NCBI RefSeq assembly: GCF_002355955.1
Contig: NZ_AP017368.1
Coordinates: 620,001-684,000, forward strand
Direction of reading: 5' to 3'
DNA length: 64,000 nt
Origin: Candidatus Desulfovibrio trichonymphae
Lineage (GTDB): Bacteria > Desulfobacterota > Desulfovibrionia > Desulfovibrionales > Desulfovibrionaceae
Shown here: positions 1 to 64,000 of the stretch, one piece after another
Numbering within the stretch: position 1 is the stretch's first letter
Layout: each line of letters opens with the position of its first letter
Program-made: the position numbers and the translations under genes
The notes under the pieces: generated by a model
Databases searched by the model: none
The model's input: only the letters and a program-made list of their open reading frames with translations
What the model was told of the DNA's origin: nothing

Positions 1-1
1 C

Positions 2-562
2 AGAACAGAAGACGTCAGATACTTGCTCAAGCCCTCCGTCATTTTGGGTCACAAGGCCTGGCAGGCCGCGTATGCCGTTAAAAAACCCGGCGTCTACCAG
101 TTCGCCGTAGCACAGGCGCCCTATTTTGAGCCGGCCGAAGACACATATATCGTTCACTACACCAAAACCGTGACGGCGGCCTTTGGCGGCGAGGACGGCT
201 GGAATGAGCCCTTGGGGCTGAAAACGGAAATCGTGCCGCTGACCAGACCTTTCGGCAATTATGCCGGAAACATTTTTCGCGGGCAGGTGCTGTTGAACGG
301 CAAACCAGCTCCCAATACGGATGTGGAAGTAGAATTCTGGAATACAGATGGTCGCCGTACGGCTCCCAATGAATATTTTCTCACCCAGATAGTCAGGACA
401 GATCAGAACGGCGTTTTTGCCTTCGGCGTGCCTTGGGCCGGCTGGTGGGGTTTTGCAGCTTTGAGCACGGCTGATGAAAAACTGGATTACAAGGGCGAAC
501 AAAAGCCCATTGAACTCGGCGCCGTGTTATGGACGGAGTTTGTCGCGCCAAGGACAAAGTGA
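2..562 (+). CDS. nikK: NikK-like periplasmic component of nickel ECF transporter (DUF4198), 5' partial
   Basis: The frame is open from the window edge to the TGA at 560-562, so the true start and signal peptide lie upstream. What is visible is a beta-rich domain: an N-terminal ILGHKAW stretch, a Gly/Pro-rich middle ([10 protein letters not shown]) and a C-terminal [19 protein letters not shown] motif. This matches DUF4198 proteins, which sit in nickel/cobalt uptake loci and are called NikK in NikKMLQO transporters. It is predicted to be periplasmic and to help deliver Ni2+ to the membrane S-component NikM encoded next. The K-M-L-Q-O order of the following genes supports the assignment more than the sequence alone does. 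A perfect hairpin follows the stop codon. The family role is inferred from genomic context; its biochemistry is poorly defined. Confidence 0.75.
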
Positions 563-567
563 ATACT

Positions 568-627
568 CCACCTGCTTTAGCAGGTGGCCATTGTGAGCTG
601 AAGCTGCCGTCTGAAGGCGGGGATTTT
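568..627 (+). other. Hairpins between nikK and nikM (attenuator or IS200/IS605-like relic)
   Basis: A perfect 8-bp stem with a TTTA loop (568-587, CCACCTGC / GCAGGTGG) is followed at 607-620 by a weaker stem (CCGTC / GGCGG) and GGATTTTT. This could lower nikMLQO transcription relative to nikK. The TTTA-loop hairpin also resembles IS200/IS605 end structures. No transposase is present. Confidence 0.4.
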
Positions 628-667
628 TACCATCCTCAAGTGGGATAATAAACAGGGCGCAAAAGTT

Positions 668-1273
668 ATGCATATTGCGGATGGTGTCCTTTCCCCGGCC
701 GTGCTCGGCACGGGTGCCGCGCTGGCGGCGGTGGGCACGGCCGTGGGCCTTCGCAGGCTTGATTATGACCGGCTTATGACGGTCGCCATGTTGTCAGCCG
801 CTTTTCTTGTGGCCTCGCTTGTGCATGTGCCTGTCGGTTTCTCAAGCATGCATTTGATTTTGAACGGACTGTTGGGCGTATTGCTCGGCTTTGCGGCATT
901 TCCCGCCATTCTTGCAGCGCTTGCATTGCAGGCTCTTCTTTTTCAGTATGGCGGCCTGACCATACTGGGCGTTAATACGTTTTGCATGGCTTTTTCCGGC
1001 GTACTGGCAGGGTATTGTTTCAAGGCAGTTGCGCGCATCTGCCCGGGACCAAAAGGTCAAAAGGCCGCGGCCTTTTGCGGCGGCGCGCTGGGGGTTGCGC
1101 TGGCCGGCCTGTTTACTGCCTCGGCGCTGGCTTTCAGCGATGAGGGCTTTATCACGACGGCGCAACTTTTGTTTTTGACGCATCTGCCCGTTATGCTGGT
1201 GGAGGGAATAATCACCATGTTCATGGTTTCGTTTATCGCGCGTGTTCGTCCTGAAATGCTTCACTGGCGCTGA
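668..1273 (+). CDS. nikM: NikM/CbiM-type nickel S-component of ECF transporter
   Basis: This 201-residue polytopic membrane protein begins MHIADGVLS, the hallmark N-terminus of the CbiM/NikM family. In that family the residue-2 histidine and the free N-terminus help coordinate Ni2+ or Co2+. Several hydrophobic segments follow, including a SMHLILNGLLGVLLGF motif typical of the family. It binds the metal and moves it through the membrane with NikQ and NikO. The ATG at 668 is chosen because the MHIADG N-terminus is functional and cannot be extended. Nickel rather than cobalt is favoured by the NikK and NikL companions and by the nickel demand of Desulfovibrio hydrogenases. No cobalamin genes or riboswitch are nearby. 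Confidence 0.88.
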   Translation: MHIADGVLSPAVLGTGAALAAVGTAVGLRRLDYDRLMTVAMLSAAFLVASLVHVPVGFSSMHLILNGLLGVLLGFAAFPAILAALALQALLFQYGGLTILGVNTFCMAFSGVLAGYCFKAVARICPGPKGQKAAAFCGGALGVALAGLFTASALAFSDEGFITTAQLLFLTHLPVMLVEGIITMFMVSFIARVRPEMLHWR

Positions 1274-1299
1274 ATGCCCATAAAAATCGGACGCTCTAC

Positions 1300-1896
1300 A
1301 TGAAACTCATCCAATTTTGTCTTGTTTCTGTGTTCCTTGCAATATTGCTCGCGCCGTCGTCCGCAGTTGCCCATCGCGTCAATATCTTCGCCTGGCTGGA
1401 GGGCGACGACGTGGCTGTAGAATGCGGCTTCAGCCGGGATTCGCCTGTCAGGAATGGGCGCATTACGGTGTTTGACGCGAAAAGCGGCAAAGAGCTTTTA
1501 CAGGGCGCTACCGACAAAAAGGGACATTTCCGTTTCCCCGTGCCTCAAAGCGTCCGTCGCAACGCCCACGGTTTGCGCATACGCGTCAACGCCGGCGAAG
1601 GGCATCAGAGTGAATGGCTTATAGCTGCTGATGAATTGATGCTTTCCGGTGATGTTCCCGACGCGCGAACACAGCCCTCAGCAACAGAAGCATCTCTCCT
1701 GTCCACGTCGGGCGACGGCGTCACGCAGGAAGCTGTACGACGCATTGTCAATGAGGTGCTGGACACTAAACTTGCTCCAATACGACGCGATTTGGCAGCC
1801 GCATCAGAGCCGGGCATTCAGGAAATCATCGGCTGCGTCGGCTGGCTTCTGGGGCTTGCCGGTATAGCTTTTTACTTCAAAGGGCGGCGCGGCTAA
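1300..1896 (+). CDS. nikL: NikL-like accessory membrane-anchored protein of nickel ECF transporter
   Basis: This 198-residue protein has a cleavable signal peptide (residues 1-24, ending near SAVAH). A carboxypeptidase-regulatory-like beta domain follows (about 25-110, with HRVNIFAWLEG and GHFRFPVP). A Ser/Thr/Pro-rich and helical linker comes next, then one C-terminal transmembrane segment (about 173-195, GCVGWLLGLAGIAFYF). This build matches NikL, which replaces NikN in NikKMLQO systems. It lies 26 bp after nikM and 12 bp before nikQ, so it is in the same operon. The mature protein begins with a histidine (AHRV), which could bind metal at the outer membrane face; that detail is inference. 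Confidence 0.75.
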   Translation: MKLIQFCLVSVFLAILLAPSSAVAHRVNIFAWLEGDDVAVECGFSRDSPVRNGRITVFDAKSGKELLQGATDKKGHFRFPVPQSVRRNAHGLRIRVNAGEGHQSEWLIAADELMLSGDVPDARTQPSATEASLLSTSGDGVTQEAVRRIVNEVLDTKLAPIRRDLAAASEPGIQEIIGCVGWLLGLAGIAFYFKGRRG

Positions 1897-1908
1897 CAAA
1901 AATGTATT

Positions 1909-2667
1909 GTGTTTGATCAACCGTTTGTCCACGACTGCCCGATACAGGCTATTGACCCGCGTGTGCGCCTCGGGCTTGCGGGCCTTGTCGCCGTATGCTT
2001 TGCCACGCTGCAGCAACCGACCTCCTGCATGCTTGGCCTCGCGCTCGGTGCATGCCTGCTTGCGTCTGCCTGCCCGCCTTTCATCCCTTTTGCCCGTCGT
2101 TTTGCTGCGGTAAATTGTTTTGTTCTTTTTTTTTGCTGTCTGATTCCCTTTACCGAACCAGGAGAAACGTTCACTGTATTCAATCTGATACCTGTCAGCG
2201 CGCGAGGCGTGCATCTTGCCCTGCTGACAACACTCAAGGCAAACGCCGTTTTCTTTGTTTTTCAGGCGCTTGCGGCCACCATGCATCCTTCCACCGCGGG
2301 CTATGCCCTTCAGGGCATAGGCTGTCCGCCAAAGCTGGTTTTTCTCTTTTTACTCACAGGGCGTTATGTGAATCTGCTGGCAGAAGAATGGCAGACTCTT
2401 AACGTGGCCGCACGTCTGCGCGGTTTTATGCCCCGCGCGAGCCTGCATGCTTGGCGCACGCTGGCCTGCCTGCTGGGACTTTTGCTGGTGCGCAGTTATG
2501 ATCGTTCCCTGCGTGTCTGCGAAGCTATGCGTTTACGGGCTTTCAGCGGCAGGTTTACTACCGTGACGGTTTTCAGAACGCGCTATGTGGATGCGGTTTT
2601 TGCACTTGTTGTGCTGCTTTACATAACCGGCATCGCGCTGACGGAAGCGGGGGTGTTTCATGGCTGA
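1909..2667 (+). CDS. nikQ: NikQ/CbiQ-type ECF transporter T-component
   Basis: This 252-residue integral membrane protein of the CbiQ family couples ATPase movement to the S-component. It shows an N-terminal DPRVRLGLAG motif, several hydrophobic segments, and the cytoplasmic coupling region with Ala-Arg-Gly-like motifs (AARLRGF near residue 172 and AMRLRAF near 207). The chosen start is GTG at 1909; an ATG at 1902 opens only a five-codon frame. The last 8 bp overlap nikO, which implies translational coupling. It is predicted to form the energising module with NikO for nickel import. Confidence 0.85.
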   Translation: MFDQPFVHDCPIQAIDPRVRLGLAGLVAVCFATLQQPTSCMLGLALGACLLASACPPFIPFARRFAAVNCFVLFFCCLIPFTEPGETFTVFNLIPVSARGVHLALLTTLKANAVFFVFQALAATMHPSTAGYALQGIGCPPKLVFLFLLTGRYVNLLAEEWQTLNVAARLRGFMPRASLHAWRTLACLLGLLLVRSYDRSLRVCEAMRLRAFSGRFTTVTVFRTRYVDAVFALVVLLYITGIALTEAGVFHG

Positions 2668-3400
2668 AACGAGCTTGCAGGATGTTATTTTCAGTCTGGA
2701 GCATGTTCATTTTGCCTATATTCAGGGCGACAGCCGCAGAGAGGTATTGCATGACGTGAATTTTGCCCTTTCACCCGCCCGGCAGTTCGGTCTGTTCGGC
2801 CCGAACGGCAGCGGCAAAACAACATTTTTTCGCTGTATTACAGGGTTGGTGCGGCCACAGCGGGGTGTCACGCGCTTTCACGGCATTGTGCTGAACAGTG
2901 AAAAAGATTTTTATGCACTGCGCTGCAAAGTTGGTTTTGTGCTTCAACACGCTGAAGATCAACTTTTTTTCCCCACCGTGCTGGAAGATGTGGCGTTTGG
3001 TCCCTTGAATCTCGGCATGACGCCTGAAGCGGCCAGAGACCGCGCTCTGGAAACCCTGAAGAGTCTCAGGCTGGACGGCTTTGAAAACCGCCTGACCCAT
3101 CGTCTTTCCGGTGGTGAAAAAAAGTTGATTTCACTGGCCACAGTGCTGGCCATGCGGCCTGAAGCCCTTTTGCTGGATGAACCGACCAGCGGTCTGGACA
3201 ACGAAGCCCGTGAGCGCCTGATCGACATACTGCGCGGATTGCCCACAGCTAGGATTGTCATTTCCCATGACTGGGATTTTCTGTCTCAGGTCTCCACAGA
3301 CTGCCTGACCATTCACGACGGCCGTCTGAGTGCCTGTTCGCCCTTGTTTGCTCATACGCACATGCACCCCGCGGGCAACGATCCGCACGGACATGCGTAA
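2660..3400 (+). CDS. nikO: NikO/CbiO-type ECF transporter ATPase
   Basis: This 246-residue ABC ATPase has Walker A (GPNGSGKTT, about residue 49), a Q-loop (VLQHAEDQLF), the signature LSGGEKKL, Walker B (LLLDEPTSGLD) and the switch histidine (VISHDWDF). The FxxxxDQLF pattern and the length fit the CbiO/EcfA subfamily. The C-terminus is histidine-rich (HTHMHPAGNDPHGHA), a pattern seen in metal-transport ATPases that may buffer nickel. It is the last gene of nikKMLQO. No convincing intrinsic terminator follows directly; an eroded sulfatase fragment lies downstream. Confidence 0.88.
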   Translation: MAETSLQDVIFSLEHVHFAYIQGDSRREVLHDVNFALSPARQFGLFGPNGSGKTTFFRCITGLVRPQRGVTRFHGIVLNSEKDFYALRCKVGFVLQHAEDQLFFPTVLEDVAFGPLNLGMTPEAARDRALETLKSLRLDGFENRLTHRLSGGEKKLISLATVLAMRPEALLLDEPTSGLDNEARERLIDILRGLPTARIVISHDWDFLSQVSTDCLTIHDGRLSACSPLFAHTHMHPAGNDPHGHA

Positions 3401-3529
3401 ACCATGCTGATGCGCCCCAGAGCAAATTAATTTTTAAGTAGCCAAAAATCTGCTGACAGCCAAGCATGTCAATAAAAAACAAATATGCAAAACCTTCAAG
3501 AATTTCAGAGGGCAAAATCCGACAAGTAG

Positions 3530-3859
3530 ATTCTCGAAGGTCGGAACAAAACCCGTCCCTTCTTGTTCTGGGTAGATTCATTCGATCCGCACGAACCGTG
3601 AGATCCGCCTTCCATCTGGGCCGGGGAACCCTGCCCCTATGACCCGGAGTACAAGGGCAATCCCGCGGCGCTATCCAGTGCGCGGCGTCTTCTGTGCGGC
3701 GTCAAGGCCGGGGTTGTCGCGTTGGAGGTGGATGGCCACATTATCTGGGCAGACAAGGAACTCACCCCCGGTCTGGCTGAACGATTCTGCGCCGGGTTAC
3801 CCGACTATGTTCGGAAAACAATGGCGGAATACGGCATATCTTCAGATCTCCCCGGCTGA
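3530..3859 (+). pseudogene. Sulfatase-family fragment with premature TGA
   Basis: The 3530-3859 frame reads RPFLFWVDSFDPHEP, then TGA at 3599-3601, then DPPSIWAGEPCPYDPEYKG and on to a TGA at 3857. FLWVDSFDPHEPWDPP is a well-known segment of arylsulfatase/alkaline-phosphatase superfamily sulfatases, so the stop stands exactly where Trp (TGG) is expected. Only about 110 codons remain of a family usually 450-550 residues long, and no start or active-site CxPSR motif is visible. The C-terminal part (KAGVVALEVDGHIIWADKEL) is not assigned. This is recall of the motif, not an alignment. Confidence 0.6.
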
Positions 3860-3990
3860 GCATTGGCAAATTTTATTTTCATGCAGCAGCAGCATCCAGG
3901 CATTCCAGTCAGTCGCGCTCGCCGGGCGCGTCAGACGCAACCGTGATTGTTTGATTCATTCGATTGCCCTGCGAGTACGATAAGAACCGC

Positions 3991-4019
3991 TTGACAGTTT
4001 TTCAGGCATGAACTATTAA
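3991..4019 (+). promoter_or_regulatory. Sigma-70 promoter of rpsT
   Basis: A consensus -35 TTGACA (3991-3996) is separated by 17 bp from TATTAA (4014-4019). Transcription would start near 4026 and give a leader of about 55 nt before the rpsT GTG codon. Confidence 0.75.
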
Positions 4020-4080
4020 GACAATTTCAGATTTTACGACACTGTTTGCAAAACAGGCAAAAATACGTGGAGAGAACACT

Positions 4081-4347
4081 GTGGCCAATCATAAATCAGC
4101 CATCAAGCGTCATAAACAGAGCCTTGAAAGGGCCGCGCGCAACCGCGCCGATCGTACTCGCGTCAAAAATGCCGTCAAGTCCGTACGCGCGGCTATTCAA
4201 AACAAAAACAAATCTCTGGCCGAAGGCGCGCTGTCCACTGCCTCTTCCGTATTCGCCAAGGCCGCCGGCAGGGGCGCGCTGCACCGCAGAAAAGCCGCAC
4301 GCAAAATGTCGCGTCTGGCCAGAGCTGTCAACGCCGTCGCCGTCTAG
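4081..4347 (+). CDS. rpsT: 30S ribosomal protein S20
   Basis: This 88-residue, Lys/Arg/Ala-rich helical protein begins [20 protein letters not shown] after a GTG start, the canonical S20 N-terminus. It binds 16S rRNA helices h9 and h44 during early 30S assembly. The GTG at 4081 is preceded by GTGGAGAGAACACT, which carries a GGAGAG Shine-Dalgarno. The gene is monocistronic: its own promoter lies at 3991-4019, and the next gene, ruvB, converges from the other strand. S20 genes in other bacteria also often use weak start codons linked to autoregulation; whether that applies here is unknown. Confidence 0.97.
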
Positions 4348-4465
4348 AACATATCCACAAACGGCATATCGCGAACAAACACTGTTGTGTCTTCAAGCTG
4401 TTGCGGTGTTGCCCGCGCTGAAGCATCTGCTCGTCTCGACGGATGCCGCAATCCTGTTACGTGGG

Positions 4466-5461
4466 CTACGCGGGCATGTTCAGATGTTCATAAGCCTTGG
4501 CTGTCGCCATACGGCCGCGCGGAGTGCGTTTTAAAAAGCCGCACTGGATCAGATAAGGCTCATAAATGTCCTCAATGGTGCGCACCTCTTCCGAGCAGGC
4601 AACCGCAAGCGTTTTCACGCCCACAGGGCCGCCGTCGAAATGCTTTATCAGCACGGCAAGCAGCTTGCGGTCCATCTGGTCAAGGCCGTACTTATCAACA
4701 TCCATACGCGTCAGGGCCGCCGCCGCTTGTTCAGCCGTCACACGCCCGTCTCCGTGAACAAGCGCGAAGTCCCGCACCCGGCGCAACAGCCGGTTTGCAA
4801 TGCGCGGCGTACCGCGCGCACGGCGGCCGATTTCTTTCGCGCCGTCTTCCGTGACAGACACATGCAGAATGTCGGCGGCGCGCCGCACCACACGCGCCAA
4901 ATCTGACGGGCTGTAATACTCAAGCCGGGCCACAATGCCGAAACGGTCTCTCAGCGGCGAGGATATAAGACCCATACGCGTTGTGGCGCCCACCAGCGTA
5001 AAGGGATCCAGATCAATTTTTACTGTGCGGGCGGCCGGTCCCTGGCCTATCACAAGATCCAGCTTGAAGTCCTCCATAGCCGGGTACAGCATTTCTTCCA
5101 CAACAATGGGCATACGGTGGATTTCATCCACAAACAAAATATCGTGCCGGCCCAGATTGGTGAGAATGGCCGCCAGATCGCCACTGCGCTCCATCACAGG
5201 CCCTGAAGTGCAGATCAGATTGACGTTCAATTCTGCGGCCATGATCTGCGCGAGCGTGGTTTTGCCGAGACCGGGATTTCCGTAAAACAGCGTGTGGTCC
5301 AGCGCCTTGCCCCGTTCCCGAGCTGCGTCCAGATACACGCGCAGATTGGCTCGCAATTCGTCCTGCCCGATAAAATCATTGAGGCTGCGCGGCCGGATGC
5401 TCTCATCCTGCCCGGCGACGGACTGAATATCCTGCGGCGGCACAGCGGCGGGCGCGGCCAT
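4466..5461 (-). CDS. ruvB: Holliday junction branch-migration DNA helicase RuvB
   Basis: This 331-residue AAA+ ATPase powers branch migration of Holliday junctions with RuvA. It shows [13 protein letters not shown] near the N-terminus, Walker A ([12 protein letters not shown]), Walker B (LFVDEIHRM), the sensor region (LVGATTRMG) and the arginine-finger segment (SPLRDRFG). The C-terminal winged-helix domain includes [13 protein letters not shown]. Length is typical for the family. Its start ATG overlaps the ruvA stop (TAATG), so the pair is translationally coupled. ruvC is not in this window. Confidence 0.97.
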
Positions 5462-6072
5462 TACGACGCCCCCCTGCCGAAGCGTTTAAGCGCCAGCCTG
5501 AGTGCGCCGGCAACGTCCATATCAGGTTCTTCATGCAGAATTTTTTTCACAAGCGGCACGCACTCTTCTTCGGCGTAGCCAAGATTGACAAGCCCCGCCA
5601 CAGCGTCACGAAAAACAGAAGCCTCACGCGTCCCCACAGTCGGCAGGGCTGCGCCCGCGGCATTGTCCACCTTGAGTTTGTACTGGAGTTCCAAAAAAAT
5701 ATGTTGTGCGGACTTTTTGCCTATGCCCGACACTCTGGTCAGAGCCGCCACATCCTCTTCCAGAACGAGCCTGCGCAAATCGTCCGGGCGGAATGTGGAA
5801 AGAATGGCCAGAGCAGTTCTGGCGCCGACCTTGGAAATCGTCAGCAAAACCTCAAAGGCCTGACGTTCTTCAAATGTGGCAAAGCCGAAAAGTTCCAGGG
5901 CGTCCTCGCGTACGGCAAGGCTGGTATAAAGCGCCACGGACTCTCCCCTCGCAGGCAGGGCGGCAAGCGTGCGTGACGGCAGGGCCACTTCATAGCCTAC
6001 TCCGGATTGGGTTACGACAAGACAGGCCTGGTCCCATGTCTCGACCAGACGTCCTTCAATATAAGCAATCAT
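5461..6072 (-). CDS. ruvA: Holliday junction branch-migration protein RuvA
   Basis: This 203-residue protein begins [11 protein letters not shown], typical of RuvA. It has the OB-fold N-terminal domain (about 1-65), the helix-hairpin-helix domain II with [16 protein letters not shown]-like and [17 protein letters not shown] segments, and a C-terminal RuvB-binding domain (NLGYAEEE). As a tetramer it binds Holliday junctions and recruits RuvB. It is transcribed leftwards with ruvB directly behind, and moaA lies 60 bp upstream on the same strand. Confidence 0.96.
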
Positions 6073-6132
6073 CTTCCCTTCGCATTGTTATGCCATGCTT
6101 CAAAGCGGGCGGTATCAAGGCAGGTTCAGCCC

Positions 6133-7173
6133 TCACCCGCCGATGCCGGACATCTGCTTTGCGGCCACCGCGCCGTTCAGTGGCCGCGCGTACAAAATAT
6201 CCGCCCCGACAGGCTTGTTTGCGCAGACACGGCGTATTATTTGCGCTATACGTGCGTCCGTAATTTCCGGATGCCGCAAAAGGCCGCGCAAACGGTATTC
6301 CCTGTCGGCAAAAAGACAGGTGCGCAACGCGCCGTCGCTCGTCATACGCAAACGGTTGCAGGCCAGACAAAAAGGCTCCGTCACGGGCGTGATAAAGCCC
6401 ATCCGCCCCTTGCCGCCTACAATCCGGTACATGCGCGCCGGTCCGGCGCTTGCGGGGCTGTCCGCCTCCGGCAACAGCCGCACGCGACGTTCGGCCTCTT
6501 TTTTTATTTCCCCGGCCGGCCAGAAATTTTCCGTGTTCCACAATGTGCCGCTGCTCATAGGCATAAATTCGATGAAACGCAAGTCAAGAGGCATTGTCAG
6601 GGCCGCATGGACAAAATCGTCCATCTGGCCGTCGTTCACGCCGCGCATGGCGACCACATTGATCTTGACGCGCAGCCGGGCGGACAGCAGCGCCTCAAGC
6701 GCCCGCAGCACGTCCGGCAACATGTCCCGGCCGGTTACGGCGGCAAAAGTACCCCTGTCAAAACTGTCCAGAGAAAGATTCACGACGTGTACATTCACAC
6801 GGCGCAAGAGGGAAATATGCGGCTCAAGCAGGGTGCCGTTGGTTGTAATGCGCAAATCTATCTCCGGGTAGCGCGCACGCAGCATGCTCAAAAACGTGTC
6901 GCACCCCCTGCGGACAAAAAGTTCCCCACCGGTCAGCCTCACCTTCTCTATGCCCAGAGATGCCGCAACCCCCACCATACGCGCCATTTCTTCATACCGC
7001 AAAATTTCCTGATGCGGGATGCTGTGCTCTCTGACGTTGCTGCGGCAATACATGCAGCGCAGATTGCAGCGATCCGTCACGGAAAGACGCAGATAGCGCA
7101 CCGTGCGGCCACGGCCGTCACAAAGATCGCGCACGACCCTGCCCGCCCTTGCCAAAGAATGGACAGTTGCCAA
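6133..7173 (-). CDS. moaA: GTP 3',8-cyclase MoaA (molybdenum cofactor), altered GGEP motif
   Basis: This radical-SAM enzyme starts molybdopterin synthesis by converting GTP to 3',8-cyclo-H2GTP. The N-terminal cluster motif CNLRCMYC (CxxxCxxC) is intact. The C-terminal cluster ligands CLACNRLR...LRTC and the C-terminal Gly-Gly are also present. The SAM-binding motif reads RLTGGELFVRR where the family has GGEP; the proline codon is now CTT, one transition from CCT. The start at 7173 would be a TTG; a later start is possible because conserved sequence begins only at RTVRYLRLSVTD. No other moa, moe or mob gene is nearby. The gene looks real, but the lost proline raises a question about activity. 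Confidence 0.9.
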   Translation of the reverse strand: MATVHSLARAGRVVRDLCDGRGRTVRYLRLSVTDRCNLRCMYCRSNVREHSIPHQEILRYEEMARMVGVAASLGIEKVRLTGGELFVRRGCDTFLSMLRARYPEIDLRITTNGTLLEPHISLLRRVNVHVVNLSLDSFDRGTFAAVTGRDMLPDVLRALEALLSARLRVKINVVAMRGVNDGQMDDFVHAALTMPLDLRFIEFMPMSSGTLWNTENFWPAGEIKKEAERRVRLLPEADSPASAGPARMYRIVGGKGRMGFITPVTEPFCLACNRLRMTSDGALRTCLFADREYRLRGLLRHPEITDARIAQIIRRVCANKPVGADILYARPLNGAVAAKQMSGIGG

Positions 7174-7202
7174 GAAATCGAAATGAATTTACATCTGCCC
7201 TC

Positions 7203-7481
7203 ATGAAACACCTATTGTTTTTGACGGTCGTGCCGGGCTGCTTTTGTCTGCCGCAGGCGGCCGCTGCATGGGACGGATTTGATGCTGCAACAACCAATCT
7301 TGTGGAAATAACACCTGACAACATACCCTTAAGAGACGACACGATTGATGTACGGGATTACGACACCGACGCTACGGAAACCTGTCTCGTGGAAAGCGTG
7401 ACCCGCAATGCCCGCACGGTGGAAGTGATGGTGCGCGCGGCAAACGGGGTCAGGCGCATTCTGGTCATGGAAGGCCGCTAA
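7203..7481 (+). CDS. Small secreted protein, DUF5334-like
   Basis: This 92-residue protein starts at the ATG at 7203 because a clear signal peptide follows (MKHLLFLTVVPGCFCLPQAAAA). The mature part begins WDGFDAATTNLVEITPDNIP and contains DTIDVRDYD and ETCLVESVTRN. From memory this resembles DUF5334, a small secreted family of unknown function. A single conserved cysteine lies in the mature region. The 3' end overlaps the converging gene on the other strand by 4 bp. No function is proposed. Confidence 0.65.
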   Translation: MKHLLFLTVVPGCFCLPQAAAAWDGFDAATTNLVEITPDNIPLRDDTIDVRDYDTDATETCLVESVTRNARTVEVMVRAANGVRRILVMEGR

Positions 7482-8047
7482 CCCTTGTTCTCCTCTTCCC
7501 GTTCATAGCCGGGCAGCACTATTCCCGCGCTTTCGGCCTGCCCCTGCCCCTTGGGACAGCGGCTCTGCAAATGGCAGATTTCACAACCACCCCTATATGG
7601 ATAATGCGTTACCACAGCGTAACGCCGGCTGAGCAGCGGCGTGTCTTCTTTGTAGGGGATGCCGAGCCCGGCGAGCGCCTCACGCAGGGCCTGCGCGGGG
7701 CGCGGCGAAGGCGCGCAACCCCCCTCCGCCACTTGCGGCAAAAGCTCCTGCACGGAGGACATGCACATAAACTGGGCAAGGCTGTTGACCATATAGCCTT
7801 CGGAAGGAGACTTCCCCCAGGTCTCATCCACAAGGTCTTCCACATTTTCCGGCAGCCAGACAGCGAGCCAAGAAATTTCGCCCATACTCACTTCACGCAC
7901 TTTCAACAGCTCAAGCCACTGACACCACAACCAGGCAAGGCGTTCAGCGGCGCCGGCGCCAAGGCGCGTCTCCCGGCTCAGGAATATGAAGGCTTCCATA
8001 TCGAAATACGGCTTGACGTCGTGCTCTTTGATACTGGCTTTGTTCAC
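7478..8047 (-). CDS. Conserved hypothetical protein with C-terminal Cys cluster
   Basis: This 189-residue cytoplasmic-looking protein starts with GTG at 8047, preceded by AAGG. It is rich in Trp, Leu and Glu and has no membrane segment. Near its C-terminus is GGCEICHLQSRCPKG, a CxxCx6C arrangement that could hold zinc or an Fe-S cluster. I do not recognise the family. It lies 77 bp downstream of a small membrane-protein gene on the same strand, so the two may be co-transcribed. Confidence 0.6.
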   Translation of the reverse strand: MNKASIKEHDVKPYFDMEAFIFLSRETRLGAGAAERLAWLWCQWLELLKVREVSMGEISWLAVWLPENVEDLVDETWGKSPSEGYMVNSLAQFMCMSSVQELLPQVAEGGCAPSPRPAQALREALAGLGIPYKEDTPLLSRRYAVVTHYPYRGGCEICHLQSRCPKGQGQAESAGIVLPGYEREEENKG

Positions 8048-8124
8048 GCGGGAACCTTATAAAATATTCTGTGCCGTCTTCAGGGGGCAGACGCCGTCAA
8101 CCCAGGAGGACATTGCCCCTTTCC

Positions 8125-8259
8125 TTAATCCAGTGTGAGCACTTTGCATTTCAGCGGCGTAATGGTGAGCAATATTGTCCAAATGCCGCCGGAGAGCCTG
8201 ACCACAATAACGGGGAAGAGTATTTCCGGATTAACCCATCCCCCGAAGGCCATATACAT
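8125..8259 (-). CDS. Small (44-residue) predicted membrane protein
   Basis: This short frame encodes MYMAFGGWVNPEILFPVIVV, then RLSGGIWTILLTITPLKCKV, then LTLD and TAA. It has one long hydrophobic stretch (about residues 12-37), consistent with a single membrane helix. Support for expression is unusually good: GAGGGAGGCGT directly precedes the ATG at 8259, and a near-consensus promoter lies just upstream at 8288-8315. The codons are ordinary for the window. No family is recognised, so the function is unknown. Confidence 0.5.
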   Translation of the reverse strand: MYMAFGGWVNPEILFPVIVVRLSGGIWTILLTITPLKCKVLTLD

Positions 8260-8287
8260 ACGCCTCCCTCATAAAAAATATTTTTTC

Positions 8288-8315
8288 ATTGTAACCAAGG
8301 GGAAAACCCCGTCAA
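8288..8315 (-). promoter_or_regulatory. Sigma-70 promoter of the 44-residue membrane protein gene
   Basis: On the minus strand TTGACG (8310-8315) is followed after 16 bp by TACAAT (8288-8293). The predicted transcript starts near 8281, about 22 nt before the start codon. Confidence 0.55.
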
Positions 8316-8445
8316 GTGCCGCGCGGTCAAGGCAAACAGGATGGACGGAAGGTGAAACTCTCCGGCCGAAACCGGCTTTACTTCGGCATTTCTCTTTTTT
8401 ATTGTCTTTTATACACCCTTCCCCGACCTCACACAAGGAAGATCA

Positions 8446-8811
8446 ATGAACAAAAATCCGGCAAAAATCCGTTATATTTACAGCACGGCCTCCGACACGC
8501 GCTTGCAGACGGCGCACGGCATATGGGGAGGCATCAATGCCCAGGGTGAAATTGAAATAAATTTTTATCATGAAAGCGACGCCTTGCCCGCTTTTTCCGA
8601 GCAACTGGTAACGCCGGACGGATCCATCGGCCATGAAATCACCCCGGAAGAGGAAGAACAGCGTGCAGTCAACCGCCATGTGCATTCACGCGTTCTGCTC
8701 AATTATCATACAGCGTGCGCGTTGCGGGAGTGGCTTGAAGAGCAGATAAATGCCCTGGAAGAGGAAGACGCGCCCGCCGTGTACGGTTCTGATTCATCTG
8801 TGGCGCAGTAA
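8446..8811 (+). CDS. Conserved hypothetical protein (121 residues)
   Basis: This acidic protein begins MNKNPAKIRYIYSTASDTRL, contains TAHGIWGGINAQGEIEINFYH, and ends in a Glu-rich helical segment (EWLEEQINALEEEDAP). The ATG at 8446 has AAGGAAG upstream. The strand-turn pattern IYS...HG.WGG...GEIEINFYHE somewhat resembles DUF3467-type proteins, but I am not sure of that. It ends 8 bp before miaB and probably shares its transcript. No signal peptide or membrane segment is present. Confidence 0.6.
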   Translation: MNKNPAKIRYIYSTASDTRLQTAHGIWGGINAQGEIEINFYHESDALPAFSEQLVTPDGSIGHEITPEEEEQRAVNRHVHSRVLLNYHTACALREWLEEQINALEEEDAPAVYGSDSSVAQ

Positions 8812-8819
8812 CAGTATCT

Positions 8820-10169
8820 GTGATTGAAAAAAGCTTTCATATCATAACCTTCGGGTGCCAGATGAACGCGAACGACTCACACTGGCTCGCGCGCCGTCTC
8901 GTTGCGCGCGGTTTTGTGGAAGCACCGCTGGAAACCGCGCGGGCAGTGCTGCTCAACACCTGCTCTGTGCGCGAAAAACCGGAACACAAAGTCGCCGCCA
9001 CGCTTGAACGTGTGCGCAGCCTCACAGGCGGCAACCCGGACGTTCTGGTGGGGGTGCTTGGCTGTGTGGCCCAGCAATATGGCTCAACTTTTTTTACCGC
9101 GCAAAGTCAAGTGCGCCTTATAGCGGGCAGCGACGGCATAAGCGGCGCGCCGGAGGCTGTTGAACGCCTGCTGGCAGAGCCCGGTCTGCGTCTTTCACTG
9201 CTTGATTTCACAAGCCGCTATATCGAACGCGAACCGGTGCACGGCGGCGCGTCCGCTCCGGTCGCATATGTGAACATCATGCAGGGCTGCGACAATTTTT
9301 GCGCCTACTGCATCGTGCCGTTTACCCGCGGACGCCAGAAATCGCGCTGCGCCGCGCCCATACTTGACGAATGCCGGGCGCGGCTTGACGAAGGAACGAG
9401 AGAACTTGTGCTTTTGGGGCAGAACGTCAACGCGTTCGGGCGGGACAAAAGCGGCGACGGCACCCCATTTGCCGCGCTGCTCGCGCGGGTGGCTGCGCTG
9501 CCCGGCATCAAACGCTTGCGCTACCTGACCTCTCACCCCAAAGATATGCGGCCGGAAGACGTGGCGGCCTTCGCAGTTCTGACGCCGCTGTGCCCGCATC
9601 TGCATTTGCCGCTGCAGTCCGGTTCAGACACGATTCTCGCGCGTATGGGACGCAAATACAACAGCCGTGACTTCCTCAACATCGTTGCCTCATTACATGC
9701 TGCACGTCCGGACATGACGCTTTCCACAGATATTATTGTGGGTTTTCCCGGCGAGAATGAAGACGATTTTCAGGCCACGCTCGCCATGATGGATGCCTGT
9801 AACTTCATCTCCTCTTTTTCCTTCTGCTATTCAGATCGCCCCGGCGCGCGGGCAGCGCTTTTCCCGAACAAAACTGCGCCTGAAATCAAGCGGGACCGAC
9901 TGCTGCGTCTGCAGGCCATGCAGGAAAACCTGAGCCGCCGCTGGCTGCAGGGACGTATCGGCGAAGAAACATGCCTGCTTGTCGAAGGGAAAAGCCGCAG
10001 ACAAACCGTATCCGGGCAAACAAGCTGGCAAGGGCGTGACCCTTACGGCGCGCTGGTGCACGTTGCCCTGCCCGCAGGCGCGGACCATACAGGGCGCATG
10101 GCGCCCGTGCGGATAACGGAGGCGAAGAATCGCACCCTCACAGGCCGTCTGGCGGGTGATTTATGGTAG
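8820..10169 (+). CDS. miaB: tRNA-2-methylthio-N6-dimethylallyladenosine synthase MiaB
   Basis: This 449-residue methylthiotransferase thiomethylates position 37 of tRNAs that read UNN codons. The N-terminal UPF0004 domain has the three cluster cysteines (ITFGCQMN, LNTCSVREK, LGCVAQ). The radical-SAM domain carries CDNFCAYCIVPFTRG (CxxxCxxC), and a C-terminal TRAM domain follows (about 375-445). The SVREKPEHK signature separates MiaB from RimO. The start is GTG at 8820 without a clear Shine-Dalgarno, consistent with coupling to the gene 8 bp upstream. Its stop codon overlaps the start of a decayed DUF151 gene. Confidence 0.96.
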   Translation: MIEKSFHIITFGCQMNANDSHWLARRLVARGFVEAPLETARAVLLNTCSVREKPEHKVAATLERVRSLTGGNPDVLVGVLGCVAQQYGSTFFTAQSQVRLIAGSDGISGAPEAVERLLAEPGLRLSLLDFTSRYIEREPVHGGASAPVAYVNIMQGCDNFCAYCIVPFTRGRQKSRCAAPILDECRARLDEGTRELVLLGQNVNAFGRDKSGDGTPFAALLARVAALPGIKRLRYLTSHPKDMRPEDVAAFAVLTPLCPHLHLPLQSGSDTILARMGRKYNSRDFLNIVASLHAARPDMTLSTDIIVGFPGENEDDFQATLAMMDACNFISSFSFCYSDRPGARAALFPNKTAPEIKRDRLLRLQAMQENLSRRWLQGRIGEETCLLVEGKSRRQTVSGQTSWQGRDPYGALVHVALPAGADHTGRMAPVRITEAKNRTLTGRLAGDLW

Positions 10170-10295
10170 AAATCCTCCTGCTTGGCCTTGACCGTTGACG
10201 AACAGACAAAAAACCCGGTTGTAATTATGCGGGGAACGGAAGACGACGCCAAGATGCTGCGTTCGCTGGATCCTGTTTCCCGACGCAATATGTAA
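10163..10295 (+). pseudogene. Frameshifted, truncated DUF151 (bifunctional nuclease) gene
   Basis: The ATG at 10163 overlaps the miaB stop and reads MVEILLLGLDR, then TGA. Removing one base near 10190 gives MVEILLLGLTVDEQTKNPVV and then IMRG, the start of DUF151 bifunctional-nuclease-like proteins (V-F-G-L-x-L-D-x-x-x-x-P-V-V-I pattern). The frame ends at 10295 after 35 more codons, without the downstream LPIWIGxxEA motif. It is therefore a frameshifted and shortened remnant of a gene that was once coupled to miaB. The family call rests on recalled motifs. Confidence 0.55.
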
Positions 10296-10309
10296 TATTG
10301 GAGAGGCAT

Positions 10310-11422
10310 ATGCGTGTCGCCGTTGTACATTACTGGCTTGTGGGCATGCGTGGCGGTGAAAAGGTGCTTGAGGCCATCCTTGACCTTTTCCCTGAAGCGG
10401 ATATTTTTACACATGTCTATGTGCCCGACGCCGTTTCTCCGACCATACGCAAACACAAGGTGACAACCAGTTTTATACAGAAGTTGCCGTTTGCGGCCAC
10501 TGCTTACCCAAAATACCTGCCGCTCATGCCGCTGGCTCTGGAACAGCTTGATTTACGGGGCTATGACCTTGTCATCAGCTCGGAATCCGGCCCGGCCAAG
10601 GGAGTACTGACAGGGACGGACACAGTACATATCTGCTATTGCCACACCCCTATGCGCTATCTCTGGGATTGCTATCAGCACTATCTGGAAAAAGCGGGGA
10701 CGGTAAGCCGGCTGGCCCTGCGCCTGTTCTCCCCATATCTGCGCATGTGGGACGCGCTCACCGCTCAGAGGGTGGATTTTTTTGCGGCGAATTCGCATAA
10801 CGCAGTACGCCGGATTGCCAAACATTACCGCCGGACGGCTGAAATTATTTACCCGCCTGTGGATGTGCGGGCCTTTGCGCCAAAAAAGGGAGATTACCCG
10901 GCACCTGAAGGCTATTATTTATATGTTGGCCGGCTTGTAGCGTATAAACGGGCGGATCTGGCAATACAAAGCTGTAATCAGCTTGCCAGAAAGCTCATAA
11001 TCATCGGCGACGGGCCGGAGCACAAAGCACTCAAATCCATTGCCGGGCCGACAGTGACATTTCTCGGGAAACAGGACGAGGCATCCCTGTGTCGCCACAT
11101 GCAGCGCTGCAACGCCCTGTTGTTTCCAGGCGAGGAAGATTTCGGAATCATACCCGTTGAAGCCCTGGCGGCAGGCCGCCCTGTTATTGCTTTCGGCGCG
11201 GGCGGCGCGCTGGAGACCATTCAGCACGGGAAAACAGGCTTACTGTTTTCTGAACAGACATCATCTGCCTTATGCGCTGCGATAGAAGAATTTGAAAACG
11301 GACGGCATGTTTTTGAACCGGACAGGCTTACCTTGGAGGCAGAACGCTTTTCCCGCAATAAATTTCAGGACAGTTTCAAGAGATTTCTGGAAGAATGCCT
11401 GAATAAAAAAAATCAGGCATAG
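10310..11422 (+). CDS. Family 4 glycosyltransferase (WbaZ-like)
   Basis: This 370-residue GT-B enzyme has an N-terminal acceptor domain with VAVVHYWLVGMRGGEKV. The donor domain shows LYVGRLVAYKRADLAIQS, IIGDGPEHKAL and the nucleotide-sugar signature FPGEEDFGIIPVEALAAG (E-x7-E type). The HICYCHTPMRYLWD stretch is typical of WbaZ-type mannosyltransferases. The ATG at 10310 is chosen because TTGGAGAGGCAT gives a good ribosome site. It probably adds a sugar to LPS or another envelope glycan. It stands alone between miaB and a convergent mprF-like gene, so donor and acceptor cannot be inferred. Confidence 0.88.
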   Translation: MRVAVVHYWLVGMRGGEKVLEAILDLFPEADIFTHVYVPDAVSPTIRKHKVTTSFIQKLPFAATAYPKYLPLMPLALEQLDLRGYDLVISSESGPAKGVLTGTDTVHICYCHTPMRYLWDCYQHYLEKAGTVSRLALRLFSPYLRMWDALTAQRVDFFAANSHNAVRRIAKHYRRTAEIIYPPVDVRAFAPKKGDYPAPEGYYLYVGRLVAYKRADLAIQSCNQLARKLIIIGDGPEHKALKSIAGPTVTFLGKQDEASLCRHMQRCNALLFPGEEDFGIIPVEALAAGRPVIAFGAGGALETIQHGKTGLLFSEQTSSALCAAIEEFENGRHVFEPDRLTLEAERFSRNKFQDSFKRFLEECLNKKNQA

Positions 11423-11571
11423 AAGCCCGCAAAACAGACTGCGTTTCCAAGATGTTTTTGCGGTGACTGCTTGCCGTAATTCTGTCATTAGTAAAGCAAA
11501 CAGCAAAAAATTTGAACCATTATGGTGTGTACGGCCGCCGTGTTACAATAAAAGAGCGGACAGACCGGATG

Positions 11572-13122
11572 TTATTGCAAGGCGCCGCGCCTGCCCCGGC
11601 GGCGGATCGCGCGCCATGCCCAGCAGAACGGCAGCGCCGCCGCGATGCCGACATAGGCGCGGAAAACGCGCGACGCGTTGAGCGGGTGTTCAAATCCCCA
11701 GCTGGCGATTTTGTCCCAGGCCGGATGATAAATGCACCAACCCAGCAAAAAAACCGCGCCCAGCGCGCCCAGCGCGCCGACCAGCCAATAAACGGGGAGA
11801 GGTTCTTCCCAAAAAAAGGAAGAACAGTAAAAACGTCGCCGCGCCAGACAAACGGCCAGCAGAACCACACTAACCATCAGGGCCGCTTCCCAAGACAGGC
11901 CTTTGAGCACAGCCCCCAACATGCCCAGCCCCAGCAAAACGGCCGCCAGCGTATAAGCTCCGGTCTGCCTCCGTTCCAGACCGCAGGAGACGAAAAGCAG
12001 GGCAGCTCCGGACAAGGCGCAGACAAAATGCGCCGCGTCCGGCACAAACGCGGGAAACACGGCCTTCAGACGTGCCACGTTGCCGGGCAACGCGGGCAGC
12101 GTGGCTGAAACGAGCAGAATAACTCCGCCGATAAAGGCGGCATGGGCCGCGATGGAATGCGACAACACAGAGAAGCGGCGGCCGGCCTCGCGCAAGACGC
12201 CACGGGCCTGCCGCGCCTCGTACACGGCCAGCAGCACGGCGGCCGCCAAAAGGGGAATGATGTAATATACAAGCCGGAACACAAGCACGGCGGCAAAAAC
12301 AACCTGCTCATGCACGGTGTGCGTGAGGTGCAGAATAACCAGCTCAAACACCCCCACGCCGCCGGGAACATGCGTGAGAACCACAGCTATCTGGGCCATG
12401 AGATAGCCCGGCAGAAAGTCCAGAAAGCTCACGCCGATACTGTCCGGCAGCAGCACATACATACAGGACGCGGCGACAATAATGTCCACCCCCGCCACAA
12501 CAACCTGAGCCGCAGCGATGCGCGGCGCGGGAAAAACAAATTCCCTGCCGAAGACATGCAGTGGTTTGCGCATGGCGCCACAGAGCGCCAGATACGAACA
12601 GGCGAACAAAAAGAGTATCAGCCCGAGGACGCGCACGTCGGAAATGGGCATTTTCGCCAGCAGTTCTTCAGGAATAATGGGCGGCGCGAACATAAAAATG
12701 GCGCCGCACAGCCCGAGCGCACCCACCCAGAACGTCACGGCCAGCATGAGCACCAGACGCACAATCTCCGCCAGCGTGAAGCCCCAGGCCGAATAGAAAC
12801 GCCAGCGCACGGTTGTGCCCCCCAGCAGCGCGCCGAAATTGTAGCTGACGGCCTGCCCGACAAAGGAAACCAGTCCCACGTGCGGCAAGGGCAATTTTTT
12901 GCAGATGGCTTTGAGCGCCAACCAGTCATAGCCCACCAAAATCAGATAATTGACAATCATGAGCAAAAACGACAAGCCGACGCGCGCGTAAGAAATGCTG
13001 CTCAAACTCGCGCGTATCTGGGCTATGCTGTAAGCCTTGAGCTTATGATGCAGCAGATACGCTGCCAGCAAAAAAATAGCGGCAACCAGCGCCGAACCAA
13101 GATAACGCAGATATTTTTTCAT
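11572..13122 (-). CDS. MprF/YbhN-type membrane flippase domain, truncated before the synthase domain
   Basis: This 516-residue polytopic protein has about 13-14 hydrophobic segments. It matches the lysylphosphatidylglycerol synthetase TM region (UPF0104): SYNFGALLGGTTVRWRFYS, LTHVPGGVGVFE and YYIIPLLAA are family motifs. A second membrane block ends with a HPLNASRVFRAYVG segment, which in full-length MprF proteins leads into the cytosolic DUF2156 aminoacyl-lipid synthase domain. Here the frame stops after RAIRRRGRRGALQ, so that domain is absent. The ATG at 13122 is preferred over the upstream one at 13188. It may act as a flippase alone or be decaying. Confidence 0.75.
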   Translation of the reverse strand: MKKYLRYLGSALVAAIFLLAAYLLHHKLKAYSIAQIRASLSSISYARVGLSFLLMIVNYLILVGYDWLALKAICKKLPLPHVGLVSFVGQAVSYNFGALLGGTTVRWRFYSAWGFTLAEIVRLVLMLAVTFWVGALGLCGAIFMFAPPIIPEELLAKMPISDVRVLGLILFLFACSYLALCGAMRKPLHVFGREFVFPAPRIAAAQVVVAGVDIIVAASCMYVLLPDSIGVSFLDFLPGYLMAQIAVVLTHVPGGVGVFELVILHLTHTVHEQVVFAAVLVFRLVYYIIPLLAAAVLLAVYEARQARGVLREAGRRFSVLSHSIAAHAAFIGGVILLVSATLPALPGNVARLKAVFPAFVPDAAHFVCALSGAALLFVSCGLERRQTGAYTLAAVLLGLGMLGAVLKGLSWEAALMVSVVLLAVCLARRRFYCSSFFWEEPLPVYWLVGALGALGAVFLLGWCIYHPAWDKIASWGFEHPLNASRVFRAYVGIAAALPFCWAWRAIRRRGRRGALQ

Positions 13123-13267
13123 GGTCTCAAGAACGCGTTGTCCTAACAGCACAGAGAATTTTTCAGGACTTGACCGAAAAGAAGGCAATGGCTAGTTTAT
13201 ACAGACGACTGCGCAAGCGTCGCCAAACAGAAAAAACGGAATCCGGCAAATCCCGCGTTCCGCCGCC

Positions 13268-13292
13268 CATAATCCACCACGGGTGGATTATG
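13268..13292 (+). terminator. Leader hairpin (attenuator-like) upstream of greA
   Basis: A perfect 11-bp stem CATAATCCACC / GGTGGATTATG with a 3-nt loop is followed by ATTTTTAT. It lies 24 nt upstream of the greA ATG, and no gene upstream on this strand needs a terminator. A weak possible promoter is TTGACC (13170) with TAGTTT (13193), 17 bp apart. Confidence 0.6.
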
Positions 13293-13315
13293 ATTTTTAT
13301 ATTGTGAGGTCAGAC

Positions 13316-13807
13316 ATGTCAAACATTCCCATTTCCACCCAGGGCTATAAAAAACTGGAAGAGGAACTCGCTCGTCTGAAAAACGAACGGCCCGCCATTA
13401 TCCAGGCCATCAGGGAGGCGCGGGAAGAAGGAGACTTGCGCGAAAACGCCGGCTACGACGCCGCGCGCGAACGTCAGGGCATGGCTGAAGCGCGCATCAA
13501 ATACATTGAGTCGCGCCTCGCGCTTTATCAGGTGATTGATCTGGACAGGCTTTCCGGCGACAAGGTGATTTTCGGCGCCACAGTGGAAGTGGAAGACATC
13601 GACAGCGGCGGGCGCAAAACCTTTACCATTCTTGGCCCGGACGAAGCCGCGCCGACAAAGGGTTCCATTTCCCTTCTCTCGCCTGTGGGCCAAGCGCTTC
13701 TCGGCAGGGAGGCGGGCGATGAAGTGACGGTGGATATTCCGCGCGGACGCGTTACCTATGAAATACTTTCCGTCAGCTTTGAAGGAAGCTCCGGCCTTCA
13801 GCCATGA
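13316..13807 (+). CDS. greA: Transcription elongation factor GreA
   Basis: This 163-residue protein rescues backtracked RNA polymerase by stimulating transcript cleavage. The N-terminal coiled coil (LEEELARLKNERPAIIQAI) carries the tip motif GDLRENAGYDAARE, with the acidic residues that reach the polymerase active site. The C-terminal FKBP-like domain includes SPVGQALLGREAGDEV and a final GRVTYEILSV. The ATG at 13316 is chosen over an upstream in-frame ATG because GAGGT precedes it and MSNIPISTQGYKKL is the family N-terminus. The 3' end overlaps the next gene by 4 bp (ATGA). Confidence 0.96.
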   Translation: MSNIPISTQGYKKLEEELARLKNERPAIIQAIREAREEGDLRENAGYDAARERQGMAEARIKYIESRLALYQVIDLDRLSGDKVIFGATVEVEDIDSGGRKTFTILGPDEAAPTKGSISLLSPVGQALLGREAGDEVTVDIPRGRVTYEILSVSFEGSSGLQP

Positions 13808-14916
13808 CGACACTGCTGCCGCGCTTTTTTTATCTGACTGCCGCGCTGGCCTGGTACCTGCTGCTCTGGCGTCACCCGATAGCCATCTTTCTGGCCGGCT
13901 GCTTTGCCTGCCTGACCCAGCCGCTTTACCGCAGGCTCAGACACAACATGCGCGTTCGACGAAAATGCCGACAGCACACAGCCGTTCAGCGCAAACTGCG
14001 CCTGCCTCGCTTTTTGTCAGACCATGCGCCGATTTACGTCTATACGGTCGCCCTGCTTGCCGCTGTCTTCACGCCGCTGGCCACCCTCATTTTGCTGGTT
14101 TCGCCCCAAGCGGGCGCCGGCCTTGCCCGCCTGCGCGAGCTGAAGGCCAACAATTTTCAGCTCCCTGCGGAGTGGGTGAACCAATTGCAGCAGGTGCGGA
14201 CGTATCTTGGGGAATACCCGCGCCTTGAAAAAATGGTTTACGATTTTTTCCGTAATCTGGACACGCTGTTGAGCGATACGGTGAGCCTGCTCTTCAGCCG
14301 GGGGTTTGACGTACTTGACGTACTGGGCGGCACTATGGATGTGCTCTGGAGCCTCTTTCTCTTTTTCACGCTCACAGTGCTCTTTACCGTGTATTCCCGG
14401 CGCATCCGCAAGATAACAGGCCGTATATTCCATTGGCCGCAGGCGCTGCTGCGGCGTTTTACAGCCGCCATCCACCGCGCCCTGCGCGCGGTGATGCTCG
14501 GCATCGCGCTGGTGGCGATGATTCAGGGTTTGCTCTGCGGCATCGCTTTTGCCGCCGCAGGCTTCAAGCAGCCCGCGTTCTGGGGCATGCTCACCACGTT
14601 CACCGCACCCCTTCCCGTGGTAGGCACAGCGATCGTGTGGCTGCCGCTCAGCCTTTCCCTGTGGTTTACCGGCAAAACGGTAGCCGCCGTCGGTCTTGCC
14701 CTGTGGGGCGCGCTGGCTGTGGCGACGGTGGACAACCTGCTGCGCCCCCTCTTTTTGCGTCAGGGCATTCATGCGCCGTTTTTTGTGCTTATCACCGCCA
14801 TATTGTGCGGGCTGACGGGATTCGGCCCTGTCGGCCTGATTGTCGGCCCCGTTTTGCTAGCCTTCGCCATTCAAGCTGTGGAAGAAGGCAACCGTTTTTA
14901 CAGACAGCGCGACTGA
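13804..14916 (+). CDS. AI-2E/PerM family membrane permease
   Basis: This 370-residue protein has about eight transmembrane segments and the family's pattern: an N-terminal pair, a long loop (about 100-180) and a conserved C-terminal block. FTAPLPVVGTAIVWLPLSLSL, VDNLLRPLFLRQG and TGFGPVGLIVGPV match AI-2E (PerM/TqsA) proteins. Members export diverse small molecules or act as antiporters, and the substrate cannot be predicted. It is coupled to greA by a 4-bp overlap and to the carboxypeptidase gene by TGATG. A basic insert (RVRRKCRQHTAVQRKLR) near residue 52 is unusual. Confidence 0.88.
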   Translation: MTTLLPRFFYLTAALAWYLLLWRHPIAIFLAGCFACLTQPLYRRLRHNMRVRRKCRQHTAVQRKLRLPRFLSDHAPIYVYTVALLAAVFTPLATLILLVSPQAGAGLARLRELKANNFQLPAEWVNQLQQVRTYLGEYPRLEKMVYDFFRNLDTLLSDTVSLLFSRGFDVLDVLGGTMDVLWSLFLFFTLTVLFTVYSRRIRKITGRIFHWPQALLRRFTAAIHRALRAVMLGIALVAMIQGLLCGIAFAAAGFKQPAFWGMLTTFTAPLPVVGTAIVWLPLSLSLWFTGKTVAAVGLALWGALAVATVDNLLRPLFLRQGIHAPFFVLITAILCGLTGFGPVGLIVGPVLLAFAIQAVEEGNRFYRQRD

Positions 14917-15737
14917 TGCCCCTGCCCATCCGCTGCCGCGCCGGCCTGCTCTGCCTTGTTTTTTCCCTCGTTCTCCCTGCCGCAGCGCGGGCGGCACTGC
15001 CCGTGCGCGCCGCCATAGTGCTCAATATGAACACAGGGCGCGTGCTGCATGAGTACAACGCCGACCTCGTCGTTCCCCCTGCGTCGCTGACCAAGGTCAT
15101 GACCATGTTTCTCTGCCTCGACGCGGTCAAAGCGGGCTGGCTTTCACTGAACAAAAAAATCAAAATCAGCCGGCTTGCCGTCGCCGCTGGCGGCTCGTCC
15201 ATGCACTTGCGCGCCGACGAAAGCGTACCCCTTGCGACTCTGCTCACAGGCATGGCCGTGACATCGGGCAACGACGCGGCCACGACCATCGCCCTGTGCG
15301 TCGCCCGCGGCAATATGCCGAAATTTGTCGCTTCAATGAATCGCAAAGCCCGCGCGCTCGGCATGCGCCGCACAATGTTTCAAAACCCCACAGGCCTGCC
15401 CGCCGGCGCCCAAAAAACTTCAGCCCGCGACATGGCGCTGCTGGCGCAGACGTATCTGGGCACCCACCCGACAGCCGGAAGGTTTCACAGCACGCCCGTA
15501 TTCGCGCATAACGGCCTCACCATGCAGAACACAAACGCGCTGCTCGGCGTCGTGCCCGGCGTCAACGGCCTGAAAACCGGCTTTACCGTTGCCTCCGGCT
15601 ATAACATCATTGTAACGGCCGTTCGTGGAAAAACGCGTCTGCTGGCCGTTGTGCTGGGCGGCAGGAGCAGGGCGGCGCGCGATGAGACCGCACGCCGCCT
15701 CATTGAGGACGGATTCAGTCGCACATCCGCCAAATAA
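14916..15737 (+). CDS. D-alanyl-D-alanine carboxypeptidase (peptidase S11, DacA/DacF type)
   Basis: This 273-residue penicillin-binding protein trims the terminal D-Ala of peptidoglycan pentapeptides in the periplasm. A signal peptide covers residues 1-25 (ending ARAAL). The three active-site motifs are intact: SLTK (SxxK), SGN (SxN) and KTGFT (KTG). It is shorter than PBP5-type enzymes and lacks the C-terminal beta domain and amphipathic anchor, so it is probably soluble in the periplasm. The ATG at 14916 overlaps the upstream stop codon. A strong hairpin follows at 15783-15829. Confidence 0.92.
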   Translation: MPLPIRCRAGLLCLVFSLVLPAAARAALPVRAAIVLNMNTGRVLHEYNADLVVPPASLTKVMTMFLCLDAVKAGWLSLNKKIKISRLAVAAGGSSMHLRADESVPLATLLTGMAVTSGNDAATTIALCVARGNMPKFVASMNRKARALGMRRTMFQNPTGLPAGAQKTSARDMALLAQTYLGTHPTAGRFHSTPVFAHNGLTMQNTNALLGVVPGVNGLKTGFTVASGYNIIVTAVRGKTRLLAVVLGGRSRAARDETARRLIEDGFSRTSAK

Positions 15738-15782
15738 TCTTGCATGTTCAGGCCGTCCCGTATTGCAGTTGAGGCGCAAAAC

Positions 15783-15829
15783 AGATGCGGCGCGGGCCGT
15801 CCCGTAAGGGCCGACACCGCGCCGCATCT
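15783..15829 (-). terminator. Intrinsic terminator of the autotransporter gene
   Basis: A 12-bp stem AGATGCGGCGCG / CGCGCCGCATCT encloses a small GGCC-based stem. On the minus strand TGTTTTG follows, giving a U-run directly downstream of the autotransporter stop codon. On the plus strand no T-run follows, but the hairpin may still slow readthrough from the carboxypeptidase gene. Confidence 0.75.
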
Positions 15830-15850
15830 GGTGACGTTGGCGGTTAACGC

Positions 15851-18800
15851 CTAGAATTCCAGTCCCACGCGGAGGGAACCGCTCACGCCTTCGCGTTTGC
15901 CGACATAGCCCTGCACGCCGAGATCAACGAGCCACGGAGATTTGCTGGAAGGTTTAAAAACCAAACCCGCTTCACCAATGCCCGTCTCTCCTTCGAACTT
16001 CGCAGCCTTGAGATCATAGCCCCATACAGACGCTCTTGCCTTGCCGTCAAATTCATATTCGAAGGCCGCACCGATATAAGGGCTGATATACTCGTTGATT
16101 GCATAGGCAAATCGAGCTCCGCCACGCAGACGATGAGAATCAATCGGATCAAAACTTACCGGTTCGCCTGTGGAAATTGTTGCGTCATTGCCGTCCTGGT
16201 GCAACCAGAAGTATTTGCCGTACACATCAAGAGAGGCTTCCTCGGTGATGTTCCACACATAGCCCACACCGGCGTGAATACCGTAATACGTCGATTCCGT
16301 ATCAAACGAGGCCTTGCGTCCGGAAACATCCTTCAGTCTGGTGGATTCATAATCATTATTGAGTCCACCGATGCGGGCCGCGGCTTCTGTATAGAAGTGA
16401 CCCGGGCCGACATCATTGAACTTTAAGTGACCCAGCAAACCGCCACCAATATAGGAAGTGTTGCCGCTTCCATGAATATCGTATGAAGCTCCACCATATT
16501 CAAAAAAGGCACCGGCAGTCAGTTTACCGATTTCCGTATTTATATTACGTGAAATACCGGCCATCAAATTTACACTGCTTGTGTCAATATATGAACCGGT
16601 GTTATAACGCATGCTGCTTGCATCAACAACAGCGAAAGCACCCCAGGCATCTTCTTTCGCAGAATTGATTGCGCTTCCCATACCTGCGCCTGCCGCAAGG
16701 TCCGCACCCTGATTGGCAAGAGCTGCCCCAACAGAGGCTCCTTCGGTTATCGATTTGGCACCGGGTACAACAGGAGTACCACCGCCGCCTGGGCCGTCAG
16801 ATTCAATAAGTTCAGCAACGAAGTCGTTGTCGCCGTCTTTCCTCAACTGAAAAGTGAATTCAAGAAGAGAACCGTGTTGTATTGTTTGAATTCCGCTGTC
16901 TTTAATATTACCTGCCAATTCTGTACTTCCGCGAAGCAGATAGTATTTGTCGCCAAACTGCAATGGTTCAACATCGCCAGAGAAATCTAGTTGTGGCCAC
17001 ATTCCATCAATACTGATGCTGTCCGCTGTAACAGTTAACACTGGATTATCTTGATTATTGACTGGAATACCTCGCAGATAAAATGCTAACATTCCTCTTA
17101 AATCGGCCGCATGCACAGTCATGCTGCTTCCAGGATATATATGCAGATTTGCATAACGACTCATATTAAAATCGTGATTGGGCGCATCCAAATTGAAACC
17201 GCTCATTAACGATGTATTAGTATACTGACGCAAATTGACAATATTTTTTTCAGCATCGGGCGCGTCTACAATAAACTTGTTATCGCCGCCCCAGTAAAAG
17301 TATCCATCCTGAGTAACTTCCATTCCGAATGTTTTACCGTTGTCCTGTTCCACATAGATGGGGTCATACAAATATACATCACCACCCGAGAATGGGGAAA
17401 TGACAAGAGTCGCGTCAGCATTGCTATGGGGTTCGATTATCGGTGTCGTCGATCGGATAGAGATGGAATTGGTCCGTTTTCCATCAATATCATTAATCTC
17501 GTTGTTCCGGAAAATCGTTGTGTTGCCGGCAGTTGCAACTATAGTTAAGGACAAAGTCCCAGAAGAAGCGGCGATGTCGGTGCCGGTATCCAGTGTAATG
17601 GCACCACCGTATACACGACCCGAATCATACGTCTGCAAAGAAGTAAATATATTATCTGTAAACTGACTATCAGTGACTGTCAAACTATCTTCAAGATACA
17701 GTATTCCGGCACGTATATTACCTCTTGCTGTAATTGTATTATCAGCAAATATACTGCCACTGATATCGCCTATTGTACTTGTTAAAGTACCAACAATACC
17801 GCCATTAATATCTATAGCAGAAATAACATTGTTGGTGAACGTACAATCAATAATATCGCCAATAGTACTCTGATTTAAAGCACCAACAATACCACCTGTC
17901 CAAAGTGAGCCCGTGGTAATTACAGTATTGTTATCGAAAACATTATTGACAATATCGCCTATTGTGCTGTATGTATCAGCACCAACAATACCACCACCAA
18001 CAACTCCAGAAGCAATGATCGTATTACCGCTGAATATGTTATCTGTAATATCTCCTATATATGTCCCATCGGCACTTTGCAGGTTATCAGTGTAAACTCC
18101 AACTATCCCACCACCACGAATTACTGCGTCGATTGTTACCGTATTGTCGCTGAATATATTGTTCTTAACGGCACCAATAGAGGCTGAAGCTTCCTGACTA
18201 CTATGAACACCAACTATCCCACCACCTGCCATAGTGTCGGCGATTGTTACCGTGTTGCCGCTGAATATATTGTTCTTAAGGGCACCAATGGCTGAAGCTT
18301 CCTGAACACCATAAACACCAACTATCCCACCACCACGCATTATTTCGGTGGCTGTTACGATGTTATCGTTAAATATACTGTTGCTGATATCGCCTATAGT
18401 TCCCCGATAGGCTCCGATAATGCCGCCACCCTGGAAATCGCCGTCTCCATTTTTTGTTACTGTGTTATTACTGAAAATAGCATTGTCGATGGCGCCTATC
18501 TGTTGATTCTCACCAGCTCTTAATACGCCGCCGCCTCGTAGATTGTCGCCCACCTCAAAGGTTACTGTATTATTGTTGAACACAATTTCACTAAGATTGC
18601 CGATATTGCCATATAGTACAGCATTGTTACCAGCATAATCCTTGAAATGGTATCCACCAAGATTTGTTGTTGGTTCAATCATCGCATCTGACGGAAAAGC
18701 TGTACCACCAAAACTGGTTATAGCAAGCTCTACAGCATCAGAAATAAGTTTTTTCAAACCGCCCGTTTCCCCTCTTGCTAGATCAATCAAGCCGGTGGAC

Positions 18801-18922
18801 AAGTCTGAAGGCAACTTTCCACCACCATTAAGATCTTCCGCCCGGGTAAAAAACGGATACGCTGTAAACATGGTTATGGTTATCAGAGTAACCATAAACT
18901 GCTTTACGTAGTTTCTTTTCAT
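15851..18922 (-). CDS. Autotransporter (type Va) with polymorphic repeat passenger
   Basis: This 1023-residue outer-membrane protein has a signal peptide (residues 1-28, ending FFTRA). The passenger (about 30-720) is built of roughly ten imperfect 28-34-residue repeats with the pattern IGDI.N.IF..NTV.......GGGIVG, as expected for a beta-helix. A Gly/Pro-rich hinge (SDGPGGGGTPVVPGA) precedes the C-terminal autotransporter beta-barrel (about 745-1023), which ends in the hydrophobic LRVGLEF. The ATG at 18922 has GGGGAAGGAATTT upstream. The passenger DNA is visibly more AT-rich than neighbouring genes, suggesting transfer or relaxed selection. A (GT)10 tract lies about 115 bp upstream. It is probably an adhesin or surface antigen; the ligand is unknown. 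Confidence 0.88.
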   Translation of the reverse strand: MKRNYVKQFMVTLITITMFTAYPFFTRAEDLNGGGKLPSDLSTGLIDLARGETGGLKKLISDAVELAITSFGGTAFPSDAMIEPTTNLGGYHFKDYAGNNAVLYGNIGNLSEIVFNNNTVTFEVGDNLRGGGVLRAGENQQIGAIDNAIFSNNTVTKNGDGDFQGGGIIGAYRGTIGDISNSIFNDNIVTATEIMRGGGIVGVYGVQEASAIGALKNNIFSGNTVTIADTMAGGGIVGVHSSQEASASIGAVKNNIFSDNTVTIDAVIRGGGIVGVYTDNLQSADGTYIGDITDNIFSGNTIIASGVVGGGIVGADTYSTIGDIVNNVFDNNTVITTGSLWTGGIVGALNQSTIGDIIDCTFTNNVISAIDINGGIVGTLTSTIGDISGSIFADNTITARGNIRAGILYLEDSLTVTDSQFTDNIFTSLQTYDSGRVYGGAITLDTGTDIAASSGTLSLTIVATAGNTTIFRNNEINDIDGKRTNSISIRSTTPIIEPHSNADATLVISPFSGGDVYLYDPIYVEQDNGKTFGMEVTQDGYFYWGGDNKFIVDAPDAEKNIVNLRQYTNTSLMSGFNLDAPNHDFNMSRYANLHIYPGSSMTVHAADLRGMLAFYLRGIPVNNQDNPVLTVTADSISIDGMWPQLDFSGDVEPLQFGDKYYLLRGSTELAGNIKDSGIQTIQHGSLLEFTFQLRKDGDNDFVAELIESDGPGGGGTPVVPGAKSITEGASVGAALANQGADLAAGAGMGSAINSAKEDAWGAFAVVDASSMRYNTGSYIDTSSVNLMAGISRNINTEIGKLTAGAFFEYGGASYDIHGSGNTSYIGGGLLGHLKFNDVGPGHFYTEAAARIGGLNNDYESTRLKDVSGRKASFDTESTYYGIHAGVGYVWNITEEASLDVYGKYFWLHQDGNDATISTGEPVSFDPIDSHRLRGGARFAYAINEYISPYIGAAFEYEFDGKARASVWGYDLKAAKFEGETGIGEAGLVFKPSSKSPWLVDLGVQGYVGKREGVSGSLRVGLEF
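18131..18336 (-). repeat. Near-identical tandem repeats inside the autotransporter passenger
   Basis: Two units of about 95 bp (18131-18226 and 18242-18336) differ at only a few positions. They share GTTGCCGCTGAATATATTG-like and GGCTGAAGCTTCCTGA segments and the ACTATCCCACCACC end. Neighbouring units are much more diverged. The pair points to a recent duplication, or to gene conversion within the coding repeats. Confidence 0.8.
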
Positions 18923-19036
18923 AAATTCCTTCCCCTGTTTTTATATGTAAACGATAATGCTGAATTCACCATGTCCGAAGGAAACGCCGAAAGCCGCGCT
19001 GAACCTTGCGGCGGACAGCGCGGCACTGCGGAGTTA
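18923..19036 (-). other. Upstream region of the autotransporter
   Basis: This region separates the autotransporter start from the GT tract. It holds the ribosome site (GGGGAAGG) and an AT-rich CATATAAAAAC stretch at about 18938-18950, but no consensus promoter. A plus-strand open frame across it is not supported. Confidence 0.4.
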
Positions 19037-19056
19037 GTGTGTGTGTGTGTGTGTGT
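19037..19056. repeat. (GT)10 dinucleotide tract upstream of the autotransporter
   Basis: Ten uninterrupted GT units lie 115-134 bp upstream of the autotransporter start. On the minus strand the (AC)10 run sits directly between TTGCTA and TAACTC. Those could be poor -35 and -10 elements, with the repeat forming the 19-bp spacer. Long dinucleotide tracts are rare in bacterial DNA of this composition. Confidence 0.9.
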
Positions 19057-19213
19057 AGCAAGAATCGGGCCGAAACCGTCAGCTTCGCCCGAATCTCTCT
19101 CCGCTCCGCGCGGGAAAATTTGTCCTTGCCCTGACCACATGCACTATGCCTTTACGTTACAATGCAAAAAACCATGAGGTTTTTCTCTCTATACAAACAA
19201 AATACGAAAACTG

Positions 19214-19435
19214 TCAAGCACAAATGAAAATTTTATTACCCGGCTGCCCGTTTCCCTGCAGGTTCATAATCCAGTGAGCCGCAGGCATGGGGCTTTGAAA
19301 GAGCCTGCCCGAGACGATCCAGCGGTCACTCTTTTTTCGCAGGGCAAGCCAGCTTGTCATTTTCGCCTGCGTGGTCACTTTTGCCACAACGGCGCTCTCG
19401 TTCAGAGGCAAAAAACTTGTGGCTGATTCCGGCAT
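19214..19435 (-). CDS. Possible small protein or gene remnant (73 residues)
   Basis: An open frame begins MPESATSFLPLNESAVVAKV at 19435 and continues through TSWLALRKKSDRWIVSGRLF. The alternating hydrophobic pattern ending in a Trp-Ile-Val strand resembles the last strands of NTF2/SnoaL-like domains. There is no ribosome site close to the ATG, and the piece would be only the C-terminal half of such a domain. It is probably a remnant. The call is tentative. Confidence 0.25.
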   Translation of the reverse strand: MPESATSFLPLNESAVVAKVTTQAKMTSWLALRKKSDRWIVSGRLFQSPMPAAHWIMNLQGNGQPGNKIFICA

Positions 19436-19519
19436 ATGCAAGGGCTTTTTTTTTACGCCGCCCTCTGTTAAAGACAGTCTATTCCTGTGAACAGCGCACA
19501 GCACGAATGAGGAGGCAGC

Positions 19520-20284
19520 ATGAAAGTGATCATTATGTGCGGCGGCCAAGGCGCGCGTCTGCGTGAAGAAACTGCCGCCAAACCAAAGCCGATGGTTGAA
19601 ATCGGCGGACGGCCCGTGCTCTGGCATATTATGTCCATTTACGCCCGATTCGGCTTCAGAGATTTTATCCTTCCGCTGGGCTACAGGGGCGAGGTCATCA
19701 AGCAGTATTTCCACGACTACAATATCCATCATACAGACTTCACTGTGGAACTCAAAACCGGCGATGTCACCGTGCACCCGACCCATATTGAAGACTGGCG
19801 CGTCACGCTCTGCGACACAGGCCAAGAAACCCTCAAAGGAGGCAGAATCAAACGCGTCGCGCGGCACATTGACAGCGAACGTTTTATGGTTACTTATGGT
19901 GACGGGCTTGCTGATATTGATCTGAACAATCTGCTGAAATTTCATGAAGAGTCCGGAACAATCGGCGCCTTCACCGGTGTGCGCATGCCCTCGCGCTTCG
20001 GCACCGTGCGCACGGATACGGCAGGCAAAATACTCTCCTGGGAAGAAAAACCGGTGCTCAATGAATATATCAACTGCGGTTTTTTTATTTTCAAGCGCGC
20101 CTTCCTGGATTATTTGAGCGAAGACGAATCCTGTGATCTGGAAAAAGAGCCCCTGCAGCGACTAGCGGCCGACGGAGAGCTCTCCATGTATCCTCACAGC
20201 GGACAATGGCAGTGCATGGACACACTGCGTGATTCCATCCTTCTCAACGAACTCTGGAATTCCGGCGGGGCGTTCTGGGTATAA
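19520..20284 (+). CDS. rfbF: Glucose-1-phosphate cytidylyltransferase
   Basis: This 254-residue nucleotidyltransferase makes CDP-glucose from CTP and glucose-1-phosphate. The N-terminal motif is MCGGQGARLREETAAKPKPM, which differs from the usual GGxGTRL by one residue. VTYGDGLADID, the catalytic aspartate region, and the sugar-binding INCGFFIFKR segment follow. The start has an excellent GAGGAGG ribosome site. rfbG, for the next step, follows after 93 bp. The product feeds deoxysugar synthesis for LPS O-antigen or another surface glycan. Confidence 0.95.
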   Translation: MKVIIMCGGQGARLREETAAKPKPMVEIGGRPVLWHIMSIYARFGFRDFILPLGYRGEVIKQYFHDYNIHHTDFTVELKTGDVTVHPTHIEDWRVTLCDTGQETLKGGRIKRVARHIDSERFMVTYGDGLADIDLNNLLKFHEESGTIGAFTGVRMPSRFGTVRTDTAGKILSWEEKPVLNEYINCGFFIFKRAFLDYLSEDESCDLEKEPLQRLAADGELSMYPHSGQWQCMDTLRDSILLNELWNSGGAFWV

Positions 20285-20377
20285 CCGTGCTCCGCCGCAG
20301 GGGCATCATGCTCCCCAGTATCGTTTTATACCACCAAAAATACACCTGACTGTCCTGACGGATAAAAAGGAAACAGC

Positions 20378-21490
20378 ATGTTCGCCGACGTGTATAACGG
20401 GCGCCGCGTTTTTATAACCGGTCACACGGGTTTTAAAGGTTCCTGGCTGGCGGCATGGCTTGTCCGCCTGGGAGCCGCCGTGGGCGGCTATGCCGACTCC
20501 GTCCCCACGGAACCTTCCCATTTTGCGGCCATGGGCATCGGCGAACATATTGAAGACATGCGCGGCGACGTCCGCGACCGGGAAACACTCGCCCAGACCA
20601 TGTGCAACTTCAGGCCGGAAGTTGTCTTTCATCTGGCCGCACAAGCGCTGGTACGCAAATCTTACGAGGCTCCGGCAGAGACCTTTGAAACAAACATGCT
20701 CGGCACGCTCAATGTTCTGGAAGCCGCGCGCCGCTGCCCCTCATTACGGGCACTTGTGCTGATCACGTCAGACAAATGTTACCGCAATGACGAATTGGTC
20801 TGGGGTTACAGGGAAACAGATCATCTGGGCGGCGGAGACCCTTATTCCGCCTCCAAGGGCTGCGCCGAAATCATTGCCCATTCCTATTTTCAAAGTTTTT
20901 TCCAAAAAGGCCCGGCCTGCGCCACCACCCGCGCGGGCAACGTGATAGGCGGCGGAGACTGGGCGTTGGACCGCATTGTTCCGGACTGCGCGCGGGCATG
21001 GGCCGCCGGTCAACCCGCCGTCATACGCAGCCCCGCGGCAACCCGCCCATGGCAACTCGTGCTGGAACCGCTTTCCGGCTATTTGTGGCTTGGAGCGCGC
21101 CTGCTTGACAATCACGGCAATCCTTCCACGGTGCACGGACAGGCATACAACTTCGGCCCGGCGGCAGACGTGAACAACACGGTGAACGAAGTCGCACAGG
21201 CGCTTAAACGCCATTGGCCCGGCTTTGCCGTACAGATGGACGCCACAGGGCAGACCGGCGGCAGAGAATGCAGCCTGCTCAAACTCTGCTGCGACAAGGC
21301 GCTCGCACACCTCAACTGGAAGGCCACGCTCGGCTTTGAAGAAACCGTCCGCCACACTGCGGAGTGGTATCAGTATTTTTACAGAGGCGAGGGGGGCAAA
21401 AAGCCGCGGAACATGCTGGACTTCACCCTCGGACAGATAGCGGCCTACGTCAGCGCCGCGGAACAGTGCGGCCAGATATGGACGCAGTGA
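20378..21490 (+). CDS. rfbG: CDP-glucose 4,6-dehydratase
   Basis: This 370-residue short-chain dehydrogenase/reductase converts CDP-glucose to CDP-4-dehydro-6-deoxyglucose. It has the NAD-binding motif VFITGHTGFKGSWLAAW near residue 10, the catalytic TSDKCY segment and YSASKGCAE (YxxxK). The RPWQLVLEPLSGYLWLG segment is typical of this enzyme. The ATG is preceded by AAAGGAAACAGC. The 3' end overlaps the epimerase-like gene by 13 bp, which supports one operon. Confidence 0.95.
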   Translation: MFADVYNGRRVFITGHTGFKGSWLAAWLVRLGAAVGGYADSVPTEPSHFAAMGIGEHIEDMRGDVRDRETLAQTMCNFRPEVVFHLAAQALVRKSYEAPAETFETNMLGTLNVLEAARRCPSLRALVLITSDKCYRNDELVWGYRETDHLGGGDPYSASKGCAEIIAHSYFQSFFQKGPACATTRAGNVIGGGDWALDRIVPDCARAWAAGQPAVIRSPAATRPWQLVLEPLSGYLWLGARLLDNHGNPSTVHGQAYNFGPAADVNNTVNEVAQALKRHWPGFAVQMDATGQTGGRECSLLKLCCDKALAHLNWKATLGFEETVRHTAEWYQYFYRGEGGKKPRNMLDFTLGQIAAYVSAAEQCGQIWTQ

Positions 21491-22002
21491 TGGCCGGGCC
21501 GCCCGCTTCCGCCGGCGAACCGGCGCCGGAAGCCCTTGGCATTGAGGGCGCGTTTTTTCTGCCGCTGCGGGTCATTGCCGCAAACGGAGGCCCGGTACTG
21601 CATTTTTTAAAGCCGGACTCTCCCCTACTTCCGGATTTCACCAGCGGCTTTGGTGAAATATATTTTTCCGAAGCCCTGCCGGGCGCAGTCAAAGCATGGA
21701 AACGCCACCGTCGCCAGACGCAGCTCTTTGCCGTGCCGTGCGGACGTCTAACGATCGCGCTCTACGACGGCCGACCCGCTTCTTCTTCGTGCGGCCTGCT
21801 GCACGAACTGATTCTTGGACGGCCGGACCATTACGGTCTGCTGCACATTCCCCGCGGCATCTGGTACGGTTTTGCCGCGCTGGGGCAAAACCCGGCGCTC
21901 GTCTGCAACTGTGCGGACATGCCCCATGCCCCGGACGAAAGCGAACGCCGGCCGCCGGACGATCCGACCATCCCTTACAGATGGTCCGGGACATTTGCAT
22001 GA
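21478..22002 (+). CDS. RmlC-like 3,5-epimerase family protein of the CDP-sugar cluster
   Basis: This 174-residue cupin resembles dTDP-4-dehydrorhamnose 3,5-epimerase. It shows GFGEIYFSEALPGAVKAWKR-type sequence and HIPRGIWYGFAAL, the family's conserved barrel strands. The ATG at 21478 overlaps rfbG by 13 bp. In CDP-glucose clusters such proteins are expected to epimerise CDP-4-dehydro-6-deoxyglucose at C3 and/or C5. They can also act as isomerases in other deoxysugar routes. No RmlA, RmlB or RmlD homologue is present, so the usual rhamnose role is unlikely. The final sugar is not predictable from three genes. Confidence 0.75.
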   Translation: MDAVMAGPPASAGEPAPEALGIEGAFFLPLRVIAANGGPVLHFLKPDSPLLPDFTSGFGEIYFSEALPGAVKAWKRHRRQTQLFAVPCGRLTIALYDGRPASSSCGLLHELILGRPDHYGLLHIPRGIWYGFAALGQNPALVCNCADMPHAPDESERRPPDDPTIPYRWSGTFA

Positions 22003-22094
22003 AATTTGCCCATCCCGGGCGGAATTGCTATCATTGACGCTCTTGCATCCAGACACAACAGAAACAAACTAGCCCGCAGCCAAAAAGGACATAC

Positions 22095-23027
22095 ATGCCG
22101 ATTAAAATTCCCGCTGACCTCCCGGCCAGAACCGCCCTGGAAAGCGAAAACATATTTGTCATGACGGAAGACCGCGCTGTCCGACAGGACATACGCCCGA
22201 TTGAAATCGTGATCGTCAATCTGATGCCCACAAAAATCGCCACAGAAACACAACTGTTGCGCCTGCTCGGGAACACTCCCCTTCATGTCAATATTACCCT
22301 GCTGCGCACGGCGGCGCATGTGTCCAAAAATACGCCGCGGAACCATCTGGAACGCTTTTACAAAACATTTGCGGAAATCCGTCACCGCAGTTTTGACGGC
22401 ATGATCGTCACCGGCGCACCGCTGGAACATCTGCCTTTTGAAAATGTGGACTATTGGCAGGAACTGCTGGCCATTATGGGCTACGCCGCACAGAACGTCT
22501 ATTCCACGCTTTACCTCTGCTGGGCGGCGCAGGCGGCGCTCTACCATTTTTATCATTTGCCCAGACACGACTTGCCCGCCAAAATTTTCGGCGTTTTCCG
22601 CCACGCTGTGCTGCATCCTGAATGTCGTCTCTTCAGAGGCTTTGACGATGAATTCAAGGCGCCTCATTCACGCCATTCCGCAATCAACATTGAAGATGTG
22701 CTCAAAACGCCCCATCTGCGTATTCTGGCGCAGTCAGATCAGGCGGGGCTCACCGTGCTGGAACGAACAGACCATACCCAGGTTTTCATGACAGGCCATC
22801 TTGAATATGATCGCGTCACGCTGGACGCCGAATACCGGCGCGATCTAAACAAGAGGCTCAATCCCTCTGTTCCCGCAAATTATTACCCCGGCAACAACCC
22901 GGAGGCCGCGCCGCTGATGACCTGGCGGGCGCACGCCCATCTGTTTTACAGCAACTGGCTCAATTATTATGTATATCAGGAAACTCCCTTCATCCTCACA
23001 TCCTTTGATAGGGACGACCAGGACTGA
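22095..23027 (+). CDS. metA: Homoserine O-acyltransferase MetA, predicted acetyl-CoA specific
   Basis: This 310-residue enzyme acylates L-homoserine, the first committed step of methionine synthesis. By direct count the catalytic cysteine is C142 (YLCWAAQAAL), and the His-Glu pair is H235 and E237 (MTGHLEYDR). These numbers agree exactly with E. coli MetA. Residue 111, which controls acyl-CoA choice in studied MetA enzymes, is Glu (VTGAPLEHL) rather than the Gly of succinyl-CoA users. The predicted product is therefore O-acetylhomoserine. AAAAAGGACATAC provides the ribosome site. No SAM riboswitch or MetJ-box array is seen upstream. Confidence 0.95.
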   Translation: MPIKIPADLPARTALESENIFVMTEDRAVRQDIRPIEIVIVNLMPTKIATETQLLRLLGNTPLHVNITLLRTAAHVSKNTPRNHLERFYKTFAEIRHRSFDGMIVTGAPLEHLPFENVDYWQELLAIMGYAAQNVYSTLYLCWAAQAALYHFYHLPRHDLPAKIFGVFRHAVLHPECRLFRGFDDEFKAPHSRHSAINIEDVLKTPHLRILAQSDQAGLTVLERTDHTQVFMTGHLEYDRVTLDAEYRRDLNKRLNPSVPANYYPGNNPEAAPLMTWRAHAHLFYSNWLNYYVYQETPFILTSFDRDDQD

Positions 23028-23071
23028 ACGCGCACTGTGCATCTCATCCTTGTTTCAGGAGGAACATCATC

Positions 23072-23908
23072 ATGTGGAGCTATACGCAAACCGTGCATGA
23101 TCATTTTTTACAGCCGCACAATGCCGGACCTCTCAAAGACGCCAACGCCGTAGGCGAGGTGGGAAGCCTTGCCTGCGGCGACGCTCTTAAACTCTATCTG
23201 AAAATCAGCGTTCAGGGCGTAATTGAAAAAACGGGATTCGAAACATTCGGCTGCGCCAGCGCTATCGCTTCCAGCTCTGTGCTGACAGAGATGATCAAGG
23301 GCATGACTGTGGACGAGGCCCTTAAATTAACCAACAAGGACATTGCGGCCGCGCTCGGCGGACTGCCGAAAGAAAAAATGCACTGTTCCGTCATGGGCCA
23401 GGAGGCGCTTGAGGCGGCCATACGCCAGTGGAAAGGCGAGTCGCCGGTTCCACAGGCGCATGAAGAAGGCAAGCTCGTCTGTAAATGCTTTGGCGTGACG
23501 GATGCTCAAATCATTCGGACCATCCGTGAAAACAGTCTGAAATCACTTGAGGAGGTCACCAACTACACCAAGGCCGGCGGTGCCTGCGGAGACTGCCTGA
23601 ATAAAATTGCGGAAATACTCGCCACTGAGCTGAAACAGAAGCCGCTTGCCGAACTCAAGCCACGGCCGCGTATGACGAATGTGCAGCGCATGCAGCAGAT
23701 ACTCAAAACCATTGACGAAGAAATACGCCCGCAACTCGCGGTTGACGGCGGCGACATTGAACTGGTGGATGTTGACGACCGCCGCGTGGTGGTGTCGCTG
23801 CGCGGACGATGCGCGCAATGCCGGTCCAGTGACGTGACCATACGCAATCTTGTGGAACGGCTCCTGCGTGAGCATGTAGAACCTGATCTGACGGTAGAGG
23901 AGGCATAA
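23072..23908 (+). CDS. nifU: Modular Fe-S cluster scaffold NifU
   Basis: This 278-residue protein has the full three-part NifU layout. The IscU-like scaffold (1-125) has cysteines in SLACGDAL, TFGCASAIA and KMHCSVMG. The central permanent [2Fe-2S] domain (about 133-182) shows VCKCFGVTD and GGACGDCLNK. The C-terminal Nfu domain (about 200-278) has the CAQC motif. It assembles clusters from NifS-derived sulfur. nifS starts 4 bp downstream, so the two genes are co-translated. No nitrogenase genes are nearby; in this group NifUS probably serves general Fe-S assembly. AGGAGGAACATC is the ribosome site. Confidence 0.95.
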   Translation: MWSYTQTVHDHFLQPHNAGPLKDANAVGEVGSLACGDALKLYLKISVQGVIEKTGFETFGCASAIASSSVLTEMIKGMTVDEALKLTNKDIAAALGGLPKEKMHCSVMGQEALEAAIRQWKGESPVPQAHEEGKLVCKCFGVTDAQIIRTIRENSLKSLEEVTNYTKAGGACGDCLNKIAEILATELKQKPLAELKPRPRMTNVQRMQQILKTIDEEIRPQLAVDGGDIELVDVDDRRVVVSLRGRCAQCRSSDVTIRNLVERLLREHVEPDLTVEEA

Positions 23909-23911
23909 AAC

Positions 23912-25066
23912 ATGAAAACCGTTTACCTGGACAATAACGCCACAACGGCCGTGGATCCGGAAGTGCTTGACGCCATGCTTCCCTATCTGCGCGATCTGTA
24001 CGGCAACCCCTCAAGCATGCACACTTTCGGCGGTCAGGTGGGCGATGCGGTGGAAACAGCACGAGCGCGTCTGGCCGCGCTTTTGGGCGCGAGCCCTAAG
24101 GAAATCATCTTCACCTCCTGCGGTTCGGAAAGCGACAACACTGCTGTATGGTCCGCATTGCGGACACAACCGGAAAAACGCCATCTGATCACCACGCGGG
24201 TGGAACACCCCGCTGTTCTCAATGTCGCGCAGTACTGGGAACAGCAAGGCTATAGCGTCACCTATTTGAGCGTTGACGCCAAGGGCCGCCTTGATCTGGA
24301 CGAATACGCGCGGGCATTGACCGATGACACGGCTCTGGTCTCCATCATGTTTGCAAACAATGAGGTGGGCAATATCTACCCCATTCAGTGCATGGCCGAA
24401 ACGGCCAAGGAACGCGGCGTGCTGTTTCACACAGACGCCGTGCAGGCTGTGGGAAAAATGCCTATTGATCTGTCACATCTGCCGGTAGACATGCTCTCGC
24501 TTTCCGGACATAAAATCCACGCCCCCAAGGGCATAGGCGCACTCTATGTGCGCAAGGGCGTACGTTTCAGACCTTTCTTGCGCGGAGGACATCAGGAACT
24601 CGGGCGCCGCGCCGGCACAGAAAATGTGCCCTGTATCGCGGGGATCGGCATGGCCGCAAAACTGGCCGGGGAACATATACAGGATGAACGTGTGTATGTG
24701 GCACAACTGCGCGACAAACTGGAAAACGGCATTATTGCGCGCGTTCCCGACTGCATGGTCAACGGCGATCCGGAAAACCGCCTGCCCAACACCAGCAACA
24801 TAGCCTTTAAAAATGTGGAAGGCGAAGCCATATTACTGATGCTCGACCAACTCGGCATCTGCGCCAGTTCCGGCTCTGCCTGCACCTCCGGCAGTCTTGA
24901 ACCGTCGCACGTGCTGCGATCCATAGGCGTGCCCTTCAATTACGCGCACGGTTCTGTGCGCCTTTCACTCTCACACTATACCACCGAAGAAGAAGTGGAC
25001 TATGTTATTGAACACCTGCCCGGCGTTATAGAAACATTGCGGGCCATATCTCCGTTCAAGGACTAG
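23912..25066 (+). CDS. nifS: Cysteine desulfurase NifS
   Basis: This 384-residue PLP enzyme removes sulfur from cysteine for NifU. It begins VYLDNNATTAVDPEV. The PLP lysine is in LSLSGHKIHAPKG, and the catalytic Cys loop is ASSGSACTSGSLEPSHV. The stop codon TAG at 25064-25066 lies inside a 20-bp sequence that recurs at 29149. The C-terminus (SPFKD) may therefore have been trimmed slightly by an insertion event; all active-site residues remain. A tRNA-Lys gene lies downstream on the other strand. Confidence 0.95.
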   Translation: MKTVYLDNNATTAVDPEVLDAMLPYLRDLYGNPSSMHTFGGQVGDAVETARARLAALLGASPKEIIFTSCGSESDNTAVWSALRTQPEKRHLITTRVEHPAVLNVAQYWEQQGYSVTYLSVDAKGRLDLDEYARALTDDTALVSIMFANNEVGNIYPIQCMAETAKERGVLFHTDAVQAVGKMPIDLSHLPVDMLSLSGHKIHAPKGIGALYVRKGVRFRPFLRGGHQELGRRAGTENVPCIAGIGMAAKLAGEHIQDERVYVAQLRDKLENGIIARVPDCMVNGDPENRLPNTSNIAFKNVEGEAILLMLDQLGICASSGSACTSGSLEPSHVLRSIGVPFNYAHGSVRLSLSHYTTEEEVDYVIEHLPGVIETLRAISPFKD

Positions 25067-25081
25067 TGTCTAATTATTGCG
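25062..25081 (+). repeat. IS-end-like direct repeat, copy 1
   Basis: ACTAGTGTCTAATTATTGCG matches the sequence at 29149-29168 at 19 of 20 positions in the same orientation. The CTAG core recalls the TA-containing target used by IS630-family elements. No transposase is adjacent. Confidence 0.6.
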
Positions 25082-25203
25082 AACCACCTTCGCTGATGCC
25101 GACATATTGGTTTTTCAAAGACCTGTTCGCCGAAATGTAGCCTTTGTCACCCCCATGCTCCGTGGCATAAATTCCGGTTCAAGTCGAAGATGAGACTTTG
25201 ATT

Positions 25204-25279
25204 TGGTGGGACGTGCGGGGATCGAACCTGCGACTCTCTGCTTAAAAGGCAGATACTCTACCTACTGAGTTAACGTCCC
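25204..25279 (-). tRNA. tRNA-Lys (anticodon TTT)
   Basis: A 76-nt cloverleaf is encoded on the minus strand. The acceptor stem is GGGACGT / ACGTCCC with discriminator A and an encoded CCA. The D-arm contains AGTAGGTAGAG, the anticodon loop is CTTTTAA with anticodon TTT, and the T-arm is GCAGGTTCGATCCCCGC-like. It lies between nifS and the nhc operon. Confidence 0.97.
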
Positions 25280-25459
25280 GGCAAGTTATCAATCATACTT
25301 GCAAGCACAACTCCTGTCAAGCCGGCGCGAACACGAAAGATTCACTTTTTCAATGAGCTGATGCCGGTAGTCCCTTGTTCTTGTTTAACAAAAACACCAC
25401 AAAGGTGAACCCTTCCGAACGCCGTCATAAAAGATGCCAAGCCACAACGCCTCCGGTGC

Positions 25460-25489
25460 AAAACAGACGGGGCCGGACGGGCCGTCTGT
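25460..25489 (-). terminator. Intrinsic terminator of the nhc operon
   Basis: On the minus strand ACAGACGG and CCGTCTGT form an 8-bp stem around a GC-rich loop, followed by TTTTG. It lies 23 bp beyond the nhcD stop codon. Confidence 0.7.
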
Positions 25490-25511
25490 CAGGTGTGCAA
25501 GCGGCTGTACG

Positions 25512-25658
25512 TCAGCGCGGGCTGTTGCCGCGCTGTTTTTTTCGTGGATTGAGCACCGTGTTCCAATACACCACATAGATGGGCAACACGAGAAACATCA
25601 TAATGTACGCCCAGTCCTTGGTGTAGAGAAAATAGCTGTAAAAAGTGTGAAATTCCAT
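25512..25658 (-). CDS. nhcD: Small membrane subunit NhcD (HmcD-like)
   Basis: This 48-residue protein starts at an ATG with GGAGGAGAACAG just upstream. The sequence is MEFHTFYSYFLYTKDWAYIM, followed by MFLVLPIYVVYWNTVLNPRK and a basic tail. It has a single transmembrane helix (about residues 17-34). It occupies the same position as the small D subunits of Nhc and Hmc complexes. It begins 18 bp after nhcC and is followed by the operon terminator. Its short length makes it easy to miss in automatic annotation. Confidence 0.8.
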   Translation of the reverse strand: MEFHTFYSYFLYTKDWAYIMMFLVLPIYVVYWNTVLNPRKKQRGNSPR

Positions 25659-25676
25659 CTCTGTTCTCCTCCCGCA

Positions 25677-26891
25677 CTAGTGGGCATCCTTGAAATCGGG
25701 GTGTTCGTACAGAACGGGCATGTGGTACACAATAAAGCGATAAGCCGTCACAATCATGGTCACCACGAACATGGAAATGCAAATTTCCCATATGCTCGGG
25801 ACGTAGCGCTCGGATGACGGCAGGGCATAATTGAAGGCGATCATGGAGACGTTGAATCGGTTGAGCACAATACCCGCCACCGCAACAACCGCCGCGAAAC
25901 GGCATTGGGAAATGTCGCGCGTGCGTGCGCCTTTGGCGTAGACGAGGGCCGGGAAGAGCACGAAGCCGAACATTTCCACAATCCACCAGAACCCGTACCC
26001 TGAGAAAAGATAGGGAAAGTTGGCCTGCACGAGCATGTCGATCAGCTTGATCATGAAGTAGGCGAACATAATGAATGCCTCGGCCTTGGCAAAGCTGAAG
26101 ACGATTTCGTCAGCTTCCTTCATGTGGGTGGCGTCCATATAGTAGTGCACGCCCTTGTGGGCGAACATGCCTTCAAAAATAACCATCGACCCACCCGCTA
26201 TCATGGAGCTGACAAAGAAGAACATGGGAATGAAGGACGAATACCAGAGCGGGTGCAGTTTTGCCGGCGCGATGAGATAGAGCGCCCCCAGCGAGGACTG
26301 ATGCAGGGTGGACAGTGTGACGCCGAAGATTGTCAGCAGAATGTTGGTGGCGTTCACCAGCTTGCGCCATTTGAGCAGAAAAGGGAATTTTGCCGCCAGC
26401 CATTCGCAGGGCGCCACAGAAAATTCCACAAAGAGCACAGTGACATAGGTGGCGACGCACAGGCCGACTTCAAAAAGAACGGACGTGGTGCCGGGAAAGA
26501 AGAACATATAGGGCAGGCGTAGCGGATGGCCGAGGTCATACAGAAGCGCCACCACCACAAAGCCATAGCCCAGAAAGGCCGTTGTCACGGCCGGGCGTAC
26601 GGCGGAGTGGAAATGCTTCATGCCCATGACGTAGCAGGCCACAGTGGTAAAATACCCGCCGGCCGCCAGACAGACGCCGCAGAGCAGGTCAAAGCCTATC
26701 CACAAGCCCCAAGGCTGGGTGTCGGAAAGGTTGGAAACCGAGCCGATGCCCTGGGTAAAACGTATGATGGTCAGAATCAGGCCGACCGCCAGTATGACGG
26801 CGGTTATTTTGTTGCCCGTCGTGCGCAATGAAAACTCGCCGAAGTGGAAGAGCCTGTCTTTTGTAGGAATGACAATGTCGTGGTGTGCCAT
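25677..26891 (-). CDS. nhcC: NrfD-type integral membrane subunit NhcC
   Basis: This 404-residue protein has about ten transmembrane helices and belongs to the NrfD/PsrC family of quinone-interacting subunits. It resembles HmcC and NhcC. QPWGLWIGFDLLCGVCLAAGG is the typical early motif, with DLGHPLRLPYMF and HQSSLGALYLIAP further on. It is predicted to pass electrons between the menaquinone pool and the Fe-S subunit NhcB. The gene abuts nhcB with no gap and precedes nhcD. Confidence 0.93.
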   Translation of the reverse strand: MAHHDIVIPTKDRLFHFGEFSLRTTGNKITAVILAVGLILTIIRFTQGIGSVSNLSDTQPWGLWIGFDLLCGVCLAAGGYFTTVACYVMGMKHFHSAVRPAVTTAFLGYGFVVVALLYDLGHPLRLPYMFFFPGTTSVLFEVGLCVATYVTVLFVEFSVAPCEWLAAKFPFLLKWRKLVNATNILLTIFGVTLSTLHQSSLGALYLIAPAKLHPLWYSSFIPMFFFVSSMIAGGSMVIFEGMFAHKGVHYYMDATHMKEADEIVFSFAKAEAFIMFAYFMIKLIDMLVQANFPYLFSGYGFWWIVEMFGFVLFPALVYAKGARTRDISQCRFAAVVAVAGIVLNRFNVSMIAFNYALPSSERYVPSIWEICISMFVVTMIVTAYRFIVYHMPVLYEHPDFKDAH

Positions 26892-27983
26892 TTATTTATC
26901 CTCCACCGCATGCCCGCACTGCGCACAGGCCGCTTCCCTGGCTTTCAGTGCGTCGGCCATGGCCGTGCGGGCCGTGTCTGCCGCGCTCCGGCCCTGGGTT
27001 TCTTCAATTTTGCGCACGGCAGCGTCTACAGCGGCGGCCACGTCTTCCCCGGCCTCCCTGACGATAGCCTCCTGCTCGGCATTGTGCATGACTTCACGGC
27101 GTTTTGTCATGGCGTAGGCCCCGCCGAAGAGCACAGGCCAGAAAGCCACAATCATCGGCACAGCGCTGAGGGCGCCGTACGTCAGCTCGCCTATGGGCCT
27201 GTTGCCGAGATGTGTGTCAAGCCCCAGATCAGCAAATTCATGCCCGGAGGCCGCAGCAGCTTCGACCGAGGGGGCCAACACCATCCATGCGGTGCCGCCC
27301 GCGTCCCATTCGCCGTAGATGTAATCGGCGTATTTGCCGGGGTTTTCATGCATACGCACGCGCGCAATCTTGATGAGGTCGCTACGCCGGCCGAAGGTCA
27401 GCGCGTCTATGGGGCAGGCCTCAATGCAGCCGGGGAGCTTGCCTTCTTTCATACGCGGCTCGCAGAAGGTGCACTTCTGCACTAGAGGATCCCACGCCTC
27501 GTCGTACTGGAAGCCCGGCGCATAGAAGGGGCAGGCTATCATGCAGTACCTGCAGCCTACACACTGCGAGCCGTCATAGGTCACGCTGCCGTCGGGCTGC
27601 TTCTGAAAGCACTTGGCAAAACAGGCGGAAGCGCAGGCCGGGTCATTGCAGTGGAAACACTGCTGCTTGCGAAACACCGGCTTGCCGTTCACTTCATACT
27701 TGTTGACAACCGTCCATTCATAGGCCGAGGTGCGGCGGCGCGTTTCCGTAACGGAAAGGTCGCTGAAGGGCTTTTTTGGCTTGGGCAGGCCATTGACCTT
27801 ATTGCAGCCCTCTTCGCAGCGGCGGCAGCCGATGCAGCGGGTAGTGTCGTGCAACACACCGTAGCTGTTTTCATAATAGGGCCAGGTGGGTGTGCCGCCG
27901 GAGGCGTTGGCCACGCGGGCCGTGCTCAACGCCGAAGCCACGCCGGCGCTGCCCAGAATAGTCAAAAATTTTCTGCGGTTCAT
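26892..27983 (-). CDS. nhcB: Membrane-anchored 4x[4Fe-4S] subunit NhcB
   Basis: This 363-residue protein has a Tat-type signal (MNRRKFLTILGSAG). Four ferredoxin-like cysteine clusters begin CIGCRRCEEGC, CFHCNDPACASAC, CVGCRYCMIACP and CTFCEPRMKEG...CIEAC. A C-terminal helix near residue 276 (VPMIVAFWPVLFGGAY) anchors it, followed by a charged Ala/Glu-rich tail of about 70 residues. It should relay electrons between NhcA in the periplasm and NhcC in the membrane. It overlaps nhcA by 4 bp and abuts nhcC. Confidence 0.93.
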   Translation of the reverse strand: MNRRKFLTILGSAGVASALSTARVANASGGTPTWPYYENSYGVLHDTTRCIGCRRCEEGCNKVNGLPKPKKPFSDLSVTETRRRTSAYEWTVVNKYEVNGKPVFRKQQCFHCNDPACASACFAKCFQKQPDGSVTYDGSQCVGCRYCMIACPFYAPGFQYDEAWDPLVQKCTFCEPRMKEGKLPGCIEACPIDALTFGRRSDLIKIARVRMHENPGKYADYIYGEWDAGGTAWMVLAPSVEAAAASGHEFADLGLDTHLGNRPIGELTYGALSAVPMIVAFWPVLFGGAYAMTKRREVMHNAEQEAIVREAGEDVAAAVDAAVRKIEETQGRSAADTARTAMADALKAREAACAQCGHAVEDK

Positions 27984-28981
27984 TTCGTTCCTCCGAGCTG
28001 GTCAGCGCTCTGCGGGGCACGTTCCTTATGGCAGGTGGTGCACGAAGTGTTCAGGGGACGTCCGACCTTCATGCCCGTGTGGCAGCCCATGCATTGCAGA
28101 TGGTATGCGGCCTTGAGCTGCGGACGCTCGGGATGCCCAGGGTCAATGCGCGGGGAGTGGCAGCTTGCGCACTTGGGCGGGGCGGCCGAGAGAGGGCTTT
28201 TGTGGTGGCAGACCGAGCACAGCGTCTCCGGAGAGGTGTGAAAGGCCTTTGCCAGCTTGTCGTCCTTGATGCGCTCCATGAGCGAGTTCACATGGCGGCG
28301 GTGGGTGAAGAGGCTGGGCTCGTATTTTTCGGCCACGGCATCTATTTTGACCTTGTAGGGACCGTCCGTGGGCGTGAGGTGGCTCACGTCCCTGCGGTCG
28401 AGCACCGTCTCGGCCGCCAGAGCCTCATTTCTCTCGGAAGCCAGTTTGCCGGCGGCGCCCTGATGCATGTCGTTCTTGGTCATGTTCGACGTCACGTTGT
28501 GGCATGTCTTGCACCATGCCTCGTTGCGCGCGGGCTTGACAAGAGCGTGGCAGCCGGCGCATTCCCGCCGCGCAAGCTGCTCTGTGTGACAGCTCACGCA
28601 GCTTTGCGGCGTGTTGCCCTGCTCGCGCTTTGCCGGCCTGTCGGCGTGCATGGCCCTTTCCAGGGTGACGAACTTGCCGTCGGGCGTGCCTTCCACCGTA
28701 TGACAGGATGTACAGGCGGCCGGCTCGCCGGTGTGGTGGCAGGATTCACAGTTTTCAATTTTTTTCTCATGAACGAGATGGTTGAAAAGCACGGGTTTCA
28801 TCGCGGTGCCCTCGAAGTTGGGCTTTGCGCCGACAGGAAAGATAACCATGGCCGAAGGCGCGCCGCTGTCAGTGGCTTCCGGGGAGGCCGCTGGCGCTGT
28901 CCCCGCCCCCCATGTCGTTAGACACGCAACGCAGGCCAGGGCTGTCGCCGCCAGCAGAAGCAGTGGTGTGCCATTCCTCAT
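27980..28981 (-). CDS. nhcA: Periplasmic nine-heme cytochrome c NhcA
   Basis: This 333-residue protein begins with a secretion signal and then a short linker rich in Ala, Pro and Ser. Direct count finds nine CxxCH heme motifs: five at about residues 78, 90, 128, 141 and 157, and four at 255, 271, 297 and 314. This five-plus-four split matches nine-heme cytochromes of Desulfovibrio, built from two c3-like domains. Extra histidines (FNHLVH, FTHRRHVN) are available as sixth ligands. It should accept electrons from hydrogenase via type I cytochrome c3 and hand them to NhcB. The ATG at 28981 is preferred because AAGGACAAGCAC precedes it. Confidence 0.95.
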   Translation of the reverse strand: MRNGTPLLLLAATALACVACLTTWGAGTAPAASPEATDSGAPSAMVIFPVGAKPNFEGTAMKPVLFNHLVHEKKIENCESCHHTGEPAACTSCHTVEGTPDGKFVTLERAMHADRPAKREQGNTPQSCVSCHTEQLARRECAGCHALVKPARNEAWCKTCHNVTSNMTKNDMHQGAAGKLASERNEALAAETVLDRRDVSHLTPTDGPYKVKIDAVAEKYEPSLFTHRRHVNSLMERIKDDKLAKAFHTSPETLCSVCHHKSPLSAAPPKCASCHSPRIDPGHPERPQLKAAYHLQCMGCHTGMKVGRPLNTSCTTCHKERAPQSADQLGGTK

Positions 28982-29148
28982 GTGCTTGTCCTTTTGCATA
29001 CAGGCAGTCCTAAAAAAATTACGCCCGAGAGAGTTTAATTGGGGTTTGCATTAACCTGTTTAGAAAAACGCGTCAAGGCAGTTTTGCGAAAGCGAGTTTC
29101 ACCTTTGTGATGTTTTTTAATATTTTTAACATACAAAAACAATTGATT

Positions 29149-29168
29149 ACTAGTGTCAAATTATTGCG
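29149..29168 (+). repeat. IS-end-like direct repeat, copy 2
   Basis: ACTAGTGTCAAATTATTGCG differs from the 25062-25081 copy at one base. About 70 bp further, ATGGCTAAAAGCTGTCTC opens a 13-codon frame that might be a transposase 5' remnant. Confidence 0.55.
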
Positions 29169-29507
29169 GCAGTGAATCTTTTTTGTGAAATCAGCCAAGA
29201 GTGACGATAACTTATTATAATAGGGTTATGGCTAAAAGCTGTCTCACTAATCAATCTGAGCAAGATTAAGAATATATAATAAGTTGCACCATAGCCAAGG
29301 AGTTTTCAGGGTGAAATTTCTATCCTACAACAACTCTGCGAAAATTATGCGGTCTGGCAGAAAGTCGTTCTACTTGCCAGCGTCGTCTGCAACGCCGAAA
29401 AGATCGACCGTCCTGGGCATGCTTCGCCAACCATGCCAATGCCCTTTACAAATCCGGAAAAAACCGTCAAACTCCCAGAACTGAATGCGCATAAGGATGA
29501 CTGAGTG
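29169..29507. other. Gene-free region upstream of truA
   Basis: This AT-rich stretch has no convincing gene. A plus-strand frame reading ILQQLCENYAVWQKVVLLAS from about 29316 runs to the TGA at 29502-29504 but lacks a start and resembles nothing I know. It may be eroded coding sequence. AAGGATGACTGA at its end is the truA ribosome site. Confidence 0.35.
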
Positions 29508-30314
29508 ATGCGCCTCAAACTGCTGCTGGCCTATGTCGGTTCACACTACAGCGGCTGGCAGATACAGGAAAAACCGAACCAGCCGCCAACGATACAGGGC
29601 GAGTTGGAAGCGGCGTTCCACACCCTTGTCGGCGGCCCTGTGCGGGTGCACGGCGCCGGCCGCACCGATGCGGGTGTGCACGCCCGCGGTCAGGTCGCGC
29701 ACTGTGACGTGCCCGAGGCCAGAGCCGGGCTTGACTGGCGCCGCAGCCTCAATGCCCTGCTGCCGTCTGAAATCCGTGTGCTCATGGCCGGGCCGGAGGC
29801 ACCTGATTTTCACGCCCGCAACAACGTCGCATGTAAAACGTATGCTTACCAGTTCTGGCAGGAAAGAAGCTTCATTCCGCCGGAACTCGCGCCTTTTGTC
29901 TGGAACTGCGGCCCCCTCAACCTCAACGCCATACGCCGGATACTGCCGCGCCTGCTCGGCGAACACGATTTCGCCGGTTTGCAAAACACCGGCACAGACA
30001 TCAAAAACACGCGCCGCACGATCTTTGCCGCAACAATAACAGAATTGCCGCAAATGGAAGATTATCCACAGCACAAGCCCCTTTTGCGGCTTTCCGTAAC
30101 GGCTGACGGGTTTCTCAAGCAAATGGTCCGCAATATAGCCGGATTGTTGGTTGCGTGCGGCCGGGGAAAGCTTGACCAACACTCGGTAACGGAGCTGCTC
30201 AATGTCCGAGATCGCCAGGCGTTGCCTTCAGTGACGGCGCCGGCCGGCGGGCTTGCCCTTGTACGCGTGGAATATGCGCAACCGACGCCGGCCGTTCACA
30301 CCATAAAACAATAG
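29508..30314 (+). CDS. truA: tRNA pseudouridine(38-40) synthase TruA
   Basis: This 268-residue enzyme forms pseudouridine at positions 38-40 in the anticodon arm of many tRNAs. The catalytic aspartate is in GRTDAGVHARGQVAH, and the N-terminal MRLKLLLAYVGSHYSGWQ and C-terminal FLKQMVRNIAGLLVACG are family motifs. The ATG at 29508 is used. A GTG one codon upstream lies at a slightly better distance from the AAGGA site and cannot be excluded. The 3' end overlaps the converging uppP gene by 19 bp. Confidence 0.95.
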   Translation: MRLKLLLAYVGSHYSGWQIQEKPNQPPTIQGELEAAFHTLVGGPVRVHGAGRTDAGVHARGQVAHCDVPEARAGLDWRRSLNALLPSEIRVLMAGPEAPDFHARNNVACKTYAYQFWQERSFIPPELAPFVWNCGPLNLNAIRRILPRLLGEHDFAGLQNTGTDIKNTRRTIFAATITELPQMEDYPQHKPLLRLSVTADGFLKQMVRNIAGLLVACGRGKLDQHSVTELLNVRDRQALPSVTAPAGGLALVRVEYAQPTPAVHTIKQ

Positions 30315-31087
30315 ACAGCCGCGATCAGCAGCCTGTACGCAGCAAAAGGCAGCAGGCTCATACGCCCTACCAGAGCCACAAAAACCTTGACAGCCAGCAG
30401 CGCTGAAACAAAGGCGCCAGCCAGACCCACCAGAAAAAATGGAATGTCCGCCGTGCTGAAAAGGCTCAGGTTTTTGATCAGATCAAAACAGGTAGCCGCC
30501 ACCATAATCGGCACGGCCGCGATAAAAGAATATTCCGCCGACAACGGCCGGCTTGCGCCCAAAAATATGCCCCCCATAATGGTGGCTGCCGAACGCGAAA
30601 ACCCCGGCCAGAGCGCCAGACATTGAAAACAGCCGATGCCGAGAGCAAGCCTGGGCGTCATTTCATCTAGATTTGTACTGGTCGGTCTGAATTTGCGGCG
30701 TTCGATCCAAATCATGCAGACCGCCCCGACCACTAGGGCAATCAGCACCGTGGAGGGCTTAAACAGACAGCACTTGATCAGCGGGTGCAGCAAAAGACCC
30801 AGCACGCACGCCGGCAGTGAAGTCAGCATCAAAAACCAGATGCCGCGCATGCCGGAGAAACGCATGTCAGGCTGCGGTCGGACAAGCCCCCAAAAACGCT
30901 TCCAGTATAAAACAACGACGGCAAGAATTGCCCCCAGCTGGATGACTACCACAAACGTAGCCGCGCGCGCTTCAATAAAATTCAGCAGATGACCGGCCAG
31001 AACAAGATGGCCGGAAGAAGAAACAGGCAAAAATTCTGTCAGCCCTTCCACAATGCTTAAAGTAAACGCTGTGAGCAAATTGTCCAT
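30296..31087 (-). CDS. uppP: Undecaprenyl-diphosphatase UppP (BacA)
   Basis: This 263-residue polytopic membrane enzyme recycles undecaprenyl diphosphate to the monophosphate carrier for cell-wall and glycan synthesis. It shows the two catalytic blocks of the family: EGLTEFLPVSSSGHLVL near the N-terminus and LWPGFSRSAATIMGG near residue 170. About seven transmembrane helices are seen. It is divergent from the small CTG-start gene on its 5' side and converges on truA at its 3' end. Confidence 0.95.
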   Translation of the reverse strand: MDNLLTAFTLSIVEGLTEFLPVSSSGHLVLAGHLLNFIEARAATFVVVIQLGAILAVVVLYWKRFWGLVRPQPDMRFSGMRGIWFLMLTSLPACVLGLLLHPLIKCCLFKPSTVLIALVVGAVCMIWIERRKFRPTSTNLDEMTPRLALGIGCFQCLALWPGFSRSAATIMGGIFLGASRPLSAEYSFIAAVPIMVAATCFDLIKNLSLFSTADIPFFLVGLAGAFVSALLAVKVFVALVGRMSLLPFAAYRLLIAAVYCFMV

Positions 31088-31161
31088 AACACGCCCTGAG
31101 GCTGCGCGCTCTTGCTAAAATACTGCACAACAGCTATGCTATTGAAACAAAGGAGGCGTAA

Positions 31162-31365
31162 CTGTCCACCATCATTCCCCAAAGCGAGCTCGTACGCAAG
31201 GCCTTGGCATATATTGAGGAACAAGGCGCGAACGCCACCGGCAAAAGTCTGGCCGCGCTGCTGGACGAAGCCGGTATGCGTTTTAACCTGACGCCGCTTG
31301 ACACAGCCGCCCTGGAACGGCTGTTCGATGTTGACCAATCTGGCGCGGCGACACCTCCTCCGTGA
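31162..31365 (+). CDS. Small conserved-looking protein with apparent CTG start
   Basis: An open frame of 67 codons runs from CTG at 31162 to TGA at 31363. It is preceded by AAAGGAGGCGTAA, a near-perfect Shine-Dalgarno ending 5 nt before the CTG. An in-frame TAA stands immediately upstream of the CTG, so no earlier start exists. The protein begins STIIPQSELVRKALAYIEEQ and includes ATGKSLAALLDEAGMRFNLT and PLDTAALERLF, a compact helical protein without membrane segments. It resembles small proteins I associate with Desulfovibrio genomes, with no known function. Confidence 0.6.
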   Translation: MSTIIPQSELVRKALAYIEEQGANATGKSLAALLDEAGMRFNLTPLDTAALERLFDVDQSGAATPPP

Positions 31366-31370
31366 AAATA

Positions 31371-32915
31371 TTACATTTTTTCCACGCGTGGAAACAGGTT
31401 TGAGGCTGCGGCCAGCGCTGTTCCCGACGCCAGTCCGTCAAAAGAAGTTGCTTCTTCTTTCAGAGACACCACGGGAGGCGCATTTTTCTCCACGGGACAA
31501 CCCAGTTGTTCGAGCATCCTGCGCGACGCGGCGGGCATGATCGGCCAGAGGAAGAGCGCCGTTTTGCGCATGGCCGCAAGCAGCACATACATGACGGCGG
31601 CAAGCCGCTCCGTGTTCCCATGCTTGTACAGCGCCCATGGCGCCTGACTGTCTACATACTTGTTAAGGGCGCGCACAGTCTCCCAGAGAGACTCCAGGGC
31701 ATGCGCGAACTGAACGTTGCCGAAAAGCTGAATAAAATTTTGCAGAGAGTGCAGGCAGTGCTCCACTACAGCCTCATCGTCCGCGGACAGCCGGCCCCGC
31801 TGCGGCGTGCGACTTCCAAAATACTTGGCCGCCATGGACAGCACCCTGCTGAAAAGATTACCGAGATCATTGGCCAAATCCGCATTGAACCGGCCTGTCA
31901 GCGCCTCTTCGCTGAAACTCGCGTCAGATCCGAAATGCATTTCGCGCAATAAAAAATATCGGAAAGCGTCCGGCCCGAAACGTTGACTCATCTCCACCGG
32001 ATCCACAGCATTCCCCAGAGATTTTGACATCTTCGCGTCACGCGCAAGCCAGTAGCCATGCACATTCAGACGGCCGTACACCGGCAGACCGGCCGCTCTG
32101 AGCATGGTCGGCCAGAAAACAGCATGAGGTTTTAAAATGTCTTTGGCCACAAGATGTTCACCGGGCCAATAACGGTCAAAATCCGCGCCGGCCGGCCAGC
32201 CGATCGCGCTGACGTAATTGATGAGGGCGTCAAACCAGACGTAACAAACGTAATTGTGGTCAAACGGCAGGTCAATGCCCCAGGTCAGACGCGTCTTGGG
32301 ACGGGAAATGCACAAATCTTCCAGCACATCTGATTCCAGCATGGAAAGCACTTCAGCGCGATAGCGCTGCGGCCTTATAAGGTCAGGGTGCTGAGTGATA
32401 TACTCCCGCAGCCAGGGCAAATATTTTGACATTCTGAAAAAATAATTTTTTTCGCTGATGAACTCTGGCTTGCTCCGATGCTGAGGACAAAGACCGTTTT
32501 TCAGTTCCTTGTCCGTGTAAAAACGTTCACAGCCATAGCAATAATGCCCGCCGAACTCGCCGAAATAAATGTCGCCCGCATCGTACACCTTTTGCAGAAA
32601 AGCCTGTACCACACGCTTGTGCGCCTCATCCGTAGTGCGCACAAAACGGTCGTTTGCGACGCCGAGCACCGGCCAGAGAGCCTGAAACCGAGCGCTGACC
32701 GCGTCCGCAAATTCCTTGGGTGTCTGCCCCTGTTTTTCGGCGGCCTGCACAATTTTATCGCCGTGCTCGTCCGTGCCGGTCAAAAAAAGTGTGTCTTCGC
32801 CAAGCATTTTGTGAAAACGGACCATTACATCTGTTACAATGGTTGAATACGCATGCCCGAGATGGGGCTTGGCGTTCACATAATAAATGGGGGTCGTAAT
32901 GAAAAAACTTTTCAC
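31371..32915 (-). CDS. metG: Methionyl-tRNA synthetase
   Basis: This 514-residue class I synthetase charges tRNA-Met. It has FFITTPIYYVNAKPHLGHAYS containing the HLGH (HIGH-type) motif. A zinc-binding knuckle region shows CYGCERFYTD and CPQH, and DAKMSKSLGNAVDP gives KMSKS. An anticodon-binding helical domain follows. The GTG at 32915 is preferred because GGAG precedes it and the family usually begins at this point; an ATG ten codons upstream overlaps the previous gene. There is no C-terminal tRNA-binding EMAP domain. Confidence 0.95.
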   Translation of the reverse strand: MKSFFITTPIYYVNAKPHLGHAYSTIVTDVMVRFHKMLGEDTLFLTGTDEHGDKIVQAAEKQGQTPKEFADAVSARFQALWPVLGVANDRFVRTTDEAHKRVVQAFLQKVYDAGDIYFGEFGGHYCYGCERFYTDKELKNGLCPQHRSKPEFISEKNYFFRMSKYLPWLREYITQHPDLIRPQRYRAEVLSMLESDVLEDLCISRPKTRLTWGIDLPFDHNYVCYVWFDALINYVSAIGWPAGADFDRYWPGEHLVAKDILKPHAVFWPTMLRAAGLPVYGRLNVHGYWLARDAKMSKSLGNAVDPVEMSQRFGPDAFRYFLLREMHFGSDASFSEEALTGRFNADLANDLGNLFSRVLSMAAKYFGSRTPQRGRLSADDEAVVEHCLHSLQNFIQLFGNVQFAHALESLWETVRALNKYVDSQAPWALYKHGNTERLAAVMYVLLAAMRKTALFLWPIMPAASRRMLEQLGCPVEKNAPPVVSLKEEATSFDGLASGTALAAASNLFPRVEKM

Positions 32916-32937
32916 GTCAGGCTCCGAAGGATGAAAA

Positions 32938-33888
32938 TCAGGCATTCTCGTGACGCGTTGCTCTGCGCCGACGCTTGCGGAAAATTTCGGCCGCGGCGGC
33001 GGGTAAGGTACCGCTTGCCTCAACACACCGCGTTGCCGGCATTTGCTGTCCGTCGTCGTCACAGGCTGAATCGTACTCCCTTTCCGGCCGGCGCGGATCA
33101 AGCTCCTTCCACTCTTCCAGCGTCAATTCAACATCTTCATTATTCTCTGTCAGCACCGAAAGCGAATTGCGAAACATATTGGCCCGCACCACCCGCATGC
33201 TCCCCCGGCTTGTCTGATATTTCCTGCCGAGACGCGGGCACTGGCGGTGAAAGCGATCGTAATGATCCTGTTCATACGCGAGGCAACAGAGCAGACGGCC
33301 GCATATGCCGGAAATTTTGGCCGGATTGAGAAAGAGATTCTGCTCCTTCGCCATACGTATGGTTACAGGAGCGAATTTGCGCAGATAGCGCCGGCAGCAG
33401 CACACCATGCCGCAATTGCCCACAGCGCCTACTATCTGCGTTTCATGGCGCACGCCGATCTGGCGCAGCTCTACGCGGGCGTGGTATTCACGCACAAGAT
33501 CCTTGACAAGATCCCGAAAATCAATACGGGCGGGCGCCGTGAAATAAAAAACGAACTTGCTGCGGTCAAAGAACACTTCCACATCAACAAGCTTCATATC
33601 TAGACGGCGCTCTTGTATGCAACAGCGACAAAACGCATCGGCATCACGGGCCAGATTTGCGTTTTCCAGATTCTTTTCCATATCCTCCGGACTGGCCTGT
33701 CGTAAAATAGCAGGTAAGGTCTGCTCATCCACGCCGGACAGCGCACTGATCGGGCCTGACGCCACCTGCACGAACGTAAGTCCCTGTTCGGCGTCAACCA
33801 AAACACAGTCCCCCGCATTGAGTCCGTTAGGGCCGGAATAATAACATGTCTGACAAGGGGGGCCGAGTCGCAGTCCGAATATTGGCAT
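32938..33888 (-). CDS. PSP1-domain protein (RicT/YaaT-like)
   Basis: This 316-residue protein belongs to the PSP1 C-terminal family. Its motifs are FYFTAPARIDFRDLVKDL, EYHARVELRQIGVRHE, GNCGMVCCCRRYL and KISGICGRLLCCLAYE. In Bacillus the homologue RicT (YaaT) works with RicA and RicF in a complex carrying Fe-S clusters that affects RNA processing; many cysteines here are conserved. In this lineage the role is unknown. The ATG at 33888 is preferred over a TTG six codons upstream. It is followed by metG with at most a small gap, so the two are probably co-transcribed. Confidence 0.85.
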   Translation of the reverse strand: MPIFGLRLGPPCQTCYYSGPNGLNAGDCVLVDAEQGLTFVQVASGPISALSGVDEQTLPAILRQASPEDMEKNLENANLARDADAFCRCCIQERRLDMKLVDVEVFFDRSKFVFYFTAPARIDFRDLVKDLVREYHARVELRQIGVRHETQIVGAVGNCGMVCCCRRYLRKFAPVTIRMAKEQNLFLNPAKISGICGRLLCCLAYEQDHYDRFHRQCPRLGRKYQTSRGSMRVVRANMFRNSLSVLTENNEDVELTLEEWKELDPRRPEREYDSACDDDGQQMPATRCVEASGTLPAAAAEIFRKRRRRATRHENA

Positions 33889-33934
33889 AAGCGCAGCCGC
33901 GTCCAACGCGTGGAAAAACGTTTACCTTAAAAAA

Positions 33935-33963
33935 ATTTTCCGCCATATCGGCTCTGCTGTCAA
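33935..33963 (-). promoter_or_regulatory. Promoter of the ricT-like/metG unit
   Basis: On the minus strand a consensus TTGACA (33958-33963) is followed after 17 bp by GAAAAT (33935-33940). The remaining bases up to argG (to 34156) are AT-rich, with no gene seen. Confidence 0.5.
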
Positions 33964-34156
33964 CCGCAAAAAAACATGGAAAATCTCTCTTCCACAATCA
34001 TTTTATGTACATAATTTATTGTTTTATTTACCAAAAAATCTCCAATATCAGCACCAAGGCGAAACGCTCAAAACATAAATTGCCGTTCGCCAAAAGCTTG
34101 CGATTCAGAGTCTTCTGGGCAATACTACGCCGGATTCAAACAAGAGGCTCTACCCC

Positions 34157-35389
34157 ATGAAGACCGTAAAAAAAGTTGTGCTCGCCTATTCCGGCGGGCT
34201 GGACACCTCTGTGATCCTCAAATGGTTGATTGCCGAACGCCGGTGCGATGTCATAGCCGTTACCGCCGATCTTGGCCAGCCTGAAGATCTTTCCGGCGTG
34301 GAGGAAAAAGCTCTGCGCACGGGAGCATCCAAGGCTTTTGTGCTCAATCTGCGCGAGGAAATGGCCCGTGATTTCGTTTTTCCCATGATGCGCAGCGGCG
34401 CCAGATACGAAGGCCGCTATCTGCTCGGCACTTCCATCGCGCGCCCGCTGATAGCGAAAGCCCTTGTCGATGTGGCCCGCGCTGAAGGCGCGCACGCGGT
34501 TGCCCACGGCGCCACAGGCAAGGGAAACGATCAGGTGCGTTTTGAATTTGCCGTCAGTTCCCTGGCTCCGGATCTGCAAGTCATCGCACCCTGGCGCGAA
34601 TGGGATTTGATGTCGCGCACAGCCCTCACCGCTTTTGCCGCAAAACACGACATACCCATTTCCAATAAGGCCAAACGCTACAGTATGGACGCCAACATGC
34701 TGCACACCAGTTTTGAAGGCGGCGAACTGGAAGACCCCGGCAACGAACCGCACGCTTCCTGTCGCCAACGGTGTGTGCCTGTGGAAGAGGCGCCGGAGAC
34801 GCCGGAAATCGTCAGCGTTGACTTTGAACACGGCAATCCTGTGGCCGTCAACGGCAAACAACTCTCGCCGGCATCCGTCATCAGCACTCTTTCCAAGGTC
34901 GCCGGCCGCAACGGCATAGGCCGGGACGACATGGTGGAAAACCGTTTTGTAGGGATGAAGTGCCGCAGCGTTTATGAAAACCCCGCCGGCACGCTGCTCT
35001 ATAAACTTCACCGCGATCTGGAAGGAATATGTATGGACCGCGAGCTGCTCGCCATACGCGACACTCTTGCCGTGCGCTATTCCCAATGCGTGTATAACGG
35101 TTTCTGGTACTCGCCGGAGCGCGAAGCCATGCAGGTTTTCATGGACAAGTCTCAGGAAGCGGTCACAGGCTCAGTGCGCGCCAAGCTCTATAAGGGAGGC
35201 GTATGGCCGCTCTCCCGCGTTTCGCCCAACTCACTGTTTTCATCGGAACTGGCCACCTTTGAGGAAGGCGGCGACTACGACCACAAAGACGCGGAAGGTT
35301 TTATACGACTGAACGCCTTGCGCCTGCGCCTGCATGCGGCCGGCACAGGCCGCATGGCGACACACAGCAAAAAAGGCCGGCATGAATAA
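34157..35389 (+). CDS. argG: Argininosuccinate synthase
   Basis: This 410-residue enzyme joins citrulline and aspartate in arginine synthesis. It has the ATP pyrophosphatase P-loop [28 protein letters not shown], and the substrate-binding [19 protein letters not shown] region. GAGGCTCTACCCC is the likely ribosome site. It overlaps argH by 8 bp, so the last two arginine steps are translationally coupled. No ArgR box was identified upstream. Confidence 0.97.
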
Positions 35390-36827
35390 AAATCAGAGCT
35401 GGGGTGGACGATTTGACGAGGGACCCCGCGAGGCCGCCGTCGCATACACGCAATCCTGGCGCTACGACAAGGCGCTTTATGCGCAGGATATCCGCGCCTC
35501 GCAGGCTCACGCGAAAATGCTCGGCCGTCAGGGCGTCATCACGCCTACGGAGGCGCGCAAACTGGCGGATGGTCTCGAACGCGTTCTGACGGAAATTGAG
35601 TCCGGCGCCTTTGTCTGGAAGCCGGAGATGGAAGATGTGCACATGAATGTGGAGGCCCGTCTTACCGAAATTTTGGGCGATGTGGGTAAAAAACTGCATA
35701 CAGGACGCAGCCGCAATGATCAGATCGGTCTGACATTCCGCCTCTTTGTTGCAGACAAAATAGCCGTGTGGCGACGAAATGTCGCCGCCCTCTGCGCCGT
35801 GCTGGCCCGACGCGCAGCGGAGCATTGCGAAGACATTCTGCCAGGCTGTACGCACCTGCAGCCAGCGCAGCCCGTGAGCCTTGCACAGCATCTCCTGGCC
35901 TACGCCTGGATGTTCCGCCGTGACGTTCAACGCATTGAAGACGCCTTGAAACGGGTACGTGTTTCCCCGTTGGGCGCGGCGGCGCTCGCCGGCGCAACCT
36001 ACCCCCTTGATCCGCAAAGCGTGGCTGAAGAAGTGGGTTTTTCAGAAATTTACGGCAATTCAATGGACGCTGTTTCCGACCGGGATTTTGTGCTGGAAGC
36101 TCTGTTCTGCGCTGCTGCCGTCATGATGCACCTCTCGCGGCTGTGCGAGGAAATCATTCTCTGGGCAAACCCGGCCTTTGGCTTTGTGCGCCTGCCGGAC
36201 GGCTACGCTACCGGCTCTTCCATCATGCCGCAGAAAAAAAATCCGGACGTGGCCGAGCTTATACGGGGGAAAACAGGCCGGGTTTACGGCGCGCTGACAA
36301 CCATGCTCACGGTTATGAAAGGCCTGCCGCTCGCTTACAACCGCGACATGCAGGAAGACAAGGAGGCATTTCTGGACACCGACAGCACGGTGGATTCTTC
36401 CCTGCGCGTCATGGCCGGGATGATGGAAGAACTGTGCTTCTGCACGGAACGTATGCGCTCGGCCTGCAAGGGCGGCTTTCTCAATGCTACGGAACTGGCG
36501 GACTACCTTGTTGGCAAAGGACTGCCCTTTCGCGAGGCGCACCATGCTGCGGGAAAGGCTGTGTCCCTGGCCGAACGGTGGGGCAAGGGGCTTGAAGACC
36601 TGTCGCTGCAAGAACTGCAGGCAATTGACCCGCACATTGAAAAAGACGTTCACGCGGCTCTGGATTACACAACAGCGGTGCGACGACGTGAAACCCCCGG
36701 CGGCACCGGACCGCGCTCGGTAGCCAGACAGATCAACCAGATCAACCGCTGGCTTGCGGCAATGCAAACGCCACACCATGCAACAAGCAGCGCCATTGCT
36801 GACGGCGACAGTCATGCCCGCCCATGA
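35382..36827 (+). CDS. argH: Argininosuccinate lyase
   Basis: This 481-residue member of the fumarase/aspartase superfamily splits argininosuccinate to arginine and fumarate. It begins [16 protein letters not shown] and has [16 protein letters not shown] and the superfamily signature [16 protein letters not shown]. The ATG at 35382 lies inside the end of argG, and the protein N-terminus is typical from that point. The 3' end overlaps a less well understood gene by about 14 bp. Confidence 0.97.
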
Positions 36828-37689
36828 TCTGCAGCATGCCCTTGCCGGGACAGGCCGCGCGGCAGCCTGGCCGGAATGGGCGGAAGATAAACGCATTGAC
36901 GACGCATTTGCGGAACAGGCGTATAACGCCACTTCCCCGCAGTGCCGCGCGGCGTTGAAGACAGGGCTGGCGCTTGCTTTTATGCACTTCGGCCAAAGCT
37001 TGGGGTGTCTGCGCGCGGAGCGCCGCGACAATCATCTTGGCTACTGGCTGCACACGACCGCCTTTCCCGCGCCTTGGGCTCTCGTGGCTTTTACGCCGGG
37101 CTTCACGGCCGCGGCGCGGCTGGCAGCGGCCTGTGTTCCCGCGCAGCTCGCCGGGGTGCCTTTGCTTGGTGCGGTGTGCGTGGACGGGGAAGCTTCGCGG
37201 CAAGCGCTCGTCAGCCTTGAGCTTTCCGGGGTGGAAGATATTTTCATGCTGGACACGGCCGGTCTGTTCGCCCTGCTGGAAGAAGTACAGCCAAGTCCCG
37301 GACGTCTTGTCCTGATGCATACCGGCGAGCTGTCAGGCGCACGGCAGACGGCCCGCGCTCTCGGCATACCCTGTTATGAAGAAAGCCGTCCCCCCTCTCT
37401 TGTGCTGCCGGAACCTGACGCATTTGACATGAATGTTCTTGCCTTTGCTCAGGGCTCGGCGCTGGAACATACCCTTGAACCGGCCCATCCCGTCACACCG
37501 GCTGCCCTGTATCTTGCAGACAAAGCGGCGCTGGGCCATTGCCGCCTTCACCATGACGGCCCCCATTACGCGGACTCACTGGCCCTCTCCCCCGGTTGCG
37601 AAGGATTCTGGCTGCACACAGGCCTCACGCCGGACTTTTTCCGGGTGTCGCGGCTGGCCTTCGGCCCTCTGGCCGACACCAGCCGTTAG
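36814..37689 (+). CDS. Uncharacterised protein downstream of argH
   Basis: This 291-residue Ala/Leu-rich protein has no signal peptide or clear membrane segment. [28 protein letters not shown] and [20 protein letters not shown] faintly recall the nucleotide-binding halves of histidinol/aldehyde dehydrogenase folds. No catalytic motif is recognisable, so I give no function. The start is uncertain: ATG 36814 overlaps argH slightly, while ATG 36778 would overlap more, and neither has a good ribosome site. Translation probably depends on argH. Confidence 0.6.
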
Positions 37690-37702
37690 CGGCAACCCGG
37701 CG

Positions 37703-37731
37703 TTGACACAAGAATGTTTGTTGCAGACAAT
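37703..37731 (+). promoter_or_regulatory. Promoter of the rpsU-dnaG-rpoD operon
   Basis: A consensus TTGACA (37703-37708) is followed after 17 bp by GACAAT (37726-37731). Transcription from here would give a leader of about 250 nt before rpsU. Confidence 0.6.
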
Positions 37732-37780
37732 ATCCATAAGGCAGTCACAGCCCTTCATCCATCGAAATGAATGGACACTT

Positions 37781-37826
37781 TCCGGAGATATTTTTCTCCG
37801 GATGATCCCTTGGCACGTTTTGCCAA
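37781..37826 (+). promoter_or_regulatory. Tandem stem-loops in the rpsU leader
   Basis: Two perfect hairpins follow each other: TCCGGAGA / TCTCCGGA (37781-37802) and TTGGCA / TGCCAA (37810-37826). A third short stem, CCCG AAAA CGGG, lies near 37870. None is followed by a U-run, so they look like leader RNA structure rather than terminators. Confidence 0.5.
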
Positions 37827-37988
37827 GCAGTCAGCGACAAGTGCTAAACACAACCATTGCGCTCATAAATCCCGAAAACGGGCTGTTTGAGCGAGCCACG
37901 GCCACTTTTGCAAGGTGGGCTTGATTTTTCCATGGTCATGGAGTATTTTCCTTTCTGTGACTGTATGCCCAAAAAGGGGGTGATATTT

Positions 37989-38192
37989 TTGCCAGGAGTT
38001 TTTCTCAACGAAGATGATTACAATTTTGATATTGCGTTGCGACGCTTTAAAAAACAGGTGGAAAAAGCCGGTATTCTATCTGAAATGAAAAAACGCCAGC
38101 ATTACGAAAAACCCAGCGTTATGCGCAAAAAGAAAAAAGCCGCTGCCCGGAAGCGTCTGATGAAAAAAATCAGAAAAATGAATATGGCCTGA
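37989..38192 (+). CDS. rpsU: 30S ribosomal protein S21
   Basis: This 67-residue basic protein begins [20 protein letters not shown] after a TTG start and ends in a Lys/Arg-rich helix ([20 protein letters not shown]). The TTG at 37989 is chosen because AAGGGGGTGA stands directly upstream and the family N-terminus begins there; in-frame ATGs further upstream give a non-homologous extension. S21 helps 30S subunits initiate translation. It is the first gene of the macromolecular-synthesis operon with dnaG and rpoD. Confidence 0.95.
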
Positions 38193-38196
38193 CAGA

Positions 38197-38294
38197 ACAA
38201 AACGCTTTTTCGTTTTGTGCGGTCGTGATTTGTGTCGCTTCCTTATCCTGAACCCCGGACTACGGGAAGCCCCTAGGGATTTCCCGTAGTTTTT
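38197..38294 (+). terminator. Partial terminator/attenuator between rpsU and yqeY
   Basis: A 10-bp stem ACTACGGGAA / TTCCCGTAGT (38259-38290) is followed by TTTTG, a convincing intrinsic terminator. A smaller stem ACAAAACG / CGTTTTGT lies at 38197-38218. Such a site would give more rpsU mRNA than dnaG-rpoD mRNA, as known for the E. coli rpsU-dnaG gap. Confidence 0.8.
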
Positions 38295-38307
38295 GTGTGC
38301 CGCCGCC

Positions 38308-38760
38308 ATGAGCCTATCTGAACAGATTGAAAAAGAATACGTGCAGGCCTATAAGGCAAAAGACTCCGTACGGCTGAACGTTTTGCGACTTGTCAAAACC
38401 GCTGTCAAAAACCGGCTGGTTGAATTGCGCCGTCCCGGCGGTGCGCTGTCTGACGACGAAATGCTGGATGTCGTTCTTAAAGAAGCAAAGCAACGTCAGG
38501 ACTCCATTGAGCAGTACACGGCAGCAAAACGCGCTGAACTCGCAGACAGAGAATCGGCAGAGCTCGCAATTTTGAAGAAATATCTTCCCCAACCGCTCAA
38601 CCGTGAGGCAATTGACTCGCTCGTTGAAACCGCCATTGCCGAGCTTCAGGCTGTCTCACCAAAAGACACCGGCAGGGTCATGTCCGCCATCATGGCGCTA
38701 TACAAAGGACGCGTCGACGGCAAAACGCTTGCCGAAGCGGTCAAAGCCCGCCTCGCCTGA
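38308..38760 (+). CDS. yqeY: GatB/YqeY domain protein
   Basis: This 150-residue protein belongs to the YqeY family, homologous to the C-terminal tail of GatB. Typical segments are VRLNVLRLVKTAVKNRLVEL, DVVLKEAKQRQDSIEQY, LAILKKYLPQPLN and the final KGRVDGKTLAEAVKARL. It may interact with tRNA, but its role is not settled. The ATG at 38308 lies 13 bp after the attenuator U-run and has no clear Shine-Dalgarno. Its place between rpsU and dnaG is common in several bacterial groups. Confidence 0.88.
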   Translation: MSLSEQIEKEYVQAYKAKDSVRLNVLRLVKTAVKNRLVELRRPGGALSDDEMLDVVLKEAKQRQDSIEQYTAAKRAELADRESAELAILKKYLPQPLNREAIDSLVETAIAELQAVSPKDTGRVMSAIMALYKGRVDGKTLAEAVKARLA

Positions 38761-38783
38761 TGCCATGATTCATTTGGGCTCGA

Positions 38784-39125
38784 ATGAAGGGTGTGCGCGC
38801 GAGCGAACAGAACCCGTCCACCCCTGAACGCCGTCTTGGGAATTGGCTGCCCGCCGTTCAACATCAGAACAGCGAAAACACCGCCCTACGGTTGGATTTA
38901 CGTGGAATGAGCGTCAATGACGCGCTGGGTGAGACAGATTATTGCCTGAATAAAGCCCTGCTGGCCGGATTTTCTGAAGTTGAAATTATTCATGGACGGG
39001 GAACAGGCGCATTGCGGCGGCGTGCAGTCCATGATTTTCTGCGCACGCTGCCTGCTGTGGGCGGCTTTGCCACGACGACGGAAGATTGCTGCGGCGACGG
39101 CATAACTATTGTCCATTTGTCCTGA
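38784..39125 (+). pseudogene. Smr-domain remnant of MutS2
   Basis: The frame gives 113 residues: a Pro/Gln-rich N-terminal linker (about 1-33) and a full Smr domain. LDLRGMSVNDALGETDYCL carries the LDxRG motif, EIIHGRGTGALRRRAVHDFL the HGxG motif, and GDGITIVHL ends it. This is the C-terminal nuclease domain of MutS2; the MutS-like ATPase body of about 650 residues is missing. No ribosome site precedes the ATG. A MutS2 gene at this place in related genomes is my recollection, not shown here. It could alternatively be a functional stand-alone Smr protein. Confidence 0.6.
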
Positions 39126-39165
39126 CGGCGCTCCGCCCGCAAACACAACAATCCGAGCTACTGAC

Positions 39166-40905
39166 ATGCAGTCAAGAAACACTGTGCGCGCCATCAAGGA
39201 ACGACTGAATATCGTAGACATTGTTCGCCGCTATGTTGAACTAAAACGCAACGGCGCACGATGGACGGCACCCTGCCCTTTTCACCAGGAAACAAAACCC
39301 TCCTTTTTCGTCAATGAGGAACAGGGACAGTTTTATTGCTTCGGATGTCAAGCTTCCGGCGACATCTTTGAATTTTTCAGTAAGATCAACGGGCTGAATT
39401 TTAAAGAAACACTTGAACAATTAGCGGCAGAGGCAGGTGTCAGCCTCGAACGCTCGTCGGGCAGCCACCGCGACAGAGAGCAAGCAGACAAACCTCTTTT
39501 CTCGCGGCGGCAGATGCTGCGCATGTATGAAACCGCCGCCGCCCACTTTGCGGCGGCCCTGAAAAAACAGGACGCGGCTCAATGTCGCGCGTATATTGAA
39601 AAACGAGGTCTTGACAAAGCAATTGTACAACGCTTTGGTCTGGGATGGGCGAGCCGGGAATGGGGCGCCCTTGCAGAAACACTGCGCCGCACCGGATTTG
39701 ACGCGCATTTTTCTGTTGACGCCGGTCTGTTGAACCGATCTGCCAAAGGGCATGTTTTTGATCGTTTTCGCGGCCGCTTGATCTTCCCGATTAAAAATCT
39801 TGCCAATCAGGTCATTGCTTTTGGCGGTCGGATTATTACCTTAGAAGAGGATGAAGCGAAATATATCAACAGTGCCGACACCCCCATTTACAAAAAAGGC
39901 GAACATCTGTACGGATTGTCCCAAGCCAGACGCGGCATCGCCGCTAACGGACGGGCACTGTTGACAGAAGGGTATATTGATGTGCTCACTCTGCATCAGT
40001 TCGGCTACGATAATGCGGTAGGAGTGCTGGGAACGGCACTGACTCCTGAACAGCTTAAACGGCTTTCCGGTTTCACATCGGAGTTTACCCTCCTTTTCGA
40101 CGGTGACCGCGCGGGACGAAAGGCGGCTTTTAGAAGCTGCGAAATGATGCTGGCGCGTGGCCTGAACTGCAACGTGGCGCTTATGCCGGACGGCGAAGAT
40201 ATTGACAGTTTACTGAGAAAAAAAGGCGTACAGACGTTTGAGACATTGCAAAAGCACGCACCCGACGGCCTGCGGTTCTGCATAGACGTGCTGAAGGCTT
40301 TGGCACCGCGCGAGACTGTGGAATGGGCAAAAATTTTTTTGCGGCATCTGCTTCTGCCGGAATTGCTCAGTCCCTACATTTCACGTCTGGCCACGCACCT
40401 GCAGCTTTCCGAGAGCGTTCTGCGCGAAGGACTGGCCGACTGGCATGATCAGAACAGGCCAGCCCGCAAGGCGCAAGGCGCAAACAGCAGCGACGAGAAA
40501 CTAACGCGACAAACTATGCGTGACAAACAAATAATGATGTACGCTGTTCGCTACCCGGACCGTCTTGAAGATCTGCGCTCGCTCGGCGCGGATATGGCTT
40601 TGCAGTCTGCCACTGCGCGCAGCCTTTGGGAAAAAATTGAGGAATGGGGAGAGGAAGCGCATTTTCATCTGGATGAACAGGAAAAAATTCTCTGGTCTCT
40701 TTACAGGGGGGCCGAAGCCGCTCCCCGGGACAATGGCGACAAGGAATTAGAATCTCTAAGCAGTCATCTTAACACGTATTACGATTTTTCACAAAAAACA
40801 TCTGTTTCCGCCGTGTTACGTCAAAACACCGGCACAGGTGATTTTGCATCTGATTTGGATTATCTTCGCGCACTGCAAAAAACCTTGGAGCGAGGGAATG
40901 GGTAA
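39166..40905 (+). CDS. dnaG: DNA primase DnaG
   Basis: This 579-residue primase makes RNA primers at the replication fork. The N-terminal zinc-binding domain has [11 protein letters not shown] and FYCFGC (CHC2 type). The TOPRIM core includes [15 protein letters not shown] and [14 protein letters not shown]. The C-terminal DnaB-interaction domain is weakly conserved. The ATG at 39166 fits the family N-terminus ([16 protein letters not shown]). The last 8 bp overlap rpoD. Its operon position, after rpsU, is the classical arrangement. Confidence 0.96.
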
Positions 40906-42667
40906 TCTTAAAAATATTCCTCAAATACAATCTCTGATTGCAAAAGGTATAGGCGCCGGCTTTTTGACTTTTGATGAGGTAAACAAGGCGGTGCCCATGG
41001 AAATGAGCACGCCTGAACTTTTGGAAGAGATCATAGGCATTTTTGAACAACTGGAAATAGATATTGTTACTCCTGACAAGGGAGGCAAAAAAATTGCATC
41101 CCCTGCTGCCGAGACTACTGAGGGTATTGTCGAAGGATCCCTAGATTTATCAGAGGATGAAGACTCCGCCGATTATTCTCCCCGCAACACTGACCCCGTG
41201 CGGATGTATCTGCGTGAAATGGGCGCTGTGCCCCTGCTTGATCGCGACGGGGAAGTGGTCATTGCCAAAAAAATTGAAATGGGCGAGCAGGAGGTGCTCT
41301 ATGCCTTGGCGGAAGTGCCTGTTGCTGTTGAAGAATTGATCAATGTTGGTGAAGACCTGCGGCAGAATCGCATCAAGCTCAAGGATGTCGTTAAAACTAT
41401 AGAAGAAGACGACCCCAGTGAAGACGAGATGAACCAGCGTACCCGCGTTATCCTGCTTCTGGATGAAATCAAGCAAACTTTCAAGAAAAAACGTAAGATA
41501 TACAAAAAACTTGATGAGTGCGCCACCTTGGAACGCCGCGTTACGGCCATTCAAAAAGAAATAATCAGCTATAAGGAAAAAATCGTCACGCGCCTGCGCG
41601 ACATCAAACTGGAAAAAAAACTCATTGACCGGATCAGCGAAACGGTTGAGGACTATGTGCGACAGATGCACAACTGCCAGCGCGATCTTTCGGCCTATAT
41701 CCTCTCCACCGGACGTACCCAGGCTGAAATCCAGGCCATGTTCTCAGGTCTTGAAAAGCGTGACATCAATCCGGTTGACGCTGCCAAAGATCTTAAACTC
41801 AGCGTGGATGAGCTTTTTTCTTTCAAGGAAATGATTATAGGCAAGATTGAAATCCTGAGCCGCCTCCAAGAAAAATGCTGTCATAATGTGACGGATCTAG
41901 AAGAGGTGCTCTGGCGCATCAAACACGGGAACACCGCGGCCATGCGTGCCAAGCAGGAAATGATCAGAGCGAACCTGCGTCTTGTGGTTTCCATTGCCAA
42001 AAAATACACCAACCGCGGTCTGCAGTTTCTTGACCTGATTCAGGAAGGTAACATCGGCCTGATGAAAGCTGTGGACAAATTTGAATACCAGCGAGGGTAT
42101 AAATTCTCGACATACGCAACATGGTGGATTCGCCAAGCCATTACGCGCGCCATCGCTGATCAGGCAAGAACGATACGCATTCCCGTGCACATGATTGAAA
42201 CAATCAACAAGTTAATGAGAACAGCGCGCTACCTGGTACAGGATCTGGGGCGCGATCCCACCCCGGAAGAAATTGCCGAACGTATGGACTACCCTCTAGA
42301 AAAAGTAAAAAAAGTGCTGAAAATTGCCAAGGAGCCAATTTCATTGGAAACCCCCATCGGGGATGAGGAAGATTCCAGCCTCGGTGATTTTATAGAAGAC
42401 AAAAAAGCCATAGCTCCGGCTGAAGAAGTAATCAACACAAAGCTTTCCGAACAGTTGGCCGCAGTTCTTGCGGATTTGACAACACGGGAAGAACAGGTCT
42501 TGCGCAAACGTTTCGGCATCGCTGAAAAAAGTGACCACACGCTTGAGGAAGTAGGCAAACTTTTTAATGTAACACGTGAACGCATTCGCCAAATCGAAGC
42601 TAAGGCCTTGCGCAAGCTCCGTCACCCTGTGCGCAGCCAGCCTTTGCGTTCCTATTACGAAAATTAA
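40898..42667 (+). CDS. rpoD: RNA polymerase primary sigma factor RpoD
   Basis: This 589-residue housekeeping sigma factor has region 1.1, then region 1.2 with [12 protein letters not shown] non-conserved insert of about 200 residues follows, then region 2 ([20 protein letters not shown] and [13 protein letters not shown]) for -10 recognition and melting. Region 3 and region 4 ([19 protein letters not shown]) complete it; region 4 binds the -35 element. GGAGCGAGGGA precedes the ATG at 40898, and the start overlaps dnaG. Several promoters in this window match the TTGACA/TATAAT type this factor would use. Confidence 0.97.
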
Positions 42668-42684
42668 TCAGCAATGAGCAAATA

Positions 42685-43425
42685 ATGCGCGCTTTTTTCG
42701 CATCTTGCAAAAGACGCCGGCGCTTGGCGATATCGGGTTGCGTCCTGTTATTGTGCTGTTTAACGGCTGCCTTCGCCATGGGCAAGGAAGCCGTCCGATC
42801 TCCCGCAATCAAGGCCTTGCCCGGCAAACAGGGCATACCCCATCCTGAAGGCGTTGCGGCCTATTGCTTTGACGGGGACACCCTGAAGCTGACAGACAGA
42901 CGCATTGTGCGCATCGCCTGCATTGACGCCCCCGAAATGGCCCACGGCGCTGCACGGACGCAATATTACGCGCGGGAGGCGCGTCAGGAACTCATTCGCC
43001 TGACTAAACGCCATAAAGTGCGTCTTGTTGCTGTTGAAAACGCGCCCAAGGACAGTCACGGCCGCATTGTGGCCGATGTTCAGCGTGAGGACGGACAATC
43101 ATTGAGCGCACTGATGATCAGCCGCGGCTGCGCCTATTTTTATCCTCATAAGAATCAGAACGCGGCCTTTCAAAAAAAAATGCTCTCCCTGCAGCAACAT
43201 GCTATCGCAAAACGGCGAGGATTTTGGGCGCATTTGCTCTCTTTGCCGCTGGCCCGCGGCAATTATACCGGCAATCGGAACTCTTTGCGTTTTTTCCCTG
43301 CCGATTGCCCGGAAGTGCAACACATCAAACCGCGCAACAAAATATATTTCGGCACATTAATGGACGCATTTCTGGCCGGATACGCACCTGCCAGAACATG
43401 CCTCTTCTGGCCGACCGTGCCGTAA
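42685..43425 (+). CDS. Secreted thermonuclease-family protein with C-terminal Ada-type Cys motif
   Basis: This 246-residue protein starts with a basic stretch and a hydrophobic signal (LAISGCVLLLCCLTAAFAMG). The staphylococcal-nuclease fold shows YCFDGDTLKL, VRIACIDAPEM and DSHGRIVADV, with the catalytic-type Asp and Arg residues present. The C-terminus (NRNSLRFFPADCPEVQHI, FLAGYAPARTCLFW) resembles an Ada-like metal-binding module often joined to secreted SNase domains. It lies 17 bp after rpoD but lacks a clear ribosome site. It probably acts on nucleic acids outside the cytoplasm. Confidence 0.82.
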   Translation: MRAFFASCKRRRRLAISGCVLLLCCLTAAFAMGKEAVRSPAIKALPGKQGIPHPEGVAAYCFDGDTLKLTDRRIVRIACIDAPEMAHGAARTQYYAREARQELIRLTKRHKVRLVAVENAPKDSHGRIVADVQREDGQSLSALMISRGCAYFYPHKNQNAAFQKKMLSLQQHAIAKRRGFWAHLLSLPLARGNYTGNRNSLRFFPADCPEVQHIKPRNKIYFGTLMDAFLAGYAPARTCLFWPTVP

Positions 43426-43545
43426 GGTTTTCTTGTGGCGCGGAATCACCCCAATTCCCTCTGCCGCATACGTTTCTCTGCTCAACACACTTGACGCGCA
43501 ACCCTGAACCGGGATAAAATTTTATCGCAATTATGCCTCACAATT

Positions 43546-43632
43546 GCCGGAATGGTGGAATTGGTAGACGCAGCGGACTCAAAATCCGCCGGGGGCAGCC
43601 CCTTGAGAGTTCAAATCTCTCTTCCGGCACCA
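43546..43632 (+). tRNA. tRNA-Leu (anticodon CAA)
   Basis: An 87-nt class II tRNA. The acceptor stem is GCCGGAA / TTCCGGC, the D-arm contains TGGTAGAC, and the anticodon loop in GGACTCAAAATCC holds CAA. A long variable arm (CGGGGGCAGCCCCTTG region), the T-loop TTCAAAT and an encoded CCA complete it. It should read UUG codons. Confidence 0.97.
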
Positions 43633-44032
43633 AGTAATATCAGACAGTTACAGTTAACATATTCGCATTTTGGTTACTTATTCACTACATAACTGTTTCT
43701 CAACTTCAATATGGGAAGCCGGCTCGACAGCGACATACTTGGCTTTTAGCCGTTTTTGGTTATTTAGCCAGATATGAGATAAAAACAAATGGCCATAAAT
43801 TAAAGTAAAACTTTTAAACAATCATACGAGATATTACAACCTGTCTTACCACATATAACGCTGTTTTCCGACAGACAGCGGCAATTTAATCACGCGCCTG
43901 CCACCATGGCTCGCTCCGGCGGCATAAAAATGAGCATGCGGTTATTGACAAGCCTTTGCCGCTGGTGCTAGCTTTCATTTCGCTGAAGTGTTCTCTCCTT
44001 GCACGGCTTGCCCCATCAGGCGGAGGAATTCA
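43633..44032. other. AT-rich gene-free region after tRNA-Leu
   Basis: No coding frame, integrase or copy of the tRNA 3' end is visible, so there is no sign of an integrated element. A small stem (CGCTGT / ACAGCG, about 43859-43880) and the promoter at 43945-43974 are the only structures noted. Confidence 0.6.
43945..43974 (+). promoter_or_regulatory. Possible promoter of the 125-residue protein gene
   Basis: TTGACA (43945-43950) is followed after 18 bp by TAGCTT (43969-43974), a good -35 with a weak -10. The gene starts about 55 bp further on. Confidence 0.4.
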
Positions 44033-44410
44033 ATGAATTCGCAACAAAACATGGAAGACATTTGTCTGAAACACGACAACGGCAACGACCTTCAATTCTG
44101 TGGCCGTCTTTTTTCAGAATGTTCCTGGTATGACGATGAAACCGGTATGTTCACCCGCCAAAAGCTCTATGTGACGGACAACAACGAACAAGTCTATTAT
44201 ATTGTGCGTTCCAGCGGCGACGAACACAGCCGCCATGCTTACCGTCTTTCCGTCAATGGAGACAACTGCCGTATCTTCAACGGCTCCTCTGAAATTTCCC
44301 TGCAATTTGACGCGCTCATGCTGGCTGTACGCGGCATATGCGGGCTGGAAACCGGCACAACTCCTACGCTTTCGATGATGGAAGAATTGCTCAAGACCGC
44401 CAATGCCTGA
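44033..44410 (+). CDS. Hypothetical acidic protein (125 residues)
   Basis: The ATG at 44033 has an excellent CGGAGGAATTCA ribosome site. The protein is soluble and mixed alpha/beta: LQFCGRLFSECSWYDDETGM, KLYVTDNNEQVYYIVRSSGD and YRLSVNGDNCRIFNG suggest a beta-sheet of 5-6 strands, followed by a C-terminal helix (LSMMEELLKTA). I do not recognise the family. Its strong translation signal and own promoter suggest it is expressed. It converges on the following membrane protein gene. Confidence 0.65.
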   Translation: MNSQQNMEDICLKHDNGNDLQFCGRLFSECSWYDDETGMFTRQKLYVTDNNEQVYYIVRSSGDEHSRHAYRLSVNGDNCRIFNGSSEISLQFDALMLAVRGICGLETGTTPTLSMMEELLKTANA

Positions 44411-44429
44411 TTATTTTTCTCCTGTCAGT

Positions 44430-45362
44430 TCATACCGTCGTTTTTTCTCGCCCGCACACAGAACGTCCTCCGTCATGCCGCGGGGGGCGCTTCGCCTTTG
44501 CCCCGTTCTGCGCGGGGGGTGAGGATATAAAATAATTGATCATCCAGGTCAGGGCCACTAGATAGAGCGCGGCGGTAACGCTGACAACACTGTCCCAAGG
44601 CGACGGAGCTGAAAGCGCCAGCCGCATGAGCAGTGTGCCTATCACAAAGCCGGAATTACGGAACACAGCGTGAAATGTCGGCATATAGCGCTGGGCGATG
44701 AGTACCAAAGCGACATCTGAAAAAATCAGCACTGTGTATATGGTTGCAAAAAACTGCTCTCCCCCGCCGGTTGTGATAAAGCAAAAAACGTTGTGCGCGG
44801 CTAGGCAGAAAAAAATGATAAACAAACTCAACGCCAACATTTTTTTGGTCATCACATAGCGCATGCGCATTTCCGGCGTCTGTATAAAATGCTGCGACCT
44901 GAAAAGGCGCTTGTACAGGCACAGACAGGCAAAAACGCACAGTGCACCCACTCCGGAAACGGCGATATTAACAATGGGCTCAAGATTGCCGGCCATACTC
45001 ACAGGTTCCGTCAGAGAAGAAAGTTCCTTGAAAGCGTTACGCAGCAAAATCAGGGCAAGTATCTCGAATTGTTTGCCCAGGGCACGCGAAATGGAATTGG
45101 AAATGGACAAAATAAGCCCCATAATCTCTATACTGAGAATCAGGGTCAAGGCGAGCTGAATGGCGGCAAAATGACTGTACGGCGTCAGCGCGGCAAGCTG
45201 CGGCGGCAGCAGACCGCGGCAGTTCAGCTCCACGCAGGCCAGCGCGAGCAGATATACCCAGAGAATTATCAAGGCAACGCGCCGTTGTGTGACAGGATGC
45301 TCCCAGACATGCTGAATCCAGTCAAAAATATCTGTAATCTGTTGTAATTTATCAATCAACAT
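44430..45362 (-). CDS. Uncharacterised polytopic membrane protein (310 residues)
   Basis: This protein has about seven transmembrane segments after a cytoplasmic N-terminal stretch, and a basic C-terminal tail (AKAKRPPRHDGG). Notable sequences are SIEIMGLILSISNSISRALG, EILALILLRNAFKELSSL and VLIFSDVALVLIAQRY. The ATG at 45362 follows GGAGG by 11 nt. I do not recognise a named family. The neighbours, an unknown soluble protein and an IS remnant, give no functional hint. Confidence 0.7.
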   Translation of the reverse strand: MLIDKLQQITDIFDWIQHVWEHPVTQRRVALIILWVYLLALACVELNCRGLLPPQLAALTPYSHFAAIQLALTLILSIEIMGLILSISNSISRALGKQFEILALILLRNAFKELSSLTEPVSMAGNLEPIVNIAVSGVGALCVFACLCLYKRLFRSQHFIQTPEMRMRYVMTKKMLALSLFIIFFCLAAHNVFCFITTGGGEQFFATIYTVLIFSDVALVLIAQRYMPTFHAVFRNSGFVIGTLLMRLALSAPSPWDSVVSVTAALYLVALTWMINYFISSPPAQNGAKAKRPPRHDGGRSVCGREKTTV

Positions 45363-45593
45363 AGTCTCTAATACCTCCAGAGCCGCAAAGTATATATGCC
45401 CCTGCCGCGCCGCGTCAAACAGGAGGCGCCTGACACAATCACAGCATTTTATATCTATTTGTCATAGTTATTTTATGCGCTATGGCCTCGCTGCAAGCAA
45501 TAAAATCAATATATTATCAAGAGTATGGCCTCCGATGCCCCTGGCAATCCAATAAAATTCGTTCTGACCTAGGGAGAACAGGTTGATTTATAA

Positions 45594-45763
45594 GCTCTGC
45601 CCCGGCTTGAAAATGAAAATGCAGGTGCTGTAATGGCTGACAAGGGATATGGTGCGGATTACATTGTGGATGCAGCAGTATGCTGGATGAAGTGAATCTC
45701 TCAATTATGAACACGTCTTGCCTTCCGGCGGCGATACACATAAAAGAGGCTTTTCGCGCCTGA
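45594..45763 (+). pseudogene. IS5-family transposase fragment (frameshifted)
   Basis: One frame reads LENENAGAVMADKGYGADYI, then VDAAV. The ADKGYDAD-type motif, which holds the second catalytic Asp of IS5-family DDE transposases, is recognisable. A shifted frame from 45691 continues YEHVLPSGGDTHKRGFSRL, matching the family's next segment (VIPxxxNRKxKRxF). Neither end of the element nor the other catalytic residues are found. The fragment lies immediately upstream of the dehydrogenase gene at 45786. Confidence 0.55.
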
Positions 45764-45785
45764 AATTTCATCAAAGGGAAACACC

Positions 45786-48700
45786 ATGCCCCACAAGGGT
45801 CCGCATATCTCTATTCCACCGAATTATGTTGTCAACCGCATTCTGCGCATCAATATAGACGACTTCGCCGAATGGCCGCAGTCTGTACGTCTGTTCGCCA
45901 TCGCCATTGCAGAAGAACTTTTTTTAGTGGCTTGCAACCCCTTTATAGACGTCGACATTGTGCGCGAAAGCGTGCAGGAACGCTTTGAGCGCGAATCGCT
46001 TGCGCTTGCCCACTACTACGCGACGGCCGTCGGCGAAGGTATAACCATGTTCTGGTCCGCGCATGAGGCGGAGTTGGAATTCCGCGACAAACTCATTGAG
46101 GCGCTACGCAACATTCTTCCGGCGGAATGCGTGCTCAGCACACCTTCGGCACTGGTGAGCGCGGCCACAGACGCCACCGACCTGCGCATGGAACTGCCGC
46201 TGCTCGTCGTGGAGCCGGACAGCACCGAACAAGTGGCAGCAATAGTCAAACTCGCCAACGAGCTCAAGTTCGCCCTGATTCCGCGCGGCGGCGGGTCCGG
46301 CTTGACAGGCGGGGCTGTGCCTGCGCGCAAGCGCACGGTTATTGTCAGCCTGACGCGGCTCACGCGCATCGGCAACATTGACCTTGACGGAATGACGGTG
46401 GTCGCCCAAGCCGGCGCCATCACCCAGGATGTGATCAATGCAGCGGGACAGGCGAAGACGCTTTTTACCGTAGATCCGGCATCAAAACAGGCTTCGTCCA
46501 TCGGCGGCAATATTTCGGAAAACGCCGGAGGCCCCAGTGCTTTTGAATACGGCACCACGCTCGACAATCTGCTCTGGTGGCGCATGGTGACGCCCACCGG
46601 GGAAATCATTACCGTGGAGCGGGAAGACCACCCGCGCCACAAAATTCTGCCTGACGAAACAGCGGTGTTTGTGGTCAAGGACGTAAGCGGCGGCGTACGC
46701 AATGTGATTCATCTACGCGGCGACGAAATACGCCTGCCCGACCTTGGCAAGGATGTCACCAACAAGGCGCTCGGCGGTCTGCCCGGCATGCAAAAGGAGG
46801 GCGTGGACGGCATTGTCACCGAGGCAGCGTTCATTCTGCACAAAAAACCGCTGTACAACCGCGTCATGGTGCTGGAATTTTTTGGACGCTCCATGCACCC
46901 GGCGGCGGTGGTAGTACGCGAACTGGTCAATTTACGCAACCGTATCCGTGAAGAAGGCGATTACGCTCTTCTTTCTGCACTGGAAGAATTCAGTGCAAAA
47001 TACGTGCAGGCCATAGAATACAAACGTAAATCAAATAAATTCAATGGATTGCCCATTTCCGTCATTATTCTGCAGGTGGACGGCGACGACCCCTACCTGC
47101 TCGACAAATGTGTAGGCGACATCGTGAAGGTTGTGGAAAATCAGGAAAATGTGGATATTGTCGTGGCGGCGGACGACAAGGAGGCCGACCGCTTCTGGGA
47201 AGACCGCCACCGGCTCTCCGCCATCGCCAAACGCACCTCGGGCTTCAAACTTAATGAAGATGTGGTCATGCCCACAGACCGCATACCAGATTTCGCCCTG
47301 TTTTTGGAACAGCTCAATCTGGAATACACGGCGGCGGCCTTTCGCCACGCTCTGCAGGAAGTGGGCCGCCTGCCGGGCTTCCCCATGGAAGACAAAAATT
47401 TTAACAGGGAGTTTTCGTTCGCATCCAAAGCCGCTTCAGGCGATGTGCCGGCCACGGATCTTTCCGACACCGAGCTTTTTGACAAGGCAACGCGCTTTTT
47501 AAACGACCTGTCGGGGAAGCATCCACATCTGGCCAAAAAAATTGATGCCGTTGCAGAATATATGGAGGCAAGCCGCATTGTTGTGGCAAGCCACATGCAC
47601 GCAGGAGACGGCAACTGGCATGTCAATATTCCCGTCAATTCCAACGACGCGCGCATGCTGGAAGAAGCAGAGGAAGCCGCAGCCAAGGTGATGGCCGCGT
47701 GCCAGGAAATGGGCGGCGAGGTTTCAGGCGAACACGGCATAGGCATCACCAAGATCGCTTTCTTCAGCAAAGACAAAATGGACGCCCTGCGCGCATTTAA
47801 AGAGCGCGTTGACCCGCGCGACGTAATGAATCCCGCCAAACTCGTCTACCGGGAACTGCCTGTACGGCCTTTTACCTTTTCCTTTAACCGCCTTATCCGC
47901 GATATTCATGACAGCGGTTTGTCTGACAAAGAAAAACTCATCAGCCTGCTGACTTCAGTGCAAATCTGTACACGTTGCGGCAAGTGCAAGCAGGTTTGCC
48001 CCATGTCCTGCCCTGAACGCTCCATGCACTACCACCCGCGCAACAAAAATATGGTGCTGGGCATGTTGCTGGAGGCTGTTTATTACTCGCAGGTCAACAA
48101 AGGCCGCATTGACGAAAATCTGCTCGCCGCACTGCGCGACCTTGTGGAACACTGCACTTCCTGCGGTCGTTGCACGGCGAACTGCCCCATCTCCATCCCT
48201 TCCGGCGAGGTGGCCTTGAGTCTGCGCGCTCTGCTGGAGCACGAAGGCGCAGGCGGCCACCCCCTGAAAACGCACGCTCTGGAATGGATGGCTCGTGACG
48301 TGCGCCACCGCGTGCCAAAGGCCGCAAAAATGGCTTCTCTGGGGCAAAAAATGCAAAACAGGGCAATGGGCTTTGTACCGCAGATATGGAAAAAGCGCAT
48401 GCAAAATCCGCTCTTTTCCGGCCACGGCCCCAAAATCGGCTATAGCAACCTGTATGAAACGCTCAAACTGCACAGGGGCTCTATTTTCGCGCCGGCCGAA
48501 CCGATCCCGGGCATGCCATGCGCGCTCTATTTCCCGGGTTGCGGCGGCGCGCTTTTTTACGACCGCATATCCGTCTCTTCCATCATGCTGTTGCTCAAGG
48601 CCGGTCTGGCCGTGGCTGTGCCATCAAGGCACATGTGCTGTGGTTACCCGCTGCTGGCAGCCGGCATGGACACGGCCTTTGAAGACAATATGGCCCAAAA

Positions 48701-49349
48701 CCGCCTGTATCTCGCCACCATGCTGCGCAATCTCGATCGTCTCGGCTTTGACTGCCGCTCTCTGGTCTCAGCCTGCGGCACATGCCGGGACAGTCTTGGG
48801 CGGCATGAACTCACTGAACAGTTCCCCAATCTTGTCCAGCAGGACGTAACCCAGCTCGCACTGCCGCTGCTTGACAAAAAAAATATGCGCAACGCGCCTG
48901 AAGCAGGAACAAACATTGTTTGCCACACAGCCTGCCATTGCGAATGGGCGGGCGTGCACAAAGTCAAGGGACGTCAGATGATAGCGGACGCCCTCACTGA
49001 CTTCAGCGGCGCCGCTGTTTCTTTAAGCCTCGGATGCTGCGCCGAGTCCGGCATGGGCGCCATGACTTCGCCGCAGATATTCAATGTGCTGCGGGAACGC
49101 AAACAGGCGTGGCTGCAAGCAGATCTGGCCGGGAATGACGCCACGCCTGTGCTCGTGGGCTGCCCCTCCTGCAAAATCGGCATAGGCCGCTGCCTGATCA
49201 ACATGGGCGACAAGCGCCCCGTGCTGCACACGGCCGAATGGCTGGCCGGGCTCATTGACGGCGAAGACCGGCGGCAGAGCTTCCGCAAAAAAATCAATGA
49301 AACACGGGAAGAGGTACGAGTTGTCAAGCTTGAGTACTGTGAAGGCTGA
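45786..49349 (+). CDS. FAD/Fe-S D-2-hydroxyacid (D-lactate/glycolate type) dehydrogenase, GlcD-GlcF-like fusion
   Basis: This 1187-residue fusion has a PCMH-type FAD-binding domain (about 130-360; IPRGGGSGLTGGAVPARK and SIGGNISENAGGPSAF). An FAD-linked oxidase C-terminal domain follows (about 370-690; ASHMHAGDGNWHVNIPV and GEVSGEHGIG). Two [4Fe-4S] motifs come next (CTRCGKCKQVCP near 725 and CTSCGRCTANCP near 785). Two CCG/heterodisulfide-reductase-type cysteine domains end it (YFPGCGGALFYD...MCCGYP, then CHTACHCEW...LGCCAESG). It should oxidise a D-2-hydroxyacid such as D-lactate and pass electrons to the membrane pool. Substrate choice cannot be read from sequence. AAGGGAAACACC precedes the ATG. 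Confidence 0.9.
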   Translation: MPHKGPHISIPPNYVVNRILRINIDDFAEWPQSVRLFAIAIAEELFLVACNPFIDVDIVRESVQERFERESLALAHYYATAVGEGITMFWSAHEAELEFRDKLIEALRNILPAECVLSTPSALVSAATDATDLRMELPLLVVEPDSTEQVAAIVKLANELKFALIPRGGGSGLTGGAVPARKRTVIVSLTRLTRIGNIDLDGMTVVAQAGAITQDVINAAGQAKTLFTVDPASKQASSIGGNISENAGGPSAFEYGTTLDNLLWWRMVTPTGEIITVEREDHPRHKILPDETAVFVVKDVSGGVRNVIHLRGDEIRLPDLGKDVTNKALGGLPGMQKEGVDGIVTEAAFILHKKPLYNRVMVLEFFGRSMHPAAVVVRELVNLRNRIREEGDYALLSALEEFSAKYVQAIEYKRKSNKFNGLPISVIILQVDGDDPYLLDKCVGDIVKVVENQENVDIVVAADDKEADRFWEDRHRLSAIAKRTSGFKLNEDVVMPTDRIPDFALFLEQLNLEYTAAAFRHALQEVGRLPGFPMEDKNFNREFSFASKAASGDVPATDLSDTELFDKATRFLNDLSGKHPHLAKKIDAVAEYMEASRIVVASHMHAGDGNWHVNIPVNSNDARMLEEAEEAAAKVMAACQEMGGEVSGEHGIGITKIAFFSKDKMDALRAFKERVDPRDVMNPAKLVYRELPVRPFTFSFNRLIRDIHDSGLSDKEKLISLLTSVQICTRCGKCKQVCPMSCPERSMHYHPRNKNMVLGMLLEAVYYSQVNKGRIDENLLAALRDLVEHCTSCGRCTANCPISIPSGEVALSLRALLEHEGAGGHPLKTHALEWMARDVRHRVPKAAKMASLGQKMQNRAMGFVPQIWKKRMQNPLFSGHGPKIGYSNLYETLKLHRGSIFAPAEPIPGMPCALYFPGCGGALFYDRISVSSIMLLLKAGLAVAVPSRHMCCGYPLLAAGMDTAFEDNMAQNRLYLATMLRNLDRLGFDCRSLVSACGTCRDSLGRHELTEQFPNLVQQDVTQLALPLLDKKNMRNAPEAGTNIVCHTACHCEWAGVHKVKGRQMIADALTDFSGAAVSLSLGCCAESGMGAMTSPQIFNVLRERKQAWLQADLAGNDATPVLVGCPSCKIGIGRCLINMGDKRPVLHTAEWLAGLIDGEDRRQSFRKKINETREEVRVVKLEYCEG

Positions 49350-49378
49350 CCACTTGGGAGCCAGTTCGCCATAATCCT

Positions 49379-49777
49379 TTAACCAGCGACAGCACACGGT
49401 TGACACACGCCGTCAAACTCAATTCTTGAGGCAAAAATTGAGGCGAAATCTTCCACCTCCTGTATACCATCCACTGAAGGCGCAGGCAACGGATATACAA
49501 TATCAGCAATACGCCCGCAGTGAATACACCGCACATGCTGATGCCTCGAAATATCGCCATCAAAGCGCATTGCGTGCCCTGCTGAGGACAAACGTACAAT
49601 TTCCCCGACTTCGACCAAAAAATCCAGATTACGATAGACAGTGCCGAGGCTTATGCGGGGCAATCTGTTCCGCACTATGCCGTAAAGTTCATCTGCTGTG
49701 GGGTGTGACCTTATCTTTCTCAATTCTTCAAGAATCACGGAACGTTGGCGTGTCATTCTTGTTTCCGGGGCACTCAT
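49379..49777 (-). CDS. Fur-family transcriptional regulator, PerR-like
   Basis: This 132-residue regulator has the winged helix (TRQRSVILEELRKIRSHPTADELYG, LPRISLGTVYRNLDFLVE). A dimerisation domain with the metal ligands follows (DISRHQHVRCIHCGRIAD, then GVCQPC). The two CxxC pairs fit the structural zinc site of PerR/Fur proteins, and the lineage commonly has PerR controlling peroxide defence. GGGGAGATGTC gives a strong ribosome site. A perfect palindrome overlaps its own promoter, indicating autoregulation. PerR versus Fur cannot be decided firmly from this sequence. Confidence 0.88.
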   Translation of the reverse strand: MSAPETRMTRQRSVILEELRKIRSHPTADELYGIVRNRLPRISLGTVYRNLDFLVEVGEIVRLSSAGHAMRFDGDISRHQHVRCIHCGRIADIVYPLPAPSVDGIQEVEDFASIFASRIEFDGVCQPCAVAG

Positions 49778-49788
49778 GACATCTCCCC

Positions 49789-49824
49789 TTTAATAAATAT
49801 TACTGTTATTAAAAGAAGTGTCAA
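49789..49824 (-). promoter_or_regulatory. Promoter and palindromic operator of the PerR/Fur-like gene
   Basis: On the minus strand TTGACA (49819-49824) is followed after 16 bp by TAATAT (49797-49802). A perfect inverted repeat, TTTAATAA / TTATTAAA with a 9-bp spacer (49789-49813), covers the -10 and spacer, so bound repressor would block transcription. Confidence 0.72.
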
Positions 49825-49901
49825 TCAACTCTTTCATGACCATGGATTATTTACGCCATCCTTAACTTAACAATGGAATACCTAGCCAATGCCTTGTTTA
49901 T

Positions 49902-50726
49902 CTAGCTGCCGCCATTGTCTTCCCTCTGCCAGGTTTCAAGCGTATGCGCCAGATAATCGCAAATAGCGACGTGTTCCTCTTTCCCTTTCCCGGCGACCCA
50001 TATGGGATTGGAAAAGCGGTAACGTACAGCCAGCTCAGGTCTGATTTTCCCCAGTTCTTTGATTTTTTTACCCTGCCCCCAAGCGTCTGTTTTGAGTGCC
50101 AGCGGCACAATCGGCACTTGCGCGCGACGGGCCAGCTTGATGCCGATACTGTTGAAATGACGGGCGTCAAAAACTGCAGATCGCGTGCTTTGGGGGAAAA
50201 TAATGATTGAAATGCCTTTGTTCAGACGTTGTGTGCCGCCTTCCAGAACAGTTGTCAGATCCGCACGGGGATCAGCCCGCTCTATAACTATGGGATCGCG
50301 TGAACGCATGACGGCCCCAAAGAAGGGCATAGTTGCAAGACTTTTTTTTACCACAAAAGTGACAGCTCTACGGGGCCGTATAATACCCGGCAACATAAAT
50401 GTTTCCAGTGTGCTCATGTGATTGGCGACAAAGAGGCACGGACCATCTGTGGCGGTAATGGCCTGCATACCCTGGACGTTGATAAGACATCCTGTCTGTT
50501 CTATGATTTCGGCTACTTGAACGCTGGCATGCACCCAGGCCGTGTCGTTGCACCGGCCTTTGGCGGCCAGAGAGCAAAGGCGGCGTACCGGGCCGAAAAA
50601 AAGACGGCTGTAAAACGAAAGTGAAGGTAAAAGCCTGCTTATGGCGTCTGGTTGTATGGCCGGGCTGCGGTAGCTGTTGCCGGTAAGAAATTTACCGTCA
50701 AACACAGTATGAAAGTGCTGGTTCAT
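49902..50726 (-). CDS. PlsC-like 1-acylglycerol-3-phosphate acyltransferase with HX4E motif
   Basis: This 274-residue lysophospholipid acyltransferase has FVANHMSTLETFML where the catalytic motif is usually NHxSxxD; here the acidic residue is Glu. The second block is IIIFPQSTRSAVFD instead of FPEGTRS. RSRDPIVIERADPR and VPIVPLALKTDAWG follow. The combination suggests a variant LPLAT subfamily; the acyl donor and acceptor are unknown. The ATG overlaps the rarA stop (ATGA), placing it last in a four-gene operon. Confidence 0.8.
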   Translation of the reverse strand: MNQHFHTVFDGKFLTGNSYRSPAIQPDAISRLLPSLSFYSRLFFGPVRRLCSLAAKGRCNDTAWVHASVQVAEIIEQTGCLINVQGMQAITATDGPCLFVANHMSTLETFMLPGIIRPRRAVTFVVKKSLATMPFFGAVMRSRDPIVIERADPRADLTTVLEGGTQRLNKGISIIIFPQSTRSAVFDARHFNSIGIKLARRAQVPIVPLALKTDAWGQGKKIKELGKIRPELAVRYRFSNPIWVAGKGKEEHVAICDYLAHTLETWQREDNGGS

Positions 50727-51952
50727 GTTAATATATCAAAATCTTTTATTTGATGCATTTTACGCCACCATTGAGAGAGGCGCGGCTCTTCGCCGTTGTC
50801 ACGCGGTTGATAAAACCGTCGGCCTGTCAGCTCTGTCGGCAGGTATGGCTGTTTTACCCAAGAATTCGGATAATTGTGAGGATATTGATAGTTTTTGCCA
50901 TATCCCCATTCTTTTTGTAATTGTGTCGATGGGTTGCGTAAATGCAGCGGCACCGGCCGTACGCCGTTGAGTTTTACTTCACGTGCAGCATTGAGATAGG
51001 CGGCATAGGCTGAGTTGCTTTTATGCGCAAGCGCCAGATAGACTACAGTTTCTGCAAGAGGTATAAAACATTCCGGCATGCCGACAAATTCCACAGCCTG
51101 CTGGCAGGCTACGGCAAGCGGCAAGGCGTTTCTGTCCGCCAGTCCGATATCTTCTGAAGCAGACAGAATAAGACGGCGACATATGAAACGCGGCTCTTCG
51201 CCTCCTTCAAGCAGGCAAGCCAGATAGTACAGCGCCGCATCCGGGTCGCTGCCGCGTATGGACTTGATCAGGGCCGAGGCCAATTCATAATGGCTGTCTC
51301 CATCTTTATCATGCCGCGCCAACATCTCGGGCAGAACAGCTTTGACTGACTCAAGCGCAAGCTGTTCCCGGGGCAAGGCGGCCACATATTCTACAAGATT
51401 GAGCAGCGTCCGGGCATCACCTTGCGAAACGCCGGCCAGGAGATCCAGCACGTCATCCGGCAATTGTACCTGAATATTCTCTGCGCCCCGTCGGGCCAAC
51501 TGTACAAGTTCACTGCGGCCCAAGGGACGCAACCGCAAAACATGCAGACGCGAAAGCAGCTGTCGTGTTACGCTGAATGAAGGGTTTTCCGTCGTCGTGG
51601 CCAGAAGAGTAAGATCTCCGGATTCTACCAAGGGCAGAAAAAAATCTTGTTGCGCTTTGGAAAAACGGTGAAGTTCATCCAGCACCAAAATTTCTGTCCC
51701 TGTCAGAGAACGGCGCAAATGCTGTAAACCAGCCTCCGGCGCGCTCAGACGCAGATATTGTTTTCCGGCTGATTTGGCCAGCATCAGCGCCAAGGTAGAT
51801 TTGCCGCATCCCGGGGGGCCAAACAACAATAAACTTGGCAGCCTGCTGGTTTGCATAAGCGAGTGCAGACTTTCCACAAGATGGCCCTGCCCTGAAAAAT
51901 CGGCCAGATCGTCGGGCCGCATGCGTTCAGGCAGGGGCATACCGACAGTCAT
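50723..51952 (-). CDS. rarA: Replication-associated recombination protein A (RarA/MgsA)
   Basis: This 409-residue AAA+ ATPase acts at stalled forks and single-strand gaps. It begins PLPERMRPDDLADFSGQGHLV and has Walker A (FGPPGCGKSTLALML), Walker B (ILVLDELHRFSKAQQD), and sensor sequences (LLATTTENPSFSV). The clamp-loader-like C-terminal region (HYELASALIKSIRGSDPDAALYYLA) identifies RarA. The ATG at 51952 overlaps the rsmE stop codon, and the stop overlaps plsC, so the operon is tightly coupled. Confidence 0.95.
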   Translation of the reverse strand: MTVGMPLPERMRPDDLADFSGQGHLVESLHSLMQTSRLPSLLLFGPPGCGKSTLALMLAKSAGKQYLRLSAPEAGLQHLRRSLTGTEILVLDELHRFSKAQQDFFLPLVESGDLTLLATTTENPSFSVTRQLLSRLHVLRLRPLGRSELVQLARRGAENIQVQLPDDVLDLLAGVSQGDARTLLNLVEYVAALPREQLALESVKAVLPEMLARHDKDGDSHYELASALIKSIRGSDPDAALYYLACLLEGGEEPRFICRRLILSASEDIGLADRNALPLAVACQQAVEFVGMPECFIPLAETVVYLALAHKSNSAYAAYLNAAREVKLNGVRPVPLHLRNPSTQLQKEWGYGKNYQYPHNYPNSWVKQPYLPTELTGRRFYQPRDNGEEPRLSQWWRKMHQIKDFDILT

Positions 51953-52707
51953 GACGGCATTCCGGTATATTTTCCGGAATTGTTGTGCAGCTGCGCAGCC
52001 CACCAGTGAATGCCGAGGCACAGTATCGCCGCTGTTTCGCAACGCAGGATGCGCGCGCCCAAACTGAACGTCTTAAATTTTGCTGTGCGCAACATGGTCA
52101 GCTCTCTTTGTGAAAAACCTCCCTCCGGTCCAATAATATAGACGGAAAGGCCTTGTTGGCCAACTGCATCCTGTGGAAGCATCTGTACATTTTCCTGCAT
52201 TTCCCAAAGCAGGATGCGATGTTCCGCACCTGTAGACAATGCAACAACTTCATGAATGCCTGCATGGAGTGTACGGATCTCAGACAACCAGGGATTTCTG
52301 CATTGCTTGGCGCCTGCCGTCAATTGAGAGAGCAGTGATTGCCGTGGAGTATGCGACAATTTGCCATGACTGTGATCAGCCTGCCAGATCCAGATGGCGT
52401 GCGCGCCAAGTTCCACAGCTTTTTCTATGAAAAAGCCGCATCGTACAGCCTTACTGAAAGCAAGTGCCAGTATGGCCCGGGATGCGGGGCGTGGAACAAG
52501 CCGCTCTTCCAATCGTTCCAGCAATACGTCTGTTTTGCGGATTTTGCGGATCACAAAGCGGCCGACACGCCCCTGCCCGTCCAGCAGACAGACTTCACAG
52601 CCTGGAGCGAGTCGCAAAACATTAATAAGTTGCTTCGCCTCCTTTCCTTCCAGTTGAACATCCTGTCCCCAGCAGGTCGGCGGAAGATAAAAACACGCTT
52701 TGTTCAT
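51949..52707 (-). CDS. rsmE: 16S rRNA (uracil(1498)-N3)-methyltransferase RsmE
   Basis: This 252-residue SPOUT-class methyltransferase modifies U1498 of 16S rRNA. The N-terminal PUA-like domain is followed by the knot region with AFSKAVRCGFFIEKAVELGAH, a family signature. YIIGPEGGFSQRELTML and FSLGARILRCETAAI form the SAM-binding knot. AAAAGGAAG precedes the ATG. It overlaps rarA by 4 bp and follows the 569-residue gene by 17 bp. Confidence 0.94.
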   Translation of the reverse strand: MNKACFYLPPTCWGQDVQLEGKEAKQLINVLRLAPGCEVCLLDGQGRVGRFVIRKIRKTDVLLERLEERLVPRPASRAILALAFSKAVRCGFFIEKAVELGAHAIWIWQADHSHGKLSHTPRQSLLSQLTAGAKQCRNPWLSEIRTLHAGIHEVVALSTGAEHRILLWEMQENVQMLPQDAVGQQGLSVYIIGPEGGFSQRELTMLRTAKFKTFSLGARILRCETAAILCLGIHWWAAQLHNNSGKYTGMPS

Positions 52708-52724
52708 ACCGCAAGGTCTTCCTT

Positions 52725-54434
52725 TTATTTTCTGCCCAGACGCGCTTTCCGCACCGCTTTAAAACCGTCCTGCAAGGCAACCAGTTTGCCATAATTTTTA
52801 CGTAACTCCATGCCGGCTTTGCCCAAGGATTCTTCGGGAACATCCAGATATTTTCGCCTCACATAACGATCACGCAAAATTTTTTCCACACAGTCAATGA
52901 TTACGTCTATAAGCATCGGGAAAAAATTGACGATTTCAAATTTAAGATCATTGAGCAAAATAACGGCGTCACCCACCATTTGCCTGTAGCTTATGCGCGC
53001 TCCCTTGAAGGTGCGATGGCAGATGTCTTCCAGAGTGCGCACACGACGCGCTTGTTGAATATAACTGAATCGCGAGCGGACTTCATGATGCAGTTCACGC
53101 ATGCTGTCAAAAATTTCATCATATTGCGGCGCGTAGAGATAGCCTGCCAACACTTTGCTGACATTCGAGAAGAATTCATCACTGTAGCCTATCATGCGAC
53201 GTTGGTGCTTTGTCAGCCAATAGTAAAGCACTTTCAGACGTTTTTCATCGTTATCCGTATTTTCCACAATCTCGGTGCGTTTATAAATAACGCGACCTGC
53301 ATATTCACCCCGTACAATGTCATTTAAACGTAACAACATGTTGGTGTTGTCTTTTATAATATTCAGCCCGGGTAAAGATTCGCCGGTAAGTGGATGTAAA
53401 ATCTCCTGCCCCGCAATGGAAAGAGCGCGATCCTGACGCAGGTTCGCAGGATCATATCGGTGTTGGCGGTAGGTTATCCGGGCGATCACAACGCGTTTTG
53501 TCTTGTCCAAAAAAAAACCTTTATCATCAATAATTTTTAGCGTTTCTTCCTGATCTGTATCCACCGCAACCAGAGCTGTTTTTTCCAGTAAGGGATAACG
53601 GCGGTTTTCCCCTGCAGATGTGTATGTTGTAATGGTGCGGTCTGTCTGACCGATGACGCGCAAAAGAAAATGCTCGCCCATTTTGTGAAGTTTGCGCGCA
53701 AAAAGTGCGCTTGACGTCCGGCGTTCAGAGACAATGGGGAAACCGTAAAGTTCCATGAGATATCGGTAAACGAACATACGGTTGCGTTCGTACATATCGC
53801 TGTCGCCGTAAACAAATTTGCCGATTCGAATGCCGAATCGTTTGAGTTCACTGTCAATATCAGACGGAAAGGAGGCAAATACACCTGCAAGATGAAAAAG
53901 ATTTTCAGAATCAAGGGCCAGCACATGCGCTCTGTCCATATTGAGCAGGTAAGGCATGAGCGCGGGGTAGTGCTCCAGCAGAACAGTGCCGTTGTTGCGG
54001 AATTGCTGGCGAAATACTTCCTGATGGATGCGCGGCAAACGGGAAGCAAGCGTCTGCAGGTTTTGCTCCATGATTTGATTTTCCAAGGGGCAACAGGCTC
54101 CGTCCACCTCGGCAATCACAGGATGAAGTTTATCGAATTGAAAAATTTCAGAAAAGTAGTCCAGCTGACGGGCAAAGGCCACCATGGCAAATCCGGGCAA
54201 CTCTTTATATTCAAACATGTCGCTGTCAAAGGAAGGCAACAGTTCACGCGCCTCGACCAGTGGATAATTTTTGTTTTCCTGATACGGTTTAACAAGACAG
54301 TATCGAATATGCACACCGTCCAGAAAGCGTTTGAGTTCACCAAGAGAAGCAACAGCAAGGGGTTCGGACCGGACAGAGTCTGCGTCTTGTGAGGGAAGAG
54401 CGATTTTACTGAAAATTTCTTGCCAATTAAACAT
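52725..54434 (-). CDS. Uncharacterised 569-residue protein
   Basis: This large soluble protein has no signal peptide or membrane helix. It is rich in charged and aromatic residues, with RYCLVKPYQENKNYPLVEAR, GDSDMYERNRMFVYRYLMEL and KHQRRMIGYSDEFFSNVSKV among its segments. The C-terminal quarter (from about 450) looks all-helical, including a VRSRFSYIQQARRVRTLEDI stretch. I do not recognise the family. It heads the operon with rsmE, rarA and plsC, which offers no clear functional link. No good ribosome site is visible before the ATG. Confidence 0.7.
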   Translation of the reverse strand: MFNWQEIFSKIALPSQDADSVRSEPLAVASLGELKRFLDGVHIRYCLVKPYQENKNYPLVEARELLPSFDSDMFEYKELPGFAMVAFARQLDYFSEIFQFDKLHPVIAEVDGACCPLENQIMEQNLQTLASRLPRIHQEVFRQQFRNNGTVLLEHYPALMPYLLNMDRAHVLALDSENLFHLAGVFASFPSDIDSELKRFGIRIGKFVYGDSDMYERNRMFVYRYLMELYGFPIVSERRTSSALFARKLHKMGEHFLLRVIGQTDRTITTYTSAGENRRYPLLEKTALVAVDTDQEETLKIIDDKGFFLDKTKRVVIARITYRQHRYDPANLRQDRALSIAGQEILHPLTGESLPGLNIIKDNTNMLLRLNDIVRGEYAGRVIYKRTEIVENTDNDEKRLKVLYYWLTKHQRRMIGYSDEFFSNVSKVLAGYLYAPQYDEIFDSMRELHHEVRSRFSYIQQARRVRTLEDICHRTFKGARISYRQMVGDAVILLNDLKFEIVNFFPMLIDVIIDCVEKILRDRYVRRKYLDVPEESLGKAGMELRKNYGKLVALQDGFKAVRKARLGRK

Positions 54435-54565
54435 TGAGAGAAGCCATGTAATTTTTTATTGTCCCGCTTTGGGAGGATAAAATCCCTCGCCTTCAGGCGG
54501 CAGCTTCAGTATCTCTTTTCCCTGGGCTGTGGCGCCAAAACAAAGTGTACATCAGTAAAAAACTT

Positions 54566-54825
54566 TCATTTTGCAATGGCTGTATGGCTGTGAAGTTCGA
54601 ACCTTCCCTCCCAGAGTTGTTTGCCATCAAGGAGTGTCCGCATGGACGCCCTGCCCCCGGCGTATTCTCCCTTGATGCGCTCTTTCTGTGTTGCAGCGCT
54701 CTGTCCAAGCGTCCGTGTCGGTCCGCGGCTCCGTCCAGAGAATGATATGGTTCCCACCCCCGGAATGCAACCCGGTAAAACTCCTGTAAGATGGTTTTGT
54801 AGAAGCGTTCGCGAATACCGTTTGT
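54566..54825 (-). pseudogene. IS3/IS481-like (rve) transposase C-terminal fragment with frameshifts
   Basis: On the minus strand TNGIRERFYKTILQEFYRVA is followed, after shifts into two other frames, by DAWTERCNTERAHQGRI and then GGRASMRTLLDGKQLWEG. In order, these match the end of an integrase-core transposase (TNGICERFHKT..., LDAWLxxYNTERxHQG, RTPMQTFLDG). At least two frameshifts separate the parts, so the gene is dead. The catalytic region upstream is not preserved. The rest of 54435-54977 shows no gene. Confidence 0.7.
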
Positions 54826-54977
54826 TTAAGGTATCCTGGGCCAGGCTGAGCTTGCTGCAGCTTGCGCATATCAGCGGCAACAAAATTTTCGGCATTATCA
54901 TCTTGCGTTAATCACATTTTAATGATATGTTATTCGCAATTATTTTTCACATTAATCAGCATTTTGTTGGAGCGCCC

Positions 54978-55651
54978 ATGCCCTTTGCCCCACAGTATAC
55001 AATTACGCCGAACATAGCAAAAAGTATGCTGCGCATTGAAGCCGTGAAGGCTGTTTTTGAGTCTTTGCCGGTTACTCTCCATGTTTTGCGTTCATTGCGC
55101 GAGAGCGCCCGCCTGCTTTCCGTCCATTATTCCACCCCTTTTATGACGGCAACGGGCGCACCGCCCGTCTGGCGGCAACGCTTGTGATGCGGCGTTATGG
55201 GTACGGCCTGAAGGGCGTGTACGCGCTGGAAGAATACTATGCCCGCGATCCGGCTGCCTACTATGCGGCTGTTGCCGCGCATCCGCACCACAATTACTAT
55301 TTCGGCAGAGCGGGCGCTGATCTCACAAATTGGCTGGATTATTTTTGCACTGGTGTTGCCGAAGCTTTTGAAAAGGTGAAAAAGGTCGCTGATGCTGAGC
55401 GCAAACGGGGCGGACGGGATAAAAACAATCAGTTGCGTGAACTGGATAGCCGTCAGCGTCTGGCTCTGACGCTGTTTGCCAGGCAGCAGAATATCACTGC
55501 CGCTGAACTCGGCGAGGTGTTGGGGCTTTCTGCCCGCAATGCCGCCGTGCTCTGCCGAAAGTGGGTCAATGCCGGATTTCTGTCTGTGGCAGACCCTTCC
55601 AAGCGGGCGCGCAAATATAGATTGGCTCCAGAATTTGCCGATCTGGTGTGA
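54978..55651 (+). pseudogene. Fic-family gene with internal deletion and frameshift
   Basis: The frame from ATG 54978 encodes the Fic N-terminal region (APQYTITPNIAKSMLRIEAV ... LRESARLLSVHYST) and then loses sense. The frame starting at 55133 continues with the Fic core HPFYDGNGRTARLAATLVM and then GYGLKGVYALEEYYARD, HNYYFGRAGADLTNWLDYF and a C-terminal winged-helix-like domain to the TGA at 55649. The junction at about 55131-55138 removes the stretch between the HYST(xxE) inhibitory motif and the HPFxxGNGR motif, roughly 130-150 codons by family length. Ancestral function would be AMP transfer to protein hydroxyls. Confidence 0.82.
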
Positions 55652-55721
55652 GTCAGGTATGGGCAAAGGCAAAAGCTCCTGGCATCTAGTGATTGGACAA
55701 AGCTTTCTGCTGGCCTTATCC

Positions 55722-57662
55722 TTAGCCAGTCTCAAAAATTTTAGTTTCGCTTTTACTTCCATTGCTGTTTGCCAGACTGAAGACAGCTTCCGCAATACCT
55801 TTACTGCGCAGTCCCAGCATCTCACGCAGCTGTAATTGCGTGCCGTGCCCGACAAATGTGTCCGGCAGTCCAAGGCGCTGAATGCAGTGACCACGCAGCA
55901 GCCCGTGATCGTTCAAAAACTCCAGCACAGAGGAAGAAAATCCGCCGGCCAGTACCCCCTCTTCAACAATAAGTATGCGATCAAAACGCTCCGCTATCTC
56001 GGCCAGTTGTTTTTCCGGCAAAGGCTTGATCCAGACAGGGTCAAAAACAAATGGGAGGAAACCCAATTTTTTTTCAACAAAACTCGCTGCCTCCAATGCG
56101 GGATACACGCGGTTGCCTAACGCGAGTATGGCGATGTTGCTGCCCTGCTGCATAATTTCTCCAACGCCGAGCGGCAGTTTTTGCGGCGGCCAGACAAGCG
56201 GCACGCCAAATCCGGCGCCGCGCGAATAGCGCAGGGCGCAAGGAGAGCCGCCATATAGCGCCGTAAACAGGCAATGACGAAGCATGTTCTCATCCCGCGG
56301 AGCCAGCAGGCGCATTTGCGGGATATGCCGCAGGTAGGCGATATCAAAATAACCGTGATGTGTTGCGCCGTCTTCTCCAACCAGGCCTGCACGGTCCACG
56401 CAGAATGTCACCGGCAGATTTTGCAGGCAGACGTCATGAACAATCTGATCATACGCGCGCTGTAAAAATGTGGAATATATTGCCACAACAGGCAGACAAC
56501 CCTGGCTGGACAGACCCGCGGCAAAAGTGACGGCGTGTTGTTCACAAATGCCGGCATCCACAAAGCGATCAGGAAAATGTTCCTTAAACAAATTTGTGCC
56601 TGTGCCCTCGGGCATGGCTGCGGTAATGGCTATAATCCGTTCGTCCTGCTCAGCCAGTTGCACAAGAGTTGTGCTGAAAACATGTGTGAACGACGGCACA
56701 GTGTCAGATGAAGGAACAGGCAAACCGGTTTCAGGAGCAAACAAACCGACACCGTGATACTGTGTGGGGTTTGCCTCCGCCGGCGCGTAGCCTTTGCCCT
56801 TGTGAGTGCGAACGTGCAGGAGCACAGGGCCGTCATCCACAGCGGCCGCCGTTTGTAAATGTCGCCGCAGTGCAGGAATGTCGTGCCCGTCTACCGGCCC
56901 TATATAATTGAAGCGGAATGCTTCGAACAGCATTCCGGGTGTAAAGAAGGATTTAAAGCTTGATTCGCCCCGTATGGCGTAAGTGGCCAGTTTTTGTCCG
57001 ACTTTTGGGACGGATCGTAAAAATTTAAGTACATCTTTGCGGGCTTGACGTACCCATCTTCTCGAAAGAGTGCGGCTTAAAAAAAGCGACAACGCGCCGA
57101 CATTGGATGAAATGGACATCGCATTGTCATTAAGCAGCACAATGAGCCGTCTGCCCATATGCCCCGCCAGATTAAGTCCCTCAAAGGCTTCGCCCGCCGT
57201 CAGCGCCCCGTCTCCAATAACCGCCACGACATGATGTTTGAGCCCTGCAAGATCCCGCGCCGTAGCCATGCCCAGCGCAGCGGAAACAGATGTTGAGGAA
57301 TGCCCGGTGCCGAAATGATCACACGGGCTTTCAGACATCTTCGGGAAACCGGACAGCCCGCCGAACAAACGCAGGGTATGAAATGTGCCGGCACGGCCTG
57401 TAAGCAGTTTGAAAGCATAGGATTGATGTCCAACATCCCAGATAAGCTTGTCCCTATCCATATCAAAAGTCGCAAGCAAGGCCAGTGTGAGCTCCACAAC
57501 GCCCAGTGACGGCGCCAGATGCCCGCCATTGTGCGACACGACATTAATGATGCGCTGCCGGACCTCATCTGCCAGATGGAGCATTTGAAGGTCGGTCAAG
57601 CCCGACAACTGTGCGGGGAATGCAAGGGTGTTCAGCAGTGTTCGGTTTGTCGTCTGTGTCAT
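55722..57662 (-). CDS. dxs: 1-deoxy-D-xylulose-5-phosphate synthase
   Basis: This 646-residue thiamine-diphosphate enzyme condenses pyruvate and glyceraldehyde-3-phosphate, the entry step of the MEP isoprenoid pathway. It shows SHNGGHLAPSLGVVELTLAL, the ThDP-binding VIGDGALTAGEAFEGLN ... LNDNAMSIS, and the transketolase-type ICEQHAVTFAAGLS. It is the last gene of the ispG-proS-xseAB-ispA-dxs unit and overlaps the ispA stop region by one base. A Fic pseudogene converges on it. Confidence 0.97.
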   Translation of the reverse strand: MTQTTNRTLLNTLAFPAQLSGLTDLQMLHLADEVRQRIINVVSHNGGHLAPSLGVVELTLALLATFDMDRDKLIWDVGHQSYAFKLLTGRAGTFHTLRLFGGLSGFPKMSESPCDHFGTGHSSTSVSAALGMATARDLAGLKHHVVAVIGDGALTAGEAFEGLNLAGHMGRRLIVLLNDNAMSISSNVGALSLFLSRTLSRRWVRQARKDVLKFLRSVPKVGQKLATYAIRGESSFKSFFTPGMLFEAFRFNYIGPVDGHDIPALRRHLQTAAAVDDGPVLLHVRTHKGKGYAPAEANPTQYHGVGLFAPETGLPVPSSDTVPSFTHVFSTTLVQLAEQDERIIAITAAMPEGTGTNLFKEHFPDRFVDAGICEQHAVTFAAGLSSQGCLPVVAIYSTFLQRAYDQIVHDVCLQNLPVTFCVDRAGLVGEDGATHHGYFDIAYLRHIPQMRLLAPRDENMLRHCLFTALYGGSPCALRYSRGAGFGVPLVWPPQKLPLGVGEIMQQGSNIAILALGNRVYPALEAASFVEKKLGFLPFVFDPVWIKPLPEKQLAEIAERFDRILIVEEGVLAGGFSSSVLEFLNDHGLLRGHCIQRLGLPDTFVGHGTQLQLREMLGLRSKGIAEAVFSLANSNGSKSETKIFETG

Positions 57663-58558
57663 TACTTGGCACGATTATTGAGATAATCAACCAGAGCCAA
57701 CAAAAAATCAGCTTTTTGAGCGGGAAAATCCATAAGCGCCGCTTTGGCGGCCTCAGACTGTTCGCAGACAAGCTCACGACTCTTTTCAAGTCCCAGCAAA
57801 ACGGGATATGTATTTTTTCCATTGGCCACATCGCTCCCTGACGGTTTGCCAAGGCTTGCGGTATCCGCAACTACATCCAGAATATCGTCTGTTATCTGAA
57901 AAGCGGCGCCCAGCGCCGTCCCGTAACTGTCGATCGCGCGCAATGCCCTTTCGTCAGCGCCGGCCAGCATCGCCCCGCAAACACATGACGCCCGTATCAG
58001 CGCTCCGGTTTTCATGGCGTGCATACATTGCAGTTCCTGCAAGCTGGTTGCGGGTTGGCCGGTATAAATCATATCCCATTCCTGACCGCCTGCCATTCCT
58101 GACGAGCCGGCGGCCAGAGCAAAACGGGACAATGCGCTGAGCAGCCTGTCCGAAGCAACAGGTGTTCTGCACATAATGACAAATGCGTCCGTAAGCAGAG
58201 CATCTCCGGCCAAAACAGCGGTAGCCTCATCAAAAGCCTTGTGGTTGGCCGGTTTTCCACGCCGCAGGTCGTCGTTATCCATGACTGGCAGATCGTCGTG
58301 AATCAAAGAATATGTGTGTACCATTTCAATCGCCGCAGCAAAGGGCAGTACCATAGCAGCCGTACCGCCGCAGAGTAACGCGCAGTTCATACATAATACA
58401 GGGCGCAGCCGCTTGCCGCCGGCCAGCAGACTGTACAGCATGGATTGCTTAAGCCGGGGGGGCATGGAAAAATCATCAAGACAGGTCGCAAGATATCCCT
58501 CAACATCTGCTACATATTGCTGCAGTCGGGCTTCCATATCCGGTGCGGCTGTCGTCAC
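57662..58558 (-). CDS. ispA: Polyprenyl (farnesyl/geranylgeranyl) diphosphate synthase
   Basis: This 298-residue all-helical prenyltransferase builds C15-C20 diphosphates from IPP and DMAPP. The first aspartate-rich motif is HDDLPVMDNDDLRRG and the second is FQITDDILDVVAD. Length and the PVMDNDD form are typical of short-chain IspA-type enzymes. It lies 2 bp after xseB and touches dxs, consistent with one transcript linking isoprenoid steps. Confidence 0.94.
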   Translation of the reverse strand: MTTAAPDMEARLQQYVADVEGYLATCLDDFSMPPRLKQSMLYSLLAGGKRLRPVLCMNCALLCGGTAAMVLPFAAAIEMVHTYSLIHDDLPVMDNDDLRRGKPANHKAFDEATAVLAGDALLTDAFVIMCRTPVASDRLLSALSRFALAAGSSGMAGGQEWDMIYTGQPATSLQELQCMHAMKTGALIRASCVCGAMLAGADERALRAIDSYGTALGAAFQITDDILDVVADTASLGKPSGSDVANGKNTYPVLLGLEKSRELVCEQSEAAKAALMDFPAQKADFLLALVDYLNNRAK

Positions 58559-58560
58559 TG

Positions 58561-58806
58561 TTATTCCGTCGTGTCGTCAGGCAATGCGGCTGTCAGACTC
58601 AAATCCTTTGATTCGCCGTCCTGCCAGAGGGCAAGCTCATGACGGGCTTTTTCCAGTTGCTCCCTGCAAAAATGCGAGCACGCGGCGCCTTCCTTATATA
58701 AAGCCATACCTTTCTCTAGGGGCAAATCTTCAGTTTCGAGAGATTTGACAATTGCCTGGAGACGCGACATTTTTTTTTCAAAAAGATCTTCTGTTTTCTC
58801 GGTCAT
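58561..58806 (-). CDS. xseB: Exodeoxyribonuclease VII small subunit
   Basis: This 81-residue coiled-coil protein begins with a short charged leader and has the family core FEKKMSRLQAIVKSLETEDL and PLEKGMALYKEGAACSHFC. XseB subunits assemble around the catalytic XseA to form exonuclease VII, which trims single-stranded DNA. It lies 44 bp downstream of xseA and just before ispA. Confidence 0.93.
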   Translation of the reverse strand: MTEKTEDLFEKKMSRLQAIVKSLETEDLPLEKGMALYKEGAACSHFCREQLEKARHELALWQDGESKDLSLTAALPDDTTE

Positions 58807-58850
58807 TTCAATACAACTCCTGAAATTGATACATATGAACGGCTTAAAAC

Positions 58851-60314
58851 TCAGCGTGGTTTTACCGCGCGGACAACAGCAGTCAGCCGACCGTCTCCCA
58901 AGCGCACGTCTATTTCCCGGCCCGTCATAGTCTGTTTTATTGAGCGCAAAATATCTCCTTCTGACGTGAACGCAAGAGCATAGCCCCGCACAAGCGGCGC
59001 CGACGGATTGCAGACCTTAAGGGCAAGCGTCAGATAATTATACATGTTGATGCGGTTCTCAAGCAAAGTGGAGATATTGATGCGCAGCAAATGTAACTGT
59101 ACCGCCAAATCAGATTCCGCGTTTGACAAAACACGCGCAAAGGCCCTGTGCAAAGCCGAAATCAGCAGATTGAGATGACCTGCGCTCCCCATAAGTTTTT
59201 GGGGGCTTGACGCGCCTTGTCGCGCCGTCTCAAGTTTCTCAAACGCATGCTGTTTGCTCATCAACCATTGTCTTATCGCGTGCTCAAGCGAGAGGGAAAG
59301 TCCTGCAAGACGTTCCACCAAACGTACATGGTATCGCGCGGGCGACAGCCAGTGCAATGCCTTCTCCTGTTCATGAAGACATCGTCCGGCAATATTGAGA
59401 AAGTTTGTCGTTGCCTGATGCAAACCGGCATTCGCCTCATCAAGGCGCTGCAACAGTTCAGCGCGCAACGGCCAGAGCATTTGCGCCGCATGGGACGGCG
59501 TTGCCGCCCGCACATCCGCTGTCAAATCCGTCAGTGTGACATCCACCTCATGCCCGATGCCGGCCAGCACCGGAATACGTGAGCGAAAAACTGCATCGAC
59601 AACCGGTTCCTCATTGAATGCCCATAAGTCCTCCAACGAACCCCCACCGCGGATCAGTACAGCAACTTGAGCCCAATTCTGTGCGTCGGCAAGATGTAAT
59701 GCGGCAACAATTTCCGACACAGCGGCATCGCCCTGCACCAACGACGGAAAAAGTCGAATCTGCGCCCCGGTGCCGCGGTCTTTGCCTAATCGCAGAAAAT
59801 CGTGCAGCGCCGCCCCCGAAGGAGATGTGATCAGGGCAATACGTTTGGGATCATACGGCAACGGGCGTTTGCGTTCAAGCGCGAAATACCCGAGCATTGC
59901 AAGCTTGCGCTTGCGTGCTTCGAATGCCTGTGCGAGAAGACCTTGCCCGGCCTCCTGAGCCAGTTCAACAATCAACTGGTACTGTCCGCGGGCGGCGTAG
60001 ACGCTTATTCGTCCGGCGCACAACATAGTCAGGCCGTCACGCAGTATGTCGGAGGGCGCCGGTTTTGGCGCGTCAAAAATCTCGCCCGTAAGCGGATCGA
60101 ATATCTGTCCTTGCCGAAGATGGAGTTGTTGATTCAAAAACCAGACACACTGCAATTGGGCATCCTGATCCTTCAGGCTGAAATAGATGTTCCCTGATTG
60201 CGGACGCGAGAGATTGCTCACCTCACCACGCACCCAGACGAATGGGAACCGCCCTTCCAGGTTCTTGCGCAACTTTTCTGTAAGCTGCCGCACTGTCAGT
60301 ATGCTGTCCTGCAT
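58851..60314 (-). CDS. xseA: Exodeoxyribonuclease VII large subunit
   Basis: This 487-residue catalytic subunit has the N-terminal OB fold (SILTVRQLTEKLRKNLEGRF, VWVRGEVSNLSRPQSGNIYF). The catalytic core follows, including RIALITSPSGAALHDFLR, VLIRGGGSLEDLWAFNEEPV and GIGHEVDVTLTDLTADVRA. A long coiled-coil region and the C-terminal GDILRSIKQ motif complete it. The ATG at 60314 matches the usual N-terminus; an in-frame ATG at 60368 overlaps proS and is less likely. Confidence 0.94.
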   Translation of the reverse strand: MQDSILTVRQLTEKLRKNLEGRFPFVWVRGEVSNLSRPQSGNIYFSLKDQDAQLQCVWFLNQQLHLRQGQIFDPLTGEIFDAPKPAPSDILRDGLTMLCAGRISVYAARGQYQLIVELAQEAGQGLLAQAFEARKRKLAMLGYFALERKRPLPYDPKRIALITSPSGAALHDFLRLGKDRGTGAQIRLFPSLVQGDAAVSEIVAALHLADAQNWAQVAVLIRGGGSLEDLWAFNEEPVVDAVFRSRIPVLAGIGHEVDVTLTDLTADVRAATPSHAAQMLWPLRAELLQRLDEANAGLHQATTNFLNIAGRCLHEQEKALHWLSPARYHVRLVERLAGLSLSLEHAIRQWLMSKQHAFEKLETARQGASSPQKLMGSAGHLNLLISALHRAFARVLSNAESDLAVQLHLLRINISTLLENRINMYNYLTLALKVCNPSAPLVRGYALAFTSEGDILRSIKQTMTGREIDVRLGDGRLTAVVRAVKPR

Positions 60315-60354
60315 ATTCAACGAGCCTGCTGGCTCATCTGCAAACTGGAGCAGA

Positions 60355-62091
60355 TTATTGCCGGGCATACAATGCTTCCCAGTGCTCCCGCACCTGCCTG
60401 GCCCATAAAGAAAAATTTTCACGCAAATTCTCTATGACGAGTTCACAGCGTTCACCGCTGCGACGATCTTTGCACTCCACAACACCGCGCGCCAAACCTT
60501 TATTGCCGAGCACAAGCTGCATAGGCGCGCCGAGCAGATCCGCATCCTTAAATTTTACACCGGGCCGTTCGTCCCTGTCGTCATACAGCACATCAATACC
60601 CATACTCCGCAGCAAGCTGTATATGTCTTCCGCAGTATCCGTCACTACGGCGTTATGTTGGTCAAGATTTATCAGAACGCACTCAAAGGGCGCCAGCGGA
60701 GGAGGGAACACAATGCCATACCGATCATGATTCTGTTCTATGGCTGCAGCGGCAATGCGTGACACGCCGATGCCGTAACATCCCATAATCATGAGTCGCT
60801 CACTACCGTTCTCGTCCAGAAAAGTCGCGTGCATCGCTTCGCTGTATTTCAGCCCGAGCATAAAAACATGTCCCACTTCAATTCCCTTGGTGAACGCTAT
60901 CTTACCGCCGCAACGCGGGCAAATATCTTCCGCCGTTATGGCGCGCAAATCCGCAAAGGCCGCAACTCGAACATCGCGTCGCAGATCAACATGTGTATTG
61001 TGGGAGTCTGCTTCATTTGCGCCTGTTATGTAGTCAGTGGCCCCTTGTAATTCCAGATCGGCATAAATCGGCAAATTCAGCCCAACAGGACCTGCAAAAC
61101 CACAAGACGCATTCGTGACTTTTTTCACAATATCGGGGCCTGCCAGATGTATAACTTTTGCGTCAAGCAGATTCTTGAGTTTTATCTCATTGGCTTCACG
61201 GTCGCCACGCACCAACACCGCCACCGGCGTGTTGTCGACAACAAAAATGAGGGTCTTGATAATTTTTGCGGGCGGCACGTTAAGCAGCGCCGCGACATCC
61301 GCCACAGTGCGCGCGCCGGGCATTCCTGTTTTTTCACACGGCAGGCAATCGCCCTGAACGGTCTCCCCCCTCCAGACAGCCTCGGCACGTTCCACATTTG
61401 CCGCATAATCACAACTGTGACAAAAAGCGATTGTGTCTTCACCTGTGTCCGCAACCACCATAAATTCATGGGAAAAATTGCCGCCGATGGAGCCGCTGTC
61501 AGCCTCTACCGCTCTGAATTTAAGGCCCAGACGCCTAAAAATTCTCATGTAGGCCTTAAACATCTTCTTGTAACTGCTTTCCGCTCCAGCGGCGTCCGCG
61601 TCAAAGGAATAGGCGTCTTTCATGATAAACTCACGGCCCCGCATCAGGCCGAAGCGTGGACGGATTTCGTCACGAAATTTTGTTTGGATCTGATAGAGGC
61701 GGATGGGCAATTGCCGGTAGGAGCGTACTTCACCGCGCACCATGTCGGTTATCACCTCTTCATGTGTTGGGCCCAGACAGTACTCCCGCTCATTGCGGTC
61801 TTTGAAACGCAGCAGTTCTTGGCCGTAATATTCCCAACGGCCTGTTTCTTTCCAGAGGTCAGCCGGCTGAACCATGGGCATCAGCAATTCCTGAAAAGCG
61901 GCGGCATTCATTTCTTCACGCACGATTGCTGAAATTTTATCCAGGATTTTAAGTCCCAACGGCAGGTAAATATAGATGCCTGAAGTCAGCCGACGCATCA
62001 TGCCTGCCCGGAGCAAGAGCTTATGGCTTATAACTTCCGCATCAGATGGCGATTCCCTGAGGGTTGGGATATAACAGGAGCTATAGCGCAT
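60355..62091 (-). CDS. proS: Prolyl-tRNA synthetase (bacterial type)
   Basis: This 578-residue class II synthetase charges tRNA-Pro. It begins [19 protein letters not shown] and has [20 protein letters not shown] (motif 1 region) and [16 protein letters not shown] with [20 protein letters not shown] (motif 2). An INS editing domain (about 230-390) is followed by [17 protein letters not shown] (motif 3). The ATG at 62091 is chosen because AAGGACAACAGTC precedes it; an upstream ATG in frame lacks support. The start overlaps the ispG stop by 11 bp. Confidence 0.96.
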
Positions 62092-63166
62092 GACTGTTGT
62101 CCTTCTGTTCATTCAACAGAGTTTGCAGTTCTTCCATAAAAGCGTCCAGCAAGGCGTCTTGCCCCTTGACTGAACGTATTACCCTGCCTTTACGAAAAAT
62201 GATGCCTTTGTCACGACCGCCAGCAAGACCAATATCTACTTCTCGCGCTTCTCCGGGACCGTTGACCACACAGCCCATAACAGCCACCTTGATAGACGCT
62301 GTCGATTCGGCAAGGCAATCCTCCACTGCGCGCACAAGCGCAAAAATGTCAATTTCTGTTCTGCCGCAGGTAGGGCAGGAAATAATTTCCGGGCCTCGCG
62401 ATCTGAGGCCGAGCGAGCGCAAAATTTCCCAGGCGGCTATGATTTCTGCAGTCGGATCAGCCGTCAACGAAACCCGCAATGTATCGCCTATCCCTTCGTA
62501 CAGCAGGATTCCCAACCCAACAGCAGATTTGACAGCTCCGCGCAACAGGCCGCCTGCTTCTGTAATGCCGATGTGCAGAGGGTAATCACACGATTTTGCC
62601 AGAAGACGGTACGCGGCAATAGTATCCGTCACGGAGGATGATTTGATCGAAATTTTGATTTCATAAAAACCACGCGCTTCCAGCAAATGAACATATCTGA
62701 GCGCGCTTTGCACCAAGGCCTCCGGGCAAGGCCTGCCGTATTTGCGCATCAGTGATTTTTCCAGAGAGCCGGAATTGACGCCCACACGAATAACGGCTTT
62801 ATGCGCTTTGGCCGCGTCTATAACCTTGAATATCTGCGCCCTGGTACCGATATTGCCCGGATTGATGCGCAATCCCTCTACGCCGGCTTCCACTGCGGAG
62901 ACCGCAAGGCGATAATCAAAATGGATATCTGCTATGATCGGCAGCACAACCTTTTGACGAATGTGAGCAAGCGCCGCTATGGCGGCATTGTCGGGCACCG
63001 CCAGACGCACGGCTTCACAGCCGAAAGCCTGCAGTCGTTCAATCTGGGCCAATGTGGACGGCACATCTCTGGTGTCTGTATTTGTCATGCTCTGAACCAT
63101 AACAGGCGCGCCGCCCCCCACAACCAGGCTGCCGAGGTGAATGGCGCGGTTTTTTATTGTACACAT
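62081..63166 (-). CDS. ispG: (E)-4-hydroxy-3-methylbut-2-enyl-diphosphate synthase IspG
   Basis: This 361-residue enzyme carries out the sixth step of the MEP pathway using a [4Fe-4S] cluster. The TIM-barrel part has [14 protein letters not shown] and [13 protein letters not shown], with [10 protein letters not shown]. The cluster ligands are in [14 protein letters not shown] and [23 protein letters not shown] precedes the ATG. It is the first gene of the operon that also carries ispA and dxs, so three isoprenoid genes are co-located with translation and DNA-repair genes. Confidence 0.97.
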
Positions 63167-63348
63167 AATTCCTGCCTCAACACATAGTTACAGGCAAACA
63201 GTTCAATATACATAAGCTATTATCAGACGCAAGCCAAGCGCATATCTCCATTATGCTCCCGGAACATGCACTGGTTGCTTACAATCATATTGCTTGCGTT
63301 ACGTGTTCACGTCTTGCATCTGAAGCATTTTACGGTTATAGACGATTC

Positions 63349-64000
63349 ATGTCGTTAAGCATAGGTATTGTCGGTTTGCCCAATGTCGGCAAGTCCACTC
63401 TGTTCAACGCACTCACCAAGGCTCAAAACGCTCAGGCAGCAAACTATCCCTTCTGCACTATTGAACCCAACAGGGCCACAGTAGCGGTGCCTGACGCACG
63501 CGTGGACGCTTTAACAGCCAAAGTGCTCCCTAAAAAAACAATTTACGCCAGGGTTGATTTTATAGATATTGCCGGTCTTGTGCGCGGAGCGAGCAAGGGG
63601 GAAGGCCTCGGCAACAAATTTTTGGCAACAATCCGTGAATGCCCGGCAATCGTCCATGTTGTGCGCTGTTTTCAGGATGACAACATAACCCATGTCGATG
63701 GTGCAGTTAATCCTCTGCGTGATGTGGAGACTATTGAAACAGAGCTGCTGCTGGCCGATTTTCAGAACGTAGAAAGACGTCTTGAAAAATTGCAAAAACT
63801 TGCAAAAGCCGACAAGGACGCCAGGATAACAGCTGACATGATGCAGGGCCTGTTGTTTTTTTTAAACGAAGGCAACTCTGCTGGAAATTTTGTACTGCCG
63901 GACAATGAGCTTTTCTTGTCTTCCTGGCGCGAATTGGGGCTGATTACCGCGAAACCTGTTATTTATTGCGCCAATATTGATGAACCATCCATTGCTGACG
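63349..64000 (+). CDS. ychF: Ribosome-binding ATPase YchF, 3' partial
   Basis: The reading frame is open to the end of the window (217 codons and one base). It begins [20 protein letters not shown], the YchF/Obg-type P-loop. [10 protein letters not shown]-like ([18 protein letters not shown]), [19 protein letters not shown] (G3) and VIYCANIDE (NxxE, which gives ATP preference in place of NKxD) follow. The coiled-coil insertion is visible near residues 140-165. It is divergent from ispG across a 182-bp gap. YchF is involved in translation and stress response in other bacteria. Confidence 0.95.

Follow-up and report, generated by a model that had tools for sequence, protein, structure and literature searches.

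Simple-repeat contingency loci are known mainly from mucosal pathogens and commensals, and a perfect dinucleotide tract in front of a surface protein gene of Candidatus Desulfovibrio trichonymphae, a Desulfovibrio symbiont of a termite-gut protist, raises the question of whether its length could act as a switch in such an organism and by which means. The tract, (GT)10 on the plus strand and (AC)10 on the coding strand, occupies exactly 20 bases (19037..19056, read on the minus strand) of the 64-kb stretch of DNA that was analyzed (64,000 bp; hereafter the window). The first-pass annotation had described it as a promoter element comparable to that of hifA/hifB in Haemophilus influenzae, where a (TA)n tract is the spacer between -35 and -10 and switches the promoter. 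Its position and its distance to the downstream gene had been given correctly, the two tract ends lying 115 and 134 bp upstream of the ATG at 18922. It is the only period-2 array in the window, and in the whole genome (a single contig of 1,410,056 bp, 1.41 Mb) direct reading and genome search located GT tracts of at least 7 units only here and in two identical copies of the same cassette, a fourth copy having 5 units and hence falling below the 7-unit threshold. By chance, a genome as large as this would be expected to contain approximately 1e-6 to 1e-5 perfect dinucleotide runs of 20 bases (1.4e6 × 2 / 4^20); like the tracts of contingency loci, this one is far longer than chance predicts.

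The gene downstream of the tract (15851..18922, minus strand) encodes a protein of 1023 aa with a C-terminal autotransporter beta-domain (PF03797, residues 777-983, E 6.3e-15), which bears out its earlier description as a surface autotransporter and places it in type V. Its passenger region contains a tandem repeat of 108-111 bp in about 2.7 copies (18093-18382). The leader and the gene are present in four full copies, at 252, 636 (window), 723, and 925 kb of the genome (genes at 252784-255852, 635854-638922, 722616-725684, and 924616-927684 of G000:C1), and the four proteins are all 1023 aa long and 100% identical. Over approximately 3.3 kb there are zero substitutions among them, and the sole difference is one indel inside the tract, with (AC)10 in three copies and (AC)5 in one, as read from an assembly, where errors can arise in the joining of identical repeats and in the sizing of long tracts. 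A single indel placed at random would fall in the 20-bp tract with a chance of about 0.6%. Variability of the tract, with flanks that stay constant, is thereby seen between otherwise identical copies within one genome (5 vs 10 units). Loss of mismatch repair was rejected as the cause of this length variation, as mutS and mutL are present with open (intact) reading frames.

Apart from the tract, the unit identical in all four copies covers 15851..19157 (minus strand), the common identity beginning just 5' of the leader ATG, and between the window copy and the 925 kb copy it extends further (15779-19268). The regions upstream have diverged into two types, alpha (window and 925 kb) and beta (252 and 723 kb); a promoter match of the TTGACA type is present in both. 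Four identical genes behind diverged upstream regions suggest, on comparison of the copies, gene conversion or recent amplification. In such a strongly reduced genome, the four identical genes may also give rise to rearrangements. Three further loci, at 57, 115, and 595 kb (L029, 52-64 kb; L030, G000 110-122 kb; L031, 590-602 kb), carry degenerate paralogues, which are deletion-type remnants of the same autotransporter; two of them retain the beta-type promoter region and lack the tract and most of the passenger.

Between the common start of identity and the gene lies a leader ORF of 73 codons (18919..19140, minus strand), defined by ORF reading and comparison, which starts at the ATG at 19140 with an AAAGG-type Shine-Dalgarno sequence and crosses the tract as (TH)n. 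Its end depends on the number of units. With n=10 the leader TGA overlaps the autotransporter ATG (ATGA), with n=5 the leader ends 46 bp before the gene after having crossed a hairpin (hairpin A, described below), and with n divisible by 3 it ends at a TAA directly after the tract, i.e., one of the three frames stops before hairpin A. The coupled frame is that of the three n=10 copies; the predicted OFF frame occurs in none of the four. An in-frame fusion of the tract to the window autotransporter was rejected, as a TAA at -21 closes the frame for every tract length. At a single locus an open frame is unremarkable (it was found in 39% of shuffles and is not significant), and the case for the leader ORF therefore rests on comparison across elements.

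Searching with the leader DNA brought up homologous leaders in G009, a termite-gut Desulfovibrio MAG (Hs463_bin8), and matches to the tract together with its neighboring motif in other species. This motif, GGCCCGATTCTTGCT (19057..19071, minus strand), adjoins the tract directly on its 5' side and, by comparison with relatives, is conserved; it has the spacing GG-N10-GC and resembles the -24/-12 elements of sigma-54 promoters. The genomes of the order (348, one per species, mostly draft) were searched with a pattern of GG, eight free bases, TTGC[AT] and AC repeats, and shorter tracts were additionally searched within the genus. The motif GGC[CA][CT]G-N4-TTGC followed by an AC tract occurred at approximately 95 places in 23 Desulfovibrionaceae genomes, which fall in 4 of the 59 genera of the order, and the reversed pattern gave 0 matches in the 348 genomes. 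Matches in G035, G040, G012, and G091 looked like chance. Positions left free in the pattern resolved to C, [CA], [TC], G, A, T, T, with C in 84/85, G in 78/85, and T in 75/85 and 77/85 elements. Tract length ranged from 4 to 43 units among the 88 homologous elements examined, lengths in the draft genomes being possibly imprecise. In seven genomes the number of (AC)8 windows was compared with the contribution of motif-linked tracts, and the two agreed exactly in six, with 2 of 79 windows unaccounted for in the other (G010). Long AC tracts thus occur at the motif and almost nowhere else, and passive expansion of microsatellites anywhere in the genome was rejected, since nearly all AC tracts of at least 8 units in these seven genomes sit at the motif.

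The cassette had no match to a known RNA family in Rfam at E up to 1 and none in viral contigs or plasmids. Many contigs break off at cassette leaders, as repeats would lead one to expect. The tract is followed immediately by a common sequence, TTGCATCCCACACTTC... or a near match, in L234 (G343_C34), L213 (G192_C151), L193 (G184_C111), and L203 (G187_C89), and a phage-type integrase gene lies downstream of the tract in G343_C34; the tract or the leader may serve as an integration site.

The elements were compared with shuffled sequences, a procedure that treats them as independent despite their common descent and so overstates significance. Of 84 distinct elements, 78 had an ATG no more than 100 nt upstream from which an open frame led into the tract (shuffled 50.8 ± 3.9); for the ATG with the highest-scoring Shine-Dalgarno sequence (4/6 or better) this was the case in 49 (expected 9.3). 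Most elements thus have the repeat inside a leader ORF with an SD-like ATG. Beyond the tract, 18 of 73 elements combined two early stops with one long frame (mean 1.8 and maximum 7 in shuffles), and 60 of 73 had at least one early stop together with one long frame (shuffled 21.7, maximum 31), the frame determining on which side of the hairpin the leader stop falls. Where the gene began no more than 210 nt away, one frame and no other led to it in 21 of 27 cases (shuffled 12.1 ± 2.4), and the ATGA overlap is present in 11 of 27 (shuffled 5.0 ± 1.7, the highest of 400 shuffles also being 11). From the predicted leader ATG, the current frame ends at most 20 nt past the tract in 40 of 79 elements, runs for more than 60 nt in 30, and lies between these limits in 9. 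The synonymous fraction in the G000 (window genome) and G009 leaders was 0.42 in frame vs 0.08 and 0.13 out of frame, a clear sign of codon-level conservation, and in the largest other group it was 0.31 vs 0.25 and 0.28, where such conservation is weak. This pattern would fit a leader in which the reading frame counts for more than the peptide, although the weak conservation in the largest group also speaks against the leader model. An in-frame fusion of leader and gene is possible in G036 only; there, L132 (G036_C10) carries an (AC)34 tract that apparently runs straight into the signal-peptide region of an autotransporter, the usual leader between them having been lost, and other G036 elements permit a fusion as well.

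Downstream of the tract, many relatives have a hairpin A (CGCGC...GCGCGG-TTTTG) and a hairpin B (GGCCCTGTTTCC...GGGCC-GTTTT), each with a T-rich tail, and a conserved TAACTCCGCCATATAACGCG sets stops in two frames just before hairpin A. RNAalifold recovered both hairpins, with compensatory changes in 9 of 14 pairs; covariation amounted to 25 double-change cells vs 10.0 ± 3.7 in shuffled alignments, and 89.7% of cells were paired vs at most 50% when the partners were slid. Hairpin A is identified at the window locus from the alignment of relatives (GCCGCGCTG...CAGCGCGGC then TTTCGGCGTTT; 18993..19024, minus strand) and is terminator-like, with a weak T-rich tail; hairpin B is missing.

From the observed copies, length variation, motif association, leader ORF, hairpins, and frame pattern we infer transcription, translation and switching of the cassette as follows. 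Transcription would begin upstream of the small leader ORF, which would be translated through (AC)n, and the gain or loss of a 2-bp unit would shift the frame after the tract. In the relatives, one or two of the three frames would usually end within about 20 nt, before hairpins A and B, and another would cross the hairpins, often stopping exactly on the downstream start codon. A ribosome in the through frame would prevent the hairpins from closing and would initiate anew at the gene (ON), and in a short frame the hairpins would form and transcription or translation would drop (OFF). In the window genome this mechanism would control the four-copy autotransporter. To the reading of the tract as the variable element of a phase-variable leader-ORF contingency cassette with translational coupling we give an even chance of being right.

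The closest known precedent is the Pil1 pilus locus of Streptococcus gallolyticus, in which leader-peptide GCAGA repeats have been shown experimentally to govern a premature terminator, the same principle being reported for Pil3 of this species (PMC3894217). Like these loci, the cassette has a non-triplet repeat inside a leader ORF whose length sets the leader frame and the position of its stop, a putative terminator-type hairpin between leader and gene, and a surface gene downstream. It differs in belonging to another phylum, in its AC dinucleotide in place of GCAGA, in usually having two tandem hairpins, in a long frame that often ends in an ATGA overlap, in its dozens of dispersed copies before many kinds of genes, and in the sigma-54-like motif that abuts the tract. 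Switching is established for Pil1 and predicted for the cassette.

At the window locus, where hairpin B has been lost, the tail of hairpin A is weak and the OFF frame is absent from all copies, the switch may be weak or decayed; on the proposed reading, hairpin A alone would still matter there. Taken further, these observations lead to an alternative that we regard as rather unlikely, namely that the tract is an inherited relic, prone to slippage, that works in relatives and is neutral or decayed in the reduced symbiont, with the four autotransporters expressed regardless. Apart from the lost hairpin and the missing OFF frame, it is favored by the shortness of the tracts, the reduced genome with its degenerate deletion paralogues, and the nearly clonal population of Rs-N31, for which a variation of only 0.027 SNPs and indels per kb was reported (PMC7608387). 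Against it stand the preserved identity of leader and gene across four copies, the persisting difference of these copies in the tract, and the intact leader ORF with its ATGA overlap at n=10.

The GG-N10-GC motif next to the tract is left unexplained by the leader-attenuator model; it may act as a promoter within the leader or have some other role. The main rival to the leader attenuator builds on this motif and is, in our judgment, unlikely: the motif would be a working sigma-54 promoter, the tract would span the melted region and the start (approximately -10 to +10), tract length would affect initiation, the RNA 5' end, or how far away the hairpins lie, and the leader ORF would be secondary. 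The pattern GGC[CA][CT]G-N4-TTGC[AT], in a context resembling TGGCACG/TTGCW, fits the Desulfovibrio sigma-54 consensus tGGcacg/tTGCt given in PMC4641369, and the conservation of the free pattern positions points the same way. A second type of element (G184, G187, G191) reads the motif, as GGCACR-N4-TTGC, in another frame and is accompanied by other hairpins, which argues that the motif is conserved as DNA; conservation at the peptide level was rejected as its reason on the same grounds. The sigma factor gene rpoN is intact in the genomes checked. Set against this, a start inside the tract would omit the leader ATG, contrary to the evidence for the leader ORF and the ATGA overlap, and the single enhancer-binding-type protein found in G009, a genome with six tract-bearing elements, has GAFTEA in place of GAFTGA; the window genome also has a GAFTEA protein and adds one further candidate of this type with GSFTGA. 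As in the sigma-54 promoters described in PMC4641369, a -24/-12-like consensus, here next to the tract, is associated with cell-exterior genes; unlike there, it is embedded in a predicted translated leader and its start is a putative one. The excerpt of PMC4641369 used here has no mention of an AC microsatellite at a sigma-54 start site.

That the tract is a spacer between a -35 box (TTGCTA) and a -10 box (TAACTC), with slippage altering the promoter spacing, is scarcely credible, since its 19-20 bp are of the right order in the window copy only and the 4-43 units of its homologues would make a spacer of about 8-86 bp, TTGCTA is the 3' end of GGCCCGATTCTTGCT and always stands on one side of the tract only, TAACTC, which is replaced in many elements, belongs to TAACTCCGC, where the structured part of the leader begins ahead of hairpin A, and a strict-consensus promoter scan picked up neither hexamer. 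Of the initial proposal of a phase-variation switch, the variable tract and the contingency-type gene downstream have thus held, and the hifA/hifB-like spacer has been given up. Both loci have a dinucleotide tract upstream of a surface adhesin gene; unlike in hifA/hifB, the AC tract is one-sided to a conserved motif, lies inside a leader ORF and has lengths incompatible with a promoter spacer. Simple sequence repeats of H. influenzae are among the subjects of PMC2651432. A sigma-70-like match, TTGACA-N18-TATAGA (alpha type; 19188..19217, minus strand), lies approximately 130 bp upstream of the tract and is shared with the 925 kb copy, although it was likewise not among the hits of the strict-consensus scan of the window. 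The copies at 252 and 723 kb have the diverged beta type TTGACA-N17-GTAAAA in the same place, and a similar TTGACA-N16/17-TGTAAA lies upstream of several elements in G009. These matches point to a probable transcription start upstream of the tract, or within it if the sigma-54-like motif is active.

Autotransporters follow the cassette in the window genome, G009, G036, and G185, and an inverse autotransporter in G192. Elsewhere the downstream genes encode glycosyltransferases, UDP-galactopyranose mutase, HD-GYP response regulators, hybrid kinases, chemoreceptors, FecR-domain proteins, lactate permeases, and other transporters, a spread that is typical of contingency genes and wider than surface structures alone. 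In G009, 18 stretches related to the autotransporter were found, many at contig ends (C37, C49, C50, C60, C62, C64, and others), i.e., a large adhesin family in another termite-gut Desulfovibrio with a small genome. Dinucleotide slippage that switches a reading frame is also described for oipA of Helicobacter pylori, where a (CT)n repeat lies in the 5' region of the gene itself (an abstract in PMC10564699); in contrast to oipA, the AC repeat lies in a separate leader ORF, with fusion to the gene possible in G036 only.

Across these genomes the cassette looks, from its DNA, like a family-wide on/off switch. In its widest form, which we consider improbable, this reading would combine both mechanisms in a family-wide contingency system of gut and symbiotic Desulfovibrionaceae, in which a modular cassette (leader ORF, sigma-54-like -24/-12 motif, AC microsatellite, and tandem hairpins) stands before up to a dozen unrelated genes per genome, for adhesins, glycosylation, c-di-GMP, chemotaxis, and uptake, the microsatellite both setting the leader frame and spanning a sigma-54 start, and each genome re-drawing its on/off states independently. 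No report of a simple-repeat contingency locus in sulfate reducers was found among the open-access full texts searched. The four adhesin copies that differ in the tract alone are a natural test of the switch inside one genome. If real, the cassette would mean that a leader-attenuator switch of the Streptococcus type exists elsewhere as a dispersed, genome-wide system, it would supply a sequence rule by which the ON or OFF state is predicted from n modulo 3, and it would explain expression heterogeneity in the Desulfovibrionaceae of animal and termite guts.

Follow-up and report, generated by a model that had tools for sequence, protein, structure and literature searches.

A derived CTG codon at the start position of a conserved small-protein gene in a reduced Desulfovibrio-type genome

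Start-loss pseudogenes occur in the reduced genomes of symbionts. A CTG that does work as a start codon is described for the rep gene of IncF FIB plasmids, where it stands behind a good ribosome-binding site and was demonstrated by mutation, a change to CTC abolishing function; most annotations of this gene misplace the start 14 codons downstream (PMC11983097). The same article, citing Hecht, gives about 10 times less expression for CTG than for TTG. On the evolutionary side, Belinky et al. (2017) report that an ancestral AUG became CUG in 2 of 61,358 cases, versus 363 changes to GUG, and that start-codon switches are linked with the Shine-Dalgarno (SD) sequence and with changes at positions -1 to -3 (PMC5622118). 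For the dnaA gene of Caulobacter, a toeprint was obtained at a CUG accompanied by an SD, and this codon is reported as unused in vivo (PMC8443254). Pairing of CUG with a mutant initiator tRNA, as described in PMC11497404, leaves our reading of the gene presented here unchanged.

In this report, we analyzed a stretch of 64,000 nucleotides, called the window below, which corresponds to positions 620001-684000 in a genome assembled as one contig (1,410,056 bases). This genome is likely that of Rs-N31, 'Candidatus Desulfovibrio trichonymphae', a protist symbiont from the termite gut, for which a complete sequence of 1.4 Mb with 1,082 CDS and 188 pseudogenes was published (PMC7608387). Our main finding is that a small gene of the window has CTG at the homologous start-codon position, and that comparison with its relatives points to an ancestral ATG. 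Such a derived CTG start is a rare event of a kind already known, and is cleanly documented here by a sister genome. We propose, with a probability of roughly 0.6, that the CTG works weakly and is rescued by a strong SD. Among the papers searched on bacterial CTG/CUG or other non-canonical starts and on start loss in symbionts, none was listed that reports this gene.

The small gene resembles the IncF FIB rep gene in its CTG, its good ribosome-binding site and the presence of a canonical codon 14 codons downstream; expression is low for rep and would be reduced for the small gene as proposed here. The two also differ: as described in PMC11983097, rep is a plasmid replication gene whose CTG is backed by mutation as well as N-terminal analysis and probably serves as the start in all close relatives, whereas the CTG of the small gene occurs in one genome and was read from its sequence. 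With the AUG-to-CUG switches counted by Belinky et al., the small gene shares a derived CUG at an ancestral AUG (PMC5622118). The Caulobacter dnaA codon, a CUG with an SD, is a caution against reading the CTG of the small gene as used (PMC8443254).

The features of the locus are given below. The sister is the nearest relative found, G009, a MAG taken as Desulfovibrio sp. Hs463_bin8, with 88-90% protein identity.

30296..31087, minus strand: divergent neighbour, undecaprenyl-diphosphatase-like (uppP), named by reading the sequence
31149..31156, plus strand: Shine-Dalgarno sequence AAAGGAGG, identical in the sister genome
31159..31161, plus strand: in-frame TAA immediately 5' of the CTG; CAA in the sister
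31162..31164, plus strand: CTG at the position homologous to the start codon; the sister has ATG here
31162..31365, plus strand: small gene of a Desulfovibrio-type family, 67 sense codons with stop TGA at 31363-31365, three helices predicted
31204..31206, plus strand: TTG at codon 15, the next canonical codon downstream in this frame
31371..33101, minus strand: convergent neighbour, methionyl-tRNA synthetase-like (metG), named by reading the sequence; longest open reading frame, the true start being probably internal

All that a preliminary description of this DNA had claimed about the layout was recovered, apart from one start coordinate. A perfect SD is followed after 5 nt by CTG, the bases CG lying between AAAGGAGG and the TAA; the TAA directly precedes the CTG in frame, and no in-frame start exists upstream of 31162; the next canonical start is the TTG at 31204, 14 codons on, without a usable SD. 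The coordinates given there also agree with ours, except that the gene had been made to start at 31151, 2 nt inside the SD, which is wrong. Its 67-residue product had been called coherent; the frame contains no stop or frameshift, and could be aligned to homologues from 105 other genomes.

Homologues were searched in 101 and then 79 genomes, representing 119 different genomes, with a match threshold of E 0.001. The small gene was matched at this threshold or better in 106 of the 119, with one match per matching genome, and was present in 54 of the 55 genomes of the genus with a completeness of 90% or more and a contamination not exceeding 5%. Among 62 homologous loci, whose flanks vary in length and in several cases end at contig ends, uppP was found in the flank at 40 and metG at 36. 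At six of these loci (L114, L115, L116, L120, L122 and L133) the small gene lies on the same strand as metG, opposite to the arrangement in the window, and seems to have been inverted in place. The family shares a core motif, DEAGMRFNLxP, every residue of which is kept in the window protein; D35, E36, A37, G38, M39, R40, N42, L43 and P45 are invariant in an alignment of 53 members. Judging by these alignments, the window gene is a real, intact and single-copy member of a conserved Desulfovibrio-type family of small proteins of about 60 aa.

Scans of the window protein against Pfam and NCBIfam gave nothing above cut-off, and the 53 alignment members gave only scattered weak rows against Pfam, the most frequent in 5 of 53. 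A ribbon-helix-helix assignment (Pfam RHH_3) was rejected: it scored 15.9 bits against a cut-off of 21.6 and covered residues 3-16 only, and the structural model is all-helical. This AlphaFold2 model (mean pLDDT 77.4, pTM 0.56) predicts helices at residues 9-24, 30-41 and 45-60. Foldseek found no match to it in the PDB at E 0.001 or better, and a profile search against PDB sequences returned a single weak row (E 0.036). VIA-align ranked the C-terminal part of RsmI first (chain 9pzg_V; Z 5.2, rmsd 2.1, 47 residues aligned), followed directly by homeodomain-like three-helix domains. Such matches may merely reflect a common arrangement of three helices, so we claim no function; a role in nucleic-acid binding would be a weak guess, to which these weak matches to three-helix nucleic-acid-binding domains give a lead.

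The same alignments and model bear on where translation begins. The TTG at 31204 is a canonical codon and opens an open reading frame that a standard caller lists; starting there would give a 53-residue protein. It lacks a usable SD, however: an AAGG at 31198-31201 stops just 2 nt upstream, and at usable spacing no match to the SD exceeds 3 nt. Moreover, conserved residues lie upstream of it, for example R12 (94 of 106 genomes) and A14 (105 of 106), and a start at the TTG would remove the first six residues of predicted helix 1. We thus consider translation from the TTG very improbable.

At the start itself, the codon aligned with the CTG is ATG in 83 of the 106 genomes, and 21 more have an ATG at most 3 codons away, these offsets being differences in N-terminal length; one has GTG. 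The count is lenient, in that ATG was preferred over other codons, and under it the window is the only one of the 106 without a canonical start, from 6 codons upstream to 4 downstream. The sister keeps the gene order of the window over 10 kb, with about 95% DNA identity in most aligned blocks. Its start region reads AAAGGAGGTGCAA-ATG, versus AAAGGAGGCGTAA-CTG in the window. Of the 8 bases that follow the SD up to and including the start codon, 3 differ between the two (-5, -3 and +1); with 0.074 differences per site, as in noncoding DNA, P is about 0.02, by hand arithmetic and post hoc. The difference at -3 falls in the class of positions that Belinky et al. link with start switches, although their coupling analysis, as described in PMC5622118, excluded CUG.

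As a control, 24 genes picked by eye were compared in 25 kb aligned with the sister, several of their starts being unproven longest-frame starts: 20 had the same canonical codon in the sister, 3 were unaligned, and the small gene was the only one with a different codon. An apparent ATG/ATA pair at 40005-40283 was dropped because it merely shadows a dnaG-like gene on the opposite strand. That nearly all homologues have ATG, and that the sister has ATG behind the same SD, indicates that the gene is real and that its CTG arose by an ATG-to-CTG change. By this comparison, the change took place on the lineage to the reduced genome, after its split from the nearest sequenced relative. The preliminary description had offered natural CTG initiation or, as an alternative, an ATG-to-CTG mutation marking a first step of decay, and had proposed looking at the starts of homologues. 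These speak for the mutation: 104 of 106 have ATG on or near this codon, the sister included, and one GTG. It had also named, as an outcome that would count against the CTG start, a conserved region beginning only at a downstream codon; residues before codon 15 are in fact conserved and include the first part of predicted helix 1.

The C might also be an assembly error standing for a true ATG. The relatives all have ATG or GTG, the organism is represented by a single assembly, and an early amplification error could have escaped notice. Against this, the Rs-N31 population is described as having 0.027 SNPs and indels per kb at an adjusted depth of 204 (PMC7608387), so that an error in a well-covered consensus is unlikely if the window is Rs-N31. 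The two further differences from the sister beside the CTG, at -3 and -5, also look like ordinary divergence. We find an assembly error scarcely credible.

The SD of the window matches over 8 nt and is among the 9 longest of the 106, the sister having the longest. Since this strong SD is also found in front of the ATG of the sister, it did not arise in answer to the CTG. Folding of the mRNA around the start is similar in the two genomes (-12.5 kcal/mol in the window, -13.3 in the sister) and therefore explains nothing. In the whole 1.41-Mb genome, AAGGAGG-N4-8-CTG occurs 13 times versus 16 for a reversed-pattern control, and AAGGAGG-N4-8-ATG 23 times versus 9. The SD-CTG motif by itself is thus not beyond chance, and it is the homology, with ATG on or near the CTG, that lifts the case above it. 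Among the 13 strict sites, that of the small gene is alone in having both a frame longer than 20 codons and no in-frame start upstream. Six of the other 12 have such an upstream start, five open frames of at most 20 codons, and one lies inside an argH-like open reading frame (window position 36360, by a check of coordinates). With one qualifying site among 13, nothing points to a general CTG habit, as far as sites with a strict SD can show; the idea of widespread CTG initiation in this genome was rejected for such sites, the 12 others being explained otherwise.

It is conceivable that the ATG-to-CTG change silenced the gene as a first step of decay, too recently for further lesions to have accumulated. 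Loss of the start codon is a plain inactivating change. As in start-loss pseudogenes, a canonical start has been lost in a genome rich in pseudogenes, 188 of them being published for the likely genome (PMC7608387), and the reduced relative G057 (1.6 Mb, 69% complete) gave no match to the small gene. On the other side, the gene is kept by 54 of the 55 good-quality members of the genus, among them three other reduced genomes, the sister (1.4 Mb), G036 and G003 (both 1.6 Mb). Unlike start-loss pseudogenes, the small gene has no frameshift or stop, has kept its strong SD unchanged and has lost none of its strongly conserved residues. Within codons 2-14, residue 4 alone sets the window apart from the sister, and of the two it is the window that keeps the commoner residue of the family. 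Residue 22, which counts against use of the CTG, is G in the window; R stands there in the sister and in 61 of the 106 genomes.

Selection was examined against the sister. No indel separates the two copies over 204 nt, while noncoding DNA aligned between the two genomes has 14.8 indels per kb; the probability of an indel-free gene is about 0.05 if both branches were neutral, and about 0.22 if the window branch alone was, a value compatible with decay. Codons 2-67 hold 8 nonsynonymous and 6 synonymous differences. The resulting pN/pS of 0.46, which decay could also accommodate, is on the high side of, yet inside, the range of 0.07-0.73 found for 23 other compared genes. The shortage of nonsynonymous changes (8 of about 147 sites versus 6 of about 51 synonymous sites) is not significant (Fisher p = 0.20). 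At such a short divergence, these tests are too weak to separate a working CTG from a very recent silencing. Retention of the gene, the intact frame and the strong SD favour use of the CTG, as far as such comparisons go, without proving it. We regard decay as an unlikely explanation, to be taken seriously all the same.

If the CTG is used, a strong and well-spaced SD would position the 30S subunit so that two of the three bases of CUG pair with the initiator fMet-tRNA. Initiation would then proceed at a reduced rate and yield less of a protein whose sequence is normal, in an amount low yet presumably sufficient. Weak selection on the expression level, combined with drift in a near-clonal symbiont population, may have allowed such a mildly harmful change to become fixed. 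IF3, which discriminates against near-cognate start codons, is present and intact in the genome, and this counts against use of the CTG. That a near-universal chromosomal gene moved to a working CTG in the presence of intact IF3, and was tolerated through an SD that was already strong, is in its full form a doubtful proposition. If it is true, erosion of start codons buffered by strong SDs may be a general phase, so far overlooked, on the way to a reduced genome, with genes being turned down instead of lost. Because standard gene callers recognize no start codons other than ATG, GTG and TTG, such a gene would be cut to its TTG or go unnoticed, and a reduced genome may seem to lack a conserved gene. 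The window and its sister, with CTG and ATG behind an unchanged SD, offer a clean natural test of the rescue of CTG by an SD.

Three minor observations were made along the way. A search of the analyzed genome sequence with RF00177 matched no 16S rRNA, versus 6 rRNA genes published for the likely organism (PMC7608387), and stretches of the sequence may be missing. The MetG-like protein, the 3' end of whose gene lies at 31371-31400 on the minus strand, is without a C-terminal stretch of about 90-150 aa, tRNA-binding-domain-like by reading, that is found at the homologous loci L113 and L125; the sister protein is without it as well. Finally, a gene that reads as PSP1-domain-like (window 32938-33906) has the highest pN/pS of those compared, 0.73, and a frame of 322 aa in the window versus 366 aa in the sister; it is possibly under relaxed selection.
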